From NCBI GenBank assembly GCA_019119365.1, contig DWXD01000045.1:1-62181 (forward strand): a stretch of 62,181 nucleotides of DNA, written 5' to 3'. The notes beneath the pieces are model-generated. The model searched no databases, had not been told where the DNA came from, and saw only the letters and a program-made list of their open reading frames with translations. Positions 1 through 62,181 of this stretch are shown piece by piece. Position numbers and translations under genes: made by a program. This DNA comes from Candidatus Gemmiger stercoripullorum (GTDB taxonomy: Bacteria; Bacillota; Clostridia; Oscillospirales; Ruminococcaceae). Within the stretch, counting starts at the first letter, position 1. Each line of letters begins with the position of its first letter.

Positions 1-1
1 G

Positions 2-385
2 ATTGTAAATGAAAACAGAAAAAATGGAAGACGATTTAGTACAGACGTTTCAAAGGTAGTGTATGGGGGAGCTTCTGTCGTTTATATCGCACTGCAAATT
101 GCGGTAACGATGGGCTTTTCGGAAATATATCTGATTGGTGTGGATTGCAATTACTCAGGCAAACAAAGGCATAGCCAGTTAGCAGATTACCAAAAACAAC
201 CAAAGCTTGCACCAGACGCTGAAACAAATATGATTCGATGCTTTGAAAAAGCGAAAGAAATCGCAGAACAAAACGGAACAATAATATACAACGCCACACG
301 CGGCGGAAAACTGGAAGTGTTTCAGCGAGTGAATTTAGATGAGGTTCTGAATATACCAAATGGTGTGCTAGATAGAAAAAGATAA
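2..385 (+). CDS. C-terminal part of a DUF115 / MptE-like protein (5' end outside window)
   Basis: The frame is open from base 2 to the TAA at 383-385, so the gene begins upstream of the window; the GTG at 59 lies inside the domain and is not the start. The visible part carries the pattern FS-D-K-VYGG-SV-Y-ALQIA-MGF-IYLIGVDCNY, which resembles the DUF115 / 6-hydroxymethylpterin pyrophosphokinase MptE-like family. Members are common in capsule and flagellin-glycosylation loci, where they are thought to act on activated sugars. The next gene is a sugar-nucleotide cytidylyltransferase, which fits a surface-glycan role. Base composition is clearly AT-rich (about 38% G+C in 241-300) against roughly 65% further in, suggesting recent transfer. 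The exact reaction is unknown. Confidence 0.7.
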   Translation: MVNENRKNGRRFSTDVSKVVYGGASVVYIALQIAVTMGFSEIYLIGVDCNYSGKQRHSQLADYQKQPKLAPDAETNMIRCFEKAKEIAEQNGTIIYNATRGGKLEVFQRVNLDEVLNIPNGVLDRKR

Positions 386-462
386 ACCGTGTGAGAAATA
401 TGCTGTACTTAGTGGAAAGCGACTATTAATGAAATATATTGTTTTAGAGAGGAGAAAACCGC

Positions 463-1131
463 ATGAAAACCGCCTGCTTCATTCCAATTAAAGCTAACTC
501 GGAGCGCGTCCCTGGCAAGAATTTCCGCCCGCTCAACGGCAAAAAGCTCTATGAATATATTTGTGAGCACGTCAAACAAGCCGATGTGTTCGATGATGTG
601 TTTGTAGATACCAACAGCGAAGAAATCACCGCCTACGCGCAGCAGATGGGGTTCCACACAATCGAGCGCAAACCGGAGCTTGCCCAAAACACCGCCAACG
701 GCAATGATCTGCTGGTGCATCACTACCTGCAGTTTCCACAATACGATTACTATTTTCAGTTGTTTGCTACTGCGCCTTATTTGCAGCCAGAAACGATCAA
801 GGTTTGCGTTGAGAAACTGACCGGCAGTGAGGAGTACGACTCCTGTTTTACAGCAACAGAGAACCATGGCTTTTACTGGTTGGCCAACAACCCGATCAAT
901 TATCGGCCGGGGATTCTGCCACGCAGCCAGGATATGTTGGCGGTGGTAGAGGAAACGACCGGTCTCTACGGCATCTGCCGTTCCTCACTGGAGCGCTACC
1001 GTTGCCGCATCGGCCGCAAGCCATATATCCATACCGTTGGCAAATTTGAGGCGGTTGACATAAATACCGAGGAAGATTTGGAAGTGGCGCAATATATTGG
1101 CCGTGTTGTGTGGGGATATACGGCGCAGTGA
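463..1131 (+). CDS. CMP-sugar-type cytidylyltransferase (NeuA/KdsB-like)
   Basis: A 222-residue protein starting at ATG 463 behind AGAGGAGA. The N-terminus IPIKANSERVPGKNF followed by LNGKKL is the nucleotide-binding loop of the acylneuraminate/KDO cytidylyltransferase family (IPA-R-GS-R-PGKN then GKPL). The family transfers CMP from CTP to an acidic sugar in the cytosol, activating it for a glycosyltransferase. Length suits a single GT-A-fold catalytic domain without the C-terminal phosphatase seen in some NeuA proteins. It follows the DUF115 gene with a 77-base gap on the same strand. The sugar (sialic, legionaminic, pseudaminic or another) cannot be told from the sequence. Confidence 0.8.
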   Translation: MKTACFIPIKANSERVPGKNFRPLNGKKLYEYICEHVKQADVFDDVFVDTNSEEITAYAQQMGFHTIERKPELAQNTANGNDLLVHHYLQFPQYDYYFQLFATAPYLQPETIKVCVEKLTGSEEYDSCFTATENHGFYWLANNPINYRPGILPRSQDMLAVVEETTGLYGICRSSLERYRCRIGRKPYIHTVGKFEAVDINTEEDLEVAQYIGRVVWGYTAQ

Positions 1132-1140
1132 TAAGCGAAG

Positions 1141-1371
1141 ATGAAAGGCAGCTCACTTGAACAAGCGCTGAAAGCCAACCCGGCCATGACCCACTCGGCC
1201 GCACCACACAAGAACCGCCAGCAATTCTTCACCAACCTGGGAACGATCCCCTTTGAAAAACTCGTCCATAAGTATGCCCGGCCGCCCTTTACACTGCGCA
1301 GCGCCGCGGTAAAAACTTTGCGCCGCCTGGGGCTTTACCAGGCGCTCCGCAAATTATATAAAGGGAACTGA
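1141..1371 (+). pseudogene. C-terminal remnant of a coenzyme F420 hydrogenase/dehydrogenase beta-subunit-like protein
   Basis: A 76-codon frame that resembles only the extreme C-terminus of the F420 hydrogenase/dehydrogenase beta-subunit-like proteins often found in glycan clusters. The likeness is the pattern NPAMTHSAAPHKNRQQFF, then a short gap, then PFEKLVHKYA-PPF and a basic tail. No iron-sulfur cysteines or other catalytic region precede it, and the frame opens only 9 bases after the cytidylyltransferase stop with a poor ribosome binding site. I therefore read it as a truncated relic at the edge of the old glycan locus. A genuine small protein is possible; the family match is from memory. 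Confidence 0.5.
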
Positions 1372-1421
1372 GCAGACGCTGCACCCAGCCGCCCAGCCGA
1401 GCTTGGACGCCCCGAAACGTC

Positions 1422-1449
1422 AAAAAGGACCGGTCACCCGGTCCTTTTT
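1422..1449 (+). terminator. Rho-independent terminator after the glycan-locus remnant
   Basis: Perfect 12-bp stem AAAAAGGACCGG (1422-1433) with CCGGTCCTTTTT (1438-1449), loop TCAC. The A and T tracts make it able to work on both strands, so it could also end transcripts arriving leftward from nadE and the small membrane protein. Confidence 0.85.
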
Positions 1450-1494
1450 GCATTTTATATCAGCTTTCCGGCCAGGCGATGGCCGCCTGTTCTG

Positions 1495-1522
1495 CGCCCC
1501 GCGGCTTTCACGCCGCGGGGCG
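1495..1522. repeat. GC-rich perfect inverted repeat
   Basis: CGCCCCGCGGC (1495-1505) pairs perfectly with GCCGCGGGGCG (1512-1522) around the loop TTTCAC. There is no T-run. It lies in the gap between the terminator at 1449 and the gene ending at 1661; the rest of that gap (1523-1660) is G+C-rich without a feature I recognise. Confidence 0.5.
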
Positions 1523-1660
1523 TCTGCTTGGATAAACAGCTTGGATAAACTGCCGCCGCTGGGAAAATCCTCGGGCGGGGCATCACCCGCCTGCGCCGCC
1601 GCGAAGGCGCAGGGCTGGCGCCGGCCGCCGCGTCGGCGGCGCAGCCAAACCCGGCCCGGC

Positions 1661-1903
1661 TCACTTTCTTTTGCGGCGCAGCCACCATTTGGCTGCCAGC
1701 GCCGCCGCCACGATCAGCGCGGCGGGGCCCGCCAGCAGCAGCGGCCCGGTGTACCACGGCGCGGAGTACGCCGCATACAGCTCCGGGCGGGCAACCAGGC
1801 AGTCCCATGCCTCGTACAGCGTGTACCCCAGCCACGCCCCGGCAAAGCCCCCGGCCACGCAGGTCAACGCCGTCTGCCATCTCTTATTGTTGTCCGGTCT
1901 CAT
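1661..1903 (-). CDS. small hypothetical membrane protein, two predicted membrane spans
   Basis: An 80-residue protein starting at ATG 1903 behind AAGGAG. It has a basic start, a first hydrophobic segment at about residues 12-30 (ALTCVAGGFAGAWLGYTLY), a short outer loop with several aromatic residues, and a second segment at about 52-70, and ends in a WW-LRRKRK positive tail that should stay in the cytoplasm. No family recognised. It follows nadE on the same strand 33 bases downstream, so it may be cotranscribed with it. The clear ribosome binding site and membrane-protein pattern argue against a chance frame. Confidence 0.6.
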   Translation of the reverse strand: MRPDNNKRWQTALTCVAGGFAGAWLGYTLYEAWDCLVARPELYAAYSAPWYTGPLLLAGPAALIVAAALAAKWWLRRKRK

Positions 1904-1936
1904 GTTCGCGCCGCTCCTTGGGTCTGCTTCCCGGTT

Positions 1937-3859
1937 TCAACTGTTTTCGTCCAGCGCTTCCGCCTCGGCCAGCCACAGCGCGCAGCTTGCATCGCTGGGC
2001 ATGCGCCAGTCCCCGCGCGGCGAAAGCGTCACCGAGCCGACCTTCGGCCCGTCCGGCAGGCAGCTGCGCTTGAACTGCTGGGCAAAGAACCGCCGGTAAA
2101 AGCTGCGCAGCCAATACAGCAGCACGTCCGGCGCGTACCGCCCGGCGAACGCCGCCTTGGCCAGCCGGTAGATTTTGCCCGGCCCAAAGCCAAAACGCAG
2201 CACATAGTACAGGTAAAAATCGTGCAGTTCATACGGTCCGACCAGCTTTTCGGTCTGCTGGGCGATGCTCCCGTCCTCCGCCGCGGGCAGCAGTTCGGGG
2301 CTGACCGGCGTGTCCAGGATGTCCAGCAGCACCCGCTGCAGCGCCGCGTCGCCGCAGGAATCAGCCACATAGCGCACGATATGCCGCACCAGCGTTTTGG
2401 GCACCCCGGCGTTTACGCCGTACATGCTCATGTGGTCGCCGTTGTAGGTGGCCCAGCCCAGCGCCAGCTCGCTCAAATCGCCGGTGCCAATCACAAACCC
2501 GCCGTGCTTGTTGGCGTAATCCATCAGCTCCAGCGTGCGCACGCGGGCCTGGCCGTTTTCAAACGTGACGTCGTAATCGGTCAGGCCCTGGCCGATATCG
2601 GCAAAATGCTGCCTGACCGTCTCGGTAATGTTGATCTCCAAAAATGTCACGCCGAGCGCCTCGCACAATATTTCGGCGTTCGACCGCGTGCGCCGCGTCG
2701 TGCCGAAACAGGGCATCGTGATGGCGACAATGTCCTTCGCATCGCGCCCCAGCACCCGGCAGGCGCGCACGGCCGCCAGCAGCGCCAGGCAGGAATCCAG
2801 CCCGCCGGAAATGCCCACCACCGCGCACTTCGCCCGGGTGTGCTCGATGCGTTTGGCCAGCCCTTCGGCCTGGATGCGCAAAATCAGCTCGCAGCGCTCG
2901 GCGCGGGCGGCATCGTTTTGCGGCACAAACGGCGTGGGGGAGAAGGCCCGGGTCAGCGGGACCTCCACCGGCGTCAGGTCAAACGGCACAAGCGTATAAC
3001 CTTCGGTGTGCGGGGCAAACGTGGTGTTGCGCATGCGCTCCTGCGCCATGCGCCCCAGGTCCAGCTCGGCCGCGGCGTACCCGGGGCCGAACGGTACGGC
3101 TTCGGCCAGCAGCGCGCCGTTTTCGGCGATCAGGTCGTGCCCGGCAAAGGTCATGTCGGTTGTGCTTTCGCCGTGGCCGGCATCGGCATAGAGATAGCCG
3201 CACAGCACCCGCGCGCTCTGCCCGGCTACAAGCGCCCGGCGGTACTCGGCCTTGCCCACCGTCTCGTCGCTGGCCGAAAGGTTCGCCACCACGGTGGCCC
3301 CGGCCAGCGCGTGCGCGCAGCTGGGCGGCACGGGCGCCCACAGGTCTTCGCAGATCTCCACGCCCAGCACAAACTCCGGCATCTGCGCGCAGGCAAACAG
3401 CTGGTCTGTGCCCAGCAGCGCCGTCTGCCCGGCCAGCGTGACCGGCACGGGGCGGCGCGGGCCGGGGGCAAAGTGCCGCATTTCGTAAAATTCGGCGTAG
3501 TTGGGCAGGTGGGTCTTGGGCACAAGCCCCAGCAGCCGCCCGCCGCAGACGACCGCCGCGCAGTTGTACAGCTTGCCGCCCGCCCGCACCGGCAACCCGG
3601 CCAGCGTGACAAGGTTCAACCCTTCGCTGGCGGCCAGCACGGCGCGCAGGCCCTCCTCGGCCCCGCGCAGCAGCGGCTGCTGCAAAAACAGATCCCCGCA
3701 GGTGTAGCCGGTCAGGCACAGCTCGGGCAGGCAGAGCAGCTGCACGCCGTCCGCAGCAGCCCGGCGCATGGCGGAAACGATCTGTTCGGCGTTGTAGGCG
3801 CAGTCCGCCACCCGCAAAGCCGGGCTGGCAACCGCACAGCGGATAAAACCATCGCGCAT
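1937..3859 (-). CDS. nadE: glutamine-dependent NAD(+) synthetase
   Basis: Makes NAD from nicotinic acid adenine dinucleotide, ATP and glutamine-derived ammonia in the cytosol. The 640-residue protein has an N-terminal nitrilase-type glutaminase with the triad Glu46 (LPELCLTGY), Lys115 (VPKTHLPNY) and Cys170 (GVEICEDLW), then an ATP-pyrophosphatase synthetase domain with the P-loop SGGLDS at 351-356. Length fits the long bacterial two-domain form. The start at ATG 3859 is preferred because GGAGGA lies 8 bases upstream; an upstream in-frame ATG at 3928 would add 23 residues with no family similarity. Transcribed away from the Xre-type gene at 4080. NAD supply is relevant to the hydrogenase and Rex-type site further on. 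Confidence 0.95.
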   Translation of the reverse strand: MRDGFIRCAVASPALRVADCAYNAEQIVSAMRRAAADGVQLLCLPELCLTGYTCGDLFLQQPLLRGAEEGLRAVLAASEGLNLVTLAGLPVRAGGKLYNCAAVVCGGRLLGLVPKTHLPNYAEFYEMRHFAPGPRRPVPVTLAGQTALLGTDQLFACAQMPEFVLGVEICEDLWAPVPPSCAHALAGATVVANLSASDETVGKAEYRRALVAGQSARVLCGYLYADAGHGESTTDMTFAGHDLIAENGALLAEAVPFGPGYAAAELDLGRMAQERMRNTTFAPHTEGYTLVPFDLTPVEVPLTRAFSPTPFVPQNDAARAERCELILRIQAEGLAKRIEHTRAKCAVVGISGGLDSCLALLAAVRACRVLGRDAKDIVAITMPCFGTTRRTRSNAEILCEALGVTFLEINITETVRQHFADIGQGLTDYDVTFENGQARVRTLELMDYANKHGGFVIGTGDLSELALGWATYNGDHMSMYGVNAGVPKTLVRHIVRYVADSCGDAALQRVLLDILDTPVSPELLPAAEDGSIAQQTEKLVGPYELHDFYLYYVLRFGFGPGKIYRLAKAAFAGRYAPDVLLYWLRSFYRRFFAQQFKRSCLPDGPKVGSVTLSPRGDWRMPSDASCALWLAEAEALDENS

Positions 3860-3992
3860 CGCGTATTCCTCCGTAAAACCGGGGCGCGGGCACAGCCGCG
3901 CCCCGGTGTGTTTTCTCTTTTTCATCATACCATAGCGCCGGGAGCCGGCGCAAGGCGGAACCTGTTTTCACCGGACAAAAAGTAAATTATAG

Positions 3993-4021
3993 TTGACAAA
4001 TTGTAAGGAGAGTGCTATACT
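3993..4021 (+). promoter_or_regulatory. strong sigma-A promoter for the Xre/DUF6773 genes
   Basis: TTGACA (3993-3998), 17-base spacer, TATACT (4016-4021): a near-perfect vegetative promoter. A small hairpin (AGGCAG / CTGCCT) follows in the leader at about 4030-4049 and may be a regulator binding site or a stabilising 5' structure. Confidence 0.85.
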
Positions 4022-4079
4022 GCAAACACAGGCAGACAAAGCCTGCCTTTTGGGAACAAAGAAAGAAGGGGGAAAGCCC

Positions 4080-4283
4080 GTGCCCAAGAATTTACGCATG
4101 AAAGCCGCCCGGGCCGAAAAAGACATGACCCAGGCGGACCTGGCCGCGGCCGTGGGGGCCACCCGCCAGACCATCAACGCGATCGAAAAAGGGGAGTATA
4201 ACCCCACCATCAAGCTCTGCCGCGCCATCTGCAAGGCGCTGGGCAAGACGCTGGACGAACTGTTTTGGGAGGACGCACCATGA
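4080..4283 (+). CDS. Xre-family helix-turn-helix regulator
   Basis: A compact one-domain DNA-binding protein of 67 residues. NLRMKAARAEKDMTQADLAAAVGATRQTINAIEKG shows the helix-turn-helix (TQADLAAAVG then RQTINAIEKGEYNP), and the C-terminus ALGKTLDELFW is the usual end of this short Xre/YozG-like type. I prefer the GTG at 4080 because AAGGGGG lies just upstream; the ATG at 4098 would cut into the first helix. Its stop overlaps the start of the DUF6773 gene (ATGA), so the two are translationally coupled. Such small Xre proteins often repress their own operon and sit beside a membrane protein, as here. Confidence 0.85.
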   Translation: MPKNLRMKAARAEKDMTQADLAAAVGATRQTINAIEKGEYNPTIKLCRAICKALGKTLDELFWEDAP

Positions 4284-4783
4284 AACTGATCTCTTGGTTC
4301 AAGCAGCAGCTGTGCGGCAACGCGCTGGATGAACTGCAGCAGCAGAAAGCCGACCAGATCGGCCACCGCGGCTACTGGCTGGCCTGGTGGCTGCTGCTGG
4401 CGGCGCTGTTGGGGCAGAGCATCGCCGGGGCCGAAATGCCCCAGATGGCGGGGGAGTGGGTCATCTTTATGGTGCTGAACTTCTACGGCCTCATCGAATG
4501 GCTGCGCAACGGCATCTGGACAATCAGCGACGCCAGGCCCACTTTTGGCAAAAACGCAGTCTGGTCCGCCGTGGCGGGCGTCGGCTTTTTCCTCTACCTG
4601 TGGGCGCGCAACAGCCGCCAGGACTGGTGGCAGCCCGGCTACTGGTGGGGCGCGGCTTTGGGCGGCGTAGTTGTCTTTTTTCTCTGCCTCGGCGCGCTGC
4701 AGCTGATCGCCGCGCTCTACTACAAACGCCGCCACACCCTCGATGCGCCGGAAGACAGCGCGGACGAGGACGGAAAACACTGA
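4280..4783 (+). CDS. DUF6773-like integral membrane protein
   Basis: A 167-residue protein starting at ATG 4280, overlapping the stop of the Xre gene, with GGGAGG upstream. The cytoplasmic start KLISWFKQQL-NALDELQQQKADQIGHRGYWLAWWLL is typical of DUF6773 membrane proteins. Hydrophobic stretches near residues 38-56, 60-78, 95-112 and 127-148 suggest four spans, and the tail is acidic (DAPEDSADEDGK). The family is repeatedly paired with a short Xre regulator in Firmicutes, but no activity is known. A CPBP protease follows 26 bases downstream, suggesting a three-gene operon from the promoter at 3993. Confidence 0.7.
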   Translation: MKLISWFKQQLCGNALDELQQQKADQIGHRGYWLAWWLLLAALLGQSIAGAEMPQMAGEWVIFMVLNFYGLIEWLRNGIWTISDARPTFGKNAVWSAVAGVGFFLYLWARNSRQDWWQPGYWWGAALGGVVVFFLCLGALQLIAALYYKRRHTLDAPEDSADEDGKH

Positions 4784-4809
4784 ACTTTACAAGCACAAGG
4801 AGAACCTGC

Positions 4810-5808
4810 ATGAACGAACAACACAGCGCCCCGCAGCCGAAAAAGGAGCGGCTCATCTTTTGGCTCATTGCCTACGGCCTGACCTTTTTGATGGGTCTGC
4901 CGCTGGCCATCGCCCAGCGCGGCGGCTATAACACCGACGTTTTCCCCAACGCACAGATGTACTACCCGGCCGCGGGCGTCATGCTGGCGTATCTGGCCGC
5001 CCGCCGCCCGTCGCTGCCCAGGCGCTTCTTTGTCTTTTACCTGCTCAATACGGCGGCGCTCGTCGCCAGCTGCCTGGGCGCGGTGCTGGCCCCCGGCGAT
5101 GTCTGGCTGGCGGCGGCGAACCTGATCGTTGTGGCGGGCAGCGCGCTGGCCTGGGTCTTTCTGCTGACCGAACGCAAAGAAAAGCGCGCCGCCGCCGGGC
5201 TGCGCTGGCACGGCGGCGTCAAGGCGCTGGGGTTTGTGGCGCTGTTCATTCTGCTGCGCACGGCGGCGGTTTTCCTCAGCATGCTGCCCTATGGCCAGCT
5301 GGGCGAATACCTCGCCTACTGGTCCACGCCCGCCCCGTATCTTACGTTTTTGCTGCTGATCCCGAACTTTTTCCTCTCGTTCCTGCCGTTTTTTGGCGAG
5401 GAATACGGCTGGCGTTACTACCTGCAGCCGCGCCTGCAGCAGCGCTTCGGGCCGCGCGGCGGCGTGCTGGCGCTGGGGCTGGTCTGGGCCGCGTGGCACC
5501 TGCCGCTCAACTTCTTCTACTATGCGCCCGAGACCGGCCTGCAGAGTTTTGCCAGCCAGATCATCACCTGCGTGGTCATGGCGGTGTTTTTTGGCTGGGC
5601 CTACATGAAGACGCAGAACATCTGGGTGCCGGTGCTGCTGCATTGTTTCAACAACAGCCTGATCCTGATCTACAGCGGTACCGCCGTCGTCAGCAACCAG
5701 ACGGTCACCTGGTTCGATATCCTGGTCCAGCTCATCGTCTACGGCGTTATCTTCCTGCCGTTCCTTGCGTCCGGGGTCTTTCGCAAAGTCTGCCCGGCGG
5801 AAAAATAA
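4810..5808 (+). CDS. CPBP-family intramembrane metalloprotease (Abi/CAAX-like)
   Basis: A 332-residue multi-span membrane protein starting at ATG 4810. The C-terminal half carries the three CPBP motifs: GEEYGWRYYL (the EExxxR motif), WAAWHLPLNFF (HxxxN region) and LLHCFNNSL (second HxxxN). These residues bind the catalytic metal in Rce1-like proteases. The N-terminal half adds about four hydrophobic spans. In Firmicutes the family includes proteins for peptide maturation, self-immunity to bacteriocins and membrane stress. The next gene is convergent, and no bacteriocin-like peptide is visible nearby. The substrate cannot be stated. Confidence 0.85.
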   Translation: MNEQHSAPQPKKERLIFWLIAYGLTFLMGLPLAIAQRGGYNTDVFPNAQMYYPAAGVMLAYLAARRPSLPRRFFVFYLLNTAALVASCLGAVLAPGDVWLAAANLIVVAGSALAWVFLLTERKEKRAAAGLRWHGGVKALGFVALFILLRTAAVFLSMLPYGQLGEYLAYWSTPAPYLTFLLLIPNFFLSFLPFFGEEYGWRYYLQPRLQQRFGPRGGVLALGLVWAAWHLPLNFFYYAPETGLQSFASQIITCVVMAVFFGWAYMKTQNIWVPVLLHCFNNSLILIYSGTAVVSNQTVTWFDILVQLIVYGVIFLPFLASGVFRKVCPAEK

Positions 5809-5863
5809 AAACGCGGCGCAAGCGCTGCGGCTTTCCCGGTTTGCCGGTTGTTTGCCGTGTTCC

Positions 5864-5937
5864 GTAGGGGCGGATTCCATATCCGCCCGCGGGCCTTGCA
5901 CCGCCGCGGACCGGGCCGATATGGAATCGGCCCCTAC
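5864..5937. repeat. pair of facing REP-like hairpins (BIME-like)
   Basis: First copy 5864-5889: GTAG foot followed by an 8-bp stem GGGCGGAT / ATCCGCCC with loop TCCAT. Second copy 5912-5937 is in the opposite orientation and reads, on the minus strand, GTAG then GGGCCGAT / ATCGGCCC. One base pair of the stem is inverted in both arms at once, so pairing is kept. The same unit recurs at 20117-20142, 20311-20336 and 20443-20468. This head-to-head pair starts the 407-base gene-free stretch 5809-6215. Confidence 0.8.
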
Positions 5938-5997
5938 CGAGAGGGCGGCGCGGCAGGGCTCGCGGTTTCCCGCACGCCGCACCGTTTGCCCCGGTCC

Positions 5998-6022
5998 GTA
6001 GGGGAGGGCCATGGCCCTCCCG
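5998..6022. repeat. REP-like hairpin, AGGGCC stem variant
   Basis: GTAG foot followed by the perfect palindrome at 6002-6021, arms GGGAGGGCCA and TGGCCCTCCC. Same GTAGGG foot as the neighbouring copies but a different stem sequence. Confidence 0.65.
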
Positions 6023-6076
6023 CAAAACCTCGCGCCGCCGCGCTTCTCCGGTTGGCCGCCGCGTTTGCTCCGTTCT

Positions 6077-6100
6077 GTAGGGCGGGCGTTCACGCCCGCC
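6077..6100. repeat. REP-like hairpin, GGCGGGCGT stem variant
   Basis: GTAG foot, then GGCGGGCGT (6081-6089), loop TC, ACGCCCGCC (6092-6100). A close relative with the last stem pair inverted lies at 48230-48253. Confidence 0.65.
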
Positions 6101-6137
6101 GCACCGAAACGCATGCCCCGCCTTTTGGCACAACACA

Positions 6138-6178
6138 AAAAATATCCGCCCGCGAAAAACGCGCGGGCGGATATTTTT
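6138..6178 (-). terminator. bidirectional terminator of the lysine operon
   Basis: A perfect 17-bp stem, arms 6138-6154 (AAAAATATCCGCCCGCG) and 6162-6178 (its reverse complement), loop AAAAACG. T-runs on both strands allow it to end the leftward asd-dap operon and the rightward CPBP transcript. Confidence 0.85.
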
Positions 6179-6215
6179 ATACCGTAAAAACCGTAAAAAC
6201 GCTGGCTCCCAAAAA

Positions 6216-6671
6216 TCACACTTCAAACGCTTTCTGTAGCGCTTCCAGCGCGGTGTCCTCGTCCTGCTGGCGCACCAGCAGCGAGATGTCGAGGTCGGAC
6301 GTCGTGATCAGCACGATCTCCACCCCGGCCCCGGCCAGCGCCCGCAGCGCGCGGGCGGCCACGCCGCAGCTCGTCACCATCTCTTCACCGAACAGGTTCA
6401 GCTTGCTGTACCCGCCCGAGATCAGCGGCGGGTGGGCTTTGGCGGCTTCCGGCAGGGCGGCCATCACGGCGGCCAGGTTGCGGTAGCTCGTTGTAAAGCT
6501 GAAATCCACTTCGGTCCCGCGCGGGGCGCTCTGGCAGATCATATCCACCACGATGCCGGCTTTGGCAAACACCTCCAGGTGCTCGGCCAGGCTTTGGGCG
6601 CTGTACTGCGCCCCCGGGAAGGTGGTGAGCATGATATTCTGCTCGCTTGTGATCTTGCTGACACCGTACAT
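6216..6671 (-). CDS. tandem ACT-domain protein (amino-acid-binding regulatory protein)
   Basis: A 151-residue protein made of two ACT-like units and little else: one around residues 10-75 (TTFPGAQYSAQSLAEHLEVFAKAGIVVDMICQ) and one around 80-151 (KLNLFGEEM-T-GVAARALRALAGAGVEIVLITTSDLDISLLV). The second closely follows the C-terminal lysine-binding ACT of aspartate kinases, yet no kinase domain is present. It is the last gene of the lysine-riboswitch operon, 36 bases after capA, so a role in sensing lysine, threonine or a pathway intermediate is likely. It could act as a free regulatory subunit for an aspartate kinase encoded elsewhere. No aspartate kinase gene is visible in this window. Confidence 0.75.
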   Translation of the reverse strand: MYGVSKITSEQNIMLTTFPGAQYSAQSLAEHLEVFAKAGIVVDMICQSAPRGTEVDFSFTTSYRNLAAVMAALPEAAKAHPPLISGGYSKLNLFGEEMVTSCGVAARALRALAGAGVEIVLITTSDLDISLLVRQQDEDTALEALQKAFEV

Positions 6672-6707
6672 CGTTGAATCCCTTCCTCTCTGTAAAGTAT
6701 GGGTGGT

Positions 6708-7895
6708 TTATTCCAGCACAAGAAACTGCGTGTCGATGCTGTCCTCCAGCACGCCGCGGATCTCGTCGCGGGTCAGGGTAAAGTTGCCGTGCGCCGCGCC
6801 CATCTCGTCGGTGTAGGCGGGGTAGGGGTAAACGCAGATGTTCTCGTACCGCGCTTCATACTGCGTCACGGTGGGGTAGAGCTTGGGGTCTTTGAGCGCC
6901 ACGCTCACGCTGCCGTCCGGCTGGGTCGTTTTTTCCATCGTCACGCCCAGGATCACGCCGATCATGTTGTCCGCCTGCGCCTGCGCGCTGATGAAATTGC
7001 CCAGAGAGTACGCCACAAAGCACGGCCGCCCATCCGCCGCCGTCAGCCATTCGGCCGTCTGGGTCACATGCGGGTGGGTGCCAACGATCAGGTCCACGCC
7101 CGCGTCCGCCAGCCACTGCGCGGTGTCGCGCTGGCCGTCGGTCACGGTATGGCTGCCCTCCACGCCCCAGTGGCAGCTCACAACCAGCACATCGCAGTTG
7201 GGGCGCAGCGCGTCAATCTGCGCTTCGATCACATCGCGCTCATCGAGATAGATCACGCCGTATTTGCTGTCTGCGGGCGTCGGCAGGCCGTTGGTCGTCT
7301 CGGTATAGGAAAGATAGCCGATCGTGATGCCGTTGAGGGTCTGGGTGGTCAGGTTGGCGGTCGGGTCGTCCAGGTCATAGAACCCGGCCGTCACGACGTC
7401 CTCCGGCATGGCGGCCCAGTGCGCCATCGAAGATTCGATGCCGCCTGCGCCCTTGTCGTAGCTGTGGTTGTTGGACAGGCTGAACACCCGGAAGCCGATG
7501 TCATACAGCGCGTTGGTGATGTCGCCGGGCGTCGAGAACATCGGGTAGCCGGAAGGCTCGTAGTCGTCGTTGACCAGCGTCTCCTGGTTGAGCCAGTTGA
7601 CGTCGAACCCGGCGTAGAAATCACGCATCGGCTCATAGGCGGCCGTAAAGTCGTAGCCCTCGCCCCCGGCGCGGTCGCGCGCCTGGTTGTACAGCCCTTC
7701 GTGGATCAGGTTGTCGCCGGTGGCGGAAAACCGCACCGTCTGCACAAGCGGCGTCGGCTCCGGCGTCGGTTCCGGGGTGGGGGCGGCGGTGGGCGCGGGC
7801 GTGACCGTCACTTCGATCGCAGGCCCGGCCCCGCACCCGGCCAGCAGCGCGGCCGCCAGCAGCGCGGCCGCCGCAGAAATTTTCTTTATACGCAT
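6708..7895 (-). CDS. CapA/PGA_cap-family lipoprotein
   Basis: A 395-residue exported lipoprotein. The signal sequence MRIKKISAAAALLAAALLAGC has a lipobox LAGC with the lipid-accepting cysteine at 21, followed by a Thr/Pro spacer (residues 29-49). The mature domain starts at about residue 52 with VRFSATGDNLIHEGLY and continues with NWLNQETLVN, SLSNNHSYDKG, VVSCHWGVEG and VGTHPHVTQ. These are the metal-ligand motifs of the calcineurin-like fold of the poly-gamma-glutamate capsule protein CapA (PF09587). No capB/capC partners are present. Its start overlaps the end of dapB by 10 bases, putting it under the lysine riboswitch, which is unusual for this family. Substrate unknown. Confidence 0.85.
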   Translation of the reverse strand: MRIKKISAAAALLAAALLAGCGAGPAIEVTVTPAPTAAPTPEPTPEPTPLVQTVRFSATGDNLIHEGLYNQARDRAGGEGYDFTAAYEPMRDFYAGFDVNWLNQETLVNDDYEPSGYPMFSTPGDITNALYDIGFRVFSLSNNHSYDKGAGGIESSMAHWAAMPEDVVTAGFYDLDDPTANLTTQTLNGITIGYLSYTETTNGLPTPADSKYGVIYLDERDVIEAQIDALRPNCDVLVVSCHWGVEGSHTVTDGQRDTAQWLADAGVDLIVGTHPHVTQTAEWLTAADGRPCFVAYSLGNFISAQAQADNMIGVILGVTMEKTTQPDGSVSVALKDPKLYPTVTQYEARYENICVYPYPAYTDEMGAAHGNFTLTRDEIRGVLEDSIDTQFLVLE

Positions 7896-8659
7896 GCCAG
7901 CTTCCCCCGCAAAAGATCGCTCATCGTGTAATAGCCGGGGGCCTGGCCGTCCAAAAACAGCGCGGCCTGCACGGCGCCGTCGGCAAACACGCCGCGGCTC
8001 TGGGCGCGGTGGCTCAGGGTCACGACCTCCTCCGGGCCGCAGAACAGCACGTCGTGGTCGCCCACGATGCCGCCGCCGCGCACGGCCGAAATGCCCAGCT
8101 CCTGCGCGCCGCGCGGCTGGCGCACATCGTGGCGGTCGTAGATATAGGTATACTGCCCGCCCGCCTGCGCGTTGATCGCGTCGGCGATCATCAGCGCGGT
8201 GCCGCTCGGCGCGTCCAGCTTGCTGTGGTGGTGCTTTTCCACGATCTCAATGTCGAACTCACCGCCGAACAGCGTCACGGCGCGGCGGCACAGCTCGATC
8301 AGCACATTGACGCCCAGCGACATGTTGGCGCTGCGGAACAGCGGGATCTTTTCGCTGGCGGCTTCCAGCACGGCCTCGTCCTCCTTGGAAAGCCCGGTCG
8401 AGCAGATCACGCAGGGCAGGCCGTGCCCGGCGGCGTAGCGGGCGGCCTCCACAGCCCCGGCTGCGCCGGTAAAGTCGATGATGACGCCGCGGCAGTTTTC
8501 CGGCAGCTCGCTCAAAGCGGCATACACCGGCACGGCCCCGGCCGCGCCGGGCGCTTTGTCGATACCGGCGACGACGCGGCAGTCGCCGCGCGCGGCGATC
8601 TTTTCCTGCAGGGCGCGGCCCATGCGGCCGTAAAAACCCTGGATGATGATATCAGTCAT
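7886..8659 (-). CDS. dapB: 4-hydroxy-tetrahydrodipicolinate reductase
   Basis: Reduces the DapA product to tetrahydrodipicolinate with NAD(P)H, the second committed step of the diaminopimelate/lysine branch. The 257-residue protein has the Rossmann motif GFYGRMGRA near residue 8, IDFTGAAG, and the signature EKHHHSKLDAPSGTA, which holds the catalytic histidines and lysine and the substrate-binding SGT. The start at ATG 8659 is preferred over an ATG seven codons upstream because AAGGAAG sits about 12 bases before it. Third gene of the riboswitch operon, 105 bases after dapA and overlapping capA. Confidence 0.95.
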   Translation of the reverse strand: MTDIIIQGFYGRMGRALQEKIAARGDCRVVAGIDKAPGAAGAVPVYAALSELPENCRGVIIDFTGAAGAVEAARYAAGHGLPCVICSTGLSKEDEAVLEAASEKIPLFRSANMSLGVNVLIELCRRAVTLFGGEFDIEIVEKHHHSKLDAPSGTALMIADAINAQAGGQYTYIYDRHDVRQPRGAQELGISAVRGGGIVGDHDVLFCGPEEVVTLSHRAQSRGVFADGAVQAALFLDGQAPGYYTMSDLLRGKLACV

Positions 8660-8764
8660 GCGTTCCACTTCCTTTTGCAAAAATCACAGCGCCCGCGGCG
8701 GACAGACCAAACCGCGCAGGCCCGCCCGGCCCGTGCGGGACCCGGCGGCCCTGCGCGGCCAAAG

Positions 8765-9658
8765 TCAGTCTTTCAGCAGCCCGAAGTTTTTCAGCGCCGT
8801 TTCCAGCTGCTGCTGCACAGCGGGCGATGGGGGGCACAGCGGCAGGCGCAGCGGCCCGGCGTCCCAGCCCAGGCGGTTCATCGCCCACTTGACCGGGATC
8901 GGGTTCACATCGGCAAACAGCGCGTGCACCAGTTCCAGCGCGCCCAGCTGCAGCGTGCGGCAGCGCGCGGCGTCGCCGTCCAGCCAGGCGGCGCAGATAT
9001 CGTGCGTATACTGCGGCGCTACGTTGGAAAGCACGCTGATGACGCCCTTGCCGCCCAGCGCCATGATCGGCAGGATCAGCCCGTCCTCGCCGGAATAGAT
9101 GTTCAGCTCATCCCCGCACAGCGCGGCGATCTCGCTGACCTGGGCCAGGTTGCCGCTGGCTTCCTTGACGCCGTTTATGTTGGGCAGCTTGCACAGCTCG
9201 GCCAGCGTTGCGGGCAGGATGTTGCAGCCGGTGCGGCTGGGGACGTTGTACAGGATGCAGGGCAGCGAAACGGCGTTCGCGATCGCGGAAAAATGCGCGA
9301 TCAGCCCGGCCTGGCTGGCCTTGTTGTAGTACGGCGTCACCAGCAGCAGCGCGTCGGCGCCCACCTCCTCGGCGTGCTGGCTCAGCTTGACGGCATACGC
9401 CGTGTCGTTCGAGCCGGTCCCGGCGACGACCGGCACGCGGCGGGCCGTGTGCTCCACCGCAAAGCGGATGCACTCGGCGTGCTCCTCGTGCGTCAGCGTG
9501 GCCGATTCGCCGGTCGTGCCGCAGATGATGATGGCGTCGGTGCCGTGTTCGATCTGGTCGTCGATGATGCGGCCCAGCTCGGCATAGTTGACGCTGCCGT
9601 CAGCGTGCATCGGCGTGATGATGGCCACGCCCGCCCCGGTAAACACAGGCTTTTTCAT
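8765..9658 (-). CDS. dapA: 4-hydroxy-tetrahydrodipicolinate synthase
   Basis: Condenses aspartate semialdehyde and pyruvate, the first step of the lysine branch. The 297-residue protein has GTTGESATLT near residue 47, ILYNVPSRTG (catalytic Tyr and pyruvate-binding loop) near 136 and GVKEASGN, whose lysine forms the Schiff base. Length and motifs are standard for the class I aldolase TIM-barrel family. Second gene of the operon, 34 bases after asd; its own start at ATG 9658 has GGGAGG upstream. Confidence 0.96.
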   Translation of the reverse strand: MKKPVFTGAGVAIITPMHADGSVNYAELGRIIDDQIEHGTDAIIICGTTGESATLTHEEHAECIRFAVEHTARRVPVVAGTGSNDTAYAVKLSQHAEEVGADALLLVTPYYNKASQAGLIAHFSAIANAVSLPCILYNVPSRTGCNILPATLAELCKLPNINGVKEASGNLAQVSEIAALCGDELNIYSGEDGLILPIMALGGKGVISVLSNVAPQYTHDICAAWLDGDAARCRTLQLGALELVHALFADVNPIPVKWAMNRLGWDAGPLRLPLCPPSPAVQQQLETALKNFGLLKD

Positions 9659-9692
9659 GGAAAAACCTCCCTGTCAAACGCCCTGGCGGCGT

Positions 9693-10769
9693 TTAGTCGA
9701 AATAGCCTTTGGCGGCCAGCAGCTCCGCCAGCAGCACCGCGCCGCCCGCCGCGCCGCGCAGCGTGTTGTGGGAAAGGCAGACAAACTTGTAGTCGTACTG
9801 CGTGTCCTCGCGCAGGCGGCCGATGCTCACCGCCATGCCGTTCTCAAGCATGCGGTCGAGCTTGGGCTGCGGGCGGTCGTCCTCGGTGAAATAGTGCAAA
9901 AACTGTTTGGGCGCGCTGGGCAGGTCCAGCTCCTGCGCCGGGCCGCGGAACCCGGCCCAGGCGCTCAAGATCTCTTCCTTGGAAGGCTTGCGCTCAAAGC
10001 TCACGAACACCGCGCCCATGTGCCCGTCCGAGACCGGCACGCGCAGGCACTGCGCCGTGAAGGAGGGGGCGGTGGCAGGCACGATGCGGTCGCCCTCGAT
10101 GCGGCCCCACAGCTTGAGCGGCTCCTGCTCGCTCTTTTCTTCCTCGCCGCCGATGTAGGGGATGACGTTATCCAGGATATCGGGGAAGGTTTCGAACGTT
10201 TTGCCCGCGCCGGAGATGGCCTGATAGGTGCAGACCAGGCATTTGGTGATGCCGTAGCCGCGCAGCGGGTGCAGCGCGGGCACATAGCTCTGCAGGCTGC
10301 AGTTGGACTTGACCGCGATAAAGCCGCGTTTGGTGCCCAGGCGGCGGCGCTGCGCGGGGATGATCTCAATGTGCTCGGCGTTGATCTCGGGCACGACCAT
10401 CGGCACGTCCGGCGTCATGCGGTGGGCGCTGTTGTTGGACACGACCGGGCACTCGGCCTTGGCATAGGCTTCCTCCAGCGCCTTGATCTCGTCTTTTTTC
10501 ATGTTGACGGCGCAGAACACAAAATCCACCTGCGCGGCCACCGCGGCCACGTCGGCGGCGTCCAGCACCACCATGTCCTTGACACAGTCGGGCATCGGCG
10601 TCGCCATCGCCCAGCGGTTGCCCACAGCCTCCTGGTAGGTGCGCCCGGCCGAACGGGCCGAGGCGGCCAGCGCCGTGAGCTTGAACCACGGGTGCTGCGC
10701 CAGCAGCGTGACAAACCGCTGGCCGACCATGCCGGTGGCGCCCACGACGCCCACTTTGAACTGTTTCAT
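9693..10769 (-). CDS. asd: aspartate-semialdehyde dehydrogenase (archaeal/fungal-type)
   Basis: Reduces aspartyl phosphate to aspartate semialdehyde with NADPH, the branch-point substrate for DapA. The 358-residue protein starts VGVVGATGMVGQRFV (Rossmann loop) and has the nucleophilic cysteine in VKSNCSLQSY. The sequence around it and ISGAGKTFETFPDILDN belong to the type found in archaea, fungi and many Clostridia rather than the E. coli type. The start at ATG 10769 is preferred because AAGGAAGG precedes it; upstream codons in this frame lie in the riboswitch leader. First gene of the lysine operon. Confidence 0.95.
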   Translation of the reverse strand: MKQFKVGVVGATGMVGQRFVTLLAQHPWFKLTALAASARSAGRTYQEAVGNRWAMATPMPDCVKDMVVLDAADVAAVAAQVDFVFCAVNMKKDEIKALEEAYAKAECPVVSNNSAHRMTPDVPMVVPEINAEHIEIIPAQRRRLGTKRGFIAVKSNCSLQSYVPALHPLRGYGITKCLVCTYQAISGAGKTFETFPDILDNVIPYIGGEEEKSEQEPLKLWGRIEGDRIVPATAPSFTAQCLRVPVSDGHMGAVFVSFERKPSKEEILSAWAGFRGPAQELDLPSAPKQFLHYFTEDDRPQPKLDRMLENGMAVSIGRLREDTQYDYKFVCLSHNTLRGAAGGAVLLAELLAAKGYFD

Positions 10770-10865
10770 AACGGGTACCTTCCTTTCCCAAACGTCCTGT
10801 ACCGCAGTGTATGCGGCGGCAGGAAAACCTGTGCCGGGCCGCGGCCGGAAAGGACCGCAGACAAT

Positions 10866-10890
10866 AAAAAAACCGGCTTGAAAACCGGCA
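10866..10890 (-). terminator. leader terminator of the lysine riboswitch
   Basis: On the minus strand GCCGG, TTTTCAAG, CCGGT is followed by a seven-T tract just after the aptamer and about 100 bases before asd. The stem is short (5 bp with a wobble), as expected for an expression platform that competes with an antiterminator. Confidence 0.7.
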
Positions 10891-10920
10891 CAAAATGCAA
10901 TATAATCATATACTGCATGT

Positions 10921-11093
10921 ACACAGCGCCCCACGCTGCATTTTTGGCTGCGGCGTGACAGTTCCGTCCCTGTTCGGCGGCGGACCCAGGCCGATGCGTG
11001 CCGTGCATCGCCTTCGGCGGCCAACCCTTTCGCCGCGGCCTGCCCTGGCTGGCTGCCGCCTGACGGTTACTGATGTTGCCCGCGCCTCTGTGT
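10921..11093 (-). promoter_or_regulatory. lysine riboswitch (L box)
   Basis: Read on the minus strand, the leader has the P1 stem ACACAG (11088-11093) pairing with CTGTGT (10921-10926). The conserved core blocks follow in order: AGAGGCGCG, CATCAGTA, GAAAGGG, GCCGAAGGC, CCTGGGTC, GGAACTGTCAC. These match the L-box core, including the AGAGG-GC and CATCAGTA junction segments and the GCCGAAGG hairpin. A terminator hairpin follows at 10866-10890. Binding of lysine would favour termination and switch off asd-dapA-dapB-capA-ACT. Confidence 0.9.
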
Positions 11094-11100
11094 TGTGTTC

Positions 11101-11129
11101 ATCATACCATTGTACCCCCTGAATGTCAA
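11101..11129 (-). promoter_or_regulatory. sigma-A promoter of the lysine operon
   Basis: On the minus strand TTGACA (11124-11129), 17-base spacer, TATGAT (11101-11106), ending 7 bases before the start of the aptamer. Its -35 lies in the short region upstream of the divergent queA gene. Confidence 0.85.
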
Positions 11130-11150
11130 CGATAAAAAGGAAGCAGACTG

Positions 11151-12179
11151 ATGTTAAAAAAAGACTTCTGGTATGACCTGCCCAAAGAACTCATCGCCCA
11201 GGAACCCGCCGACCCGCGCGACAGCGCCCGGCTGATGGTCCTTTCGCGGCAAAACGATTCCATCGAGCACAAAATTTTCCGCGACCTGCCCGATTATCTC
11301 GAACCGGGCGACGTGCTTGTGCTCAACAATTCCAAGGTGCTGCCCGCGCGGCTCATCGGCGCCAAGGTGCCCACCGGCGCCGTGTGCGAAGTGCTGCTGC
11401 TGCGCCAGGTGCACGGCGACACCTGGGAGTGTCTGGCCCGCCCGGGCCGCCGCATGCAGGCGGGCACGCGGCTTTCTTTCGGCGACGGCAGCCTGACGGC
11501 CGCCGTGGACGAAACGCTGCCCGAGGGCAACAAGCTCGTCACCTTTACCTATGACACCCAGACGCTGTACGAAAAGCTCGACGCGTTCGGCAAAATGCCG
11601 CTACCGCCCTACATCACCAAACAGCTCGAAGACCAGAGCCAGTACCAGACTGTCTATGCCAAGGAGCTCGGCAGCGCCGCCGCCCCCACGGCCGGGCTGC
11701 ACTTCACGCCCGAACTGCTGGAAAAAATTCGCGCCAAAGGCGTGCAGATCGCCGAAGTCACGCTGCACGTCGGCCTTGGCACCTTCCGCCCGGTCAGCGA
11801 GGAGAGCATCGAGGACCACCACATGCACAGCGAATGGTACTGTGTGGACGAAAAGACCGCCGCAACCGTCAACGCCGCCCGCGCCGCCGGGCGCCGCGTC
11901 GTCGCCGTGGGCACCACGAGCTGCCGCACGCTGGAAGCCGTCTGGGCCAAATACGGCCGCATCGTGCCCTGCAGCGGCAACACCGATATCTTTCTGTATC
12001 CGGGCGTCGAGCTGCACGCCATCGACGCGCTCGTCACCAACTTCCACCTGCCCGAAAGCACGCTCATCATGCTCATTGCCGCGTTCTACGGCTATGACAA
12101 GACGATGGCGGCCTACCGGGAGGCGGTCGCGCAGCGCTACCGCTTCTTCTCTTTCGGCGACGCGATGCTGATCCGCTGA
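11151..12179 (+). CDS. queA: S-adenosylmethionine:tRNA ribosyltransferase-isomerase
   Basis: Transfers and isomerises the ribosyl moiety of SAM onto 7-aminomethyl-7-deazaguanine in tRNA, giving epoxyqueuosine. The 342-residue protein begins with the family pattern DFWYDLPKELIAQEPADPRDSARLM and contains VLVLNNSKVLPARL, PPYI, TVYAKELGSAAAPTAGLHFT and NFHLPESTL, all standard for QueA. Start at ATG 11151 with AAGGAAG 9-15 bases upstream. Divergent from the lysine operon; an MFS gene follows 20 bases downstream. Confidence 0.96.
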   Translation: MLKKDFWYDLPKELIAQEPADPRDSARLMVLSRQNDSIEHKIFRDLPDYLEPGDVLVLNNSKVLPARLIGAKVPTGAVCEVLLLRQVHGDTWECLARPGRRMQAGTRLSFGDGSLTAAVDETLPEGNKLVTFTYDTQTLYEKLDAFGKMPLPPYITKQLEDQSQYQTVYAKELGSAAAPTAGLHFTPELLEKIRAKGVQIAEVTLHVGLGTFRPVSEESIEDHHMHSEWYCVDEKTAATVNAARAAGRRVVAVGTTSCRTLEAVWAKYGRIVPCSGNTDIFLYPGVELHAIDALVTNFHLPESTLIMLIAAFYGYDKTMAAYREAVAQRYRFFSFGDAMLIR

Positions 12180-12199
12180 CAGAAAACGAGGGAAAAACA

Positions 12200-13414
12200 A
12201 TGGGAAAATTTTTCAAAAACGGCCTGAGCTATGAACACACGATCAAAGCCTGCTTTATCGGCTACATCGTGCAGGCCATCGTCAACAACTTTGCGCCGCT
12301 GCTGTTTCTGACCTTCCAGCAGAGCTACGGCATCCCGCTTTCGCGCATCACGCTGCTCATCACCTTCAACTTCTGCGTGCAGCTCTCGGTCGACCTGCTC
12401 AGCGCGGGCTTCATCGACCGCATCGGCTACCGCGCGGCGATGATGCTGGCGCATATCCTTTCGGCCGCCGGGCTCGTCGCGCTGGCCGTGCTGCCGGAGC
12501 TGCTGCCCAGCCCGTTTGCCGGGCTGATCGTTGCCGTGATGATCTACGCCGTCGGCGGCGGGCTGCTGGAGGTGCTGGTCAGCCCGGTCGTCGAAGCCTG
12601 CCCGACCGATAACAAAGAGGCCGCCATGAGCCTGCTGCATTCGTTCTACTGCTGGGGGCAGATGGGCGTGGTGCTGCTCTCCAGCGTGTTCTTTGCGGTG
12701 TTCGGCATCGCGCACTGGCGGGTGCTGGCGCTGCTGTGGGCCGTGATACCGGCGCTCAACTGCCTGCTGTTCGCCAAAGTGCCCATCTATACGCTGATCG
12801 AGGAAGGCGGCCGCGGCACGCCGCTCGCCGGGCTTGTCAAAAGCCGCACTTTCTGGCTGCTGCTGGTGCTTATGGTCTGCTCCGGCGCCAGCGAGCAGGC
12901 GGTCAGTCAGTGGGCTTCCACGTTTGCCGAATCGGAACTGCACATCTCCAAAGCGCTGGGCGATCTGGCCGGGCCGATGTTCTTCGCCGCCCTCATGGGG
13001 ACCTCCCGCGCCATCTACGGCAAGTTCGGCGCGCGCATCCGGCTCGAGAGCTTCATGCGCGGCAGCATCGTGCTGTGCATTGCCAGCTACCTGCTCATCT
13101 CGCTGTCGCCGTATCCGGCGCTCAGCCTGCTCGGCTGCGGGCTGTGCGGCTTCTCGGTCGGCATCCTCTGGCCGGGCACCTTCAGCCTCGGGTCCGAATT
13201 TTTGCCGCGCGGCGGCACGCTGCTGTTCGCGCTCATGGCGCTGGGCGGCGATTTGGGCTGCATGAGCGGCCCGACCTTCGTCGGTATGGTGTCCTCGGCT
13301 TCGGCGGGCGGGCTGCACACCGGCATCCTGCTGGCGGTTGTATTCCCGGTGCTGATGCTCGCGGGCTGCGGCGCGCTCGTCCTCAAACGCCGCCGCCTGC
13401 CGCAGCGCGGCTGA
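12200..13414 (+). CDS. MFS transporter
   Basis: A 404-residue protein with about twelve hydrophobic segments in two six-span halves joined by a cytoplasmic loop near residues 205-215 (IEEGGRGTPLAGLVKSRTF). The first half has the MFS loop-2 remnant GFIDRIGYRAAM, resembling the D-G-R motif. Overall it looks like sugar/aromatic-type MFS proteins of gut Clostridia, but the substrate cannot be read from it. It follows queA by 20 bases with GAGGGAAAAAC as ribosome binding site, so it is probably cotranscribed. This does not prove a link to queuosine precursors, though import of queuine-like compounds would be a reasonable idea to test. Confidence 0.85.
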   Translation: MGKFFKNGLSYEHTIKACFIGYIVQAIVNNFAPLLFLTFQQSYGIPLSRITLLITFNFCVQLSVDLLSAGFIDRIGYRAAMMLAHILSAAGLVALAVLPELLPSPFAGLIVAVMIYAVGGGLLEVLVSPVVEACPTDNKEAAMSLLHSFYCWGQMGVVLLSSVFFAVFGIAHWRVLALLWAVIPALNCLLFAKVPIYTLIEEGGRGTPLAGLVKSRTFWLLLVLMVCSGASEQAVSQWASTFAESELHISKALGDLAGPMFFAALMGTSRAIYGKFGARIRLESFMRGSIVLCIASYLLISLSPYPALSLLGCGLCGFSVGILWPGTFSLGSEFLPRGGTLLFALMALGGDLGCMSGPTFVGMVSSASAGGLHTGILLAVVFPVLMLAGCGALVLKRRRLPQRG

Positions 13415-13445
13415 CACAGCGGACATAAAGACACATAATAGTGTG

Positions 13446-13507
13446 TGCTCTAAGCGACTTCCTGATTATGGCTTTTGTCGTGGTCAGGGAAGCGGTTGCT
13501 TAGAGCA
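13446..13507. repeat. imperfect inverted repeat with TGCTCTAAGC ends
   Basis: TGCTCTAAGC (13446-13455) is repeated in inverted form at 13498-13507, with further weaker pairing inside (CTTCCTGA against TCAGGGAAG). The right arm is followed by a T-rich tail, so it may be the terminator of the queA-MFS unit. It could also be a mobile-element scar next to the toxin-antitoxin genes. The stretch 13508-13620 shows nothing else recognisable. Confidence 0.5.
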
Positions 13508-13625
13508 TTTTCATTTTCAACAGGTGGCGGGAAAATCACTCCACTGCAAGAGCGTAGCGGGTCGGCGGCAGTCCCGCGCGGCTTTTGTGCGGGCGCGTTT
13601 CGTGGCGCCTTTGCACACAGAAAAA

Positions 13626-13653
13626 CCGCCGTACAGGTTTCCCCATACGGCGG
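13626..13653 (-). terminator. terminator of the toxin-antitoxin operon
   Basis: On the minus strand CCGCCGTA (13646-13653), 12-base loop, TACGGCGG (13626-13633), then five T, 9 bases after the toxin stop. Confidence 0.8.
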
Positions 13654-13661
13654 CAGCACGC

Positions 13662-13943
13662 TCATTTGTCGAACAGGTCGCTGTGCGTCCCGGTGCGGGC
13701 CAGCGTCAGCACCAGCACATCGTCCTCAATACGGTAGACCAGCAGCCAGTCCGGCTGAATGTGGCATTCCCGATGCCCCACCCAATCGCCGGTCAGCTCA
13801 TGGTCTTTGTTTTTCTCCGGCAATTTTTCGCCCCGTGACAAGGCCCGGATGATGTCATCCAGCAGGCCGATGTCCATGTGGCGTTTCATCGCCAGCTTGT
13901 AGTCTTTCTTGAACTTTGTCGTCCAAACAATGTCAAGTTTCAT
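13662..13943 (-). CDS. yafQ: YafQ-family type II toxin (mRNA interferase)
   Basis: A 93-residue RelE-fold protein. The motif HRECHIQPDWLLVYRI, followed by VLVLTLARTGTHSDLF, is the YafQ signature; the histidines, the aspartate and the C-terminal HSDLF are the residues implicated in ribosome-dependent mRNA cleavage. The N-terminus (IVWTTKFKKDYKLAMKR) also fits. The start at ATG 13943 overlaps the stop of the antitoxin gene by four bases, the usual coupling that keeps antitoxin in excess. All recognisable catalytic positions are present, so it should be active. Confidence 0.9.
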   Translation of the reverse strand: MKLDIVWTTKFKKDYKLAMKRHMDIGLLDDIIRALSRGEKLPEKNKDHELTGDWVGHRECHIQPDWLLVYRIEDDVLVLTLARTGTHSDLFDK

Positions 13944-14215
13944 TTTTTCAGCTCCCGGAGGGCTTCTTCCACATCGGAGTAGTGCTTCACGCCGGGATCA
14001 CGCGCAATCCGTTCTGCCTCCAACATGGCGGCCATGGTTTCCTTGTTGGGCTGTTCCAGCTTGACTTCAAAGGGAAAGCCACCGGCGCGGAGCGACTGAC
14101 GCAGAAAGACATTGATCGCTGTCGTAAGGTTCACGCCCAATTCGTTGTAAAGCATTTCGCACTGCTTTTTGATGTCGCTGTCCATGCGGACGCTGAAATT
14201 TGTCGTGTTAGCCAT
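13940..14215 (-). CDS. dinJ: DinJ/RelB-family antitoxin
   Basis: A 91-residue protein with an N-terminal ribbon-helix-helix (TTNFSVRMDSDIKKQCEMLYNELGVNLTTAINVFLRQS), which binds the operator as a dimer. A charged C-terminal region (KHYSDVEEALRELKK) is expected to wrap the toxin. The start at ATG 14215 follows AAAGGGG; an upstream in-frame ATG at 14266 would run into the promoter. First gene of the operon. Confidence 0.9.
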   Translation of the reverse strand: MANTTNFSVRMDSDIKKQCEMLYNELGVNLTTAINVFLRQSLRAGGFPFEVKLEQPNKETMAAMLEAERIARDPGVKHYSDVEEALRELKK

Positions 14216-14248
14216 TGTGTCAGCCCCTTTCGAGTTTATTGCACCTAT

Positions 14249-14277
14249 ATTGTATATCGTATGCAATGCAAAGTCAA
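14249..14277 (-). promoter_or_regulatory. promoter and operator of the toxin-antitoxin operon
   Basis: On the minus strand TTGACT (14272-14277), 17-base spacer, TACAAT (14249-14254). A 19-base palindrome, ATTGCAT, ACGAT, ATACAAT (14249-14267), covers the spacer and -10 box. It is a likely autoregulatory site for the ribbon-helix-helix antitoxin. Confidence 0.75.
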
Positions 14278-14304
14278 CTCAATAGCCTAAAAATGCACAA
14301 AAAA

Positions 14305-14333
14305 TCTGCCAAAGGCTCGTTGCCTTTGGCAGA
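14305..14333 (-). terminator. terminator of the DUF4358 gene
   Basis: Perfect 12-bp stem TCTGCCAAAGGC / GCCTTTGGCAGA with a 5-base loop. On the minus strand a six-T tract follows directly, 99 bases after the stop of the lipoprotein gene. Confidence 0.85.
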
Positions 14334-14431
14334 AAGAACGCTTTTTATTGCTCGCATGACAGGATGCGGTTCAAAAACGCGCAGGTCCGGCTTTGCAGAG
14401 GTTTAAATCGTGTGGCTGCGGTTCGCCCCGA

Positions 14432-15118
14432 TCAGAATTCCTGCACCAAATCGCCGGCGGCGGGCTCCTCGGCTTCCACGCGCTCGTCCAGCGTGTAGCT
14501 TATGCCCAGCGCTTCGGGCAGCGCGTCCACCAGCGCGTTGACGTCCGCAAGCTCACGGTTGGCCATCACATACAGCACCTTGTCGTCAAAGGCGACCACG
14601 CGCTGCACGTCGGCCCCCACGCAGACCCACTTGGCCGGGTCGATGTTTTCCAGCATCGCTTCGGCAATGGCGGGCGCGTCGGCGGCGTCTTTCAGGCGCA
14701 GCAGCACCAGGCTGTAGGCCTGGCTGCCGGTCAGCGATTCCGAAAGCACGCCCGCGTCCACCAGCGCGCCTTCGTCCAGCGTCAGCCCGGCGTTGTATTT
14801 CAGCCAGCTCTCTTCGGCCAGGTCGATGGCGCGGGTCTGCGGCATCATGATCTCGACCGGGTACACTTCATAAATGCTGTCCACCTGCGCGGCCAGCTCG
14901 GCGTCCGGCTCGGCCTCGGTCTGCGGGGCGCTGCCCTCCGGCGTGCCCTCGTCCTCCGGCGGGGTGGCCGGCTGGTTCAGGATGTCGTCGGGCAGCGGCG
15001 TCATGGTCGGGGCGGGGGTTGGGGTCGCCTGCGGGGCGTCGGTGCGGCCGCAGCCCGCCAAAAGCGCCAGGGTCAGCGCCAGCGCGCCGGCCGTCATGCC
15101 AAATGTGCGTCGTTTCAT
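14432..15118 (-). CDS. DUF4358-like lipoprotein
   Basis: A 228-residue exported lipoprotein: signal MKRRTFGMTAGALALTLALLAGC with lipobox LAGC (lipidated Cys 23), then a Pro/Thr/Glu-rich spacer to about residue 75. The folded part begins at LAAQVDSIYEVYPVEIMMPQTRAI. The repeated pattern of short helices and strands (YSLVLLRLKDAADAPAIAEAMLENI, VVAFDDKVLYVMAN) is typical of DUF4358, a family of unknown function common in Clostridia. It is followed downstream by a strong terminator and preceded on the same strand by the formyl-THF cyclo-ligase gene 45 bases upstream. Role unknown. Confidence 0.75.
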   Translation of the reverse strand: MKRRTFGMTAGALALTLALLAGCGRTDAPQATPTPAPTMTPLPDDILNQPATPPEDEGTPEGSAPQTEAEPDAELAAQVDSIYEVYPVEIMMPQTRAIDLAEESWLKYNAGLTLDEGALVDAGVLSESLTGSQAYSLVLLRLKDAADAPAIAEAMLENIDPAKWVCVGADVQRVVAFDDKVLYVMANRELADVNALVDALPEALGISYTLDERVEAEEPAAGDLVQEF

Positions 15119-15163
15119 GGTTGGTTCCTTCCTTTGTGTTGTGACGGGTGTTGTGGCGGCGGG

Positions 15164-15715
15164 TCAAAACCCGCCGGTCAGCCGTTGTTCGGGGGCGAAG
15201 CGTGCGTCCCAGCACTCGGCCGGGATGCCGGCCAGGGTCAGCGCGGCCGGGCACACCAGCAGGCTTCTGCCTTTATATTGCGCCAAAAAGCGGTCATAAT
15301 ACCCGCCGCCGCGCCCCAGGCGCACGCCGTCGGCCCCGGCGGCCAGGCAGGGGACCAGCGCCAGCGCGTCTGCGGGGAAATCCTCCGCCGCCAGAACTTC
15401 GCCCCCGACCGGCTCGCGGATGCCGTAAGCCCCCGGCGCAAGGTCGTCAAGGCGGCGCAGCCGCACGGCCTCCATGCGCCCGTTGGCGGTGCGCGGCACG
15501 GCCAGGTGCTTGCCTTCGCGCAGGGCGGCTTCCAGCACCGGCCACAGGTCCGGCTCGCCTGGCATCGGCACAAAGCAGAACACCCACCCGGCCTGCCGCC
15601 ATTCGGGGCGGGCGAACAGCTCGTGCGCCATGCGGCCGCCCATTGTGCGCAGCGCGGCGGCATCCCACTGCCGCCACAGCGCCCGGGCTTTGGCGCGGGC
15701 TTCGGCTTTGGTCAT
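15164..15715 (-). CDS. 5-formyltetrahydrofolate cyclo-ligase
   Basis: Converts 5-formyl-THF to 5,10-methenyl-THF using ATP, returning a storage or inhibitory folate to the one-carbon pool. The 183-residue protein carries the family signature LGRGGGYYDRFL near residues 133-144, the N-terminal basic helix with R-A-R-LWRQWD, and FVPMPGEPDLWPVL (usually Y-P---E-DT-P). Length is normal. Start at ATG 15715; cotranscribed with the DUF4358 lipoprotein. Known symbols are fthC/ygfA. Confidence 0.93.
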   Translation of the reverse strand: MTKAEARAKARALWRQWDAAALRTMGGRMAHELFARPEWRQAGWVFCFVPMPGEPDLWPVLEAALREGKHLAVPRTANGRMEAVRLRRLDDLAPGAYGIREPVGGEVLAAEDFPADALALVPCLAAGADGVRLGRGGGYYDRFLAQYKGRSLLVCPAALTLAGIPAECWDARFAPEQRLTGGF

Positions 15716-15823
15716 GGCAGACGCCCCCTCTCTTTTTTCCGGCTGGCCGGTTTTACCGGCCTATCATACCATGCCCGGCCCGCAAAGGCAAGATGGAAAA
15801 TTGGCCCCCGCCCGCCTTTCATC

Positions 15824-15852
15824 TTGCGCACAGAGGCAAAAAAGAGTACAAT
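15824..15852 (+). promoter_or_regulatory. promoter of the polysaccharide export cluster
   Basis: TTGCGC (15824-15829), 17-base spacer, TACAAT (15847-15852), 77 bases upstream of rfbC. The -35 is imperfect. Confidence 0.65.
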
Positions 15853-15929
15853 AGAAAAATAAAATGGATTCTGTGTGCCAACCGGGGGTATGGCCGGGGC
15901 ACTGCATGATTACAAAAGGAGCGTTCACC

Positions 15930-16496
15930 ATGGGCAAATTCAACTTTATCAATACCGAGATCCCCGGCGTCGTCGTCATCGAGCCGACCGTCTTCGGCGA
16001 CGACCGCGGTTATTTCATGGAAACCTACCAGATCGACGATTTCGCCGCTGCGGGCATCGACCGCCCCTTCGTGCAGGACAACCAGAGCCGCTCGACCAAG
16101 GGCGTGCTGCGCGGGCTGCATTTCCAGAAAAACCACACCCAGGGCAAGCTCGTGCGCGTGACGATGGGCGAGGTGTACGACGTCGCCGTCGACTGCCGCC
16201 CGAACAGCGCTACCTTCGGCAAGTGGGTCGGCGTGACGCTCTCGGCCGAAAACAAAAAGATGTTCTACATCCCCGAAGGCTTCGCCCACGGCTTCCTGGT
16301 CCTTTCCGATGTGGCCGAATTCTGCTACAAGTGCACCGACGTCTACGACCCGACCTCCGAGGGCGGCATCCCCTATGACGACCCGACCGTGAACGTCCAG
16401 TGGCCGGACTGCGGCTGCGCGCACAAGACCAGCGCCAAGGACAAGGAACACACCCCGTTTGCCGAACAGACGTTTGACTATTTCGAGAAATACTGA
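15930..16496 (+). CDS. rfbC: dTDP-4-dehydrorhamnose 3,5-epimerase
   Basis: Epimerises dTDP-4-keto-6-deoxyglucose on the way to dTDP-L-rhamnose. The 188-residue cupin shows GDDRGYFMETYQ, FVQDNQSRSTKGVLRGLHFQ (active-site His), VYDVAVDCR (catalytic Asp), and FYIPEGFAHGFLVLSD. Start at ATG 15930 behind AAAAGGA. The rest of the rhamnose pathway (rfbA, B, D) is not in the window. It sits 9 bases before an ABC exporter, implying rhamnose or a related 6-deoxyhexose in the exported polymer. Confidence 0.93.
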   Translation: MGKFNFINTEIPGVVVIEPTVFGDDRGYFMETYQIDDFAAAGIDRPFVQDNQSRSTKGVLRGLHFQKNHTQGKLVRVTMGEVYDVAVDCRPNSATFGKWVGVTLSAENKKMFYIPEGFAHGFLVLSDVAEFCYKCTDVYDPTSEGGIPYDDPTVNVQWPDCGCAHKTSAKDKEHTPFAEQTFDYFEKY

Positions 16497-16505
16497 GGAA
16501 GAACC

Positions 16506-17306
16506 GTGCAGAGTCTACAAGGGCATTTCGCCAATTTCTGGAAGTACCGCTACCTGCTGCAGAACCTGATCACGCGGGACTTCAAGCTCAAATACCGCCG
16601 CAGCGTGCTGGGCGTGGCGTGGAGCGTGCTCAACCCGCTGCTTACCTGCCTGGTCATGTTTCTGGTGTTCGATTCCATCATGAAAGGCCTGCGGGGCGAA
16701 GGCATCCCCAACTTCGCGGGCTTCCTCATCATCGGCCAGCTGCTGTTCAACTTCTTCCGCGAAGCGACGTCGATGGCGATGGAGAGCGTGCTCAAAAACG
16801 CGCCGCTGCTGCGCAAGGTCTATATCCCCAAGTACATTTTCCCGATGGAAAAATGCTGCTTTGCGCTGGTCAACTGCGCGTTCAGCTTCATTGCGCTGGT
16901 CGTCGTGTTTGTCATCACCTGGACGCCTGTGACCTGGGCCACGGCCTGGATGGCCGTCTACCCGCTTCTCATGCTGTTCTTCTTCAGCCTTGGCATCGGG
17001 CTGCTGCTGTCGGCGCTGTATGTGTTTGTGCGCGATATCATGCACATCTGGGAGGTGTTCTGCACGCTGCTCGTCTACGCCAGCGCCATCTTCTATGACC
17101 CCGAGACCCTCTCCGGCATCATGCAGCGGCTCATCCACATCAACCCGATGTACTGGTACATCACGGCGTTCCGCCGCTGCGTGCTGTGGGGCGAAGGGCT
17201 GGACGCAACGATGCTTGCGGTCTGCTTCCTCTGCGCTGTGGTCAGCATGGCGCTGGGCGTTTTCGTGTTCAAGAAAAACCAGGACAAGTTTGTCCTGTAC
17301 ATGTAA
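16506..17306 (+). CDS. polysaccharide ABC exporter, permease
   Basis: A 266-residue membrane protein of the ABC-2 type used for O-antigen, teichoic acid and capsule export (Wzm/TagG/RfbA-like). The start LQGHFANFWKYRYLLQNLITRDFKLKYRRSVLGVAWSVLNPLL is the hallmark amphipathic segment and first span. Six spans are predicted, and IHINPMYWYITAFRRCVLWG near the C-terminus is also characteristic. The matching ATPase follows 15 bases downstream. Together they should flip a lipid-linked polymer or oligosaccharide across the cytoplasmic membrane. Confidence 0.92.
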   Translation: MQSLQGHFANFWKYRYLLQNLITRDFKLKYRRSVLGVAWSVLNPLLTCLVMFLVFDSIMKGLRGEGIPNFAGFLIIGQLLFNFFREATSMAMESVLKNAPLLRKVYIPKYIFPMEKCCFALVNCAFSFIALVVVFVITWTPVTWATAWMAVYPLLMLFFFSLGIGLLLSALYVFVRDIMHIWEVFCTLLVYASAIFYDPETLSGIMQRLIHINPMYWYITAFRRCVLWGEGLDATMLAVCFLCAVVSMALGVFVFKKNQDKFVLYM

Positions 17307-17321
17307 AGGGAGGGCGCGGAT

Positions 17322-18074
17322 ATGGCGGCACAACAGCCCATCATCTCGGTCGAGCATGTCTCGATGCGCTTCAACCTTGCCAAGGAAAAGCACGAGAGCC
17401 TGAAAGAATATTTCGTCGCCCTTTTGCACGGCGGCGTGCGCTTTGACGAATTCTTTGCGCTGGACGACGTCAGCCTTGACATCATGCCCGGCGATTTCTA
17501 CGGCCTCATCGGCTTAAACGGCAGCGGCAAATCCACGCTGCTCAAGATCATTTCCGGCGTGTACAAGCCCAGTTCCGGCAAGGTGACGGTGCGCGGCACC
17601 ATCGCCCCGCTGATCGAGCTCGGCGCCGGGTTCGACATGGACCTGACCGCGCGGGAAAACATCTACCTGAACGGCACCGTTCTCGGCTACACGCCCCGGT
17701 ACATTGATTCCAAGTTCGAGGACATCGTCGAATTCAGCGAGCTGCGCAATTTTCTGGATGTGCCGCTCAAGAACTATTCCTCCGGCATGGTGGCGCGCCT
17801 GGCCTTCGCCGTTGCGACCATGACCAAGCCGGACATCCTCATTGCCGACGAGATCCTCTCGGTCGGCGACTTCCTGTTCCAGCAGAAATGCGAAAAGCGC
17901 ATGGCCGAGCTCATGAGCGGCGGCACGACCGTGATTTTGGTCAGCCACTCGATCGAGCAGATCGAGCGCATGTGCAACAAGGTCGCCTGGCTCGACCACG
18001 GCCACCTGCGCCGCAACGGCCCCACCGCCGCGGTCACGGCCGAATACAAGCGGTTTGAAAAGCCGAAAGAATAA
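17322..18074 (+). CDS. polysaccharide ABC exporter, ATP-binding subunit
   Basis: A 250-residue ATPase of the Wzt/TagH/RfbB type. Walker A GLNGSGKSTLLK (about residues 67-78), ABC signature NYSSGMVARLAFA, Walker B ILIADEIL, and a switch histidine in LVSHSIEQ are intact. The inserted region LAKEKHESLKEYFVALLHGG before the first strand is typical for this export class. There is no C-terminal carbohydrate-binding extension, so it probably exports with a chain-capping signal independent of a Wzt-C domain. Confidence 0.93.
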   Translation: MAAQQPIISVEHVSMRFNLAKEKHESLKEYFVALLHGGVRFDEFFALDDVSLDIMPGDFYGLIGLNGSGKSTLLKIISGVYKPSSGKVTVRGTIAPLIELGAGFDMDLTARENIYLNGTVLGYTPRYIDSKFEDIVEFSELRNFLDVPLKNYSSGMVARLAFAVATMTKPDILIADEILSVGDFLFQQKCEKRMAELMSGGTTVILVSHSIEQIERMCNKVAWLDHGHLRRNGPTAAVTAEYKRFEKPKE

Positions 18075-18086
18075 ACTTTTTACAGG

Positions 18087-18138
18087 GTTCAGAGTTTAGA
18101 GTTCAGAGTGAAGATAAGGTGCGGCGCAAAGCGCCGCA
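18087..18138. repeat. composite repeat: GTTYAGA heptamers plus triloop hairpin
   Basis: Tandem heptamers GTTCAGA GTTTAGA GTTCAGA (18087-18107) followed after a short spacer by an 8-bp hairpin TGCGGCGC, AAA, GCGCCGCA (18120-18138). The same two-part arrangement, read on the other strand, occurs at 28712-28770 and 53663-53716. Confidence 0.7.
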
Positions 18139-18143
18139 TTTTT
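18120..18143 (+). terminator. terminator after the ABC exporter genes
   Basis: TGCGGCGC (18120-18127), loop AAA, GCGCCGCA (18131-18138), then five T. It probably ends or attenuates the rfbC-exporter transcript before the glycosyltransferases. A second palindrome (GGGATG / CATCCC, about 18153-18168) lies just downstream. Confidence 0.75.
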
Positions 18144-18207
18144 AAAAATGGGGGATGCGCCCATCCCTCCAAATTCTGAACGCCCCTGCGCGAACGAGGT
18201 GACAACG

Positions 18208-20094
18208 ATGCCGCAGACCGCCCCCCAAAACCAACCGCAAAACCGCCCGGCGGACGTCGCCCCGGCCGACAGCGTCGGCGCCATGGCCCGCCGCCTGCTC
18301 GACCCGGCCCATCTGGCCGACCTTGCCCGCCGTTCGGCCGCCACTTTGCGCGAGCGCGGCGCGCAGCAGCTCTGGCGGGACGTGACCTTCCGCGTCGGGC
18401 TGGCGTTCCACCACGATTCCTGGCGGCACCGCGCCGATATTCCGCTGCGCCGCGAGCTCAAGGCCCAGCGCGCGGCCCCGCTGCCCGGCGCGCCGCGCGT
18501 CAGCGTCGTGGTGCCGGTATACAACACACCGCTGCCGTTTTTCAGGCAGATGCTGCGCAGCGTGCGCCGCCAGACCTATGCGAACTGGCAGCTCGTGCTT
18601 GTCGACGCCTCTGACGCGGCGCACCCGGCCCCCGGCGCGCTTGCGCAGAAATGGGCTGCCCGGGATGCGCGCATCCTGTACAAAAAGATCGAAAACCGGG
18701 GCATCGCCGCCAACACCACGGCCGGGTTTGGCCTGGCGGAAGGGGACTGCATCGCGCTGCTTGACCACGACGACCTGCTCTACCCCAACGCGCTGTATGA
18801 ATCTGTGCAGACCCTCCAAAATACCGGCGCGGACCTTGTCTATTCCGACGAGATCGTCCTGTCGGCGGATCTCAAAAAATTGGGCGGCTACCATTTCAAG
18901 CCGGATTTTGCGCCCGACTATCTGCGCGGCAATAACTACATCACCCATCTGGCCGTTTTCACCCGCGCGCTGCTCGAGGCGGCCGGGGCGTATGAGGACC
19001 CCGCCTTTGACGGCGCGCAGGACCATGACCTGCTGCTGCGCCTAACCGAGAAGGCGCGCCGCGTCGAGCACATCCAGAAAGTTCTCTACGTCTGGCGCGG
19101 CCACGCCGGGTCGACCGCCGCGGGCATGGAGGCCAAGCCCTACGCCATTGCAGCGGGGGAGCGGGCGATCGACGCCCACCTGCAGCGCGTGGGCCTGCCC
19201 GGCTGTGCGCGGGCGGTGCCCGGCGCGCCCGGCGCGTTCCAGCTGCGGTACGAACTGACCGCGCGCCCGCTTATCAGCGTGTTGATCCCCAACAAGGACC
19301 ACACCGGCGACCTCGAGCGCTGCTTATCCAGTTTGTATAAAAACGCCGGATATGACAATTATGAGGTGCTGATCCTAGAAAACAACTCGACTGACCCGGA
19401 CACCGAAGCCTTTTATGCGGCCCTTCCCGCGCGCTATCCGCGCTGCCGCGTGCTGCGCTACCGCGGGCCGTTCAACTTCTCGGCCATCAACAACTTCGGC
19501 GCGCGCCAGGCAAACGGCGAGCACCTGCTGCTGCTCAACAACGACATCGAGATCCTCTCGCCCGGTTTCCTGCGCGAGCTGCTCTCCTACAGCCAGCGCC
19601 CGGACGTCGGCGCCGTCGGGGCCAAGCTCTATTACCCGGACGATACGATCCAGCACGCCGGGGTCATCATGGGCATCAACGGCTCGGCCGGGCACAGCCA
19701 CAAGAGCTACCCGCGCGCGGCGGTGGGCGACCTCTACCGCCTTGTCACCACGCAGAATTACATGGCCGTCACCGGCGCCTGCCTCATGACCAAAGCGGAA
19801 CTCTACCGCGCGGCGGGCGGCCTCGACGAAGAAAACTTCGCCGTCGCCTACAACGATGTCGACTACTGCCTCAAGCTCTGGCAGCAGGGCCTGCTCAACG
19901 TGTTCACCCCCTGCGCCGAGGCGTACCACTATGAGAGCAAGAGCCGGGGCCTGGACACTACCCCCGAAAACGAAGCCCGCTACCAGCGCGAAAAAGCCGC
20001 GTTTTACGCCAAATACAAACCATACATCGACAACTACGACCCCTACTACAACCCCCACTTCAACAACCTGTTCGAAAATTTCGGGTTGAAATGA
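18208..20094 (+). CDS. double-domain GT2 glycosyltransferase (copy 1)
   Basis: A 628-residue cytoplasmic protein with two family-2 glycosyltransferase domains. Domain 1 starts near residue 97 (RVSVVVPVYNTPLPF) with the metal-binding DHDD at 186-189 and GAQDHDLLLRL. Domain 2 starts near 374 (LISVLIPNKDHTGDL) with LLLLNNDIEIL and YNDVDYCLKLW. Such rhamnosyltransferase-like proteins build repeating polysaccharides, each domain adding a sugar. The start at ATG 18208 has GAGGTG upstream; an ATG at 18148 in the same frame lies in repeat-like DNA and lacks a ribosome binding site. It is a paralogue of the gene at 20712-22553; the transposase between them separates the pair. Confidence 0.88.
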   Translation: MPQTAPQNQPQNRPADVAPADSVGAMARRLLDPAHLADLARRSAATLRERGAQQLWRDVTFRVGLAFHHDSWRHRADIPLRRELKAQRAAPLPGAPRVSVVVPVYNTPLPFFRQMLRSVRRQTYANWQLVLVDASDAAHPAPGALAQKWAARDARILYKKIENRGIAANTTAGFGLAEGDCIALLDHDDLLYPNALYESVQTLQNTGADLVYSDEIVLSADLKKLGGYHFKPDFAPDYLRGNNYITHLAVFTRALLEAAGAYEDPAFDGAQDHDLLLRLTEKARRVEHIQKVLYVWRGHAGSTAAGMEAKPYAIAAGERAIDAHLQRVGLPGCARAVPGAPGAFQLRYELTARPLISVLIPNKDHTGDLERCLSSLYKNAGYDNYEVLILENNSTDPDTEAFYAALPARYPRCRVLRYRGPFNFSAINNFGARQANGEHLLLLNNDIEILSPGFLRELLSYSQRPDVGAVGAKLYYPDDTIQHAGVIMGINGSAGHSHKSYPRAAVGDLYRLVTTQNYMAVTGACLMTKAELYRAAGGLDEENFAVAYNDVDYCLKLWQQGLLNVFTPCAEAYHYESKSRGLDTTPENEARYQREKAAFYAKYKPYIDNYDPYYNPHFNNLFENFGLK

Positions 20095-20116
20095 TCTGTC
20101 TGCAACATTGAAATTT

Positions 20117-20142
20117 GTAGGGGCGGATTCTATATCCGCCCG
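20117..20142. repeat. REP-like hairpin upstream of the RAYT gene
   Basis: GTAG foot and stem GGGCGGAT / ATCCGCCC with loop TCTAT, 27 bases before the transposase start. Identical over its length to the copy inside the transposase gene at 20311-20336. Confidence 0.8.
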
Positions 20143-20169
20143 CATCGGCTGCATGTGCTGGAAGGGTAA

Positions 20170-20715
20170 ATGGATTACACCAGAACGGACCCCCAAAACT
20201 TGGAACGCCCCAGCCGCAGGCCAAATCGCCTGCCCGGTTATGATTACTCACAAAACGGGGCGTATTTCGTGACGATATGTACAAAAGGCAGACGAATGCT
20301 GTTTGGGGATGTAGGGGCGGATTCTATATCCGCCCGCGTTGTGGCGCAAACTTTTTCCGAGGTGATTGCCGCGGCTCCACATTATACCTGCCCCTGCTTT
20401 GTGGTTATGCCGAATCATTTCCACGCCCTGTTGGTGATAGACCGGGCCGATATGGAATCGGCCCCTACAATTTCCGATTTGATGAGGGATTTCAAACGAT
20501 ATTCTACGCTGGAATATGGTAAACTTGTCCGGCAGGGGGCGGCGGAACCCTATCAGGGCCGGCTGTGGCAACGCTCTTTCCATGACCACATCATCCGCAA
20601 CGACCGCGAGTACCGTCTGATCGGTGAATATATCATAACCAACCCGGCCCGCTGGCGGGAGGATTGCTTCTATCCTTCCGTACTGCGGCCCGTGCAGGAA
20701 GGACGAACGCTATGA
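20170..20715 (+). CDS. REP-associated tyrosine transposase (RAYT, IS200/IS605 TnpA-like)
   Basis: A 181-residue Y1 single-strand transposase. RRPNRLPGYDYSQNGAYFVT at 16-35, then the HUH motif in FVVMPNHFHALLV (His83, His85), LWQRSFHDHIIRN at 132-144, and the tyrosine-bearing helix YRLIGEYIITNPARW (catalytic Tyr likely 154) define the family, which cuts and joins DNA at GTAG-footed REP hairpins. Residues 48-56 (VGADSISAR) and 92-100 (RADMESAPT) are encoded exactly by REP hairpins. Local G+C (about 42% in 20461-20520) is far below the flanking glycosyltransferases. The stop overlaps the ATG of the next gene. All catalytic residues are present, so it may be active despite the insertions. Confidence 0.88.
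   Translation: MDYTRTDPQNLERPSRRPNRLPGYDYSQNGAYFVTICTKGRRMLFGDVGADSISARVVAQTFSEVIAAAPHYTCPCFVVMPNHFHALLVIDRADMESAPTISDLMRDFKRYSTLEYGKLVRQGAAEPYQGRLWQRSFHDHIIRNDREYRLIGEYIITNPARWREDCFYPSVLRPVQEGRTL
20311..20336. repeat. REP-like hairpin inside the RAYT reading frame (forward copy)
   Basis: GTAG foot, stem GGGCGGAT / ATCCGCCC, loop TCTAT; encodes residues 48-56 of the transposase in frame. Confidence 0.85.
20443..20468. repeat. REP-like hairpin inside the RAYT reading frame (reverse copy)
   Basis: Opposite orientation: on the minus strand GTAG foot, stem GGGCCGAT / ATCGGCCC, loop TCCAT. Encodes residues 92-100. Matches the reverse-orientation copy at 5912-5937. Confidence 0.85.
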
Positions 20716-22553
20716 ACCTGCAAACCAAACGAATCAAGGAACTGTTCGGCTATGCCCGCACGCTGACCCGCGAACAGGGCCTGGCCCCCATGCTGGGGCG
20801 CGCGGCGGGCTTTTTCCGGCGGCGGCTGCTGGGCAAACGCGCGCGGTACTGGCCGTCCAAACGCGCGCTGGCGGCCCAGCGCGCGGCGGATACGTCCGCC
20901 TTCCCGCTCATCAGCATCCTGACGCCGTTGTACAACACCCCGGAACCGTTCCTGAACGCCTTCCTCGACAGCGTCCAGGCCCAGACCAGCCCGCGCTGGC
21001 AGCTTGTGCTTGCCGACGCCTCCGACGCCGCCCACCCCCGCGTGGGCGAGCTGGCACAGGCGCGCGCGGCGGCCGACCCCCGCATCGTCTACCGCAAGAT
21101 CGAAAACAAAGGCATCGCCGCCAACACCAACGCCGCCGCGGCGCTGGCCGCCGGGCCCTACCTGGCGCTGGCCGACCACGACGACCTGCTGGCCCCGCAC
21201 GCCGTGTACGAGATGGGCCGGGCGGCGGCCGCCACCGGCGCGGCTTTCCTGTACAGCGACGAAGCGCTGTTCCGCAAAACGCCGCAGCGCGCCCATGTCG
21301 CGCACTTCAAGCCGGACTATGCGCCGGAATACCTGATGGCCTGCAACTATATCTGCCACCTGGCCGTGTTCAAAAAAACGCTGTATGAGCAGGCCGGCGG
21401 CGAGCGCAGCGAATGTGACGGCGCGCAGGACCACGACCTGTTCCTGCGCCTGATCGACGCCATGCAGGCCGCCGACCCGGCCGCCGCGCCCGTGCATCTG
21501 CCGCAGGTGCTGTACTACTGGCGCGTGCACGCGGCTTCCACCAGCGGCGGCACCGGGGCCAAACCCTATGTGCAGCAGGCGGCCCTCCGCGCCGTGTCGG
21601 ACCATCTCGCCGCCACCGGGCGGCAGGGGAGCGTGGAGCCCGGCAAATTCCCCGGCACCTGCCATGTGCGCTGGACCCTGCCGGACCCGCCCCCGCTCGT
21701 CTCCATTCTCATCCCGAACAAGGACCATGTGGACGACCTCGAGACCTGCCTGCACAGCCTGTATGCAAAAACCTTCTACGAAAACTTCGAGGTCATCGTC
21801 ATCGAGAACAACTCGACCGACCCCGCCACCGCCGCCTACTACAAAAAGCTGCCCGAACGCTACGAAAACTGCCGCGTCGTCGGCTACACCGGGGCTTTCA
21901 ACTTCAGCCGCATCAACAACTTTGGCCGCAAATTCGCGCACGGCAAATTTTTGCTGCTGCTGAACAATGATATCGAGGTCATTGGAGGCGGCTGGCTGGG
22001 CGAGCTTGTCGCCGAAGCCAGCCAGCCCGGCGTCGCGGCCTGCGGCGCGATGCTCTATTACCCGGACGATACCATTCAGCACGCGGGCATCATCACGGGG
22101 CTTGGCGGCTATGCGGGGCACTCCCACAAATACCATCGCCGCGGCAGCAGCGGGTACCTGTTTCGCCTTGCCACCGTGCAGGACTTTTCCGCCTGCACCG
22201 CCGCCTGCCTGCTTGTGCGCACGGCCGCGTGGGACGCCGCGCACGGCATGGACGAAGCCTTTACCGTCGCCTTCAACGACGTCGACTTCTGCCTGCGCCT
22301 GCGCGAAGCGGGCTGGCGCATCGTCTGGACGCCGTATGCCGAGCTCTACCACCACGAGAGCAAGTCCCGCGGTTCGGACGAGGACGACCCCGAAAAGAAG
22401 CGCCGCTTTGCGGGCGAGCAGGCCCGCCTGTACGAGCGCCACGGCCGCGAGACCATCCTGCGCGACCCCTACTATAACCCCAACCTCTCGCTCGACTACG
22501 AGGACTTCCGCGAAAGCGGCGACCTGCGCGCCCTCAAGGACCCGCCTGTGTAA
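20712..22553 (+). CDS. double-domain GT2 glycosyltransferase (copy 2)
   Basis: A 613-residue paralogue of the protein at 18208-20094. Domain 1 begins near residue 66 (LISILTPLYNTPEPF) with DHDD and GAQDHDLFLRL; domain 2 (LVSILIPNKDHVDDL) has LLLLNNDIEVI and FNDVDFCLRLR. Shared strings such as HLAVF, FNFS-INNFG and YYPDDTIQHAG show the two arose by duplication. The start at ATG 20712 overlaps the TGA of the transposase, with AGGAAGG inside the transposase end, so its translation may now be coupled to that gene. It should act with the other copy, the exporter and rfbC in making a surface polysaccharide. Confidence 0.88.
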   Translation: MNLQTKRIKELFGYARTLTREQGLAPMLGRAAGFFRRRLLGKRARYWPSKRALAAQRAADTSAFPLISILTPLYNTPEPFLNAFLDSVQAQTSPRWQLVLADASDAAHPRVGELAQARAAADPRIVYRKIENKGIAANTNAAAALAAGPYLALADHDDLLAPHAVYEMGRAAAATGAAFLYSDEALFRKTPQRAHVAHFKPDYAPEYLMACNYICHLAVFKKTLYEQAGGERSECDGAQDHDLFLRLIDAMQAADPAAAPVHLPQVLYYWRVHAASTSGGTGAKPYVQQAALRAVSDHLAATGRQGSVEPGKFPGTCHVRWTLPDPPPLVSILIPNKDHVDDLETCLHSLYAKTFYENFEVIVIENNSTDPATAAYYKKLPERYENCRVVGYTGAFNFSRINNFGRKFAHGKFLLLLNNDIEVIGGGWLGELVAEASQPGVAACGAMLYYPDDTIQHAGIITGLGGYAGHSHKYHRRGSSGYLFRLATVQDFSACTAACLLVRTAAWDAAHGMDEAFTVAFNDVDFCLRLREAGWRIVWTPYAELYHHESKSRGSDEDDPEKKRRFAGEQARLYERHGRETILRDPYYNPNLSLDYEDFRESGDLRALKDPPV

Positions 22554-22565
22554 GCGAAACGCCAA

Positions 22566-22615
22566 AAAACCACGCCGCGCCCCGGGCAAACACCCGGTTG
22601 GCGCGGCGTGGTTTT
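22566..22615. terminator. bidirectional terminator between the glycan cluster and the PerR-like gene
   Basis: Perfect 16-bp outer stem AAAACCACGCCGCGCC (22566-22581) and its complement (22600-22615), with an inner CCGGG / CCGG pairing. A and T tracts on both sides suit both convergent transcripts. Confidence 0.85.
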
Positions 22616-22638
22616 GCGCATACTATAAAGGCAAAGGG

Positions 22639-23010
22639 TCAGTGGGCGGCTTTGGCCCGGCAGGCAGGGCAGAGGTAGTGGATGGTCAGCTGGTAGCTGC
22701 GCACTTTGGTGCCGATCACGTTTTCGATCTCGCGCACAAGCCCCACAACGGGGATGTCCTGCAGCTCCCCGCACCCGTCGCAGTACAGGTGGCCGTGGGG
22801 GGCGGCGGTCTTGTCAAAGCGGTCGGCGCCGTCCGGCATTTCCAGCCGGGCGATCTCCCCGGCCTGTTCCATCAGCTTGAGGTTGCGGTACACCGTACCG
22901 CGCGCGATGTTGGGCATGCGGGTGCGCGCCTGGGCAAAGATCTCGTCGGCCGTCAGGTGCCGCGGGCTCTGCTGCATAAGTTCCAGGATCAGGCGGCGTT
23001 GGCGTGTCAT
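22639..23010 (-). CDS. perR: Fur/PerR-family regulator, probably PerR
   Basis: A 123-residue metal-dependent repressor. The N-terminal winged helix (MTRQRRLILELMQQSPRHLTADEIF then ARGTVYRNLKLMEQAGEI) binds DNA. The C-terminal half has PDGADRFDKTAAPHGHLYCDGC and CPAC, giving two Cys-x2-Cys zinc-site pairs and the His/Asp metal site typical of PerR-like proteins. Start at ATG 23010 behind GGAGGAAGG. The operator at 23032-23046 in its own promoter, and the matching site before rubrerythrin, point to peroxide-stress control. I choose PerR over Fur because of the rubrerythrin neighbour; iron-sensing Fur cannot be excluded. Confidence 0.82.
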   Translation of the reverse strand: MTRQRRLILELMQQSPRHLTADEIFAQARTRMPNIARGTVYRNLKLMEQAGEIARLEMPDGADRFDKTAAPHGHLYCDGCGELQDIPVVGLVREIENVIGTKVRSYQLTIHYLCPACRAKAAH

Positions 23011-23030
23011 GGGGACCTTCCTCCCTTACA

Positions 23031-23080
23031 ATAAGAATTTGTCTTATAAAGAGAGTAGCGCATCCGCGCGCCTCTGTCAA
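23031..23080 (-). promoter_or_regulatory. promoter and Fur/PerR-type operator of the regulator gene
   Basis: On the minus strand TTGACA (23075-23080), 17-base spacer, TACTCT (23052-23057), then after a 5-base gap the palindrome core TAAGA, CAAAT, TCTTA (23032-23046) within ATAAGA / TCTTAT. The placement over the transcription start suggests autorepression. Confidence 0.75.
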
Positions 23081-23144
23081 TGCCCCGGCGCGGATTTTGG
23101 CAATTTTCACAAAATAAAAATGCGTAAAATTGCCGTTTCATCGC

Positions 23145-23194
23145 TTGACACCCCCGCGGGAAAGGTGTATACTCAATTTAAGATGGAATCTTAA
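23145..23194 (+). promoter_or_regulatory. promoter and Fur/PerR-type operator of rubrerythrin
   Basis: TTGACA (23145-23150), 17-base spacer, TATACT (23168-23173), then after a 5-base gap TAAGA, TGGAA, TCTTA (23179-23193) within the perfect palindrome TTAAGAT / ATCTTAA. Same core and same distance from the -10 as in the divergent regulator promoter. Confidence 0.8.
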
Positions 23195-23273
23195 CTGATT
23201 CGACCTTATCTGAAAACGGAGACCCGGCCCCCAAACAGACCTGTTTTTTGATTTTGAAAGGAGCGCATGTATC

Positions 23274-23816
23274 ATGGAACTCAAAGGCAGCAAGACCGAA
23301 AAGAACCTGTGGGAAGCTTTCGCCGGTGAAAGCCAGGCCCGCAACAAATACACCTACTTTGCCTCCAAAGCAAAGAAGGAAGGCTACGAGCAGATCTCGG
23401 CCATCTTTACCGAGACCGCCAACAACGAAAAAGAGCACGCCAAGATCTGGTTCAAGCTGCTCATGGAAAACGGCGAGATCCCCGACACCCTCACCTGCCT
23501 GAAGATGGCCGCCGCCGGTGAAAACGAGGAGCATACCTCGATGTACCCGCGCATGGCCGCCGAGGCGAAGGAGGAAGGTTTCACCCAGATCGCCGCGCTG
23601 TTCACGATGGTCGCCGCCATCGAGAAAGAGCACGAGGAGCGCTACAAGGCCCTGGCCGCCAACATCGAGGCGGGCAAGGTCTACGCCCGCGAGACCGAGC
23701 AGGTCTGGCAGTGCCGCAACTGCGGGTATGTCTATATCGGTACCCACGCGCCGGTCAAGTGCCCGGTCTGCGCGCATCCGCAGGCATACTTTGAGCTGCG
23801 CAGCCAGAACTACTGA
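23274..23816 (+). CDS. rbr: rubrerythrin
   Basis: A non-haem di-iron peroxidase that reduces H2O2 in the cytosol of anaerobes. The 180-residue protein has a four-helix ferritin-like domain with the carboxylate/His ligands in FAGESQARNKY, TANNEKEHAK, AAAGENEEHTSMY and VAAIEKEHEER. The C-terminal rubredoxin-like domain has CRNCGYVY and CPVCAHP binding one iron. Start at ATG 23274 with AAAGGAG 10 bases upstream; an out-of-frame ATG at 23267 lies between. Long leader (about 100 bases) from the promoter at 23145. Confidence 0.96.
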   Translation: MELKGSKTEKNLWEAFAGESQARNKYTYFASKAKKEGYEQISAIFTETANNEKEHAKIWFKLLMENGEIPDTLTCLKMAAAGENEEHTSMYPRMAAEAKEEGFTQIAALFTMVAAIEKEHEERYKALAANIEAGKVYARETEQVWQCRNCGYVYIGTHAPVKCPVCAHPQAYFELRSQNY

Positions 23817-23837
23817 TCCTTTTCGTCACATAATTCC

Positions 23838-23888
23838 GCCCCGCCGGGTTGCTGCCGCAGCGCAGCCGCCCGGCGGGGCGCTTTTTTT
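23838..23888 (+). terminator. terminator of rubrerythrin
   Basis: 11-bp stem GCCCCGCCGGG (23838-23848) / CCCGGCGGGGC (23869-23879) with a 20-base loop, followed by GC and seven T. Confidence 0.85.
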
Positions 23889-23961
23889 CGTTCGGGAAAC
23901 AAAACAGGCTTGCAGTTTTGCCGCCTGCGGGGTAAACTGGGTATAGACAGGATAACGCCGG

Positions 23962-24582
23962 TCAGGGCACTTGTTCGCCTGCGGGCGCCAGCACCACGGC
24001 GCGGCTGCCCGGCTGGCGGTAGACTTCCATAAAGCGGGCGCGCGGCACGCGGCGGTTCAGAGCCAGCGGGTCGGCCACCGTGAAGTGCGTGTCGTCCGCC
24101 CCGCACAGCGCCATGCAGTGCAGCGTGTGGAACACCCGGTGGTACCCGCCGCCCGGCAGCGCATAGCCGCCGCAGGCGTCAAATTGTACGTCGTTAAAGC
24201 GCAGCGTGGCCCAGAAGATCACCGGCCGCCCGCTCTCCAGCTGGCGCAGCAGGCCGTCCTCCCCGGCGCCGGTCAGGTCGTGCGCCGTATACCCGCCGCC
24301 GTGCGCGGCCAGGTAGGCGTTCGCGGCCGCCACGACCGGCCCGGCAAAGCAGTAGTACCCGGTCTCGGGGCTGCCGTCGTCTTTGTGCGGGTCGCCCATA
24401 TACACCCTGTCCGGGTCCGCCCCGTACCAGCGCGCGCTGCGCGGCAGGTAATGGTCGGCCAGGTCGCACTTGTCGGCCGCAAAGCCCCAGTAGCGCAGCA
24501 CTTCGCACAGGCTTGTGATCTCACAGCCGTTGGGCAGCTCGGGGTTTTGCAGCACCTGCGGCACCGGCAGCAGAATTTCCAT
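23962..24582 (-). CDS. C39-like (papain-fold) peptidase family protein
   Basis: A 206-residue protein resembling the peptidase C39-like family (Peptidase_C39_2). It has PQVLQNPELPNGCEITSLCEVL (Cys nucleophile in NGCEITSL, the position of the catalytic Cys in the family), HTLHCMALCGADD (catalytic His) and FTVADPL (Asp). No signal peptide is evident with the start at ATG 24582 (AGAGGGA upstream); the 22 extra upstream codons in frame are not hydrophobic. It stands alone, divergent from the next gene. Substrate unknown; relatives are annotated as C39 peptidase-like or phytochelatin-synthase-fold proteins. Confidence 0.75.
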   Translation of the reverse strand: MEILLPVPQVLQNPELPNGCEITSLCEVLRYWGFAADKCDLADHYLPRSARWYGADPDRVYMGDPHKDDGSPETGYYCFAGPVVAAANAYLAAHGGGYTAHDLTGAGEDGLLRQLESGRPVIFWATLRFNDVQFDACGGYALPGGGYHRVFHTLHCMALCGADDTHFTVADPLALNRRVPRARFMEVYRQPGSRAVVLAPAGEQVP

Positions 24583-24694
24583 TTTCGGTCCCTCTTTGTC
24601 TGTAGATTTCTCCCCGGCATTGTAGCACACGCCCGCCGGAATTGGCAAGCGCCGGGCCGTTTAGAAGCAGATTTGTAGCAGAAAGGAACGCCCC

Positions 24695-25729
24695 ATGCCC
24701 CTGATCCGTGAGTATGGCCTGATCCCCGGCCGCATGCCGCCGGGGCCGCGCAACACGCTGGCCGATGTGCCCGGCGTGGCGGTGGGCCACTGTACCGTGC
24801 GCACGCCCGGCCACAACACCGGCGTGACCGTCATCCTGCCGCGCGCGGATATCTATTTTAAGAAATGCACGGCTGCGGCCCATGTCATCAACGGGTACGG
24901 CAAAACGGCGGGGCTGGTCCAGGTCGAGGAACTCGGCCAGCTGGAAACGCCCATCGCCCTGACCAACACGCTGAACGTCGGCCTTGTCAGCGACGCGCTC
25001 GTCCAGTATACGGCCGACGCCTGCGCCGCGCACGGCACAGAGCTGCGCAGCGTCAACCCGGTGGTGGGCGAATGCAACGACAGCACGCTCAACCGCATCG
25101 CCGAGCGCGTGGTCGGCCGCGCCGAGGTATACCGCGCCATCGCGGCGGCCGGGCCCGATTTCGCCCAGGGCTGCGTCGGTGCGGGCACGGGCATGATCTG
25201 CCACGGCCTCAAGGGCGGCATCGGCTCGGCCAGCCGCCGCCTCACAGCGGACGGGCGCACGTTTACGGTCGGCGTGCTGGCGCTGTGCAACCACGGCTGT
25301 CTGGAAGAGCTCAACATCCTTGGCCGCCGCCCCGGCGCGGCCATCGCCGCGCGGCAGCAGGCCGCCGCCAAAACCGACGATGTGGGCAGCTGTATTCTGG
25401 TGCTCGGCACCGACCTGCCGCTTTCCAGCCGCCAGCTGGGCCGCGTCGTGCGGCGCTGCGGCGTCGGGCTTGCGCGCGTGGGCAGCTACTGGGGCCACGG
25501 CAGCGGCGATATCGCCATCGGTTTCACGACCGCCCACGCGCTGTGTGCGGACGCGGCCGAAGTCGAAACCCTGCCGCACCTGCGCGAAGACCGGCTCGAA
25601 CCGGCTTTTCTGGCCGCCGCTGAAGCCGCGGAGGAGGCCGTGCTCAACGCCCTGGCCGCCGCCGAACCCACGACCGGCTATGACGGCACGGTCTGCCACG
25701 CCCTGTGCGAATACCGCGACCTGCTTTGA
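24695..25729 (+). CDS. P1/S58-family peptidase (DmpA-type aminopeptidase)
   Basis: A 344-residue Ntn-type hydrolase that self-cleaves and releases N-terminal D- or beta-amino residues from small peptides. The start IREYGLIPGRMPPGPRNTLADVPGVAVGH, then GVTVILPR, LTNTLNVG, GECND and GCVGAGTGMICHGLKGGIGSASR are family landmarks. In DmpA the self-cleavage serine follows a G-N segment in the second half; here LALCNHG marks that region, with Cys where Ser is expected in the motif as I remember it, which should be checked. It precedes an M19 dipeptidase by 23 bases, forming a peptide-degradation operon. Confidence 0.85.
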   Translation: MPLIREYGLIPGRMPPGPRNTLADVPGVAVGHCTVRTPGHNTGVTVILPRADIYFKKCTAAAHVINGYGKTAGLVQVEELGQLETPIALTNTLNVGLVSDALVQYTADACAAHGTELRSVNPVVGECNDSTLNRIAERVVGRAEVYRAIAAAGPDFAQGCVGAGTGMICHGLKGGIGSASRRLTADGRTFTVGVLALCNHGCLEELNILGRRPGAAIAARQQAAAKTDDVGSCILVLGTDLPLSSRQLGRVVRRCGVGLARVGSYWGHGSGDIAIGFTTAHALCADAAEVETLPHLREDRLEPAFLAAAEAAEEAVLNALAAAEPTTGYDGTVCHALCEYRDLL

Positions 25730-25752
25730 ATTGTACAAAAGGGGAGAACGAC

Positions 25753-26748
25753 ATGAAAGATTTCAAGGTCTGGGACCTGCACTGCGATACGCTCTATGCG
25801 CTGCTGGAAGCCGACAAAAACGGCAGCCCCGCGCGCTTTGACAAAAACGGCCTGATGATCGACCTCGAACGCCTGCGCAGCGGCAACTACCTGCTGCAGT
25901 GCTTCGCCTGCTTTGTCGACCTTGCGGAACCGGGCGACCCGCTCGTCAAGGCGCTGCGGGAGGCCGACCGCTTTCAGCAGATCCTGGCCGCTTTCCCGGA
26001 CGACCTTATGTGGGTGCGCACCCCGGCCGACATCGACGCGCTGCTGCGCGGCGGGCGCATCGGCGCGATGCTGACGGCCGAGGAGGGCGGCATCTGCAAG
26101 GACGACCCCGCCGTGCTGCGCACGCTCTACCGCCTTGGCGTGCGCATGATGACGCTGACCTGGAACCATAAGAACGGCCTGGCCGAGCCCAACCTGCGCC
26201 CCGGCCCCGCCGCCTGGCCGCCGCAGCCCAACACGACCGGCGGTTTGACCGAAACGGGCTTTGCATTCCTGCAGGAGATGGAACGCCTGCATATGATCGT
26301 GGACGTCTCCCACCTGTCCGACGCAGGCATATGGGATGTGCTGCGCGCCGGGCGGCGTCCGTTCGCGGCCAGCCATTCCAGCGCCCGCGCCTGCTGCCCG
26401 CACCCGCGCAACCTGACCGATGAGATGCTCGCGGCCATGGGCGAACGCGGCTGTCTGGTCGGGCTCAACTACTGCCCGGCCTTCCTCGACGCTTCCGCCG
26501 ACCGCAGCCATCTTGTCAGCCGTGTGGACGATATGGTCCGCCACCTGCGGCATATGATCGACAAAGGCGGCGAAGACCTGGTGGCGCTGGGCAGCGACTT
26601 TGACGGCATCGGCGGCACGCTGGAGATCGCCGGGGCGCAGGATATGCCCAAACTGGCCGAAGCCCTGCTGGCGGCCGGTTTCAGCGAGACGCAGGTCGAA
26701 AAGCTGTTCTGGCGCAACGCCGCGCGCTTCTTCCGCGAAAACCTGTAA
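25753..26748 (+). CDS. M19-family membrane-type dipeptidase
   Basis: A 331-residue zinc dipeptidase of the renal dipeptidase family. Metal ligands are visible: WDLHCDTLY (His10, Asp12), TAEEGG (bridging Glu), VDVSHLSDAG (His) and ASHSSARACCPHPRNLTDE (His). LGSDFDGI holds the late Asp. No signal peptide, so it acts in the cytosol on dipeptides, probably supplied by the peptide importer encoded downstream. Start at ATG 25753 behind GGGGAGAA. Confidence 0.93.
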   Translation: MKDFKVWDLHCDTLYALLEADKNGSPARFDKNGLMIDLERLRSGNYLLQCFACFVDLAEPGDPLVKALREADRFQQILAAFPDDLMWVRTPADIDALLRGGRIGAMLTAEEGGICKDDPAVLRTLYRLGVRMMTLTWNHKNGLAEPNLRPGPAAWPPQPNTTGGLTETGFAFLQEMERLHMIVDVSHLSDAGIWDVLRAGRRPFAASHSSARACCPHPRNLTDEMLAAMGERGCLVGLNYCPAFLDASADRSHLVSRVDDMVRHLRHMIDKGGEDLVALGSDFDGIGGTLEIAGAQDMPKLAEALLAAGFSETQVEKLFWRNAARFFRENL

Positions 26749-26765
26749 AACCGGAGGACCTCTCC

Positions 26766-27161
26766 ATGACGCTTCTCAACCTGATCTACTGCCTGCTGGG
26801 CGCGGTGTTCATCGTGCTGGGCGGCGTGTGCCTGTGGGAAAAATACCGCACCGTGCACGGCGGCATGCGCCTGCCCGCGCGCATCATCCGCTGCCAGCGC
26901 CAGGGCCCCAAAAACCGGCGGCAGAGCGGCGGCTACTGCTTTGTGGTCGAGTTCACGACCCCCGACGGCATCCGCCACACCGCCGCCACCAACGATTCGT
27001 TCTGGTTCGACCAGACCCGCCGCGTCGGCACGGTCATCGAAGTCTGGTACAACCCCGCTTCGCCCACCGTCGTCGAGCGCCGCAGCCTGGAAGCCGAGCT
27101 GCTCGGCGCGCTGTTCATCGCGCTCGGCTTTGCCGTGATCTTCTGGCTGGGTCTGACCTGA
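26766..27161 (+). CDS. DUF3592-like membrane protein
   Basis: A 131-residue protein with a hydrophobic segment at each end (about residues 5-22 and 108-128) flanking a soluble middle domain. The middle domain (MRLPARIIRCQ, YCFVVEFTTPDG, VGTVIEVWYNPASP) has the pattern of DUF3592, a small beta-barrel outside the membrane. Function unknown. It is 17 bases after the dipeptidase on the same strand. Confidence 0.75.
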   Translation: MTLLNLIYCLLGAVFIVLGGVCLWEKYRTVHGGMRLPARIIRCQRQGPKNRRQSGGYCFVVEFTTPDGIRHTAATNDSFWFDQTRRVGTVIEVWYNPASPTVVERRSLEAELLGALFIALGFAVIFWLGLT

Positions 27162-27250
27162 GGGAGCGGACGAAAACGGGAACAGCGGAAATTTTATAAA
27201 ACAACAGTCCCAAAAACAACCCTCCTGCCCGCTGCGGGCCGCCCGCTCGA

Positions 27251-27280
27251 TTGTAAAGCGCGCGCTTTCTATGGTATACT
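27251..27280 (+). promoter_or_regulatory. probable promoter of rmuC
   Basis: TTGTAA (27251-27256), 18-base spacer, TATACT (27275-27280), 34 bases before the rmuC start. Confidence 0.6.
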
Positions 27281-27313
27281 GCAGGGGAATAAACCAAGGG
27301 GGAACCTGTTGTG

Positions 27314-28675
27314 ATGATGCCGCTTTTGATCGTACTGCTGGCCCTGGCTGTGCTGGGGGATGTGCTGCTCGCCGTTTTGCTGCTGCAAAGCCGCCGCGCC
27401 GCGCCCGACCCGGACGCCCTGGCGCGGGCGCTGGCCGCCCAGCAGCGCGCGGCCCAGGGCGAAACGGTCCGCGCCGTGCAGGCCGCCGTGCGCGATTTGG
27501 GCGCGCTGCTGGCCGAAACGCAGAACCAGAGCGCCGCCGCGGCCGGCGCCCGGCTCGACGCCATCGACCGCACCGGCGCGGCCCGCCAGAAAGCCGCCAA
27601 CGACGCGGTCACGGCGCAGCTGGCGCTGCTGGAGCGCCGCCTCAAAGGTCTCGAGGATTCCAACGCCGCCCGCATGGACGGCCTGCGTGCCGCCCTGGCG
27701 CAGGGGCTTGAGACCATCCGCACCGACAACAGCCGCAAGCTGGACGAGATCCGCGGCACCGTGGACGAAAAGCTGCAGACCACGCTGCAAAAGCGCATTT
27801 CCGATTCTTTCCGCGCGGTCAGCCAGCAGCTTGAGCAGGTGTACAAGGGTCTGGGCGAAATGCAGACGCTGGCCGCCGATGTCGGCGGGCTCAAGCGGGT
27901 GCTGTCCGGTGTCAAGACGCGCGGCATCCTGGGCGAAGTGCAGCTCGGCGGCATTCTGCGGGAGATCCTGGCCCCGGGCCAGTATGCCGAAAACGTCGCC
28001 ACCATCCCGGGCAGCGCCAACCGTGTCGAGTACGCCGTGCGCCTGCCGGGGCAAAACGGCACGGTCTGGCTGCCCATCGACGCCAAGTTCCCGGCCGACA
28101 GCTATACCCGCCTGCTCGACGCGCGCGACAGCGGCGACCCGGCCGCCGTCGCCGCCGCCCGCAAACAGCTTGAACAGCGCCTGCGCCAGGAGGCGAAGGA
28201 CATCCGCGAAAAATACATCGAGCTGCCGTACACAACGGCGTTCGGCGTGCTGTTCCTGCCGTTTGAAGGGCTGTACGCCGAGGTCGTCTCGAGCGGCGTG
28301 AGCGAGACTTTGCAGCGCGATTTCCAGATCAGCATCGCCGGGCCGTCCACGATGGCGGCGCTGCTCAACGCCCTGCAGATGGGCTTCCGCACGCTGGCGA
28401 TCCAGAAACGCTCGGGCGAGGTATGGCAGGTGCTGGCTGCGGTCAAAACTGAATTTGAAAAGTTCGGCGCCGGGCTGCAGTCGATGCAGCGCCACCTCAA
28501 CCAGACCGGCAGCGACCTCGAGGAATTGATCGGCACGCGCAGCCGCGCGATCACCCGCCGCCTCGAAGCCGTGCAGCAGCTCGACCCCGGCGAAGCGTCC
28601 GGCCTGCTTGGGCAGGACGATTTCCTGGCCGCCCCCGCCGCCCGCCTGCGCCGCCGCGACGAACCCGGGAACTGA
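27314..28675 (+). CDS. rmuC: DNA recombination protein RmuC
   Basis: A 453-residue protein anchored by an N-terminal hydrophobic segment (MPLLIVLLALAVLGDVLLAVLLL). A coiled-coil region follows (about residues 35-190, rich in Ala, Gln, Glu and Arg). The RmuC nuclease-like domain comes next: RGILGEVQLGGILREIL, WLPIDAKFPADSY, RLRQEAKDIREKYIELPYT, GVLFLPFEGLYAEVV and GPSTMAALLNALQMGFRTL, with the K-D-E residues of the PD-(D/E)xK fold. The family limits DNA inversions at repeats; that is of interest near the inverted repeats here. Start could also be the GTG at 27311. Confidence 0.93.
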   Translation: MMPLLIVLLALAVLGDVLLAVLLLQSRRAAPDPDALARALAAQQRAAQGETVRAVQAAVRDLGALLAETQNQSAAAAGARLDAIDRTGAARQKAANDAVTAQLALLERRLKGLEDSNAARMDGLRAALAQGLETIRTDNSRKLDEIRGTVDEKLQTTLQKRISDSFRAVSQQLEQVYKGLGEMQTLAADVGGLKRVLSGVKTRGILGEVQLGGILREILAPGQYAENVATIPGSANRVEYAVRLPGQNGTVWLPIDAKFPADSYTRLLDARDSGDPAAVAAARKQLEQRLRQEAKDIREKYIELPYTTAFGVLFLPFEGLYAEVVSSGVSETLQRDFQISIAGPSTMAALLNALQMGFRTLAIQKRSGEVWQVLAAVKTEFEKFGAGLQSMQRHLNQTGSDLEELIGTRSRAITRRLEAVQQLDPGEASGLLGQDDFLAAPAARLRRRDEPGN

Positions 28676-28711
28676 TACCAAACGCGCCCACCCTCTACTC
28701 TATATTTTCGA

Positions 28712-28770
28712 GCCGCCCGCAGGGCGGCGATCCACCATATCTAAACTCTAAACTCTCAACTCTGAACTCT
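28712..28770. repeat. composite repeat: triloop hairpin plus TCTRAAC heptamers
   Basis: GCCGCCC, GCA, GGGCGGC (28712-28728), 11-base spacer, then TCTAAAC TCTAAAC TCTCAAC TCTGAAC (28740-28767). Lies in the 124-base gap between rmuC and the DUF308 gene. Confidence 0.75.
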
Positions 28771-28799
28771 TTAAAAAAGTAAGCAAGGAGGCAACCGCC

Positions 28800-29318
28800 A
28801 TGAAACACATCCGCTGGGATATGCTGGCCCTGCCGCTGGCGGGCATTGCGCTGGGGCTGTTTCTGATCTTCCGCCCCTTCAGCGCCACCGCCGCGCTGTG
28901 CAGCCTGGTCGGCTGGCTGCTGCTGCTCGCCGGGGGCATCGGCATTGTCAACGCGCTGGCCTTCCAGCGCGCGACCTGGCTGTCCAGCCCGCTGCTGCCG
29001 TTCAGCGTGGCCGGGGCCATCATCGGCCTTTTCTTCATCCTTAGCCCCAATATGCTCGTCTCGCTCGTGGGGGTCATCGTCTGCGTGTTCCTGCTTGTCA
29101 CCGGCATGACCAACGTGCAGGCCGGCATCCAGCGCCGCCGCTGGGGCGACCGCGCCTGGTGGCTGCCGCTTATCGTGGGCGTTCTGTGCGTCGGGCTGGG
29201 GCTGTATACGCTGTTTGCGCCCGGGGCCACGGCGGCGTTCATCATGCGCCTGGTCGGCGTGATGATGCTGTGTTCCGGTCTGGTCAACCTGCTCAATATG
29301 CTGGACTGGCGCGAATAA
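28800..29318 (+). CDS. DUF308 (HdeD-like) membrane protein
   Basis: A 172-residue protein with six short hydrophobic segments in three pairs, each pair separated by a small polar turn (FRPFSAT, FILSPNM, LFAPGAT). This three-fold repeat is the pattern of DUF308/HdeD proteins, which in E. coli are linked to acid stress. Function unknown in Firmicutes. AAGGAGG precedes ATG 28800. Confidence 0.85.
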   Translation: MKHIRWDMLALPLAGIALGLFLIFRPFSATAALCSLVGWLLLLAGGIGIVNALAFQRATWLSSPLLPFSVAGAIIGLFFILSPNMLVSLVGVIVCVFLLVTGMTNVQAGIQRRRWGDRAWWLPLIVGVLCVGLGLYTLFAPGATAAFIMRLVGVMMLCSGLVNLLNMLDWRE

Positions 29319-29321
29319 ACT

Positions 29322-29349
29322 TTGACAAAATGCAGTTTTGTGTTAAAAT
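29322..29349 (+). promoter_or_regulatory. promoter of the DegV gene
   Basis: TTGACA (29322-29327), 16-base spacer, TAAAAT (29344-29349), directly after the DUF308 stop. Confidence 0.7.
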
Positions 29350-29388
29350 CAGAAAAACGGCCCGTGCCGAGAAACGAGGTCCTGCCCT

Positions 29389-30285
29389 ATGATCCGTATC
29401 CTGACCGATTCCGCCGCCGACCTGACCTGTGCCGATGCGGCGCTGCCCGGCGTGACAGTCGTCCCGCTGCAGGTGAACTTTGCCAACGGGGATACCGCGC
29501 TGGACGGCGTTGACATCACCGGCGACGAATACTATGCCCGCCTGAAAACCGAGGACAAGCTGCCGCGCACCAGCCAGCCTTCGCCGGACCAGTTCATTGA
29601 AATTTTTGAGGACGCGCGCGCCGCGGGCGACGAGGTCGTGGCCGTGCTGCTGTCCTCCACGCTGTCCGGCACCTGGCAGTGCGCGCGCCTGGCCGCTGAG
29701 ACCTGCGAGTTTGAAGACCTCTACCTTGTGGACTCCCGCACCGGCTCCCAGGGCGAAGCGATCCTTGTGCGCGAGGCCGTGCGCCTGCGCGACGAGGAAG
29801 GCCGCAGCGCCGCCGAGATCGCCGCGGCGCTGGAAGAGCTCAAGGGGCGCATCCGCATCCTCGGCGTTATCGACAGCCTCAAGCACCTGCACAAGGGCGG
29901 CCGCCTGCCCGCCGCCGTCGCGCTGGTGGGCGGGGCACTGGGCATCAAGCCGGTGCTCTCGGTCGTGGACGGCGAGATCAAGCTGGCCGATACCGCCCGC
30001 GGCCGCCCCGGCGCGCTGGTGGCCATGTTCAAGCAGATCGACAAGCTCGGCGGCATCGACCCGGCCTATGGCTATGTGCTGCTGTATTCCGACGATAAGC
30101 GCACCGTCGCGCCGGTGCACCGCTACCTGCACGAGAACCGCCGCCTGACCGGCGGGCGCACCGCCCAGCTCGGCGCGGTCATCGGCACCCACATCGGCCC
30201 CGGCTGCGCCGCGCTCGTCTTTGTGGTCCCGCCGGCAGAAAAAGCGCCGGAAGCGCCCGCCGAAACCGCGCCGGAAGAAGCGTAA
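29389..30285 (+). CDS. DegV-family fatty-acid-binding protein
   Basis: A 298-residue protein with the family pattern ILTDSAADLT, VVPLQVNF, TSQPSPDQF, LLSSTLSGTWQ, DSRTGSQGEAI, IDSLKHLHKGGRL and LGIKPVLSVVDGEI. DegV/FakB proteins bind a single fatty acid and deliver it to the kinase FakA for incorporation into phospholipid. FakA is not in the window, so whether this copy is a true FakB is open. The C-terminal 20 residues form an Ala/Pro/Glu-rich tail beyond the family's usual end. Confidence 0.92.
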   Translation: MIRILTDSAADLTCADAALPGVTVVPLQVNFANGDTALDGVDITGDEYYARLKTEDKLPRTSQPSPDQFIEIFEDARAAGDEVVAVLLSSTLSGTWQCARLAAETCEFEDLYLVDSRTGSQGEAILVREAVRLRDEEGRSAAEIAAALEELKGRIRILGVIDSLKHLHKGGRLPAAVALVGGALGIKPVLSVVDGEIKLADTARGRPGALVAMFKQIDKLGGIDPAYGYVLLYSDDKRTVAPVHRYLHENRRLTGGRTAQLGAVIGTHIGPGCAALVFVVPPAEKAPEAPAETAPEEA

Positions 30286-30298
30286 AAACAGAAGGTCT

Positions 30299-30334
30299 TT
30301 CTGCCCCGGCCCCCGGCCGGGGCAGAAAACTTTT
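30299..30334 (+). terminator. terminator of the DegV gene
   Basis: 13-bp stem TTCTGCCCCGGCC (30299-30311) / GGCCGGGGCAGAA (30315-30327), loop CCC, followed by AAC and four T. Confidence 0.75.
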
Positions 30335-30363
30335 GCCCGCCCCTGTTTTTGGCGGCCGGAATG

Positions 30364-30372
30364 TGTTATAAT
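30364..30372 (+). promoter_or_regulatory. extended -10 promoter for the SGNH/XpaC genes
   Basis: TGTTATAAT: a consensus TATAAT (30367-30372) with the extended TG one base upstream and no good -35. 72 bases before the next start. Confidence 0.6.
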
Positions 30373-30443
30373 TTTTCTGTTACGAAAATTTCAAGAAACT
30401 TCAAGCGCCCGGCCCCGGCCGCGGCAGGAAAGGGGGCGTCTGC

Positions 30444-31730
30444 ATGCCCAATAAAGAAGGCGGCTACGGCGGCTACCGCCGGCAGGACCGCCGCAGCGCC
30501 GCGCGCAAAGTGCGCGCGCCCGGCGCGGAAGGCGGGGTGCGCCGCGGCGTTCAGCCGCCGCCCGCGCAGCCTTACCACCAAACCCCATACACCCCGCGCA
30601 TGGACGGCAACGGCGTGCGCCCCGCCCGCTATGACCCCGACGCGCTGGAGGAAGACTGGGTCCCGGCGGACCGCTATACCGCGCCCCGCCCGCAGCAGGA
30701 CCCGCCCCCGCCGCCGCGCCGCCCGCGCAGCGAAGCGGAGCGTGCCCGCCGCCTGCGCCAGCGCCGCCGCGCCCGCAGGCGCGGGCTGCTGCTGGCCACC
30801 GTGGTTGGCATCCTTGCGGTGTCCGGCGTCATCACGCTGCTTTTGCCGGAAAGCGCGACCGTCCCCGCCGGCGAACAGGCTACGGCCGAGACCGCGGCGC
30901 TGGCCGCCCGCCTTGTCGCGCCGCTGCCCTACAGCGGCGGCAGCGGGGAGGATACCGCGCTGCCCGCGCTCGACTGGGGCAGCGTCGGCCCTGTGCGGCA
31001 GGACGAAACCCGCACCTACACGGCCCTGCCCGCCGCGCCGGACGCCGTGCCGGAGTTCGGCCGCGTGACCACCGAATGGTTCGCCGACGCCGTCTTTCTG
31101 GGCGATTCGCTCACGGTCGGCTACAGCGATTACGGCATCAACGTCGGCGGCGCGCGCATCCTCGGCTACGAGGGCGTTTCGCCCAACACCTTTGTCAACC
31201 GCACGGTGGTCAAAAACGCGAACGACGAGGACGAAGTCCCGCTCGATGTGCTCGCCGGGCTGCAGCCCAAAAAGCTCTACCTGATGGTGGGCACCAACGC
31301 GCTGGTTGTGGAGGGGAACGACGAAGGCTTCCTGAACTACTACGCCCGCCTGCTGGACGAGCTGGGGGCCATGCTGCCGGACTGCATGATCTTTGTGCAG
31401 TCGGTGCTGCCTGTGCGGCCCGAGGCCCTTGCGGATGCGCCCGGCCTGGCAAGCGCCCGCCTCGAGAGCATCAACGCCTCGCTGCGCGCGATGTGCGCGG
31501 AAAAGGGCTGCTACTATCTCGACGTGGCTTCCGCCTTCCGCGGGGAGGACGGCGCGCTGCTGGCCGAATACGCCCAGCCGGACGGCATCCACCTGACGGT
31601 TTCCGGCTACACCGCCTGGGTCGACTATCTCTGCACCCATGTGCCGTATGACAAAAACAACCCCTACCAGCCCGGCAGCGCCTGGTATCTGGACGCCGGC
31701 CTCAAGGACCTGATCGCCGACATCCCCTGA
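30444..31730 (+). CDS. membrane-anchored SGNH/GDSL hydrolase
   Basis: A 428-residue protein with a long basic, Pro/Arg-rich cytoplasmic start (about residues 1-110), a single span near 113-133 (GLLLATVVGILAVSGVITLLL) and an extracellular SGNH domain. The catalytic blocks are FLGDSLTVG (Ser), MVGTNAL (Gly/Asn) and DGIHLT (Asp/His). The orientation (positive inside) places the enzyme outside the cell, suggesting removal of acetyl or other ester groups from cell-wall polymers or surface polysaccharide. Start at ATG 30444 behind GGAAAGGGGG. The XpaC-like gene follows 31 bases downstream. Confidence 0.88.
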   Translation: MPNKEGGYGGYRRQDRRSAARKVRAPGAEGGVRRGVQPPPAQPYHQTPYTPRMDGNGVRPARYDPDALEEDWVPADRYTAPRPQQDPPPPPRRPRSEAERARRLRQRRRARRRGLLLATVVGILAVSGVITLLLPESATVPAGEQATAETAALAARLVAPLPYSGGSGEDTALPALDWGSVGPVRQDETRTYTALPAAPDAVPEFGRVTTEWFADAVFLGDSLTVGYSDYGINVGGARILGYEGVSPNTFVNRTVVKNANDEDEVPLDVLAGLQPKKLYLMVGTNALVVEGNDEGFLNYYARLLDELGAMLPDCMIFVQSVLPVRPEALADAPGLASARLESINASLRAMCAEKGCYYLDVASAFRGEDGALLAEYAQPDGIHLTVSGYTAWVDYLCTHVPYDKNNPYQPGSAWYLDAGLKDLIADIP

Positions 31731-31761
31731 CCCGATCTCATCGTAAAGGAGCGATGGACCC

Positions 31762-32991
31762 ATGCCTAACCCGTATCAAGAGGATCAAAACCGCACCGGC
31801 GCCCCGCGCTATGAATCCCGCGGCAGCCACCCGGACCAGTACCGCCGCGGCGACGCGCCGTTCCAGTTCCCGCTGTGGTCCATCATCGTGACCTTCTGCG
31901 TCGGCATGTGGCCGGTGGCCATCGCCTTCATCGTGCTCAACAACCTGCTGCGCAGCGGCGCGCTCAGCTGGGAGCCGCGCCCGCGCCGGGTCCCGCCTGC
32001 GGCCCCGGCCGCCGCGGCGCGGGCGGACAAGCCTGCGCCCAAGCCGGAAAATCCCCGCGCCGAGGACGGCAAGATCACCGCCCTCGTGGTCGCGGGCTGC
32101 GTGCTGCTCGGCGTCGGGGCCATGGCTTCGGTCAGCGGCCTGCACGACATGATCTTCTACGGCGGGCTGGAATATTGGGACCTTTACATCGAGGACGTCG
32201 CCGTGCCGTTCATCATGATGATGGCCGGGGCCGGGATGTGCTACGGCTCCCACGCGCTGCGCACCGGCCGCCGCATGCGCCGCAAGATCGACAACATCGT
32301 CGGCGACGCCGACCACATGTACATCCGCGATATCGCCGCCTCCATCCCCTGCACGCAGGAAAAGTGCATCCGCCACCTGGAAAACTGCATCGACAAGGGC
32401 GTGTTCGGCGACGACGCCTACCTGGATATGCGCACGCGCTGCCTTGTCGTGCGCGGCGAAGCGCCCAAACCCGAGCCCAAACCCAAACGCAAGAGCAAAA
32501 AGGAGACGCCGGACGCCGGGGCCAAACCGGCGCAGGAACCCGGCGCACAGACGCTGGAACGCCTGCGCGCGCTGCACAAGTCCATCCCGGACGCCGAGAT
32601 GCAGGCCAAGATCGCCCGCCTGGAGGCCGTGACCGGCAAAATTTTTGAGCAGGCCCGCACCGACCCCGAAAAGCAGCCGCAGATGCGCAAGTTCATGGAC
32701 TATTACCTGCCCACCTCGCTCAAGCTGCTGGAGGCCTACGCCGAGATGGAGGCCCAGGGCATCGAGGGTGAGAACATCTCGGAGGCAAAGCGCCGCATCG
32801 AGGACGCGATGGACACGCTGGTCACGGCGTTCGAGAACCAGCTCGACAAGCTGTTCCAATCCGACGCGCTCGACCTTTCCACCGACATCGACGTGATGGA
32901 GCGCATGCTGCAGGCCGACGGCCTCACCGGCAGCGACCCCTTCGGCCTCAAGAACCCCGAGGCCCCGCAGGCCCCGACGCTGGACCTGTAA
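31762..32991 (+). CDS. XpaC-like membrane protein
   Basis: A 409-residue protein with three hydrophobic stretches (about residues 36-58, 97-118 and 140-160), a basic middle with a winged-helix-like part (DIAASIPCTQEKCIRHLENCIDKGVF), a Lys/Pro-rich linker and an all-helical C-terminal domain. The latter (MRKFMDYYLPTSLKLLEAYAEMEAQG then AKRRIEDAMDTLVTAFENQLDKLFQ) resembles the XpaC / 5-bromo-4-chloroindolyl phosphate hydrolysis protein family. In Bacillus relatives the gene is paired with a TelA-like protein; none is visible here. Biochemical activity is unclear. Confidence 0.78.
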   Translation: MPNPYQEDQNRTGAPRYESRGSHPDQYRRGDAPFQFPLWSIIVTFCVGMWPVAIAFIVLNNLLRSGALSWEPRPRRVPPAAPAAAARADKPAPKPENPRAEDGKITALVVAGCVLLGVGAMASVSGLHDMIFYGGLEYWDLYIEDVAVPFIMMMAGAGMCYGSHALRTGRRMRRKIDNIVGDADHMYIRDIAASIPCTQEKCIRHLENCIDKGVFGDDAYLDMRTRCLVVRGEAPKPEPKPKRKSKKETPDAGAKPAQEPGAQTLERLRALHKSIPDAEMQAKIARLEAVTGKIFEQARTDPEKQPQMRKFMDYYLPTSLKLLEAYAEMEAQGIEGENISEAKRRIEDAMDTLVTAFENQLDKLFQSDALDLSTDIDVMERMLQADGLTGSDPFGLKNPEAPQAPTLDL

Positions 32992-33007
32992 AACTGTTTT
33001 ATAGCTG

Positions 33008-33045
33008 AAAAAGCGCAGGCAACCCGCAACGCCTGCGCTTTTTTT
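33008..33045 (+). terminator. strong terminator after the XpaC-like gene
   Basis: AAAAAGCGCAGGC (33008-33020), 10-base loop, GCCTGCGC followed by seven T (33031-33045). Confidence 0.9.
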
Positions 33046-33140
33046 GTTGGGCGCGCGGGGGAGGAGGTGGCTGGTTTTTGAACAAAACATCCGAAAAATT
33101 TGGCAAAAGAGAAAAACAAATGGAAAATCCCGCCAAAAGG

Positions 33141-33172
33141 TTGTTGAATTTTTCACAAATATCCCGTATACT
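33141..33172 (+). promoter_or_regulatory. hydrogenase promoter with a Rex-type operator
   Basis: TTGAAT (33144-33149), 17-base spacer, TATACT (33167-33172). Overlapping the -35 is TTGTTGAATTTTTCACAA (33141-33158); the right half TTCACAA is perfect and the left half near-perfect for the Rex consensus TTGTGAA-N4-TTCACAA. Rex releases DNA when NADH is high, so NADH build-up would induce hydrogen production. Confidence 0.65.
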
Positions 33173-33249
33173 GGGTACAATACGGCGTATCCCGCGGGCG
33201 GCCCGGCTGTGCCGCCCGCGCTGTTCCAGCCGATAACGGAGGATTTTGT

Positions 33250-35085
33250 ATGCGTAGACTTTCCATTGAGACCCCGGGCCGCGCCCAGCAGGTCGTCCAG
33301 GACCTCTGCCGCGACATGGGGCACCGCGTGGCGGCCAACCCGCCGGGGCTGTGCCCGGTGGACCTGGCGCTGAATTTCCTGCGCCTGTGCCATGCGCAGA
33401 CCTGCGGCAAATGCGTGCCCTGCCGCATCGGTCTGTCCCAGCTTGAAACGCTGATCGAGAGCGTGCTCGACCAGACCGCGCCCGAGGGCACCATCGACCT
33501 GATCGAATCCACCGCCGCCGCCATCGCCGATTCGGCCGACTGCGCCATCGGCTACGAAGCGGCGGCCATGGTGCTGGAAGGCGTGCGCGGCTTCCGCGAG
33601 GACTACGAGCTCCACGCCCACGAGGGCCGCTGCATCTGCTCGCTGGCCCAGCCGGTGCCCTGTGTCACGGTCTGCCCGGCCCACGTCGACATCCCCGGCT
33701 ACATCGCCCTTGTGCGCGAAGGCCGGTTTGACGACGCGGTCAACCTCATCCGCAAGGACAACCCCTTCCCGTATTCCTGCGCCTATGTCTGCGAGCACCC
33801 GTGCGAAAAGCAGTGCCGCCGCCGTCTGGTGGACGACGCCATCAACATCTGCGGCATCAAGCGCTATGCGGTCGACCACTGCGCCGGCGAGACCCCGCCC
33901 GCCGCGGCCGAAGCCACCGGCAAGCGCGTGGCGGTCGTGGGCGGCGGCCCCAGCGGCCTGACGGCGGCGTACTACCTGCAGCTCATGGGCCATAGCGTGA
34001 CCGTGTTCGAGCAGCGCGAACGCCTCGGGGGCATGCTGCGCTACGGCATCCCGGACTACCGCCTGCCGCCCGATGTGCTGCAGAAAGACATCGACTACAT
34101 CCTCAAAACCGGCGTGCAGGTGCAGACCGGCGTCTGCATCGGCAAGGACATTGCGCTCGAGCAGCTGCGCAGCGAGTATGACGCGCTGTATGTCGCCATC
34201 GGCGCGCACGCCGACAAAAAGCTCGGCCTGCCCGGCGAGGACAGCGGCAACGTGCTTTCGGCTGTCGAGTTCCTGCGCGACTGCGGCGAAGGCCGCCCGC
34301 TCGACTTCACCGGCAAGAAGGTCGTCGTCATCGGCGGCGGCAACGTCAGCATGGACGCCACCCGCACGGCCATCCGCCTGGGGGCCGAAAGCGTGACCTG
34401 CGTCTACCGCCGCCGCATCGACGACATGACTGCCCTGCCCGAGGAGATTGCCGACGCGCAGGCCGAAGGCTGCCAGATCCTGCCGCTGCAGGCCCCCCAC
34501 CGCATCGAGGCGGGGGAGGACGGCAACGTCGCCGCGCTGTGGACCAAACCCCAGATCATCGGCAGCTACGGCCGCGACGGCCGCCCGGCCCCGCGCAACG
34601 CGGCCGAGCGCGAGTTCCGCATCCCCTGCGATTATCTCATCATCGCCATCGGCCAGCGCATCGAATCGGACAACTTTGAAAAGGAAGGCATCGAGACAAG
34701 CCGCGGCGCGCTCAAGGCCGATTTGACCGGCTATGTGCCCGGCACGCCCAACGTGTTCGCGGGCGGCGACGCCGTCACCGGCCCGGCCACCGTCATCCGC
34801 GCGGTGGCGGCGGGCAAGGTTGGCGCGGCCAACATCGACAGCTTCCTCGGTTACAGCCACACGATCAGCTGCGATGTGCAGATCCCCCCGGCCCACCTGT
34901 CCAACACGCCGCCCTGCGGCCGTGTCCAGCTCAAGAGCCGCAACCCGCTGGAAGCCCGCGGCGACTTCGCGCTTGCCTCCTGCGGCATGACAGAGGAGGA
35001 AGCCATGCAGGAAGCCGGGCGCTGCCTGCGCTGCGACCACTTCGGCTACGGCATCTTCAAGGGAGGGAGGACGACCCAATGGTAA
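33250..35085 (+). CDS. NuoF-type iron-sulfur / GltD-like NAD(P)H oxidoreductase fusion, hydrogenase partner
   Basis: A 611-residue flavoprotein in three parts. Residues about 30-115 match the C-terminal 4Fe-4S region of NuoF/HydB (CGKCVPC at 52-58, fourth Cys near 98) without the NADH/FMN domain. Residues 120-210 are the GltD-type double 4Fe-4S domain (RCICSLAQPVPCVTVCP; CAYVCEHPCEKQC). Residues 225-560 form the FAD/NAD(P) reductase with VVGGGPSGLTAAYYL and VVVIGGGNVSMDATR. Its end overlaps the hydrogenase start by 7 bases. It most likely passes electrons between NAD(P)H and the hydrogenase; this resembles HydDB group A2, the glutamate-synthase-linked class. GGAGG precedes ATG 33250. Confidence 0.85.
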   Translation: MRRLSIETPGRAQQVVQDLCRDMGHRVAANPPGLCPVDLALNFLRLCHAQTCGKCVPCRIGLSQLETLIESVLDQTAPEGTIDLIESTAAAIADSADCAIGYEAAAMVLEGVRGFREDYELHAHEGRCICSLAQPVPCVTVCPAHVDIPGYIALVREGRFDDAVNLIRKDNPFPYSCAYVCEHPCEKQCRRRLVDDAINICGIKRYAVDHCAGETPPAAAEATGKRVAVVGGGPSGLTAAYYLQLMGHSVTVFEQRERLGGMLRYGIPDYRLPPDVLQKDIDYILKTGVQVQTGVCIGKDIALEQLRSEYDALYVAIGAHADKKLGLPGEDSGNVLSAVEFLRDCGEGRPLDFTGKKVVVIGGGNVSMDATRTAIRLGAESVTCVYRRRIDDMTALPEEIADAQAEGCQILPLQAPHRIEAGEDGNVAALWTKPQIIGSYGRDGRPAPRNAAEREFRIPCDYLIIAIGQRIESDNFEKEGIETSRGALKADLTGYVPGTPNVFAGGDAVTGPATVIRAVAAGKVGAANIDSFLGYSHTISCDVQIPPAHLSNTPPCGRVQLKSRNPLEARGDFALASCGMTEEEAMQEAGRCLRCDHFGYGIFKGGRTTQW

Positions 35086-36839
35086 ACGTGACGATCAACG
35101 GCAAACAGGTCGCCGTGCCCGAAAACACCACCATCCTCGAAGCCGCGCGCCAGGCCGGCATCGACATCCCGCACCTGTGCTACCTGAAAAAGCTCAACGA
35201 GATCGGCGCCTGCCGCGTCTGCTGCGTCGAGATCGAAGGCGAGCGCAACCTGGTGCCCAGCTGCAACAACCCCGTGCAGGAGGGCATGGTCATCCACACC
35301 AACAGCCCGCGCGCGCGCCGCACCCGCAAGATCAACGTCGAGCTCATCCTCAGCCAGCACGACTGCCACTGCGCCACCTGCCAGCGCAGCGGCAACTGCC
35401 ACCTGCAGACGATGGCCAACGACCTCGGCATCCTGGACAACCCCTACCCGCGCGACCTTGTCACCGGCGTGCGGGCGCTGTGGCCGCGGGACTTCCCGCT
35501 CTACCGCGACACCAACAAGTGCATCAAGTGCATGCGCTGCATCCAGGTCTGCGACAAGGTCCAGGGCGTCAATGTCTGGGACCTGTCCGGCACCGGCAGC
35601 CGCACCCGCGTCGACGTCAGCCGCAACCGCCGCATCAAGGAATCGGACTGCGTGCTCTGCGGCCAGTGCATCATCCACTGCCCGACCGGCGCGCTGCGTG
35701 AACGCAGCGATACCGAAAAAGCCTTCGCCGCCATCGAGGACCCCGACCGCATCACCGTCGTGCAGATCGCGCCCGCCGTGCGCACGGCCTGGGGCGAAAG
35801 CCTTGGCCTGCCGCCGGAAAAAGCCACCGTCAACCGCATGGCGGCGGCGCTGCGCGCGCTCGGCTTCGACTATGTGTTCGACACCTCCTTCTCGGCCGAC
35901 CTCACGATCATGGAGGAAGGCACCGAGTTCATCCGCCGCTTCACGGCCGGGGAAACCAAAGACCTGCCGATGTTCACAAGCTGCTGCCCGGGCTGGGTGC
36001 GCTACCTGAAAGGCCACTGCCCCGAGCTGACCGGCTGCCTGTCCACGGCCAAGAGCCCGCAGCAGATGTTCGGCGCGGTCATCAAGAACTACTTTGCCAA
36101 AAAGCTCGGCGTTGCGCCGGAAAAGATCTTCAGCGTCTCGATCATGCCCTGCGTGGCCAAAAAGGCCGAATGTGCGCTGCCGACCATGCACACCGAAGCC
36201 GGGCCGGACGTCGACCTGGCGCTGACCACGCGCGAGCTTGTGCGCATGCTGCGCGCCGAGCACATCCACCCCGAAACGCTGGAGGAGGAAGCCTTCGATT
36301 CGCTGCTTGGCCCCTATAGCGGCGCGGGCGTCATCTTCGGCGCCACCGGTGGCGTGATGGAGGCGGCGCTGCGCAGCGCCTACTTCCTGGTCAACGGCGA
36401 AAACCCGCCCCCGGACGCCTTCAAGGCCGTGCGCGGCAAAGCCGACGGGACCGAAGGCTGGACCGAGGCGGAGTTCGACCTCGGCGGCGCTGCGGTGCGC
36501 ACGGCGGTCGTCAGCGGCCTGGGCAACACCCGCCGCCTGCTTGAAGCGGTGCGCGCGGGCCGCGCACACTATGACTTTGTCGAGGTCATGGCCTGCCCGG
36601 GCGGCTGCGCGGGCGGCGGCGGCCAGCCCCAGTCCAAGGACGACGAGGAGCGCGCGGGCGTGCGCGGCCAGGTGCTGTACGCCATCGACAAGGGCAGCGC
36701 GCTGCGCTTCAGCCACGAAAACCCGGCCATCCAGGTCCTTTACCGCGAAGCTCTCGGCGAACCCGGCAGCGAGACAGCCGAAGAATGGCTGCACACCGAC
36801 CACTTCGGCTGGCAGATGCCCGGCGCGGCGCAGGGCTGA
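35079..36839 (+). CDS. hydA: [FeFe] hydrogenase, modular (group A2-like)
   Basis: A 586-residue hydrogenase. The N-terminus has a 2Fe-2S domain (Cys34, 45, 48, 62), a His-Cys3 cluster (SQHDCHCATCQRSGNC, 92-107) and two 4Fe-4S sites (CIKCMRCIQVC; CVLCGQCIIHC). The H-cluster motifs are complete: L1 TSCCPGW at 300-306, L2 MPCVAKKAE at 356-364 and L3 MACPGGCAGGGGQP at 504-517. The C-terminal small-subunit-like region ends near residue 578. It should interconvert protons and H2 in the cytosol, receiving electrons through the overlapping upstream flavoprotein. Maturases HydE/F/G are not in the window. Confidence 0.95.
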   Translation: MVNVTINGKQVAVPENTTILEAARQAGIDIPHLCYLKKLNEIGACRVCCVEIEGERNLVPSCNNPVQEGMVIHTNSPRARRTRKINVELILSQHDCHCATCQRSGNCHLQTMANDLGILDNPYPRDLVTGVRALWPRDFPLYRDTNKCIKCMRCIQVCDKVQGVNVWDLSGTGSRTRVDVSRNRRIKESDCVLCGQCIIHCPTGALRERSDTEKAFAAIEDPDRITVVQIAPAVRTAWGESLGLPPEKATVNRMAAALRALGFDYVFDTSFSADLTIMEEGTEFIRRFTAGETKDLPMFTSCCPGWVRYLKGHCPELTGCLSTAKSPQQMFGAVIKNYFAKKLGVAPEKIFSVSIMPCVAKKAECALPTMHTEAGPDVDLALTTRELVRMLRAEHIHPETLEEEAFDSLLGPYSGAGVIFGATGGVMEAALRSAYFLVNGENPPPDAFKAVRGKADGTEGWTEAEFDLGGAAVRTAVVSGLGNTRRLLEAVRAGRAHYDFVEVMACPGGCAGGGGQPQSKDDEERAGVRGQVLYAIDKGSALRFSHENPAIQVLYREALGEPGSETAEEWLHTDHFGWQMPGAAQG

Positions 36840-36900
36840 TTCGCCCATTTTCGGCAAAACGTATAAATTTCCATTCCGAACGGTACGATCAAAAGGGACG

Positions 36901-36957
36901 GCGGCAGGCCGCGCGCAGGGGGAACCCCGGCAAAAGCGCGGCCTGCCGCTTCTTTTT
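36901..36957 (+). terminator. terminator of the hydrogenase operon
   Basis: 14-bp stem GCGGCAGGCCGCGC (36901-36914) / GCGCGGCCTGCCGC (36936-36949), then TTCTTTTT. It begins 61 bases after the hydrogenase stop, inside the 441-base intergenic stretch 36840-37280. Confidence 0.85.
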
Positions 36958-37047
36958 GCGCACACCGGGCGCGGCGCACCGCCGCCGGGCCACGGCGAAA
37001 AAATGCGCAAACTTTCGCGCTTTGCGCGTCCGCGGGCCCAAAATACA

Positions 37048-37076
37048 TTGACAAGGGCGGCGGTTTGTGCTACTCT
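37048..37076 (+). promoter_or_regulatory. promoter of the oligopeptide transporter operon
   Basis: TTGACA (37048-37053), 17-base spacer, TACTCT (37071-37076), with a 200-base leader to oppB. Confidence 0.75.
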
Positions 37077-37096
37077 ATTTAATATTCCTTTGCTCA

Positions 37097-37134
37097 AACG
37101 ATGGCGTTTGATCAAACGCTGTCGTTCTCTTTTT
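37097..37134 (+). promoter_or_regulatory. palindromic leader hairpin with T-run (possible attenuator)
   Basis: GCGTTTGATCAAACGC is a perfect 16-base palindrome at the centre of a longer imperfect hairpin (37097-37126) extended by AACGA / TCGTT, followed by CTC and five T. It lies about 20 bases after the promoter -10. It may be an attenuator, a terminator or a repressor site. The remainder of the leader (37135-37262) shows nothing I recognise. Confidence 0.5.
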
Positions 37135-37280
37135 GCAGAAAGTTGTCCGCCTGGCAAACACAATCGTTCTTGGCGGCCGCAGCGGCGCAAAAGGGGAGAG
37201 CAGGCGGGCGGCGGCCCGGTCAATACGCAGGCGGGGCCTTGCCAGGGGACCCGCTACTTTCAAGAGGAGAGTGAAACAAC

Positions 37281-38192
37281 GTGACCCGATATGTACTCAA
37301 ACGTGTGCTGCTGGCGATCGTGACGATCATCATCGTCAGTCTGATCACCTTTTTCGCCATGAACGCGGTGCCCGGCGGTCCTTTCAACCAGGAAAAGGCT
37401 CCCAGCCCGCAGGTCAAAGCCGTGCTGGAAGCCCGCTATAATCTGGACAAGCCGGTGGGCGAGCAGTACCTTCTTTATATGGGCAACATCCTCAAGGGCG
37501 ACTGGGGCGTTTCCCTCAAGACCGGCCGCGAGATCGCCGACACCCTCGGCCCCCGCTTCCTCGTCTCGGCGCAGCTGGGCGTGCAGGCGGCCGTTGTGGC
37601 GGTCATCTTCGGCCTGGTGCTGGGCAGCATCGCGGCGCTCAACCGCAACAAGCTGCCGGACCGCATCATCATCTTCTTCACCACACTGTTCACCGGCGTG
37701 CCCAGCTTCGTGCTGGCCACGCTGCTGCTGCTCGTGTTCTGCGTGCAGCTGCAGTGGTTCCCGGTCTGGAGCGCCGAGAACCCCAACTATGTGCTGCCGG
37801 TCGTCTCTCTGGCGCTGTACCCGATGGCCTACATCACCCGCCTGACCAAGACCAGCATGCTGGACGCGCTCAGCCAGGACTATGTCCGCACCGCGCGCGC
37901 CAAGGGCGTGCCGCAGGTCAAGGTCATCTTCAAGCATGCGCTGCGCAATGCGCTGATCCCGGTCATCACCTATGTCGGCCCCATGGTCGCGTCCATCATC
38001 ACCGGTTCGATGGTCGTTGAAAACATCTTCACCATCGGCGGCCTGGGCAGCCAGTTCGTCAGCGGCATCAACAACCGCGACTACCCGATCATCATGGCCA
38101 CCACCCTGTTCCTGGGCGCGCTGATGATCTCGGCCAACCTGATCACCGACCTTGTCTACAAGGTCATTGACCCGCGCATCGAGCTGGAGTAA
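37281..38192 (+). CDS. oppB: oligopeptide ABC transporter permease OppB
   Basis: A 303-residue permease with six predicted spans. It starts RYVLKRVLLAIVTIIIVSLITFF and has the EAA-type loop TRAKGVPQVKVIFKHALRNALIP, which contacts the ATPases. The GTG start at 37281 is supported by AGAGGAGA 10-18 bases upstream. First gene of oppBCDF, spaced by 13, 14 and 1 bases, with oppA following under its own promoter. Substrate class (oligopeptide rather than nickel or dipeptide) is inferred from the large group-5 binding protein. Confidence 0.92.
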   Translation: MTRYVLKRVLLAIVTIIIVSLITFFAMNAVPGGPFNQEKAPSPQVKAVLEARYNLDKPVGEQYLLYMGNILKGDWGVSLKTGREIADTLGPRFLVSAQLGVQAAVVAVIFGLVLGSIAALNRNKLPDRIIIFFTTLFTGVPSFVLATLLLLVFCVQLQWFPVWSAENPNYVLPVVSLALYPMAYITRLTKTSMLDALSQDYVRTARAKGVPQVKVIFKHALRNALIPVITYVGPMVASIITGSMVVENIFTIGGLGSQFVSGINNRDYPIIMATTLFLGALMISANLITDLVYKVIDPRIELE

Positions 38193-38205
38193 AGGAGGAC
38201 GCAAC

Positions 38206-39303
38206 ATGACATACGCAGAAAACGGGATGCCGCAAAAGAATCCTCTTTCGGCTCAGATCGACCTTTCCAAGTTCAGCACGGTCGATTTCACCCCCGCGAC
38301 CGAAGAAGAAAAGAAACAGCAGGAAGTCATGGGCGAAAGCGTGTCCTTCTTCAAGGACGGCTGCCGCCGCCTGATGAAAAACAAGCTCGCCGTCGGCAGC
38401 CTGATCGTGCTGGTGTTGCTTGTGCTCACCATCATCTTTGTGCCGATGTTCGTGCCCTACGGCTATGAGGAGATCATCCAGGTCGACGGCCGCCGCGACA
38501 AGACCGCCGCCAACCTGACCCCGTTCCAGTGGTCGGAGCGCGAAAGCCAGTATATGGAGGAGACCGGCGAAAAGCTGTTCCCCCACATCCTCGGCACCGA
38601 CAACATGGGCCGTGACTACTTCATCCGTGTCGTGTACGGCACCCGCGTCTCGCTGGCCGTCGGCCTCGTCGCCTCGGTCATGGTGCTCATCATCGGCCTG
38701 CTTTACGGTTCCATCGCCGCCTGGTGCGGCGGCACGGTCGACCTGATCATGATGCGTCTGGTCGATATCATTTACAGCCTGCCGGACACGCTGCTCATCA
38801 TCCTTCTGTCCGTCGTTTTGCAGGAAACGCTCGATCCGCTGATCTCCGGCGTGTCCTTCCTCAAGGACCTCGGCACCAACATGATCGCGCTGTTCATCGT
38901 CTTTGCGCTGCTGTACTGGGTCAGCATGGCCCGCCTTGTCCGCGGCCAGATCCTGACCATCAAGCAGAACGAATACGTTCTCGCCGCGCGCACCATCGGC
39001 ACGCCCAGCGGCCGCATCCTGCGCAAGCACATCCTGCCCAACTGCCTGTCGGTCATCTTCATCTCGGTGGCCCTGCAGATCCCCTCGGCCATCTTTACCG
39101 AAAGCTACCTGTCCTTCCTCGGCATCGGCGTCAAGGTGCCCATGCCTTCGCTGGGCTCGCTGGCCAATGAGGCGCGCGACGGCCTCAGCAGCTACCCGCT
39201 CAAGCTCGTGTTCCCGGCCGTGGTCATCTGCCTGATCGTGCTGGCCTTCAACCTGCTGGGCGACGGCCTGCGCGACGCCTTTGACCCCAAACTGAAGCGC
39301 TGA
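38206..39303 (+). CDS. oppC: oligopeptide ABC transporter permease OppC
   Basis: A 365-residue permease. A long cytoplasmic start (about 70 residues) precedes the first span (LAVGSLIVLVLLVLTIIFVPMF). HILGTDNMGRDYFIRVVYGTRVSLAVG and the EAA-type loop ARTIGTPSGRILRKHILPN are OppC/DppC landmarks. GGAGG lies before ATG 38206. Confidence 0.93.
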   Translation: MTYAENGMPQKNPLSAQIDLSKFSTVDFTPATEEEKKQQEVMGESVSFFKDGCRRLMKNKLAVGSLIVLVLLVLTIIFVPMFVPYGYEEIIQVDGRRDKTAANLTPFQWSERESQYMEETGEKLFPHILGTDNMGRDYFIRVVYGTRVSLAVGLVASVMVLIIGLLYGSIAAWCGGTVDLIMMRLVDIIYSLPDTLLIILLSVVLQETLDPLISGVSFLKDLGTNMIALFIVFALLYWVSMARLVRGQILTIKQNEYVLAARTIGTPSGRILRKHILPNCLSVIFISVALQIPSAIFTESYLSFLGIGVKVPMPSLGSLANEARDGLSSYPLKLVFPAVVICLIVLAFNLLGDGLRDAFDPKLKR

Positions 39304-39317
39304 GGAGGCCCGAGACA

Positions 39318-40334
39318 ATGAGTGAAACTGTAAAGAACAACCAGGAGCCGAAATACATCCTGGAAGTGCGCGACCTGCACACGACCTTCTCGACCGACCA
39401 GGGCGGCCAGGTCAACGCGGTCAACGGCGTATCCTTTGCGCTGGAACCCGGCAAGATCCTCGGCATCGTGGGCGAGTCCGGCTCCGGCAAATCGGTCACG
39501 GCCTATTCCATCATGGATATTCTGTCCGACAACGGCTCCATCACCGGTGGCCAGGTCCTGTATAAGGGCGAGGACATCACCCAGTGGGACCAGAAAAAGA
39601 TGCAGCACTTCCGCGGCAAATGCTGCTCCATCATCTTCCAGGACCCCATGACCAGCCTGAACCCCGTGTTCACCATCGGCAACCAGCTGATGGAGGCCAT
39701 CCTGCTGCACACCGACCGCAACAAGGCCGAAGCCAAGGCCCGCGCCATCGAAATGCTGCAGCTTGTCGGCATCAACGAACCGGAAAAGCGCATCAAGCAG
39801 TACCCGTATGAGCTGTCCGGCGGCATGCGCCAGCGCGTCATGATCGCGATGGCGCTGGCCTGCGAGCCCGACATCCTCATCGCCGACGAACCCACCACCG
39901 CGCTGGATGTGACCATCCAGGCGCAGATCCTGGAACTGATGCAGGACCTGCAGAAAAAGCTCGGCATGGCCATCATCATCGTCACGCACGACCTCGGCGT
40001 CATCGCCTCGATGTGCGACGAGATCATCGTCATGTACGGCGGCCGCGTCTGCGAGCGCGGCACCGCCGACGACATCTTCTACAACCCGGCCCACGAGTAC
40101 ACCAAGGGTCTGCTGCGTTCCATCCCGTCCGGCTCCCGCATGAAGGAGCGCCTGGTGCCCATCGGCGGCACCCCCATCAACATGCTGGACCTGCCCGCCG
40201 GCTGCGCGTTCTGCCCGCGGTGCGACTCCGCCATGAAGATCTGCCTGCGTGAACAGCCGCAGGAGATCCAGGTGGGCGAAAACCATTACGCCTCCTGCTG
40301 GATGAACATCAAGAAAGCCAAGGAGGGTAAGTAA
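39318..40334 (+). CDS. oppD: oligopeptide ABC transporter ATPase OppD
   Basis: A 338-residue ATPase with Walker [10 protein letters not shown]-loop [10 protein letters not shown], signature LSGGMRQRV, Walker [15 protein letters not shown] and switch His in VTHDLG. The C-terminal extension carries the [14 protein letters not shown] cysteine cluster, which in related Opp/Dpp ATPases binds an iron-sulfur cluster. GAGGAGG lies 15 bases before ATG 39318. Confidence 0.95.
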
Positions 40335-40335
40335 G

Positions 40336-41379
40336 ATGGCCAACAACGAATACCTCGTTCAGGTCGAGCACCTGAAAGAATATTTCCCCGTGCGCGCCGG
40401 TTTTGGCCGCACGATCCCGCTCAAGGCGGTCGATAACGTCTCCTTCAGCATCCGCCCGGGCGAGACCCTCGGCCTTGTCGGCGAATCGGGCTGCGGCAAG
40501 ACCACGGTCGGCCGCACGCTGCTGCAGCTGTACAAGCCCACCGGCGGCCGCATCATCTTTGACGGCCAGGTCATCTACGACAGCGGCGAGCAGTATGACG
40601 AAAACGGCCGCCTCAAGGTGGACGCCAACGGCAAGCCCATCCTGGGCAAGAAGGTCCAGGCTGACATGCTGCCCTACCGCAAGCAGATGCAGATGGTCTT
40701 CCAGGACCCGTACTCCTCGCTCAACCCGCGCATGACGGTTGAAGACATCATCGGCGAACCGCTCGACGTGCACAAACTGTGCAAAAACAAGAAGGAGCGC
40801 CGCGAGCGCGTCATGGAGCTGATGGAGCTCGTCGGCCTCAACGCCGAGCACGCCATGCGCTACCCGCATGAGTTCTCCGGCGGCCAGCGCCAGCGCATCG
40901 GCATCGCCCGCGCCCTGGCGGTCAACCCCAAGTTCATCGTCTGCGACGAGCCCGTCTCGGCGCTGGACGTGTCCATCCAGGCGCAGGTCGTCAACATGTT
41001 CGAAGACCTGCAGAAAAAGCTCGGCGTCGCGTATCTGTTCATCGCGCACGACCTGCTCGTCGTCCACCACATCAGCGACCGCATCGCGGTCATGTATCTG
41101 GGCAAGATGATGGAGCTGGCCGATGCCGACGAACTCAACGACAACCCAATCCACCCCTACACCCAGAGCCTGCTTTCGGCTGTGCCCATCCCGGACCCCA
41201 AGACCGCGCGCGCGTCCCAGCGCATCGTGCTCGAAGGCGACGTGCCCAGCCCGCTGCACATGCCCAGCGGCTGCCCGTTCCGCACCCGCTGCCGCTATGC
41301 GACCGAGCAGTGCGCCAAGGAGATGCCCCCCTTCACCGACCGCGGCAACGGCCATTTCGTCGCCTGCTGGAACAAGTAA
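40336..41379 (+). CDS. oppF: oligopeptide ABC transporter ATPase OppF
   Basis: A 347-residue partner of OppD with Walker [22 protein letters not shown], signature [15 protein letters not shown], Walker [15 protein letters not shown] and IAHDLLVV. The insertion at about residues 78-110 ([24 protein letters not shown]) is longer than in most OppF proteins. The C-terminal cysteine cluster ([14 protein letters not shown]) is present. Starts one base after the oppD stop region, with AAGGAGG inside oppD. Confidence 0.95.
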
Positions 41380-41509
41380 AGCGGGGAGGTTGGCCGGGGG
41401 CGCTCTGTCGCCTTGCACAAACTGCACGGCAAACGGCGAATGGATTTGTGCAATGTTCGTCGTTCCGCCCAAAAATGGCAACAGAAAAGCAACAGCTTGC
41501 CCATTGGCA

Positions 41510-41538
41510 TTGCAATGCCTTTTCCCCGGCCGTATAAT
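41510..41538 (+). promoter_or_regulatory. strong promoter of oppA with palindromic operator
   Basis: TTGCAA (41510-41515), 17-base spacer, TATAAT (41533-41538). The perfect 14-base palindrome GGCATTGCAATGCC (41506-41519) covers the -35 box, so repression or activation here is likely. This promoter would let the binding protein be made in excess over the membrane components. Confidence 0.75.
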
Positions 41539-41631
41539 GGGCATCATCAGGCAGAACACCTGCTTTGCAGGTTTCTGAATAGAGGAGGCCGCCACCCCGG
41601 CGGTTTCAACAAATATCTAGGAGGAAAGAAT

Positions 41632-43581
41632 ATGAAAAAGCTCATGGCATCTGTGCTTGCCGCGGGCATGGTCCTCAGCCTGGCCGGCTGTGGCAGCACT
41701 GGTTCCAGCACTGCCGCCAGCACCAGCTCTGAGGCCAGCACCGAGGCTGCCACGACCGAGTCTGCCAGCGGCGAAGCCACGGCGGCGGCGAATACCGACG
41801 CCAGCACGCTGTACCTCAGCATCGCTTCCGAGCCCGACCGTCTGGACCCGCACCTGAACAGGGCCGTGGACGGCGCTGTTCTGGCTGTCAACTCCTTCGT
41901 CGGCCTGCTGACCTACGACAGCGAAGGCAACCTGGCCCCCGGCATCGCCGAGTCCTGGGAGGAGAGCGAGGACGGCCTGACCTACACCTTCCACCTGCGT
42001 GAGAGCAACTGGAGCGACGGCACCCCGCTGACCGCGAACGACTTCGTCTACAGCTGGAACCGCGCCGCCAACCCGGCCACCGCTTCCGACTACAGCTACC
42101 TGTACGACGGTCTGATCGCCAAGAACGAGGTCGCCCTCGAAATGGAGGCCAACCCCGACTATGACGCGAACGCCGCCGCCGAGGCCGAGGCCAACGGCGA
42201 AGAGTACGACGTCCCCGCCGAAGTTTACACCGAAGCCGCCAAGGCTGCGCAGGCTGCCAACGAGATCCTCGTCGGCATTGAAGCGACCGACGACCTGACC
42301 TTCAAGGTCAAGCTGGTCAGCCCCTGCCCGTACTTCCTGAGCCTGTGCGCTTTCCCGACCTTCTACCCGGTCCCGCAGGCTTCTGTTGAGGCTGCGAACC
42401 CCGACGGCACCAACCCCGGCGCCTGGGCGCTGGAAGCCGGTTTTGTTTCCAACGGCGCTTACACCTGCACCGCCTGGGAGCACAACCAGAGCATGACCTA
42501 CACCAAGAACCCCGAGTACTGGGATGCTGAGAACGTCCAGATCGAGACCCTGCAGTTCATGCTGAGCGACGACGATACCGCCGTCTTCTCCGCTTACAAC
42601 GCCGGCGACCTCGACTTCATCGACACCGTTCCCACCAATGAGGTCGGCAACCTGATCGACCAGAACCCCGAGTTCCATGTCGTTGACCAGATCGGCACCT
42701 ACTATGTCGGCTTCAACGTCAACTCCGAGGCTCTGTTCGGCGGCCGCACCCCCGAGGAAGCCGCTGCGATCCGCGAGGCCATCACCCTGCTGATCGACCG
42801 CCAGTACATCGTTGACACCGTCACCCAGGCCGGCCAGCAGCCCGCCAACACCTTCGTGCCCGCCGGCATGAGCGACTCCAACGGCGCCGAGTTCCGCCAG
42901 AACACCGACGCCTACACCTACCCGGACGAGGCTTCGGTCGGTTACTACGATCCTTCTGAGGAAGCCCTCGACGCCAACACCGAGAAGGCCATCGAGCTGC
43001 TCGAGAGCGTCGGCTATGTCTTCGACGAGAACGGCATGCTGAGCGAAGAGACCCCGATGTCCTTCACCTACCTGGTCAACACCGACTCCGGCAACGAGGC
43101 TTGCGCTGCCGCCATCCAGCAGGACCTGAGCTATATCGGCATCGACATGCAGATCCAGACCCAGGACTGGAACGTCTTCCTGAACGAGCGCAAGGCCGGC
43201 AACTATGACATCTGCCGCCAGGGCTGGATCGCCGACTACGACGACCCGATCAACATGCTCGAGATGTGGGTCTCCAACTCCGGCAACAACGACTGCCAGT
43301 TCGGCCGTTCTGTCGGCAGCCAGACCACCAGCCCGGCTCCCAGCTATGCGCCGCAGAACTGGGATGAGTACGACGCTCTGATCGACCAGATCAAGGCCGA
43401 GACCGACCTGACCAAGCGCGTTGCGCTGATGCACCAGGCCGAGGATATGCTCATGGATACCTGGGCGATCGTGCCGCTGTACTACTACAACGACATCTAC
43501 ATGCAGAAGTCCAACGTCGAAGGCGTCTTCACCAACCCGTTCGGCTACAAGTACTTCATGTACGCCACCAAGACCGTCTGA
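41632..43581 (+). CDS. oppA: oligopeptide-binding lipoprotein OppA
   Basis: A 649-residue lipoprotein of solute-binding family 5. Signal MKKLMASVLAAGMVLSLAGC with lipidated Cys20, a Ser/Thr/Ala spacer to about residue 60, then LYLSIASEPDRLDPHL and YTFHLRESNWSDGTPLTANDFVYSWNR, the family signature. A roughly 50-residue Ala/Glu-rich insertion (about residues 170-215) is unusual. Codon use is biased to a few favoured codons (AAC, GAC, CTG), suggesting very high expression. AGGAGGAAAG precedes ATG 41632. It captures peptides outside the cell for OppBCDF. Confidence 0.95.
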   Translation: MKKLMASVLAAGMVLSLAGCGSTGSSTAASTSSEASTEAATTESASGEATAAANTDASTLYLSIASEPDRLDPHLNRAVDGAVLAVNSFVGLLTYDSEGNLAPGIAESWEESEDGLTYTFHLRESNWSDGTPLTANDFVYSWNRAANPATASDYSYLYDGLIAKNEVALEMEANPDYDANAAAEAEANGEEYDVPAEVYTEAAKAAQAANEILVGIEATDDLTFKVKLVSPCPYFLSLCAFPTFYPVPQASVEAANPDGTNPGAWALEAGFVSNGAYTCTAWEHNQSMTYTKNPEYWDAENVQIETLQFMLSDDDTAVFSAYNAGDLDFIDTVPTNEVGNLIDQNPEFHVVDQIGTYYVGFNVNSEALFGGRTPEEAAAIREAITLLIDRQYIVDTVTQAGQQPANTFVPAGMSDSNGAEFRQNTDAYTYPDEASVGYYDPSEEALDANTEKAIELLESVGYVFDENGMLSEETPMSFTYLVNTDSGNEACAAAIQQDLSYIGIDMQIQTQDWNVFLNERKAGNYDICRQGWIADYDDPINMLEMWVSNSGNNDCQFGRSVGSQTTSPAPSYAPQNWDEYDALIDQIKAETDLTKRVALMHQAEDMLMDTWAIVPLYYYNDIYMQKSNVEGVFTNPFGYKYFMYATKTV

Positions 43582-43603
43582 TCCTGATCAGAATGTCTTT
43601 CCA

Positions 43604-43634
43604 GCGCCCCCGCGCCCAGCGCGGGGGCGCTTTT
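43604..43634 (+). terminator. terminator of oppA
   Basis: 12-bp stem GCGCCCCCGCGC / GCGCGGGGGCGC, loop CCA, then four T. Confidence 0.85.
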
Positions 43635-43648
43635 GCATGCCGCAAAAG

Positions 43649-43810
43649 GCCCCCTTGTCAAAGGGGGCTGGCTGCGGCGTAAGCCGCAGACTGGGGGATT
43701 GCCTGAAAATTGCCGCCCGCTCCCGCCGCTTCCTTCAAACAGCAGCCAGCCGCAAAGCAATCCCTCCGTCACGGCCTGCGGCCGTGCCACCTCCCTTTGA
43801 CAAGGGAGGC
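43649..43810. repeat. MITE-like element with 54-base inverted terminal units
   Basis: Left unit 43649-43702: hairpin GCCCCCTT / AAGGGGGC (loop GTCA), then CTGCGGC / GCCGCAG (loop GTAA), then a block ending GGGGGATTGC. Right unit 43757-43810 is the same layout on the minus strand with CCTCCCTT / AAGGGAGG, CACGGCC / GGCCGTG and GGAGGGATTGC. Stems differ in sequence between the units but stay paired. The 54-base centre encodes nothing obvious. It lies between two terminators. Confidence 0.7.
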
Positions 43811-43824
43811 AGCCCACCTATAAA

Positions 43825-43865
43825 AAACATCCCCGGCCGGGCGCTGCGCCCTGCCGGGGATGTTT
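43825..43865 (-). terminator. terminator of ireB
   Basis: AAACATCCCCGGC (43825-43837) / GCCGGGGATGTTT (43853-43865); on the minus strand the arm runs into six T. Confidence 0.85.
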
Positions 43866-43875
43866 GTCTTTGAGA

Positions 43876-44130
43876 TCAATTACGCCGAACGTAATCGCGC
43901 ACCAGCGCCTGCAAAAGATCGTCGCGGTCAATGCGGCGGATCAGCGCACGGGCGTTTTTATAGGTCGTGATGTAGGTCGGGTCTTCCGAAAGGATGTACC
44001 CCACCAGCTGGTTGACGGGGTTGTAGCCCTTTTCCTCCAGCGCGCCGTACACCAGCATGACTGCCTGTTTGATCTCCTGATCTTTGTCGTCACGGATGGA
44101 AAAGACCGCGGTCGGTTCCGAAACTGCCAT
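43876..44130 (-). CDS. ireB: IreB-family regulatory phosphoprotein
   Basis: An 84-residue protein of the DUF965/YrzL family. The patterns [25 protein letters not shown] and [25 protein letters not shown] are nearly invariant in the family. In Enterococcus, IreB is phosphorylated on N-terminal threonines by the PASTA kinase IreK and limits cephalosporin resistance; here the candidate is Thr7 (SEPTAVF). The usual neighbours alaS and ruvX are not present. Good AAAGGGGG before ATG 44130. Confidence 0.93.
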
Positions 44131-44300
44131 GGCAACAACCCCCTTTGTTTAAAGTCTGTACCTAACATTATACGCGCATTTGTTCAAAACTGCAAGGGGA
44201 AAACTGTCGATGCGCATATTATTTACAAATTATCCTCGGGAAAGGGCGGAAAAATCAAAATGCCGCAGTTTTTTCGGATACGCGCCGGATACTGTGCGCT

Positions 44301-45434
44301 TTACGCCTGCGGCAGCGCTTCGCCCTTTTTGATCACGGTGCGGATGCCCAGCCCCGCGTCCGCCAGCACCACGTTGCCATAGCGCCCCACGGCCAGGCTG
44401 CCATAGTCGGCGTCTATGCCGATGCAGCGGGCCGGGTTCTCGCTGGCGGCGCGCACGGCGCTCTCCAGCGGCACGCCCATGTCCAGCACGGCGGTGCGCA
44501 TGCAGTCGTACAGGCAGGTCGCGCTGCCCGCGATCGTATCGGGGTGTTCGGTCAGCGTCGCGCGCGGGCCGCGCACGGTCACGGCCTGGCCGCCCAGGCT
44601 GTACTGCCCGTCCGGCAGGCCCGCGGCCTCCATGCTGTCGGCAATCAGCACCACATGGTCGTCGCCAAACACGCGGAAGGTGAACCGCACCATGGCCGGG
44701 TGGATGTGCACGCCGTCGGTGATCAGCTCCACCGTGGCGCCTTCCTCCAGCGCGGCCACAATCGGCCCCGGCGCGCGGTGGGTGATGCCCGGCATCGCGT
44801 TGTACAGGTGGGTCATGTGCCTGGCCCCGGCCGCAAACGCCGCTTTGGCCGTGTCGTAGTCGGTGCAGGTGTGCGCGATGGACACGCGCACCTCGCCGCC
44901 GCACGCGCGGATGAAATCCAGCGCGCCCGCTTCCTCCGGCGCCAGGTCCACCAGCTTGATCAGCCCGCCGCTGCGCGCCTGCAGGCGGCGGAACATCGCG
45001 GCGTCGGCGCCCATCACATACTTGGGGTTCTGTGCGCCGATCTTGCTCGGGCTGATGAACGGCCCTTCCATGTTGATGCCGACAAGGTCGGCCCCGCGCT
45101 CGTTTTTGTGCGCTTTGGCGGTGTCCATAATGCCGGACAGGATCTCCTCGCTGAACGTCATCGTGGCCGGGCAGATCGCCAGCACGCCTTTGCTGGCCTC
45201 AAAATCTGCAATGGCCTGCAGGCCGGCTTCGTCGGCGTCGCAGAAATCATGCCCCACCGCGCCGTGGAAGTGGATGTCCACCAGCCCGGGCAGGGCGTAC
45301 AGCCCTGCGGCGTCCAGCACCGTCTCGCCCGGCTCCGGCGCGCAGGGCGGCACAATGCGCCCGCCGCGGATGCACAAATCGCCGCGCACAAAGCGGTGCT
45401 GCGGGGTGTAAATGGTTGCGTTCTGGATGATCAT
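44301..45434 (-). CDS. nagA: N-acetylglucosamine-6-phosphate deacetylase
   Basis: Removes acetate from GlcNAc-6-P in the cytosol. The 377-residue amidohydrolase has VDIHFHGAVGHD (metal-binding HxH), GINMEGPFISPSKIGAQNPKYV (Glu ligand), SIAHTCTDYDTAKAA, MTHLYNAMP and LITDGVHIHP; ADSMEAAGLPDG contains the catalytic Asp. Start at ATG 45434 behind GGAGG, 15 bases after nagB. It gives glucosamine-6-P for the NagB reaction. Confidence 0.95.
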   Translation of the reverse strand: MIIQNATIYTPQHRFVRGDLCIRGGRIVPPCAPEPGETVLDAAGLYALPGLVDIHFHGAVGHDFCDADEAGLQAIADFEASKGVLAICPATMTFSEEILSGIMDTAKAHKNERGADLVGINMEGPFISPSKIGAQNPKYVMGADAAMFRRLQARSGGLIKLVDLAPEEAGALDFIRACGGEVRVSIAHTCTDYDTAKAAFAAGARHMTHLYNAMPGITHRAPGPIVAALEEGATVELITDGVHIHPAMVRFTFRVFGDDHVVLIADSMEAAGLPDGQYSLGGQAVTVRGPRATLTEHPDTIAGSATCLYDCMRTAVLDMGVPLESAVRAASENPARCIGIDADYGSLAVGRYGNVVLADAGLGIRTVIKKGEALPQA

Positions 45435-45449
45435 GGCCCTCGCCTCCGT

Positions 45450-46178
45450 TTACAGCAGGCTCAGCGCGTCGGCGTCGCACACCAGCGTGAAGTCCGGGTG
45501 CATCTGCAAAATCGAGGCCGGCACCTCCGGCGTGACCGGGCCGAAGAACGCCTGTTTGACGATGGGGGCCTTGTCCTTGCCGTTGGCCACCAGCAGCACC
45601 TTGCGCGCCTGCATGATGGTCTTGATGCCCATTGTGTACGCCTGCTTGGGCACCAGGTCCTCGTTGCCGTCAAAGAAGCGCTTGTTCGCCTCGATGGTCT
45701 CAGGCTTCAGGTCGACGCAGTGGGTGCCCAGCTCAAACGCCGCGCCCGGCTCGTTGAAGCCGATGTGCCCGTCGTGCCCGATGCCCAGCAGCTGCAGGTC
45801 GACGCCGCCCACCGCGTGGATGATGTCGTCATACCGGCGGCATTCCTCCTCGGCGTCCAGGTTGGTGCCGTCGGGCAGGTTGATGCGGTCGGGGTCGATG
45901 TTGATGTGGTCAAAGAAATGCTCGTGCATGAAATGCCAGTAGCTCTGCGGGTCCTCACGGCGCAGGCCGCGGTACTCGTCCAGGTTGACGCTGGTCACTT
46001 CGGAAAAATCCAGGTCGCCCTTGTTGTACCAGTCGATCAGCTGCTCGTAAATGCCGACCGGCGTGCTGCCGGTCGCCAGGCCCAGCACGCAGTTGGGCTT
46101 CATGATGACCTGGGCCGAGATGATGTTGGCCGCTTTGCGGGACATGTCCTTGTAATCGGTCGCGCGGATGATTTTCAT
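45450..46178 (-). CDS. nagB: glucosamine-6-phosphate deaminase
   Basis: Converts glucosamine-6-P to fructose-6-P and ammonia. The 242-residue protein has GLATGSTPVGIYEQL, SVNLDEYRGL (catalytic Asp), GIGHDGHIGFNEPG (catalytic His/Asp) and the C-terminal MGIKTIMQARKVLLVANGKDKA. Start at ATG 46178 behind GGGAGG. First gene of the nagBA operon. Confidence 0.96.
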   Translation of the reverse strand: MKIIRATDYKDMSRKAANIISAQVIMKPNCVLGLATGSTPVGIYEQLIDWYNKGDLDFSEVTSVNLDEYRGLRREDPQSYWHFMHEHFFDHINIDPDRINLPDGTNLDAEEECRRYDDIIHAVGGVDLQLLGIGHDGHIGFNEPGAAFELGTHCVDLKPETIEANKRFFDGNEDLVPKQAYTMGIKTIMQARKVLLVANGKDKAPIVKQAFFGPVTPEVPASILQMHPDFTLVCDADALSLL

Positions 46179-46228
46179 GGCAATAAACCTCCCAATGATA
46201 CAGTGTGAAGGGATGAACTCTACCTTCT

Positions 46229-46256
46229 AGTATAGCATCAAAAACAAAAAAGACAA
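46229..46256 (-). promoter_or_regulatory. promoter of nagBA
   Basis: On the minus strand TTGTCT (46251-46256), 16-base spacer, TATACT (46229-46234), 51 bases before nagB. Confidence 0.7.
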
Positions 46257-46302
46257 TGTACAAAACACCTTTTTGTGCGAAACGCGCCCCGGCAAAAGAA
46301 AA

Positions 46303-46332
46303 CCACCGGCAAGCCGCACGGCTTGCCGGTGG
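46303..46332 (-). terminator. terminator of nagE
   Basis: 14-bp stem CCACCGGCAAGCCG / CGGCTTGCCGGTGG, followed on the minus strand by TTTTCTTTT. It separates nagE from nagBA transcription. Confidence 0.85.
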
Positions 46333-46382
46333 GGGAGCGGGGTGAACCAGCGGCCCCGCGGAAGGTTGGGTCAAAATGCCGT

Positions 46383-47879
46383 TTACAGCATCTTCTTCAG
46401 CTCGTCATACACGAACTGGACCTTGGGGCCGATAACGACCTGGCAGGAAGTCTTGCCCGGGCGGATGACGCCGGCCGCGCCCGCGGCCTTGACGGCTTTC
46501 TCATCCACGGCGGTGGAATCCTTCACCTCAAAGCGCAGGCGGGTGGCGCAGTAATCGACGCCGGACACATTGCCCTTGCCGCCGATGGCTGCCAGCACGC
46601 CGCTGGCGATCTTGGTAAAGTCGTTGTTGGCCAGCTGGATGTTGGCCTCGGCGGCTTCGCTGTCCTCGTCCTCACGGCCGGGGGTGGTCAGGTTGAACTT
46701 GGTGATCGCAAAGCGGAACACAACATAGAACACAATCGCAGCGGCAAGGCCCAGCGGCAGGATCATCCAGGTGTTCGCATGCGCAGGCAGCGGATAGGAG
46801 AAGACCAGGTCGGTCGCACCGGCAGAGAACATGAAGCCGGCGCGGAAGCCCGTGTAGTAGGTGATGACAGCGAAGATGCCGTACAGCAGCGCGTACACGA
46901 CATACAGCGGGAAGCACAGGAACATGAAGCCGAACTCAAACGGCTCGGTAACGCCGCACACGAACGCGCAGATGGCGGCCGAGGTGACAAGACCGATGGC
47001 GGCTTTCTTGTTCTTGGCGGTGTGGACCATCGCCAGCGCCGCGCCCGGGATACCGAACATCATGCAGGGGAAGAAGCCGGACATATACATGCCGAGGCTC
47101 CAGTTGATGACTTCGCCGTTGGTGCCGACATCGCCGGTGACAAGCCCCGCCCAGTAGTTGGACAGATCGCCGATGCCGATGGTGTCAAACCAGAAGACGT
47201 TGTTCAGCGCGTGGTGCAGGCCGGTGGGGATCAGCAGGCGGTTGAAGAACGCGTACAGGCCCGCGCCGATGCCGTCCAGGCTGACGATGCCCTGGCCGAG
47301 CATATACAGCGCGTTGAAGATCAGCGGCCACACAAACAGCAAGATCACCGAGACGATGATCGAGACAATGCCGGTGACAATGGCGACGCAGCGCTTGCCG
47401 CTGAAGAACGCCAGCCAGTCAGGCAGCTTGGTGTTCTTGAACTTGTTGTAGCACGAAGCGCCGATGATGGCGGCCAGGATGCCGATGAAGGCGTTGCCCG
47501 CCGTCTTTTCAAAGGCGACGTAGGTAGAAGTGCCTTCGGTCAGGTTCATGAACGGCAGCGCGCTGACCACGGCGGGGGAGAGCAGCTGGGTCATCATCAG
47601 GTAGCTGACAAGGCCCGCCAGCGCGGACGTGCCGTCGTGGTCGTCAGACAGGCCGACAGCCGCGCCGACGGCGAACAGCCAGGCCATGTTGTCGATCAAA
47701 GCGCCGCCCGCCTTGATCAGGATAAAGCCGATCGTGTAGGCCAGACCTTCGGTCGCGCCCTTCGCACCCATCGCGGCCGGGGCCAACGCGTAGCCCAGGC
47801 CCATCAGGATGCCGCAGATCGGCAGCGCGGCAACGGGCAGCATGAGCGCCTTGCCGAGCTTCTGCAGGTATTTCATCAT
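46383..47879 (-). CDS. nagE: PTS system N-acetylglucosamine-specific EIICB component
   Basis: Imports and phosphorylates GlcNAc (glucose family PTS). The 498-residue protein has the EIIC membrane domain (about residues 1-385: MKYLQKLGKALMLPVAALP, GLHHALNNVFWFD, GVTEPFEFGFMFL) and a C-terminal EIIB domain with the phosphorylated Cys in VDYCATRLRFEV. There is no EIIA domain, so it must borrow one. Of the closely spaced ATGs, 47879 is favoured because AGGAGG ends 10 bases before it; an ATG six bases further upstream is too close. GlcNAc specificity is inferred from sequence type and the nagBA neighbours. Confidence 0.92.
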   Translation of the reverse strand: MMKYLQKLGKALMLPVAALPICGILMGLGYALAPAAMGAKGATEGLAYTIGFILIKAGGALIDNMAWLFAVGAAVGLSDDHDGTSALAGLVSYLMMTQLLSPAVVSALPFMNLTEGTSTYVAFEKTAGNAFIGILAAIIGASCYNKFKNTKLPDWLAFFSGKRCVAIVTGIVSIIVSVILLFVWPLIFNALYMLGQGIVSLDGIGAGLYAFFNRLLIPTGLHHALNNVFWFDTIGIGDLSNYWAGLVTGDVGTNGEVINWSLGMYMSGFFPCMMFGIPGAALAMVHTAKNKKAAIGLVTSAAICAFVCGVTEPFEFGFMFLCFPLYVVYALLYGIFAVITYYTGFRAGFMFSAGATDLVFSYPLPAHANTWMILPLGLAAAIVFYVVFRFAITKFNLTTPGREDEDSEAAEANIQLANNDFTKIASGVLAAIGGKGNVSGVDYCATRLRFEVKDSTAVDEKAVKAAGAAGVIRPGKTSCQVVIGPKVQFVYDELKKML

Positions 47880-48013
47880 AAAAAGCATTCCTCCTATCGG
47901 GCGAACGGTCCCCCGCACAGCCGCCCCGGCGCGCACCGGGGCACATGGCAGGCGGGGGCGTCCGCCCGTTTTCCTGCGGCAGGGCACGCCCTGGTTCCGG
48001 CCACACCGCCGCA

Positions 48014-48044
48014 TGTTAATACAATAGTAACATATTGCACACAA
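48014..48044 (-). promoter_or_regulatory. probable nagE promoter with palindromic site
   Basis: On the minus strand TTGTGT (48039-48044), 17-base spacer, TATTAA (48016-48021). A 19-base palindrome TGTTAATA, CAA, TAGTAACA (48014-48032, one mismatch) covers the -10 and spacer. The leader between it and nagE (47880-48013) is G+C-rich with no feature recognised. Confidence 0.5.
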
Positions 48045-48151
48045 AAAAGGAAGATGCTGGAGAAAAAATCCAGAAAAATCAACAAAAATCGATAAGTGTT
48101 CGGCAAAAGAGCCCCGCGCCGCCGGGGCAAAACCGCCGCAAAACCACAAAA

Positions 48152-48176
48152 GAGCGGGGCGCAGCGCGCCCCGCTC
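48152..48176 (-). terminator. terminator of thiT
   Basis: 11-bp stem GAGCGGGGCGC / GCGCCCCGCTC, loop of 3, followed on the minus strand by TTTTGTGGTTTT. Confidence 0.75.
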
Positions 48177-48229
48177 AGCTTATAGAAAAACCACCCGTTT
48201 CAGCTTCGGCAGCCGTTTCCGGTTGCCCT

Positions 48230-48253
48230 GTGGGGCGGGCGATCTCGCCCGCC
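48230..48253. repeat. REP-like hairpin with GTGG foot
   Basis: GGCGGGCGA (48234-48242), loop TC, TCGCCCGCC (48245-48253), preceded by GTGG instead of GTAG. Relative of the copy at 6077-6100, with the top stem pair inverted. Confidence 0.6.
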
Positions 48254-48278
48254 GCGCCGCTGGTTTTTCAAAAAATGC

Positions 48279-48839
48279 TCAGTCCGCCTGGAACAGCTTG
48301 GGCGCGGCTTTGTGCAGCAGCACCACGGCCACCACGCTCAGGATGGTCTCCGGCAGCATGTAGGAACCGTTATAGGTCAGGCTGTAGACCCATTCGGGCA
48401 GGCCCTCGTTCAGGTTGCCCCAGATGAGCACGCCGGACAAAAAGCTGCACAAAAAGCGGATCAGGCACACGATAGCGGTGCCCACGGCCACGCCCAGCAG
48501 GCGGTTCTTGAACGGCTTGGCAAACACGCACGCCAGGCCCAGCAGCGTGAACGCCAGCACATAGTCCAGCAGGATCATGCCCACCAGCGGCAGCAGGCCG
48601 GGGGCCGGCGGGGCGTAAAAGCCCAGCAGCATCTGCAAAAGGCTGTTGACAAAGCCGGTGAACAGCCCCCACTTGGCTCCGTGGCGGAAGGACACCAGAA
48701 TGAACGGCACCATGCTGAACAGCGTGACGGCGCCGCCGTTGTGCAGCTCAAAGATCTTGATGTTGGCCAGCACGGTGCCCAGCGCGATCATCAGCGCGCA
48801 TTCCACCAGAATGCGGGTCTTGGAATAGGTTTTCGACAT
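48279..48839 (-). CDS. thiT: thiamine ECF transporter S component
   Basis: A 186-residue membrane protein with about six spans that binds thiamine and docks on the shared EcfAAT energising module (not in this window). The family pattern is visible: TRILVECALMIALGTVLANIKIFELHNGGAVTLFSMVPFILVSFRHGAKWGL, then LLQMLLGF and LDYVLAFTLLGLA, and the W-x-Y-SLTYNGSYMLPE thiamine-site segment. Start at ATG 48839 behind GAGGAG. The TPP riboswitch in its leader confirms the vitamin. Confidence 0.95.
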   Translation of the reverse strand: MSKTYSKTRILVECALMIALGTVLANIKIFELHNGGAVTLFSMVPFILVSFRHGAKWGLFTGFVNSLLQMLLGFYAPPAPGLLPLVGMILLDYVLAFTLLGLACVFAKPFKNRLLGVAVGTAIVCLIRFLCSFLSGVLIWGNLNEGLPEWVYSLTYNGSYMLPETILSVVAVVLLHKAAPKLFQAD

Positions 48840-48883
48840 GGGACAAACACTCCTCAAAAAAAATAGTCCATAAAAACAGAAAC

Positions 48884-48906
48884 GCGCCTGCAAAAATTGC
48901 AGGCGC
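48884..48906 (-). terminator. expression-platform terminator of the TPP riboswitch
   Basis: GCGCCTGCAA (48884-48893) / TTGCAGGCGC (48897-48906), followed on the minus strand by GTTTCTGTTTTTA. Lies between aptamer and thiT. Confidence 0.85.
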
Positions 48907-48931
48907 AAAAGCAGATATGACTTTGGGTCAA

Positions 48932-49026
48932 ACTTCCTACGCCGGCATTACCCGGATCAGGTTCAAGGCGACCCGAAGCTGCGGTTTGCTTCGATCTCAG
49001 CCGGGGATGCCCCCCAGCGCCCCTGT
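48932..49026 (-). promoter_or_regulatory. TPP riboswitch (THI element)
   Basis: On the minus strand the conserved blocks occur in order: ACAGGGGCGC, GGCTGAGAT, a variable hairpin (GAAGC / GCTTC), ACCTGATCCGGGTAATGCC and CGTAGGAAG. These are the canonical pyrimidine- and pyrophosphate-sensing helices. A terminator follows, so TPP should switch thiT off by premature termination. Confidence 0.96.
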
Positions 49027-49042
49027 TTTTATGTCCGTTACC

Positions 49043-49070
49043 AGTATAGCGCGCCGCCCGGGTTTGTCAA
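49043..49070 (-). promoter_or_regulatory. promoter of the thiT transcript
   Basis: On the minus strand TTGACA (49065-49070), 16-base spacer, TATACT (49043-49048), 17 bases before the aptamer. Confidence 0.85.
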
Positions 49071-49248
49071 GCGCTTTTTTTCGCGCGCGGGCCGCGCGGG
49101 GCGTGCCCGCACGACCCGCACCCTGCCGCCACAACATCTGGCCGCCGCGCCCGCTCTGGGCCGCCGCCAGCCCCTATATGCAGGGATACGCGGCAAAAAC
49201 TTGACGCCATGACGCCAAAATTTTTACAACTTTTTTCGCGCGTATCCC

Positions 49249-49278
49249 TTGCCAAACCCGCGCGCTTTCGTGTATGAT
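49249..49278 (+). promoter_or_regulatory. promoter of the GH25 lysozyme gene
   Basis: TTGCCA (49249-49254), 18-base spacer, TATGAT (49273-49278), 75 bases before the gene. Confidence 0.65.
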
Positions 49279-49353
49279 AGAAACAGTTTTTATACAGATA
49301 GTATTTTTGCGGCGTTTGCGGCGCCGGTTAAAAAAAGAAGAGGAATCAGCAGC

Positions 49354-51420
49354 ATGGCAAGAAAAAATCCGATGAAATATTTTTCCGGCAGCGCGGTCTC
49401 CCGCCTGCCGCTGCACAAACTGATCGCGGGCGGCATGGCGGCGCTTTTGTGCGCCAGCCTGGGCATCGGCGCAATGGCGGCCGGCTTCACCGCGCCGGAA
49501 CCGGCGGCCCCCGCCCCCACCCCTGCGCCCACGGCGGCCCCCACGGCCAGCCCCGCGCCCACCGCCACGCCCGAAAGCGCCCCCACGCCGACCCCGGCGC
49601 CCACACCGCAGCCCGGCATGGAGATGGAAGTCACCGTTGTGCAGCAGGACATCGGCGTGCAGCTGTACGCCCTGACCTACCCCGAAGGCACCACGCTCGA
49701 GGACCTGGAAGGGGAGGACGCCGTCGAAGCGCTGCGCACCCCCTTCACCCACACCACCCTCAACGTGACCATCACCGATAAGGACGGCAACGAGACCGAG
49801 TACCCGGTCGACACGGCCACCGGCACCGCCCTGGCCGAGGACGTCGAACCCGGCGAATACACCGTCACCGCCCCCGGCATCGGCGATTACACCGCGCCGG
49901 AGCCCCAGACCGTCACGGTCAAGGAGAAGGTCGTCTACAAGGCCGACGTCGCCGCGGTCAAGGACAAGATCGTCCAGGCCAACGAGGTTGTGGAAAGCCA
50001 GGAAGATTCCGGCTACGGCACCGGCGGCGGGGCCCCCATCGCCGAGGAAGTGACCGATACGGTCAGCTATGCCGAGAGCAGCGCCGAGGAGACCGGCGCC
50101 GAGGTCTACTACACGGCCCAGGTCAGCGAGGACGGCTACCTGCTGCTCAGCGACGGCACAAAGACCCCCTACCGCCCGCAGTATGCGGAAGGCACCGACC
50201 ACATCACCAGCGCGGTGCGCGATACCGCGTTTGGCGTCGAGGCCGTGCCCGGCAGCCTGGTCGTCGTGCCGCTGGGGCACCTGGGCGAAAGCCGCATCGT
50301 GCCGGTGGAGGATGCCGCCCCCGCCGCGCAGCCCACGCCGGAAAGCCAGCCCGCGCCGCTGAACGAAGACGCGGCGGCCCAGAGCACCGAGCAGCCCGCC
50401 GAGACCCCGGCCGAAGCGCCCACGGCGGCCCCCACGGCGGAGCCGACGCCCGCGCCCACGGCCGAACCGACGCCGGAGCCCACCCCGGCCCCGACCGAAG
50501 CCCCGACCCCGAGCCCGGAACCCACCCCGGCCCCCACGGCGGAACCGACCCCCGCGCCCACCGAAGCGCCGACGCCCGCCCCGACCGAGGCCCCCACGCC
50601 CGCGCCGGACCCGACGGCGGGCTGGCCCGAGACGATCGAGGCCAAGGACCTCGCTTCCTACGGCTTTGCGGTCGAAAGCCATGAACAGACCACCGTCCTG
50701 TACACCGGCTGGCAGACCATCGACGGCAATACATATTACTACGACCCCGCCACCCACCAGCCCGTCACCGGCACCCAGGTCATCCAGGGCGATATCTACA
50801 GCTTCAGCTCCAGCGGCGTACTGGGCCAGAAAGCCCGCGGCATCGATGTCTCCAAGTTCCAGGGCACCATCGACTGGAACGCGGTCGCGGCCGACGGCAT
50901 CACCTTTGCCATCATCCGCTGCGGTTACCGCGGCTACGGCAGCGGCGCGCTGGTCGAGGACGCCACCTTCCGCCGCAACATCCAGGGCGCGACGGCCGCC
51001 GGTATCCAGGTCGGCGTCTACTTCTACAGCCAGGCCATCGACGAGGCCGAGGCCGTCGAGGAAGCCAGCATGGTGCTCAGCCTTGTGCAGGGCTACAGCC
51101 TGCCCTACGGCGTCTACTTTGACACCGAGAAGGTCGCCGGGGACACCGGCCGCGCCGACGGCATCAGCGCCGCCCAGCGCACGGCCAACGCCGTCGCCTT
51201 CTGCGAGACCATCCGCAACGCGGGCTATACCCCCGGCGTTTACAGCTATGCCAGCTGGTTCTACAATTCGCTCAACTTTGCCAACATCAGCAAGTACCGC
51301 ACCTGGATCGCCCAGTACCGCGATACGCTGGATTTTGCCTACAGCTACAACATCTGGCAGTATTCCAGCCAGGGCAGCGTCAGCGGCATCAAGGGCAATG
51401 TCGATATGAACCTCGGCTGA
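49354..51420 (+). CDS. exported GH25 lysozyme with Pro/Thr spacers
   Basis: A 688-residue secreted or membrane-anchored muramidase. A hydrophobic segment near residues 24-43 (LIAGGMAALLCASLGIGAMA) is followed by a Pro/Thr/Ala spacer (about 48-87) and an unassigned acidic region to about 345. A second long PTPAPTEAP-type spacer (about 350-428) follows, then one cell-wall-binding-like repeat (TGWQTIDGNTYYYD) and the GH25 domain from residue 496. In GIDVSKFQGTIDW, Asp498, and in YFDTEK, Asp590 and Glu592, are the catalytic acids. It should cleave MurNAc-GlcNAc bonds during wall remodelling. Start at ATG 49354 with AAGAGG upstream. Confidence 0.93.
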   Translation: MARKNPMKYFSGSAVSRLPLHKLIAGGMAALLCASLGIGAMAAGFTAPEPAAPAPTPAPTAAPTASPAPTATPESAPTPTPAPTPQPGMEMEVTVVQQDIGVQLYALTYPEGTTLEDLEGEDAVEALRTPFTHTTLNVTITDKDGNETEYPVDTATGTALAEDVEPGEYTVTAPGIGDYTAPEPQTVTVKEKVVYKADVAAVKDKIVQANEVVESQEDSGYGTGGGAPIAEEVTDTVSYAESSAEETGAEVYYTAQVSEDGYLLLSDGTKTPYRPQYAEGTDHITSAVRDTAFGVEAVPGSLVVVPLGHLGESRIVPVEDAAPAAQPTPESQPAPLNEDAAAQSTEQPAETPAEAPTAAPTAEPTPAPTAEPTPEPTPAPTEAPTPSPEPTPAPTAEPTPAPTEAPTPAPTEAPTPAPDPTAGWPETIEAKDLASYGFAVESHEQTTVLYTGWQTIDGNTYYYDPATHQPVTGTQVIQGDIYSFSSSGVLGQKARGIDVSKFQGTIDWNAVAADGITFAIIRCGYRGYGSGALVEDATFRRNIQGATAAGIQVGVYFYSQAIDEAEAVEEASMVLSLVQGYSLPYGVYFDTEKVAGDTGRADGISAAQRTANAVAFCETIRNAGYTPGVYSYASWFYNSLNFANISKYRTWIAQYRDTLDFAYSYNIWQYSSQGSVSGIKGNVDMNLG

Positions 51421-51432
51421 AATTGAATGACA

Positions 51433-51484
51433 AAAACGCATCGGTCCCCCCGCCGCGCAAAGCGGGAAGGGACCGATGCGTTTT
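51433..51484. terminator. bidirectional terminator between the lysozyme and proA
   Basis: Perfect 16-bp stem AAAACGCATCGGTCCC (51433-51448) with its complement (51469-51484); it serves both convergent genes. Confidence 0.9.
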
Positions 51485-51513
51485 GCTGTATCTGTGCTTT
51501 TGCCGGGCGGGGC

Positions 51514-52803
51514 TCAGCAGCCGCCCGTGTGCTTGTGCACGGCGCCGCCGCGGATCTGCCCGTTGCCCTGGATGATATACTTGTAGCTGCACAGCTCGGC
51601 CAGGCCCATCGGGCCGCGGGCGTGCAGTTTCTGGGTCGAAATGCCCATCTCGCAGCCCAGGCCGAACTCGCCGCCGTCGGTAAAGCGGGTCGAAGCGTTC
51701 ACATACACGGCCGCGCTGTCTACACAGGCCGTAAAGAGGGCGGCGGCCGCCGTGTCCGCTGTGACGATGGCCTCGCTGTGGTGGGTCGAATGGGCGGCGA
51801 TATGGTCGATGGCGTCGTTCAGGCTGTCCACCACCGCCACGGCCATCTTATAGTCCAGAAATTCGGTGTCGAAATCGTCCGGCCCGGCCGCCGTGCCCGG
51901 GATCAGCGCCGCGGCGCGCCGGTCCAGCCGCAGCTCCACCGGCGTCAGCCCGGCGGCCGCGCGCCCTTCAACCAGCACGCGCTGCAAAAGCGGCAGGAAC
52001 TGCGCCGCAATGTCCCGGTGTACCAGGCAGACCTCGGCCGCGTTGCACACGCTGGGGCGGCTGGTCTTGGCGTTTTCCACAATGGCGGCCGCCATGTCGG
52101 GGTCCGCCGCCTTGTCCACATAAATATGGCAGATGCCGGTGCCGGTCTGGATGCAGGGGACCGTCGCGTTTTCCACACAGGCGCGGATCAGCCCCGGCCC
52201 ACCGCGCGGGATCAGCAGGTCGACCAGTCCGTCCGCCGTCATCAGCGCCTGGGCCGAAGCGTGGGTCGTGTCTTCGATCAAACTGACCGCCGTTTCGGGC
52301 AGGCCCGCCTGCCGCAGCCCGCGCCGCAGCGCCCGCACAATGGCGTGGCAGCTGGCCCAGGCTTCCTTGCCGCAGCGCAGCACACAGGCGCTGCCGGCTT
52401 TCAGCGCCAGCGCCGCCGCGTCGGACGTCACGTTGGGGCGGCTCTCGTAGATGATCGCAATCACGCCCATCGGCACCGCCGTTTTCTGGATCAGCAGGCC
52501 GTTGGGCCGCACGATCTTGCGCAGCACAGCCCCGACAGGGTCGGGCAGGGCGGCCACTTCGCGCATGCCCTTCGCCATCTCGGTCAGGCGGGTGGGGGTC
52601 AGCGACAGGCGGTCCAGCATCACGTCGCTGATCTTGCCGCGCGCGGCGTCCAGGTCGCGGCGGTTGGCCTCCAGAATTTCCTCTTTGGCGGCCACCAGCG
52701 CTACGGCCATCTCTTCCAGCGCGGCGTCCTTGGTGTCGGTGTCGGCCAGGGCCAGCGGCAGCTTGGCCTGCCGGGCCTGCTGCAGGATCTCCTGCGTGGT
52801 CAT
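51514..52803 (-). CDS. proA: gamma-glutamyl phosphate reductase
   Basis: NADPH-dependent reduction of gamma-glutamyl phosphate to glutamate semialdehyde, second step of proline synthesis. The 429-residue aldehyde-dehydrogenase-fold protein has [65 protein letters not shown], and the catalytic Cys in [14 protein letters not shown] or the nearby CNAAE. Start at ATG 52803 behind AAAGGAGG, 20 bases after proB. Last gene of the proC-proB-proA unit. Confidence 0.96.
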
Positions 52804-52823
52804 GTCGAATCCTCCTTTGGTCG

Positions 52824-53591
52824 TTATTTTCTGCGCCCTATAAAACGTGTGCCGGGGCCGTGCCCGGCCACGATCGAATACAAAGCCATCGGGTCCGCCC
52901 CGTTGGCGATCACCATGTCCACCCCGGCCCCGGTCGCCAGGCGCGCGGCCATCAGCTTGGTCGCCATGCCGCCGGTGCCCAGGCGGCTGCCTGCGCCGCC
53001 GGCCAGCGCTTCCAGCGCGGGCGTGATCTCCCGCACTTCGGGGATCAGCTCGGCCTCGGGGTGGGTGTGCGGGTCGGCCGTGTACAGCCCGTCAATGTCG
53101 GACAAAAGCACAAGCAGGTCGGCCCGCATGTATTTGGCCACCAGCGCGCCCATCGTGTCGTTGTCGCCCACGGCGATCTCCTCGGTGGCGACGCTGTCGT
53201 TTTCGTTGATGATGGGGATCACCCGCAGCTGCAGCAGGCGGTACAGCGTGTTTTCCAGGTTCATCAGCCGCCGTGCGTCGTTAAAGTCCTCCCGCGTGAC
53301 CAAAATCTGCCCCACGGTGTGGTTGTAGGCCGTGAACAGCCGGTCATAGGTGTACATCAGCTCGCACTGCCCGACCGAGGCCGCGGCCTGCTTGGTGGGC
53401 ATGTCCTGCGGGCGGTCGATCTGCATCTTGCCCGCGCCCATGCCGATGGCCCCGGACGAGACGATCATCAGCTCATGCCCGGCGTTCTGCAGGTCGCTGA
53501 ACGTCTTCACAAGCTCTTCGGTGTGGCGGATGTTCAGCCGCCCGTTCGGGTACGCCAGCGTGCTGGTCCCGATCTTGATAACGATGCGCAT
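52824..53591 (-). CDS. proB: glutamate 5-kinase (short form, no PUA domain)
   Basis: Phosphorylates glutamate, the regulated first step of proline synthesis. The 255-residue kinase has [62 protein letters not shown] and [12 protein letters not shown]. It ends after the kinase domain, lacking the roughly 100-residue PUA domain of E. coli ProB. Start at ATG 53591 (GGGAAAG upstream) is preferred to the longer frame, whose 31 extra codons run through the intergenic region. Confidence 0.94.
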
Positions 53592-53662
53592 CGTTTCTTT
53601 CCCACTCTCTCGGTTTATACTTGAAATTGGTGTATAGGTGTATGTTTGAATATTTGAAATCC

Positions 53663-53716
53663 GCGCGGCGCAGCCGCGCACCAAATCTAAACTCTAAACT
53701 CTTAACTCTGAACTCT
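53663..53716. repeat. composite repeat: triloop hairpin plus TCTNAAC heptamers, inside the pro operon
   Basis: GCGCGGC, GCA, GCCGCGC (53663-53679), 6-base spacer, then TCTAAAC TCTAAAC TCTTAAC TCTGAAC TCT (53686-53716), touching the proC stop codon. Third copy of the arrangement at 18087 and 28712. Confidence 0.75.
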
Positions 53717-54516
53717 TACTTCTGCTTCCCCAGCTCTTTCGTCTTGTCAAAAGCCGCCAGCACCGCGTCGGTCACAGCGCCGCGGAACGCCCGCTCCTCC
53801 AGCACGCGCACGCCCTGGATCGTCGAACCGCCCGGGCTGCACACGGCGTCCTTCAGCGCGCCGGGGTGCGCCCCGCTTTCCAGCACCATGCGGGCGCTGC
53901 CCAAAAGCATCTGCGCGGCGTATTCCTGCGCTTTGGCGCGCGGCAGCCCGGCGGCCACGCCGCCGTCGGCCAGCGCCTCGATGAACTGGTACGCCCATGC
54001 CGGGCCGCAGCCGGACACGCTGCTCGCCGCGTCGATCAGGCTTTCCGCCACCTCGTCCAGCCGCCCGGCCGGGGCCATGGCCGCGCGCCAGGCCTCAAGC
54101 GCCTGCGGGGCCACACCGGCGTGGCAGTACTGGATCATCCCGGCGCCCACCGCCACCGGCGTGTTGGGCATCATGCGGATCACCGGGTAGCGGCCGCCCG
54201 CCATCGCCCGGATCTGTTCGATGGACAGCCCGGCCGCCATCGACACGAGCACGAACGGCGTTTGGCGCGCAGCCAGGGCGGGGGCCAGCTCTGCCAGCAT
54301 CCCGGCCATCATCTGCGGTTTGACGCCCAGAAACACAAAATCGCAGGCGGCGGCCTCGGCGTTTGTTCCCGCCGCGCACCCCAGCTCTGCGGCCAGCGCC
54401 TGCGCCTTGGCCGCCGTGCGGTTGGCCAGCAGCACATGCTGCGCGCCCGCGCCGCGGCACACCGCGCGCGCCACTGCGCCGCCCATGTTGCCGCAGCCGA
54501 TAAAACCATAACGCAT
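53716..54516 (-). CDS. proC: pyrroline-5-carboxylate reductase
   Basis: Final step of proline synthesis, P5C to proline with NAD(P)H. The 266-residue protein has GFIGCGNMGGAVA at the N-terminus (dinucleotide-binding loop), FLGVKPQMM, VSMAAGLSIEQI, RMMPNTPVAVGAG and the C-terminal signature SVSGCGPAWAYQFIEALADGGVAAGL followed by VCSPGGSTIQGV. Start at ATG 54516. First gene of the operon. Confidence 0.96.
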   Translation of the reverse strand: MRYGFIGCGNMGGAVARAVCRGAGAQHVLLANRTAAKAQALAAELGCAAGTNAEAAACDFVFLGVKPQMMAGMLAELAPALAARQTPFVLVSMAAGLSIEQIRAMAGGRYPVIRMMPNTPVAVGAGMIQYCHAGVAPQALEAWRAAMAPAGRLDEVAESLIDAASSVSGCGPAWAYQFIEALADGGVAAGLPRAKAQEYAAQMLLGSARMVLESGAHPGALKDAVCSPGGSTIQGVRVLEERAFRGAVTDAVLAAFDKTKELGKQK

Positions 54517-54560
54517 CGCAAAAACCTCTTTATCTGCAGAATAGTATAAGTATATAGTTT

Positions 54561-54590
54561 ATCCTATCGCATCCGGGCGGGGGCTGTCAA
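54561..54590 (-). promoter_or_regulatory. promoter of proC
   Basis: On the minus strand TTGACA (54585-54590), 18-base spacer, TAGGAT (54561-54566), 45 bases before proC. Confidence 0.65.
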
Positions 54591-54599
54591 CCAAAAATG

Positions 54600-54628
54600 C
54601 TGACGAAACCGGCAAAAAATGGTATACT
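54600..54628 (+). promoter_or_regulatory. promoter of the aldo/keto reductase gene
   Basis: CTGACG (54600-54605), 17-base spacer, TATACT (54623-54628), back to back with the proC promoter. Confidence 0.6.
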
Positions 54629-54663
54629 GTTGTCAAACACACTGCAAAACAGGAGGAAATGCC

Positions 54664-55677
54664 ATGCAAACCGTCCCACTCGGCCGCACCGGCCTGACCG
54701 TCTCCCGCCTCGGCTTCGGCGGCATCCCCATCCAGCGCATCGACCAGCCCGCCGTGCGCGAACTGCTCCGGGCCGCGCATGCGGGCGGCGTCAACTTTAT
54801 CGACACCGCCCGCGGCTACACGGTCAGCGAGGACTGGATCGGCCGCTCGCTGGAGAAGCTCGGCCTGCGCGATGCGTTCGTGCTCGCCACCAAATGCCGC
54901 GCCGTGACCGCCGCCGAGATGGAGCAGGAGCTGGCCGCCAGCCTGCGCGCGCTGCGCACCGACCACATCGAACTCTACCAGTTCCACAACCCCGACCTCC
55001 GGGCGCTCGAGACCATCCTGGCCCCCGGCGGCGCGCTGGAAAAGCTGCTCGAAGCCAAAGCGCAGGGTGTTGTCGGCCACATCGGCATCACCGCGCACCT
55101 GACCGCCGTGTTTGAGCGTGCGCTCACGGTGCCCGAGATCGAAACGATCATGTTCCCCTGCAACATCGTCGAACAGCAGGGCGCGGACCTCATCGCCCGC
55201 TGCGCCGCGGCGGGCAAGGGCTTTATCGCCATGAAGCCGCTGGCCGGCGGCGCGATCGAGGACGGCCGCCTGGCCGTGCGCTGCGTCCTGGCGAACCCGG
55301 CGGTCACGGTCTGCCTCCCCGGCATGGCCGCGCCGGAGGAGCTCGCCGCAAACCTCGCCGCCGCAGCGGACCCAAGCCCGCTGACGGAGCAGGAGCTGGC
55401 CGCCTGCCGGAAGGTGCGGGATACGCTGGGCACCCAGTTCTGCCGCCGCTGCAACTACTGCGCGCCCTGCACCGTGGGCATCCAGATCCCCAGCGCCTTT
55501 CTGTTCGACGGCTACATCAGCCGCTACGGCCTGGAAGGATGGGCGCGGGAGCGCTACGCCACGCTGCCCGTCAAGGCGGGCGCCTGCATCGGCTGCGGCG
55601 CGTGCGAGACCCGCTGCCCCTATCAGCTGCCCATCCGCGAGATGCTCAAAAAGGTTGCCGCCCATTTCGGCGAATGA
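54664..55677 (+). CDS. aldo/keto reductase with C-terminal iron-sulfur domain
   Basis: A 337-residue protein: a TIM-barrel aldo/keto reductase (VPLGRTGLTVSRLGFGGIPIQ, NFIDTARGYTVSE with the catalytic Asp/Tyr, ATKCRA with Lys, LYQFHNPD with His) fused to an 8-Fe ferredoxin-like end (CRRCNYCAPC near 260 and CIGCGACETRCPY near 315). Such fusions are common in anaerobes and may pass electrons between ferredoxin and a carbonyl substrate, but the substrate is unknown. AGGAGG precedes ATG 54664. Confidence 0.9.
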   Translation: MQTVPLGRTGLTVSRLGFGGIPIQRIDQPAVRELLRAAHAGGVNFIDTARGYTVSEDWIGRSLEKLGLRDAFVLATKCRAVTAAEMEQELAASLRALRTDHIELYQFHNPDLRALETILAPGGALEKLLEAKAQGVVGHIGITAHLTAVFERALTVPEIETIMFPCNIVEQQGADLIARCAAAGKGFIAMKPLAGGAIEDGRLAVRCVLANPAVTVCLPGMAAPEELAANLAAAADPSPLTEQELAACRKVRDTLGTQFCRRCNYCAPCTVGIQIPSAFLFDGYISRYGLEGWARERYATLPVKAGACIGCGACETRCPYQLPIREMLKKVAAHFGE

Positions 55678-55692
55678 GCGCAAGCCCTTTCC

Positions 55693-55728
55693 CGCCTGCC
55701 CGCCTGCGCGCGGCAGGCGCTTTTTTTT
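55693..55728 (+). terminator. terminator of the aldo/keto reductase gene
   Basis: CGCCTGCC (55693-55700) / GGCAGGCG (55712-55719), 11-base loop, then C and eight T. Confidence 0.85.
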
Positions 55729-55739
55729 CGCGCTGCGGC

Positions 55740-55768
55740 TTGTGTTTGGCGGCCGGGTCATGTATAAT
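55740..55768 (+). promoter_or_regulatory. promoter of the cysteine desulfurase-thiI-cinA operon
   Basis: TTGTGT (55740-55745), 17-base spacer, consensus TATAAT (55763-55768), 73 bases before the gene. Confidence 0.75.
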
Positions 55769-55841
55769 CTATTCTGTATCACTTTGTACTTTTGTAAACG
55801 CTTCCCGCCGTTTTGGCGGCAGAAAAGAGGTCCTTTCCCCC

Positions 55842-57002
55842 ATGCGCACCGACCCTAACCTACATTATCTCGATAACGCCGCCACCACGATGGTGGACCC
55901 CGCCGTGGCCGACGCCATCGCCGCGGCGCTGCGCGAAAGCTGGGCCAACCCGTCGAGCCTGTACGACCCCGCCGTGCTGGCCGAGCACAAGCTGAACGCC
56001 GCGCGCGCCAAAATCGCCAAAACGCTGAACTGCGCGGCCAGGGAGATCTACTTTACCGCCTGCGGCAGCGAGAGCAACAACCTGGCTATTCTGGGCGCGG
56101 CGCTGCCGCGGCAGGCCTGGGGGAACAAAATCGTCACCACCGGCTTTGAACACCCGAGCGTTCAGCTGCCCATCCGCGCGCTGCGGGACCGCGGCTTTGA
56201 CGTTGCGGAGGTCGCGCCCGGGGCCGACGGCCGCCTCGACGTGCAGAAGCTCATCGACGCCGTGGACAAAAACACCGTGCTTGTGGCCTGCATGGCCGTC
56301 AACAACGAGACCGGCGCCGTGCAGGACATCGCCCGCCTGGCCGCCGGTGTCAAGGCGAAAAACAGCCGCACGGCCGTGCACATCGACGCCGTGCAGGCGT
56401 GGCTGCGCATCCCGCTCGACCTGAAAAAGCTGCCCGGCGTCGATACGCTGGCGGTTTCGGGGCATAAAGTCCACGCGCCCAAGGGCATCGGCGCCTTGTA
56501 TCTGTGTGAAAACCAGCGCCAGCACCTGCGCCCGCCCTACCTCGGCGGCCACCAGGAGCGCGGCATCCGCCCCGGTACCGAGAACCTGCCCTACGCCGTC
56601 GGGCTCGGTCTGGCGGCTGAACAGGGGGCCAGGCGTATGCGCGCCGCCGCGGCCAACGCGGCCGCCCTCAACGCGCAGCTGCGCGCCGGTCTGGCGGCCC
56701 TGCCCGGCGTCACGGTCCATTCACCGGCCGGGGCCGTGCCCGAAGTGCTCAACTTCTCCACCAACTGCGTCAACAGCCAGACCTTCATCAGCTACTTGAA
56801 CGACCGGCAGATCTACGTTTCGGGCGGCAGCGCCTGCGACAAGGGCGAGCCCAGCCACACGCTGCAGGCGATGGGCTGCGACGCGCGCGCCGTCGCCACC
56901 GCGCTGCGCGTCAGCTTCTGCGCCGGCAATGACGAGGGCGACGTCGCCGCGCTGCTCGCCGCGCTGAAAGACGGCCTGGCCGAACTGCAGCACATCGCAT
57001 AA
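55842..57002 (+). CDS. cysteine desulfurase (IscS/NifS-like)
   Basis: A PLP enzyme taking sulfur from cysteine as a protein persulfide. The 386-residue protein has HYLDNAATTMVDP, FTACGSESNNLAI, VNNETGAVQDI, HIDAVQAW, VSGHKVHAPKGIGALY (PLP Lys), GTENLPYA and the catalytic Cys in SGGSACDKGEPSHTL. Coupling with thiI 35 bases downstream implies it feeds 4-thiouridine synthesis in tRNA, possibly among other uses. ATG 55842 is preceded by AAGAGG about 13 bases upstream. Confidence 0.93.
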   Translation: MRTDPNLHYLDNAATTMVDPAVADAIAAALRESWANPSSLYDPAVLAEHKLNAARAKIAKTLNCAAREIYFTACGSESNNLAILGAALPRQAWGNKIVTTGFEHPSVQLPIRALRDRGFDVAEVAPGADGRLDVQKLIDAVDKNTVLVACMAVNNETGAVQDIARLAAGVKAKNSRTAVHIDAVQAWLRIPLDLKKLPGVDTLAVSGHKVHAPKGIGALYLCENQRQHLRPPYLGGHQERGIRPGTENLPYAVGLGLAAEQGARRMRAAAANAAALNAQLRAGLAALPGVTVHSPAGAVPEVLNFSTNCVNSQTFISYLNDRQIYVSGGSACDKGEPSHTLQAMGCDARAVATALRVSFCAGNDEGDVAALLAALKDGLAELQHIA

Positions 57003-57037
57003 AGCAACGCCTACACTGTTTTTTGGAAGGAACTTTC

Positions 57038-58234
57038 ATGAAAGAGATCATCCTGGCCTATCAGGGCGAAATGACCCTCAAGGGCCTCAACCGCGGCAAG
57101 TTCGAAGCCGGCCTTGCCAAAAGCATCCGCCGCCGTCTCGAGGACCTCGGCCCGTTCAAGGTCTGGTCCGCCCAGAGCACCGTGTTCATTGAACCGCAGG
57201 AGGAGGGCCTTGATACCGACGAAGCGTTCCGCCGTGTGTTGCGCGTGTTCGGCATCGTCAAGCTCAGCCGCGCCGCCTGCTGCGAAAAAGACTTTGACGC
57301 CATCTGCGCCACGGCCGAAAGCTACCTGGGCGAACAGCTGCGCGGCGTGCGCACCTTCAAGGTCGAAGCCAAGCGCGCCGACAAGAAATACCCGCTGAAG
57401 AGCCCCGAGATCTGCCGCGAGCTCGGCGCGTACCTGCTCAGCCGCCACCCGCACCTGCGCGTCGACGTGCATGCCCCGCAGCTCGAGGTCATGGTCGAGA
57501 TCCGTGACCGCGCCGCCTACATCCACGGCCCCAAGGTCCCGGCGGCGGGCGGGCTGCCGGTCGGCACCAGCGGCCGCGCGCTCAACCTGCTTTCGGGCGG
57601 CATCGACAGCCCGGTCGCTGCTTACTGCATGGCGCGCCGCGGCCTGGCGCTGCACCACATCCATTTTGCCAGCCCGCCCTACACCAGCCTGCGCGCCAAG
57701 CTCAAGGTGCAGGCGCTGGCCTGCGAACTGTCCGAATATATCGGCGACTGCGTGCTGTTCGTCGTGCCCTATACAAAGCCGCAGGAATACATCCGCGACC
57801 ACGCCCCCGCGCCGCTGTTCACGGTGCTCATGCGCCGCAGCATGCTGCGCATCGCGAACCGCGTTGCGTCCAAAACCGGCATGGAAGCGCTCATCACCGG
57901 CGAAAGCCTCGCCCAGGTCGCCAGCCAGACCATGGCGGCGCTGGCCTGCACCGACGCCGCGCAGGACCTGCCCGTGCTGCGCCCGCTCATCGGCATGGAC
58001 AAGGCGGAGATCGTGGCCATCTCGCGCCGCATCGGCACGTTTGAAACGTCCATCGAACCCTATGAGGACTGCTGCACGATCTTTACCCCGCCGCACCCCA
58101 AGACCCGCCCGCAGCTCGCCGAGATCGAAGCGGCCGAAGCCGCCATGCCGGACCTCGCCGCGCTCGAGCAGACCGCCGCCGATACCGTTGAAAAAATCTT
58201 CATCCGCATCGGCCAGGACCCCGACGAGCTGTAA
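57038..58234 (+). CDS. thiI: tRNA 4-thiouridine synthase ThiI (no rhodanese domain)
   Basis: Adenylates and thiolates U8 of tRNA. The 398-residue protein has the N-terminal ferredoxin-like part (ILAYQGEMTLKGLNRGKFE), a THUMP domain to about residue 170, and the PP-loop LLSGGIDSPVAAY near 187 followed by HIHFASPPYTS and ITGESLAQVASQT. It ends after the AANH domain (EDCCTIFTPPHPKTRP), lacking the rhodanese domain of E. coli ThiI, as is common in Firmicutes where the partner desulfurase supplies sulfur directly. AAGGAA precedes ATG 57038. Confidence 0.94.
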   Translation: MKEIILAYQGEMTLKGLNRGKFEAGLAKSIRRRLEDLGPFKVWSAQSTVFIEPQEEGLDTDEAFRRVLRVFGIVKLSRAACCEKDFDAICATAESYLGEQLRGVRTFKVEAKRADKKYPLKSPEICRELGAYLLSRHPHLRVDVHAPQLEVMVEIRDRAAYIHGPKVPAAGGLPVGTSGRALNLLSGGIDSPVAAYCMARRGLALHHIHFASPPYTSLRAKLKVQALACELSEYIGDCVLFVVPYTKPQEYIRDHAPAPLFTVLMRRSMLRIANRVASKTGMEALITGESLAQVASQTMAALACTDAAQDLPVLRPLIGMDKAEIVAISRRIGTFETSIEPYEDCCTIFTPPHPKTRPQLAEIEAAEAAMPDLAALEQTAADTVEKIFIRIGQDPDEL

Positions 58235-58286
58235 GCCCGCGCCGTCTTTGCCCGGGTTCAATTTTCATGAAAAGGGGGCTTCGCGC

Positions 58287-59582
58287 GTGATCGCGGAGAT
58301 CATCTGTGTCGGCACCGAGCTGCTGCTCGGCGATATCGTCAACTCGAACGCCCAGTTTTTGAGCCGCGAACTGGCCGAACTGGGCGTCACGGTGCTGCAC
58401 CAGCATGTGGTGGGGGATAACCCCGCCCGCCTGCGCGCGCTGGTGCAGGAGGCCAAAGACCGCAGCGACCTGCTCGTCTTTTCGGGCGGGCTCGGCCCCA
58501 CGGCCGACGACCTGACCAAGGAAACGGTGGCCGAAGTCTTTGGCGACACGCTGCATTTTGATGCGGAAGAATGGGCCAAGATCGAAGCCTTTTTTGCCCG
58601 CACCGGCCGCCGCCCCACCGCGAACAACCGCAAGCAGGCCATGGTGCCCACCCGCGGCCGCAAGCTGCCCAACGCGCACGGCACCGCCCCCGGCGCCTGG
58701 TTCGAGGACGCGCAGGGCCGCGCCGCCGCGCTGCTGCCCGGCGTCCCGCACGAGATGAAAGCCATGTGGACCGAGGACGTGCGCCCGATTTTGGAAGCGC
58801 GCCAGAACTGTACGATCCACTCCATGACGCTGCGCGTGCTGGGTGGTGAGAGCGACATCGCCAGCCGGGTGGCCCCGCTGTTCGAGAGCGCAAACCCCAC
58901 CGCCGCCATCTACTGCAAGACAGGGGAGAGCGAGATCCGCGTCACCGCCCGCGCCGCCAACCGCGCGGCGGCGGAAGCTGCCTGCCGCGCCCGCATTGAA
59001 GAATTCCGCGCCATTCTCGGCGACAATGCCTATGATGTCGATGTGCCCGGCCTGGCGTACACGGTCGTGCGGACCCTGCGCGAGCGGGGCCTGCAGGCCG
59101 CCACGGCCGAAAGCTGCACCGGCGGCCTTGTGGCCGAACAGCTGACAGCCGTGCCCGGCGCCAGCGAAGTGTTCGGCACCGGCTTTGTCACCTACGCCGC
59201 CGCCGCCAAGACCCGGCTGCTCGGCGTTGACCCGGCGCTGATCGAACGCTGCAACGTTGTCTCTGCGCCGGTGGCCGCGGCCATGGCCCGCGGCGCGCTC
59301 GCCGCTTCGGGGGCGGACCTTTCGGTCGCCCTGACCGGCCTGGCCGGGCCGGGCGGCGCGCTGCCCGGCAAACCGGTGGGCACGGTCTACCTGGCGGGCG
59401 GCGACGCCCGCACCGGCTGCGTCCATGTGGCGCGCTTGAACCTTTGCGGCTATGGCGACCGCACCATCATCCGCGCCCGGGCCGCGCTGCAGGCGCTGGA
59501 CCTGCTGCGGCGCATGGCGCTGGGCCTTGCGCCGGTGAACGCTGTGACGCTTGCCCCGGGCCAGCAGGCCCCGGAACTGTAA
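58287..59582 (+). CDS. cinA: CinA (competence/damage-inducible protein, NMN deamidase type)
   Basis: A 431-residue protein with an N-terminal MoCF-like domain (AEIICVGTELLLGDIVNSNAQFLS; FSGGLGPTADDLTKETVA; LLPGVPHEMKAMW), a KH-like middle (IRVTARAANRAAAEAACRARI) and the C-terminal deamidase domain with TAESCTGGLVAEQLT (nucleophilic Ser) and LTGLAGPGGALPGKPVGTVYLA. It likely removes amide from NMN or acts on ADP-ribose, recycling pyridine nucleotides. The GTG start at 58287 follows AAAAGGGGG. The gene after it carries a degenerate copy of its second half. Confidence 0.94.
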   Translation: MIAEIICVGTELLLGDIVNSNAQFLSRELAELGVTVLHQHVVGDNPARLRALVQEAKDRSDLLVFSGGLGPTADDLTKETVAEVFGDTLHFDAEEWAKIEAFFARTGRRPTANNRKQAMVPTRGRKLPNAHGTAPGAWFEDAQGRAAALLPGVPHEMKAMWTEDVRPILEARQNCTIHSMTLRVLGGESDIASRVAPLFESANPTAAIYCKTGESEIRVTARAANRAAAEAACRARIEEFRAILGDNAYDVDVPGLAYTVVRTLRERGLQAATAESCTGGLVAEQLTAVPGASEVFGTGFVTYAAAAKTRLLGVDPALIERCNVVSAPVAAAMARGALAASGADLSVALTGLAGPGGALPGKPVGTVYLAGGDARTGCVHVARLNLCGYGDRTIIRARAALQALDLLRRMALGLAPVNAVTLAPGQQAPEL

Positions 59583-59615
59583 AACGACGGCCGTCAGGCC
59601 AAGGAGAGTGAAACC

Positions 59616-62181
59616 ATGATGCTTGCCAGCCAGATGTGTATCCTGCGGGTGTTTGGCCTGCCGGGGGCCGATGTCGCCGCCGCCGTGCGCGCGGCGGAAG
59701 CCGAAGGCTGCCCCGGCCTGCGCCTGCTGGAGCGCGACGGCGAATACGCCGTCTGCATCCAGGTCTCGGCGCCGACCCAGGCCATGGCCGACGAATACTG
59801 CGAAAAATGGGCGCAGAAGGTGCGCGCCCGCCTCGGCGACGCCGTCTACGGTACGGGCGAGACCAGCCTGGCGCAGGTCACGCTGGACGCGCTGCTCAAA
59901 AAGCGCCGCCTGCTTGTGGCGGCCGACGCCGTCACCGGCCGCCTGATCGGCGCGCTGCTGCAGCCGCTGGAACACAGCGAGGCCGCTTACGATTTCGGCA
60001 ACCAGACCTGGGCCGACCCCGCCAAAGCCCGCAAGATCGTCACCCCGCCGCAGCTGATGCAGCGCTTCCCCGGCGATGTGCTGCAGGCCGCCGCCGGGCG
60101 CGCCCAGATCGCGCTGGCCATGGCTGGGGCGGACTATGCGGTCGTCTACCTGCCCGCCACGGTCGGCCAGGCGCCCAGCGTGCTTTTGTGCGACAAGCGC
60201 GGCGCGCTGGCCCAGGCCATCGGCCCCGACACGCCGGACGCCGCCATTGCCAACCATCTGCTGGACCTTGTGCGCCGCCGCGCGCTGGGGCTCCGGCTCA
60301 GCCCGGCGGCCATCGCCTTCCGCCCCGGGCACGAGCGCCCGCTGCTCATCGTCTCGCAGGACGGCCAGCCCCAGGCGGGCGGCACGGGGCGCTTTTCGCT
60401 GCGCCGCCGCCCGGCCCGCGCGCCGGAACCCGTGCGGGAACCCGCGCCGGAACCGGCCGTAGACGGCCAGCCGACCGGCGTCATTGTGTTTGAAAACGAC
60501 GCCGGACCGCAAAAGCCGCAAAGCGCGCCGCAGGCGGCCCCCGCGGAACCGGCGCCCGGCGAGGAGGAACCTTTCGCCCCGCTGCCCGACCCGCTCGATT
60601 TCCAGACAGCCGGCCCGCAGGCGGCCGAAGCCTCCCGCGCGGCCCGCAGCGGCCGCAGCATCCGCCGCGCCGCGCCGCAAGCAGCCCCGGCCGCCGTCCC
60701 GGCGCAGCCGGAAGAGGCCGCGCCCGCGCCCTCGCTGCTGGACGGCGATATCCCGGATTTTTCCGCCGGGCTGGACCCGGTGGCGATGGCCGCCGCCCGC
60801 GCGGCCGACGATAAACTGCCGCCCCATTCGACCGAGGACCTGGAACAGGCGGCCAGCCGCCTGTTTGAGCTGCCGGACCTTTCCGCCCCCGGCAAAAAAG
60901 CGGCCCGCAGCGCCAAAAAGGACGGCGGCCAGCCCGCCGCCGCGGCAGACCACGGCGCTGTGTCGATCAAAAACCGCAGCCTGGCGGTGATCGAGCGCTC
61001 CGAGCGCCGTCGCCGCCGCAAGGCGCTGATCATGCTGCTGGTGGAGCTGCTGGTGCTGGCGGCCATCGGCGGCGGCATATGGCTGTGGCGGCGCGGCGAC
61101 CTGGGCGCGCGCCCGGCCCCGCGCAACTACGGCGCCGAAGTGTTCGACACAACGGCGGCCAACTACCTGGGCAACGCCCGCCAAAAGCTGGAAGATGTCG
61201 CCGGGTACATAGCCTTCCCCGGCATCGACGGCCAGTTCGTCTATACGCAGCCGTCTGCCGGGGCGGACGGCGCTTCGGCGCATAACGTCTGCTTCGCGGG
61301 TGAAAACTGGCTCGGCAGCGCGGCGCCCTCCAACACGACGCTGCGCTTCACAAACTCCCTCGCCGATTTTGAGGACGCCCGGACCGTGCAGGAAAATAAC
61401 GGCTTTACGCTGTATCTGCCCGGCGGCGTCTACCGCTGCAAAGTCGTTTCGGTCTATTACTGTGACCCGGCCGACGCGGACGTTTTCGACCCCGCCGCCT
61501 ACACCGATCTTTCGGATTACTACCGCTACCTGACCTTCGCGCTCGAGACCGGCGCGCGCAGCCTGTATGACACCGGCAACGCGGCCGCCGACGGCGAGAC
61601 CTTCCTGACCCTGACCGGCCCCAGCAGCACCGAAGGCGTGCAGCTGTGCATCACCGGCCGCGTGGTCGGCAGCCAGGAGGACCGCACCCTGTCCGAGACA
61701 GTCACCGACAACGAGAGCGCGGTGCTGCCCGCGGCGATGTACGCGGCGCAGGGCCGCAGCGCGCCGGAACCCGGCGCGGCGCTCGGCGCGCAGATGTCCC
61801 GCTATACGGCGCTGATCGCCTCCCGCGCGGGCAACGGCTTTGGCACGCAGGAACAGCAGGCGGGCGGCGAGCCCGCCGCCACGGCGGCGCCGGCCGGCGA
61901 GAGCGACGAAGAGATCCAGGAGCTGGTGCAGCAGGCGCAGGATGTGATCGCCGAAACCAACGACCTGCTCGCGGGCCTCAGCGACATTGCCGGGCAGGCC
62001 GGCGCGGTTGAAACCGACATCCACCAGGGCGCGGAGGGCAGCCTGCCCACCCAGACCGTGACGGTGGACAGCCTGATCCAGGCGGCGCCGACGCCCGCGC
62101 CGACCGAGGCCCCGGCCCCGACCGAAGCCCCCGCCCCCAGCGAGGAGGGCGGTGAAGCGGCCCCCGCCCCGACCGAAGCCC
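59616..62181 (+). CDS. CinA-derived pseudoenzyme domain fused to a membrane span and an exported Pro-rich domain (3' end outside window)
   Basis: An open frame of 855 codons running off the window, starting at ATG 59616 behind AAGGAGAG, 33 bases after cinA. Residues about 7-225 follow the neighbour CinA from its KH-like part onward: CILRVFG against TLRVLGG, YAVCIQVSA against EIRVTARA, RARLGDAVYG against RAILGDNAYD, and VAADAVTGRL (Ala105) where CinA has AESCTGGL (catalytic Ser). The glycine-rich AGPGG loop is lost. A Pro/Ala/Glu-rich linker (about 245-460) leads to a positive patch and a span (about 471-488), then a probable extracellular domain and a terminal PTPAPTEAP spacer. The product should be an inactive CinA-like module tethered to the membrane. 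Function unknown. Confidence 0.75.
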   Translation, partial: MMLASQMCILRVFGLPGADVAAAVRAAEAEGCPGLRLLERDGEYAVCIQVSAPTQAMADEYCEKWAQKVRARLGDAVYGTGETSLAQVTLDALLKKRRLLVAADAVTGRLIGALLQPLEHSEAAYDFGNQTWADPAKARKIVTPPQLMQRFPGDVLQAAAGRAQIALAMAGADYAVVYLPATVGQAPSVLLCDKRGALAQAIGPDTPDAAIANHLLDLVRRRALGLRLSPAAIAFRPGHERPLLIVSQDGQPQAGGTGRFSLRRRPARAPEPVREPAPEPAVDGQPTGVIVFENDAGPQKPQSAPQAAPAEPAPGEEEPFAPLPDPLDFQTAGPQAAEASRAARSGRSIRRAAPQAAPAAVPAQPEEAAPAPSLLDGDIPDFSAGLDPVAMAAARAADDKLPPHSTEDLEQAASRLFELPDLSAPGKKAARSAKKDGGQPAAAADHGAVSIKNRSLAVIERSERRRRRKALIMLLVELLVLAAIGGGIWLWRRGDLGARPAPRNYGAEVFDTTAANYLGNARQKLEDVAGYIAFPGIDGQFVYTQPSAGADGASAHNVCFAGENWLGSAAPSNTTLRFTNSLADFEDARTVQENNGFTLYLPGGVYRCKVVSVYYCDPADADVFDPAAYTDLSDYYRYLTFALETGARSLYDTGNAAADGETFLTLTGPSSTEGVQLCITGRVVGSQEDRTLSETVTDNESAVLPAAMYAAQGRSAPEPGAALGAQMSRYTALIASRAGNGFGTQEQQAGGEPAATAAPAGESDEEIQELVQQAQDVIAETNDLLAGLSDIAGQAGAVETDIHQGAEGSLPTQTVTVDSLIQAAPTPAPTEAPAPTEAPAPSEEGGEAAPAPTEA

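Follow-up and report, generated by a model that had tools for sequence, protein, structure and literature searches.

Many RAYT genes of gut Clostridia carry an inverted pair of REP hairpins around their HUH codons

Introduction

Two inverted REPs are reported to flank every canonical RAYT (PMC2817692). In the corresponding REPtrons, one forward and one inverted REP are found on either side of the catalytic motif, located outside the ORF or overlapping its ends (PMC2817692, Nunvar 2010; PMC3733652, Di Nocera 2013). REPs inside such genes have also been published, i.e. the kind is known. Quentin et al. 2018 describe a predominance of in-frame REP insertions within tnpAREP genes as unique to subclass 2.4, to which RAYT group 4 of Bertels 2017 was assigned, and place these REPs generally between HuH and Y, in addition to the flanking REPs, within a peripheral region where they may affect activity little (PMC6006769). 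In-frame palindromic repeats inside proteins are further represented by intragenic REPs and the Rickettsia palindromic elements (PMC3733652).

The RAYT gene reported here resembles subclass 2.4 in having in-frame REPs within the gene, in the canonical REPs with three basal G-C pairs and in that no C-terminal core extension is described (PMC6006769), a likeness by description. However, the REPs of subclass 2.4 generally lie between HuH and Y, which corresponds to loop 2 here, whereas in the present gene one REP precedes and one follows HuH. Unlike subclass 2.4 as described in the text of that paper, the internal pair mostly replaces the flanking pair and changes in a paired, often concerted manner. 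Subclass 2.4 is abundant in Cyanobacteria and Bacteroidetes, whereas the genes studied here are from Clostridia; the subclass is also reported to have 8 inserted residues where helix B ends, which could not be placed against loop 1 (PMC6006769). In comparison to the canonical REPtron, the REPs reside within the ORF and the outer pair is mostly missing. Intragenic REPs and elements of the Rickettsia type occur in unrelated genes, whereas here the repeats occupy two recurrent loops of a gene whose product presumably processes them. We found no description of a split pair around HuH, of paired change, of a match of the hairpins within a gene or of missing flanking REPs in PMC6006769 (text without supplementary figures), in the available parts of PMC3733652, PMC2817692, PMC8266576 and PMC8049555, or in a wider search covering few subscription papers. 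As far as this literature reaches, the published account does not extend to a split pair, to its paired evolution or to an absence of flanking REPs.

Results

The window RAYT gene contains a forward and a reverse REP hairpin

The window, i.e. the whole stretch of 62,181 nucleotides that was analysed, contains the following features.

20170..20715, + strand: RAYT ORF of 181 aa, identified by profile match; its stop overlaps the likely next start, an ATG at 20712
20407..20424, + strand: codons of the HUH motif (MPNHFH, residues 80-85; alignment A2), between the two internal REPs
20629..20646, + strand: codons of Y154-IIT-N158-P159, the catalytic "Y---NP" signature of class 2 as described in PMC6006769
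20310..20336, + strand: forward REP hairpin within the ORF (loop 1, subtype R), encoding VGADSISAR (residues 48-56)
20443..20469, - strand: reverse REP hairpin within the ORF (loop 2, subtype C), encoding RADMESAPT (residues 92-100)
20116..20142, + strand: forward REP of subtype R located upstream, 27 bases ahead of the RAYT ATG
5863-5937 of the window: genomic REP dimer (R forward at 5863-5889, C reverse at 5913-5937), of the dimer type present in the RAYT gene

In a profile search, the ORF matched the NCBIfam model of the REP-associated tyrosine transposase (NF047646) with 82.9 bits, the cut-off being 80. Residues M80, P81, H83 and H85 as well as Y154 and N158 are invariant among the 59 sequences of alignment A2 and P159 is nearly invariant, and the protein has the Y1 fold as in 4er8. 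Based on the HUH and Y---NP motifs, the profile and the fold, we assign the ORF to the RAYTs (TnpAREP), class 2 TnpAY1, with cleavage of cognate REP ssDNA as the predicted activity. A structure model places both hairpin-coded stretches in or against the loops that bracket the HUH strand.

The first-pass annotation had claimed a forward and a reverse REP hairpin inside the RAYT gene, encoding the two peptides listed above and bracketing MPNHFH, as well as a third copy 27 bases before the ATG. Indeed, all of these are present, the internal hairpins at 20310-20336 and 20443-20469. An element linked to the enzyme thus resides in the enzyme's own gene on either side of the HUH codons with the frame kept open, and corresponds to the genome's REP dimer; that the enzyme would recognise it is suggested by analogy. 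The bases 20116-20143 and 20310-20337 are identical copies of 28 bases, with an inverted relative at 20443-20469. Allowing up to 3 mismatches, the REP element occurs 4 times in the window (mean of 0.00 over 100 shuffles). Each of the three units at the RAYT locus comprises an 8-bp stem and a 5-base loop beside a GTAG foot and folds as ssDNA with -9.7 kcal/mol, which was reached by 0 of 200 shuffles. Outside of the ORF there is a forward REP upstream only, the reverse REP being located inside.

The same two loops carry REP hairpins in relatives

A one-off insertion in this genome was ruled out by its second RAYT gene, L002, which carries a forward and a reverse hairpin with a different stem in the same two loops, and by relatives with the same arrangement. 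To describe the latter, we classed 178 genes comprising the two genes of this genome, genus relatives, the best 80 of 482 matches and a class sample. Genes were dropped when they had no anchor motif, too little flanking sequence or were identical to another, and at least two genes of genome G027 (L042, L269) are counted twice. The class sample consists of 79 near full-length loci chosen from the class listing, which together with the two genes of the window's genome yielded 76 classed genes. A phylum-wide family search mostly returned a longer, distinct RAYT-like subfamily, and these loci (L150 up to L179) were left out of the counts. Counts of codon use, palindromes, permutations, the tree and local cognates derive from an earlier set of 104 ORFs.

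With at most one mismatch allowed per hairpin, internal REP hairpins were detected in one or both loops of 149 of the 178 genes and in 69 of the 76 genes of the class-wide sample. A forward hairpin in loop 1 combined with a reverse one in loop 2 is present in 101 genes (98 with one in each loop; 3 with a forward hairpin in loop 1 and both orientations in loop 2). The remaining genes have a reverse hairpin in loop 2 only (32), both orientations in loop 2 (11, where the two calls may reflect one palindrome scored on both strands), a forward hairpin in loop 1 only (4) or in loop 2 only (1), or no internal REP (29). In sum over all classes, loop 1 carries a forward hairpin in 105 genes and a reverse one in none, and loop 2 carries a reverse hairpin in 144. 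Hairpins are absent from the HUH segment (0/178) and were detected later in the ORF in 2/178. Other ORFs of at least 250 aa at the RAYT loci of the best 80 of 482 matches contain 0.18 such hairpins per kb.

Our preferred explanation, to which we give slightly more than even credence, is that the inverted REP pair normally flanking a RAYT has moved inside the gene, where it co-evolves and is kept by selection. It builds on the architecture just described and on the nucleotide-level constraint, the paired change, the resemblance of the two hairpins and the scarcity of the flanking pair documented below. The chief rival, which is near the published view and which we consider rather unlikely, holds that REPs repeatedly insert near their own RAYT gene and are passively tolerated: insertions into structural parts would be purged, survivors would remain in two flexible loops, and arrivals from the genomic pool or conversion would keep them perfect-looking. 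The position of both sites in or against loops of the structure model is consistent with tolerance, as is the published judgement that such insertions are peripheral (PMC6006769), which together with the 29 genes lacking an internal REP counts against selection. At one locus, L060, loop 1 has expanded into a 120-base repeat of three forward and two reverse REPs that leaves the frame open, which also agrees with tolerance.

The two loops differ in their histories. Loop-2 REPs occur in three frames (110, 28 and 6) and over a wider spread of positions, which is what repeated insertion would give and which argues for tolerance and against selection. Tolerance can further draw on relatives from other phyla with forward and reverse hairpins or a full palindrome in loop 2. 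This class comprises 10 of the 104 ORFs, five of which possess one full palindrome scored on both strands, and eight of the ten fall in a second clade (32 rows, mostly other phyla) that additionally includes 8 genes with a reverse hairpin only, 9 with none and 4 with a split pair. In contrast, the loop-1 REP is in one frame in 104 of 105 genes and starts 17-18 residues past the Y of YFxT in 72 of 100, which fits a single inherited site and, together with the 105:0 orientation, speaks against passive tolerance. Of note, this ratio does not represent 105 independent trials, and one inherited site explains the orientation as well as selection does. A quick tree of 102 proteins showed the forward/reverse state scattered, with at least 9 changes on starred branches, indicating that it was often lost or regained, a point against the preferred explanation.

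Loop-1 and loop-2 hairpins of one gene are alike, and their stems change mostly by paired substitutions

The 101 genes with both hairpins represent 43 arm types. The arm distance between loop 1 and loop 2 was 0.40 of 8 bases within a gene and 3.38 between genes. For 48 genes of the earlier set, a value as low was obtained in 0 of 10000 permutations, and a partner taken from the nearest related gene differed by 1.35. Comparison of 34 disjoint pairs of relatives revealed 48 stem positions with two-sided Watson-Crick changes, 7 with one-sided changes kept by G-U, 2 with other two-sided changes and 520 unchanged positions; pairing was lost at 1 position, a count that is trimmed because at most one mismatch was allowed per hairpin, which leaves single losses visible and heavy decay not. 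Changed positions were alike in both loops in 20 cases and restricted to one loop in 18.

The hairpins were also compared with the codons shared by identical residues. At 75-90% core identity (12 pairs) the hairpins of loops 1 and 2 were 0.95 and 0.94 identical, respectively, versus 0.64 shared codons; at 65-75% (55 overlapping pairs) the values were 0.84 and 0.88 versus 0.55, and at 55-65% (452 pairs) 0.70 and 0.68 versus 0.52. The latter drop shows that the hairpins are not frozen. The pair has retained its ability to fold through these sequence changes and therefore gives the impression of a maintained component of the gene, not of debris. Passive tolerance is at odds with the single paired changes between relatives, which leave the remainder of the hairpin intact. 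The alternative raised in the first-pass annotation, a scar of insertion of the element into its own source, is weakened by the presence of the arrangement in 101 of 178 genes and by the one frame of loop 1 (104/105), and further by the shared loop-1 position (72/100) and the paired stem changes.

Gene L002 lies between hisC-like and hisH-like genes (positions 441-2721 of the locus). At this site, two nearly alike relatives (L058, L059) possess syntenic RAYT copies and a third (L061) retains a remnant with the middle missing. Compared with L002, the loop-1 hairpin of L058/L059 has one stem pair (A-T for C-G) and one loop base exchanged; their loop-2 REP is apparently interrupted by an insertion. 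The REP subtypes of the syntenic gene appear swapped between loops 1 and 2 when L058/L059 are compared with L002.

As a separate observation, in each of the two loops 10 of 48 genes show an A-G or G-T mismatch at stem position 7, reminiscent of the conserved bulge of E. coli REPs.

A flanking REP pair is scarce where an internal pair exists

Among genes with full flanks, a flanking pair of forward and reverse REPs was present in 2 of 94 genes with an internal pair versus 12 of 27 without internal REP (p = 1e-7). The class sample alone gave 1 of 48 versus 2 of 6 (p = 0.03). Owing to this scarcity, the internal pair seems to substitute for the flanking pair, a relationship that simple insertion under passive tolerance does not predict. 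Genes with only a reverse hairpin in loop 2 have a forward REP upstream in 13 of 28 cases and a reverse REP downstream in 1 of 28. When REPs inside and outside of the ORF are considered jointly, a forward REP precedes and a reverse REP follows the HUH codons in 124 of 161 genes; the opposite arrangement is (also) present in 16 of 161.

The internal pair matches a genomic REP dimer

The genome of the window yielded 166 matches to the REP pattern with up to one mismatch (control pattern: 70). They include two subtypes, R and C, which are one flipped stem pair apart; among the 100 matches listed, 54 belong to R and 42 to C, a few of these 96 differing by one base. For the dimer analysis, 96 of these 100 rows and 72 of 77 rows of a second genome, G005, were used, the excluded ones being other sequences or overlapping palindromes. 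Outside of the RAYT gene, the listed matches form 11 convergent pairs within 60 bases, every one an R/C dimer with 49-54 bases from start to start; random pairing reached 11/11 in 5 of 20000 trials. The pair in the gene likewise combines R forward with C reverse and in this regard resembles the BIMEs and REPINs, which are convergent pairs of two REP subtypes, but its members are 133 bases apart and separated by a coding spacer. In G005, the RAYT gene L044 carries the dimer type that is most frequent among the convergent pairs of that genome (10 of 21), and 19 of 21 pairs are heterotypic, weakly above random pairing (564/20000). Hence, in the two genomes checked pair by pair, the two hairpins of the gene match a common genomic REP dimer.

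Mobilisation of the segment from the forward REP through the HUH codons to the reverse REP as a unit was also considered. The spacer had no second copy among the listed matches of the window's genome (120 matches; 40 of 98 candidate stretches scored), the other matches covering the REP parts of the query only, and the pair was therefore apparently not mobilised as one unit.

Cognate REPs outside the gene were found within flanks of up to 10 kb at 3 of 33 loci, i.e. local clustering is weak. The pattern GTAGGGGC...GCCC gave 2 to 242 matches in 18 carrier genomes, figures that are no cognate counts since several REP types share it. The large REP numbers in many carrier genomes are in accordance with passive tolerance, and conversion from such an existing pool could refresh the hairpins without selection on the gene. 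One REP type is present in 7-50 exact copies in the five genus genomes with a RAYT of that type and in 10-44 copies in four genomes (G003, G013, G019, G034) in which no RAYT carrying it was found. Its equal abundance in the latter indicates that the link between RAYT and REP is not exclusive. This, the weak local clustering, the spacer without a second listed copy and the nearly random pairing in G005 weigh against the preferred explanation. Passive tolerance is less compatible with REP types confined to the gene. In G027 (99% complete), the REP type of gene L062 occurs solely at the RAYT itself among exact matches to one pattern; in G461 and G467 the type of the RAYT is seemingly present only as one pair at gene-like spacing, the G461 pair being assigned by this spacing. 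Such matching may overlook near variants, and recent gene transfer could also explain these three cases.

Constraint acts on the nucleotides, and neither a conserved long-range RNA stem nor a required peptide is supported

Autoregulation at the RNA level is an improbable explanation. The RAYT protein or the translation or decay machinery would meet the hairpins in the RAYT's own mRNA and limit RAYT production, which may coexist with an internal REP pair kept by selection. The hairpins are located in translated mRNA and remain even where further copies are few or were not found, as would suit a local role; moreover, the RNA folds better than 95 of 100 shuffles, and in the minimum-energy fold the arms pair across the HUH segment. 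However, the GTAG feet and the REP subtypes matching genomic DNA repeats point to recognition of DNA. In addition, cross-pairing between the loops is broken at 1-2 of 8 positions in the 32 genes with differing arms, while both local hairpins are free of mismatches in 14 of these genes and carry one mismatch each, the detection limit, in 12. Long-range pairing of the two REPs is therefore not supported as the conserved structure by these genes. We know of no RNA binding by RAYTs.

Shuffling of synonymous codons within genes left the loop-1 hairpin in 13 of 890 trials and the loop-2 hairpin in 18 of 890, compared to 105 and 144 of the 178 genes observed, respectively. In the 104-ORF set, GTA is the valine codon of the loop-1 Val-Gly in 56 of 68 genes, compared with 21% of valines in the remainder of these genes, and GGG the glycine codon in 57 of 68 (26% elsewhere), while the loop-2 Pro-Thr is encoded by CCTAC in 59 of 70 (CCT: 17% of prolines elsewhere). 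A protein-level reason, in which the enzyme needs the loop peptides and the palindromic coding DNA is incidental, has in its favor the recurrent "VG" at the start of loop 1 and "PT" at the end of loop 2, but it is very improbable and was rejected on codon use and synonymous shuffling, as the codons are forced to GTA-GGG and CCTAC, the hairpins vanish upon shuffling and the peptides vary among genes. The possibility foreseen in the first-pass annotation, that homologues keep these residues for protein reasons, fails on the same grounds.

Discussion

In the reading preferred here, the forward REP of the loop preceding the HUH strand and the reverse REP of the loop following it represent the pair that normally flanks a RAYT, moved inside the gene, where selection would keep them. 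They are foldable, GTAG-footed hairpins of one REP family and change by paired substitutions that are often alike in both loops. By analogy with TnpA-REP of E. coli, we infer that the RAYT recognises its own internal hairpins as single-stranded DNA. The RAYT gene would then be its own cognate site. Selection would keep the hairpins because an enzyme encoded in this way is never separated from its substrate and could found or replenish a REP population. Regulation via the same hairpins, which the first-pass annotation had raised as self-limitation by substrate hairpins in the mRNA or ssDNA, is a possible second use.

A more far-reaching and tentative proposal is that Clostridial RAYT genes are self-addressed units, in which the catalytic segment is bracketed by co-evolving recognition hairpins. 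This pair would tie specificity to the gene, exert a cis effect on the gene or its mRNA and be the master copy that founds the genomic REP dimers. Were this true, diverging in-gene hairpins would be the birthplace of new REP families. These genes bear on how RAYTs and REPs remain matched and on the origin of new REP families: enzyme and presumed substrate are contained in one sequence, providing about 100 natural pairs (43 arm types in 101 genes) for reading and testing specificity. Independently of this, the genes represent a clear case of paired hairpin evolution inside coding sequence.

A tandem of REPs was also observed outside of a reading frame: at locus L051, 12 forward REPs spaced about 31 bases apart (1977-2343) are located immediately 3' of the RAYT gene.
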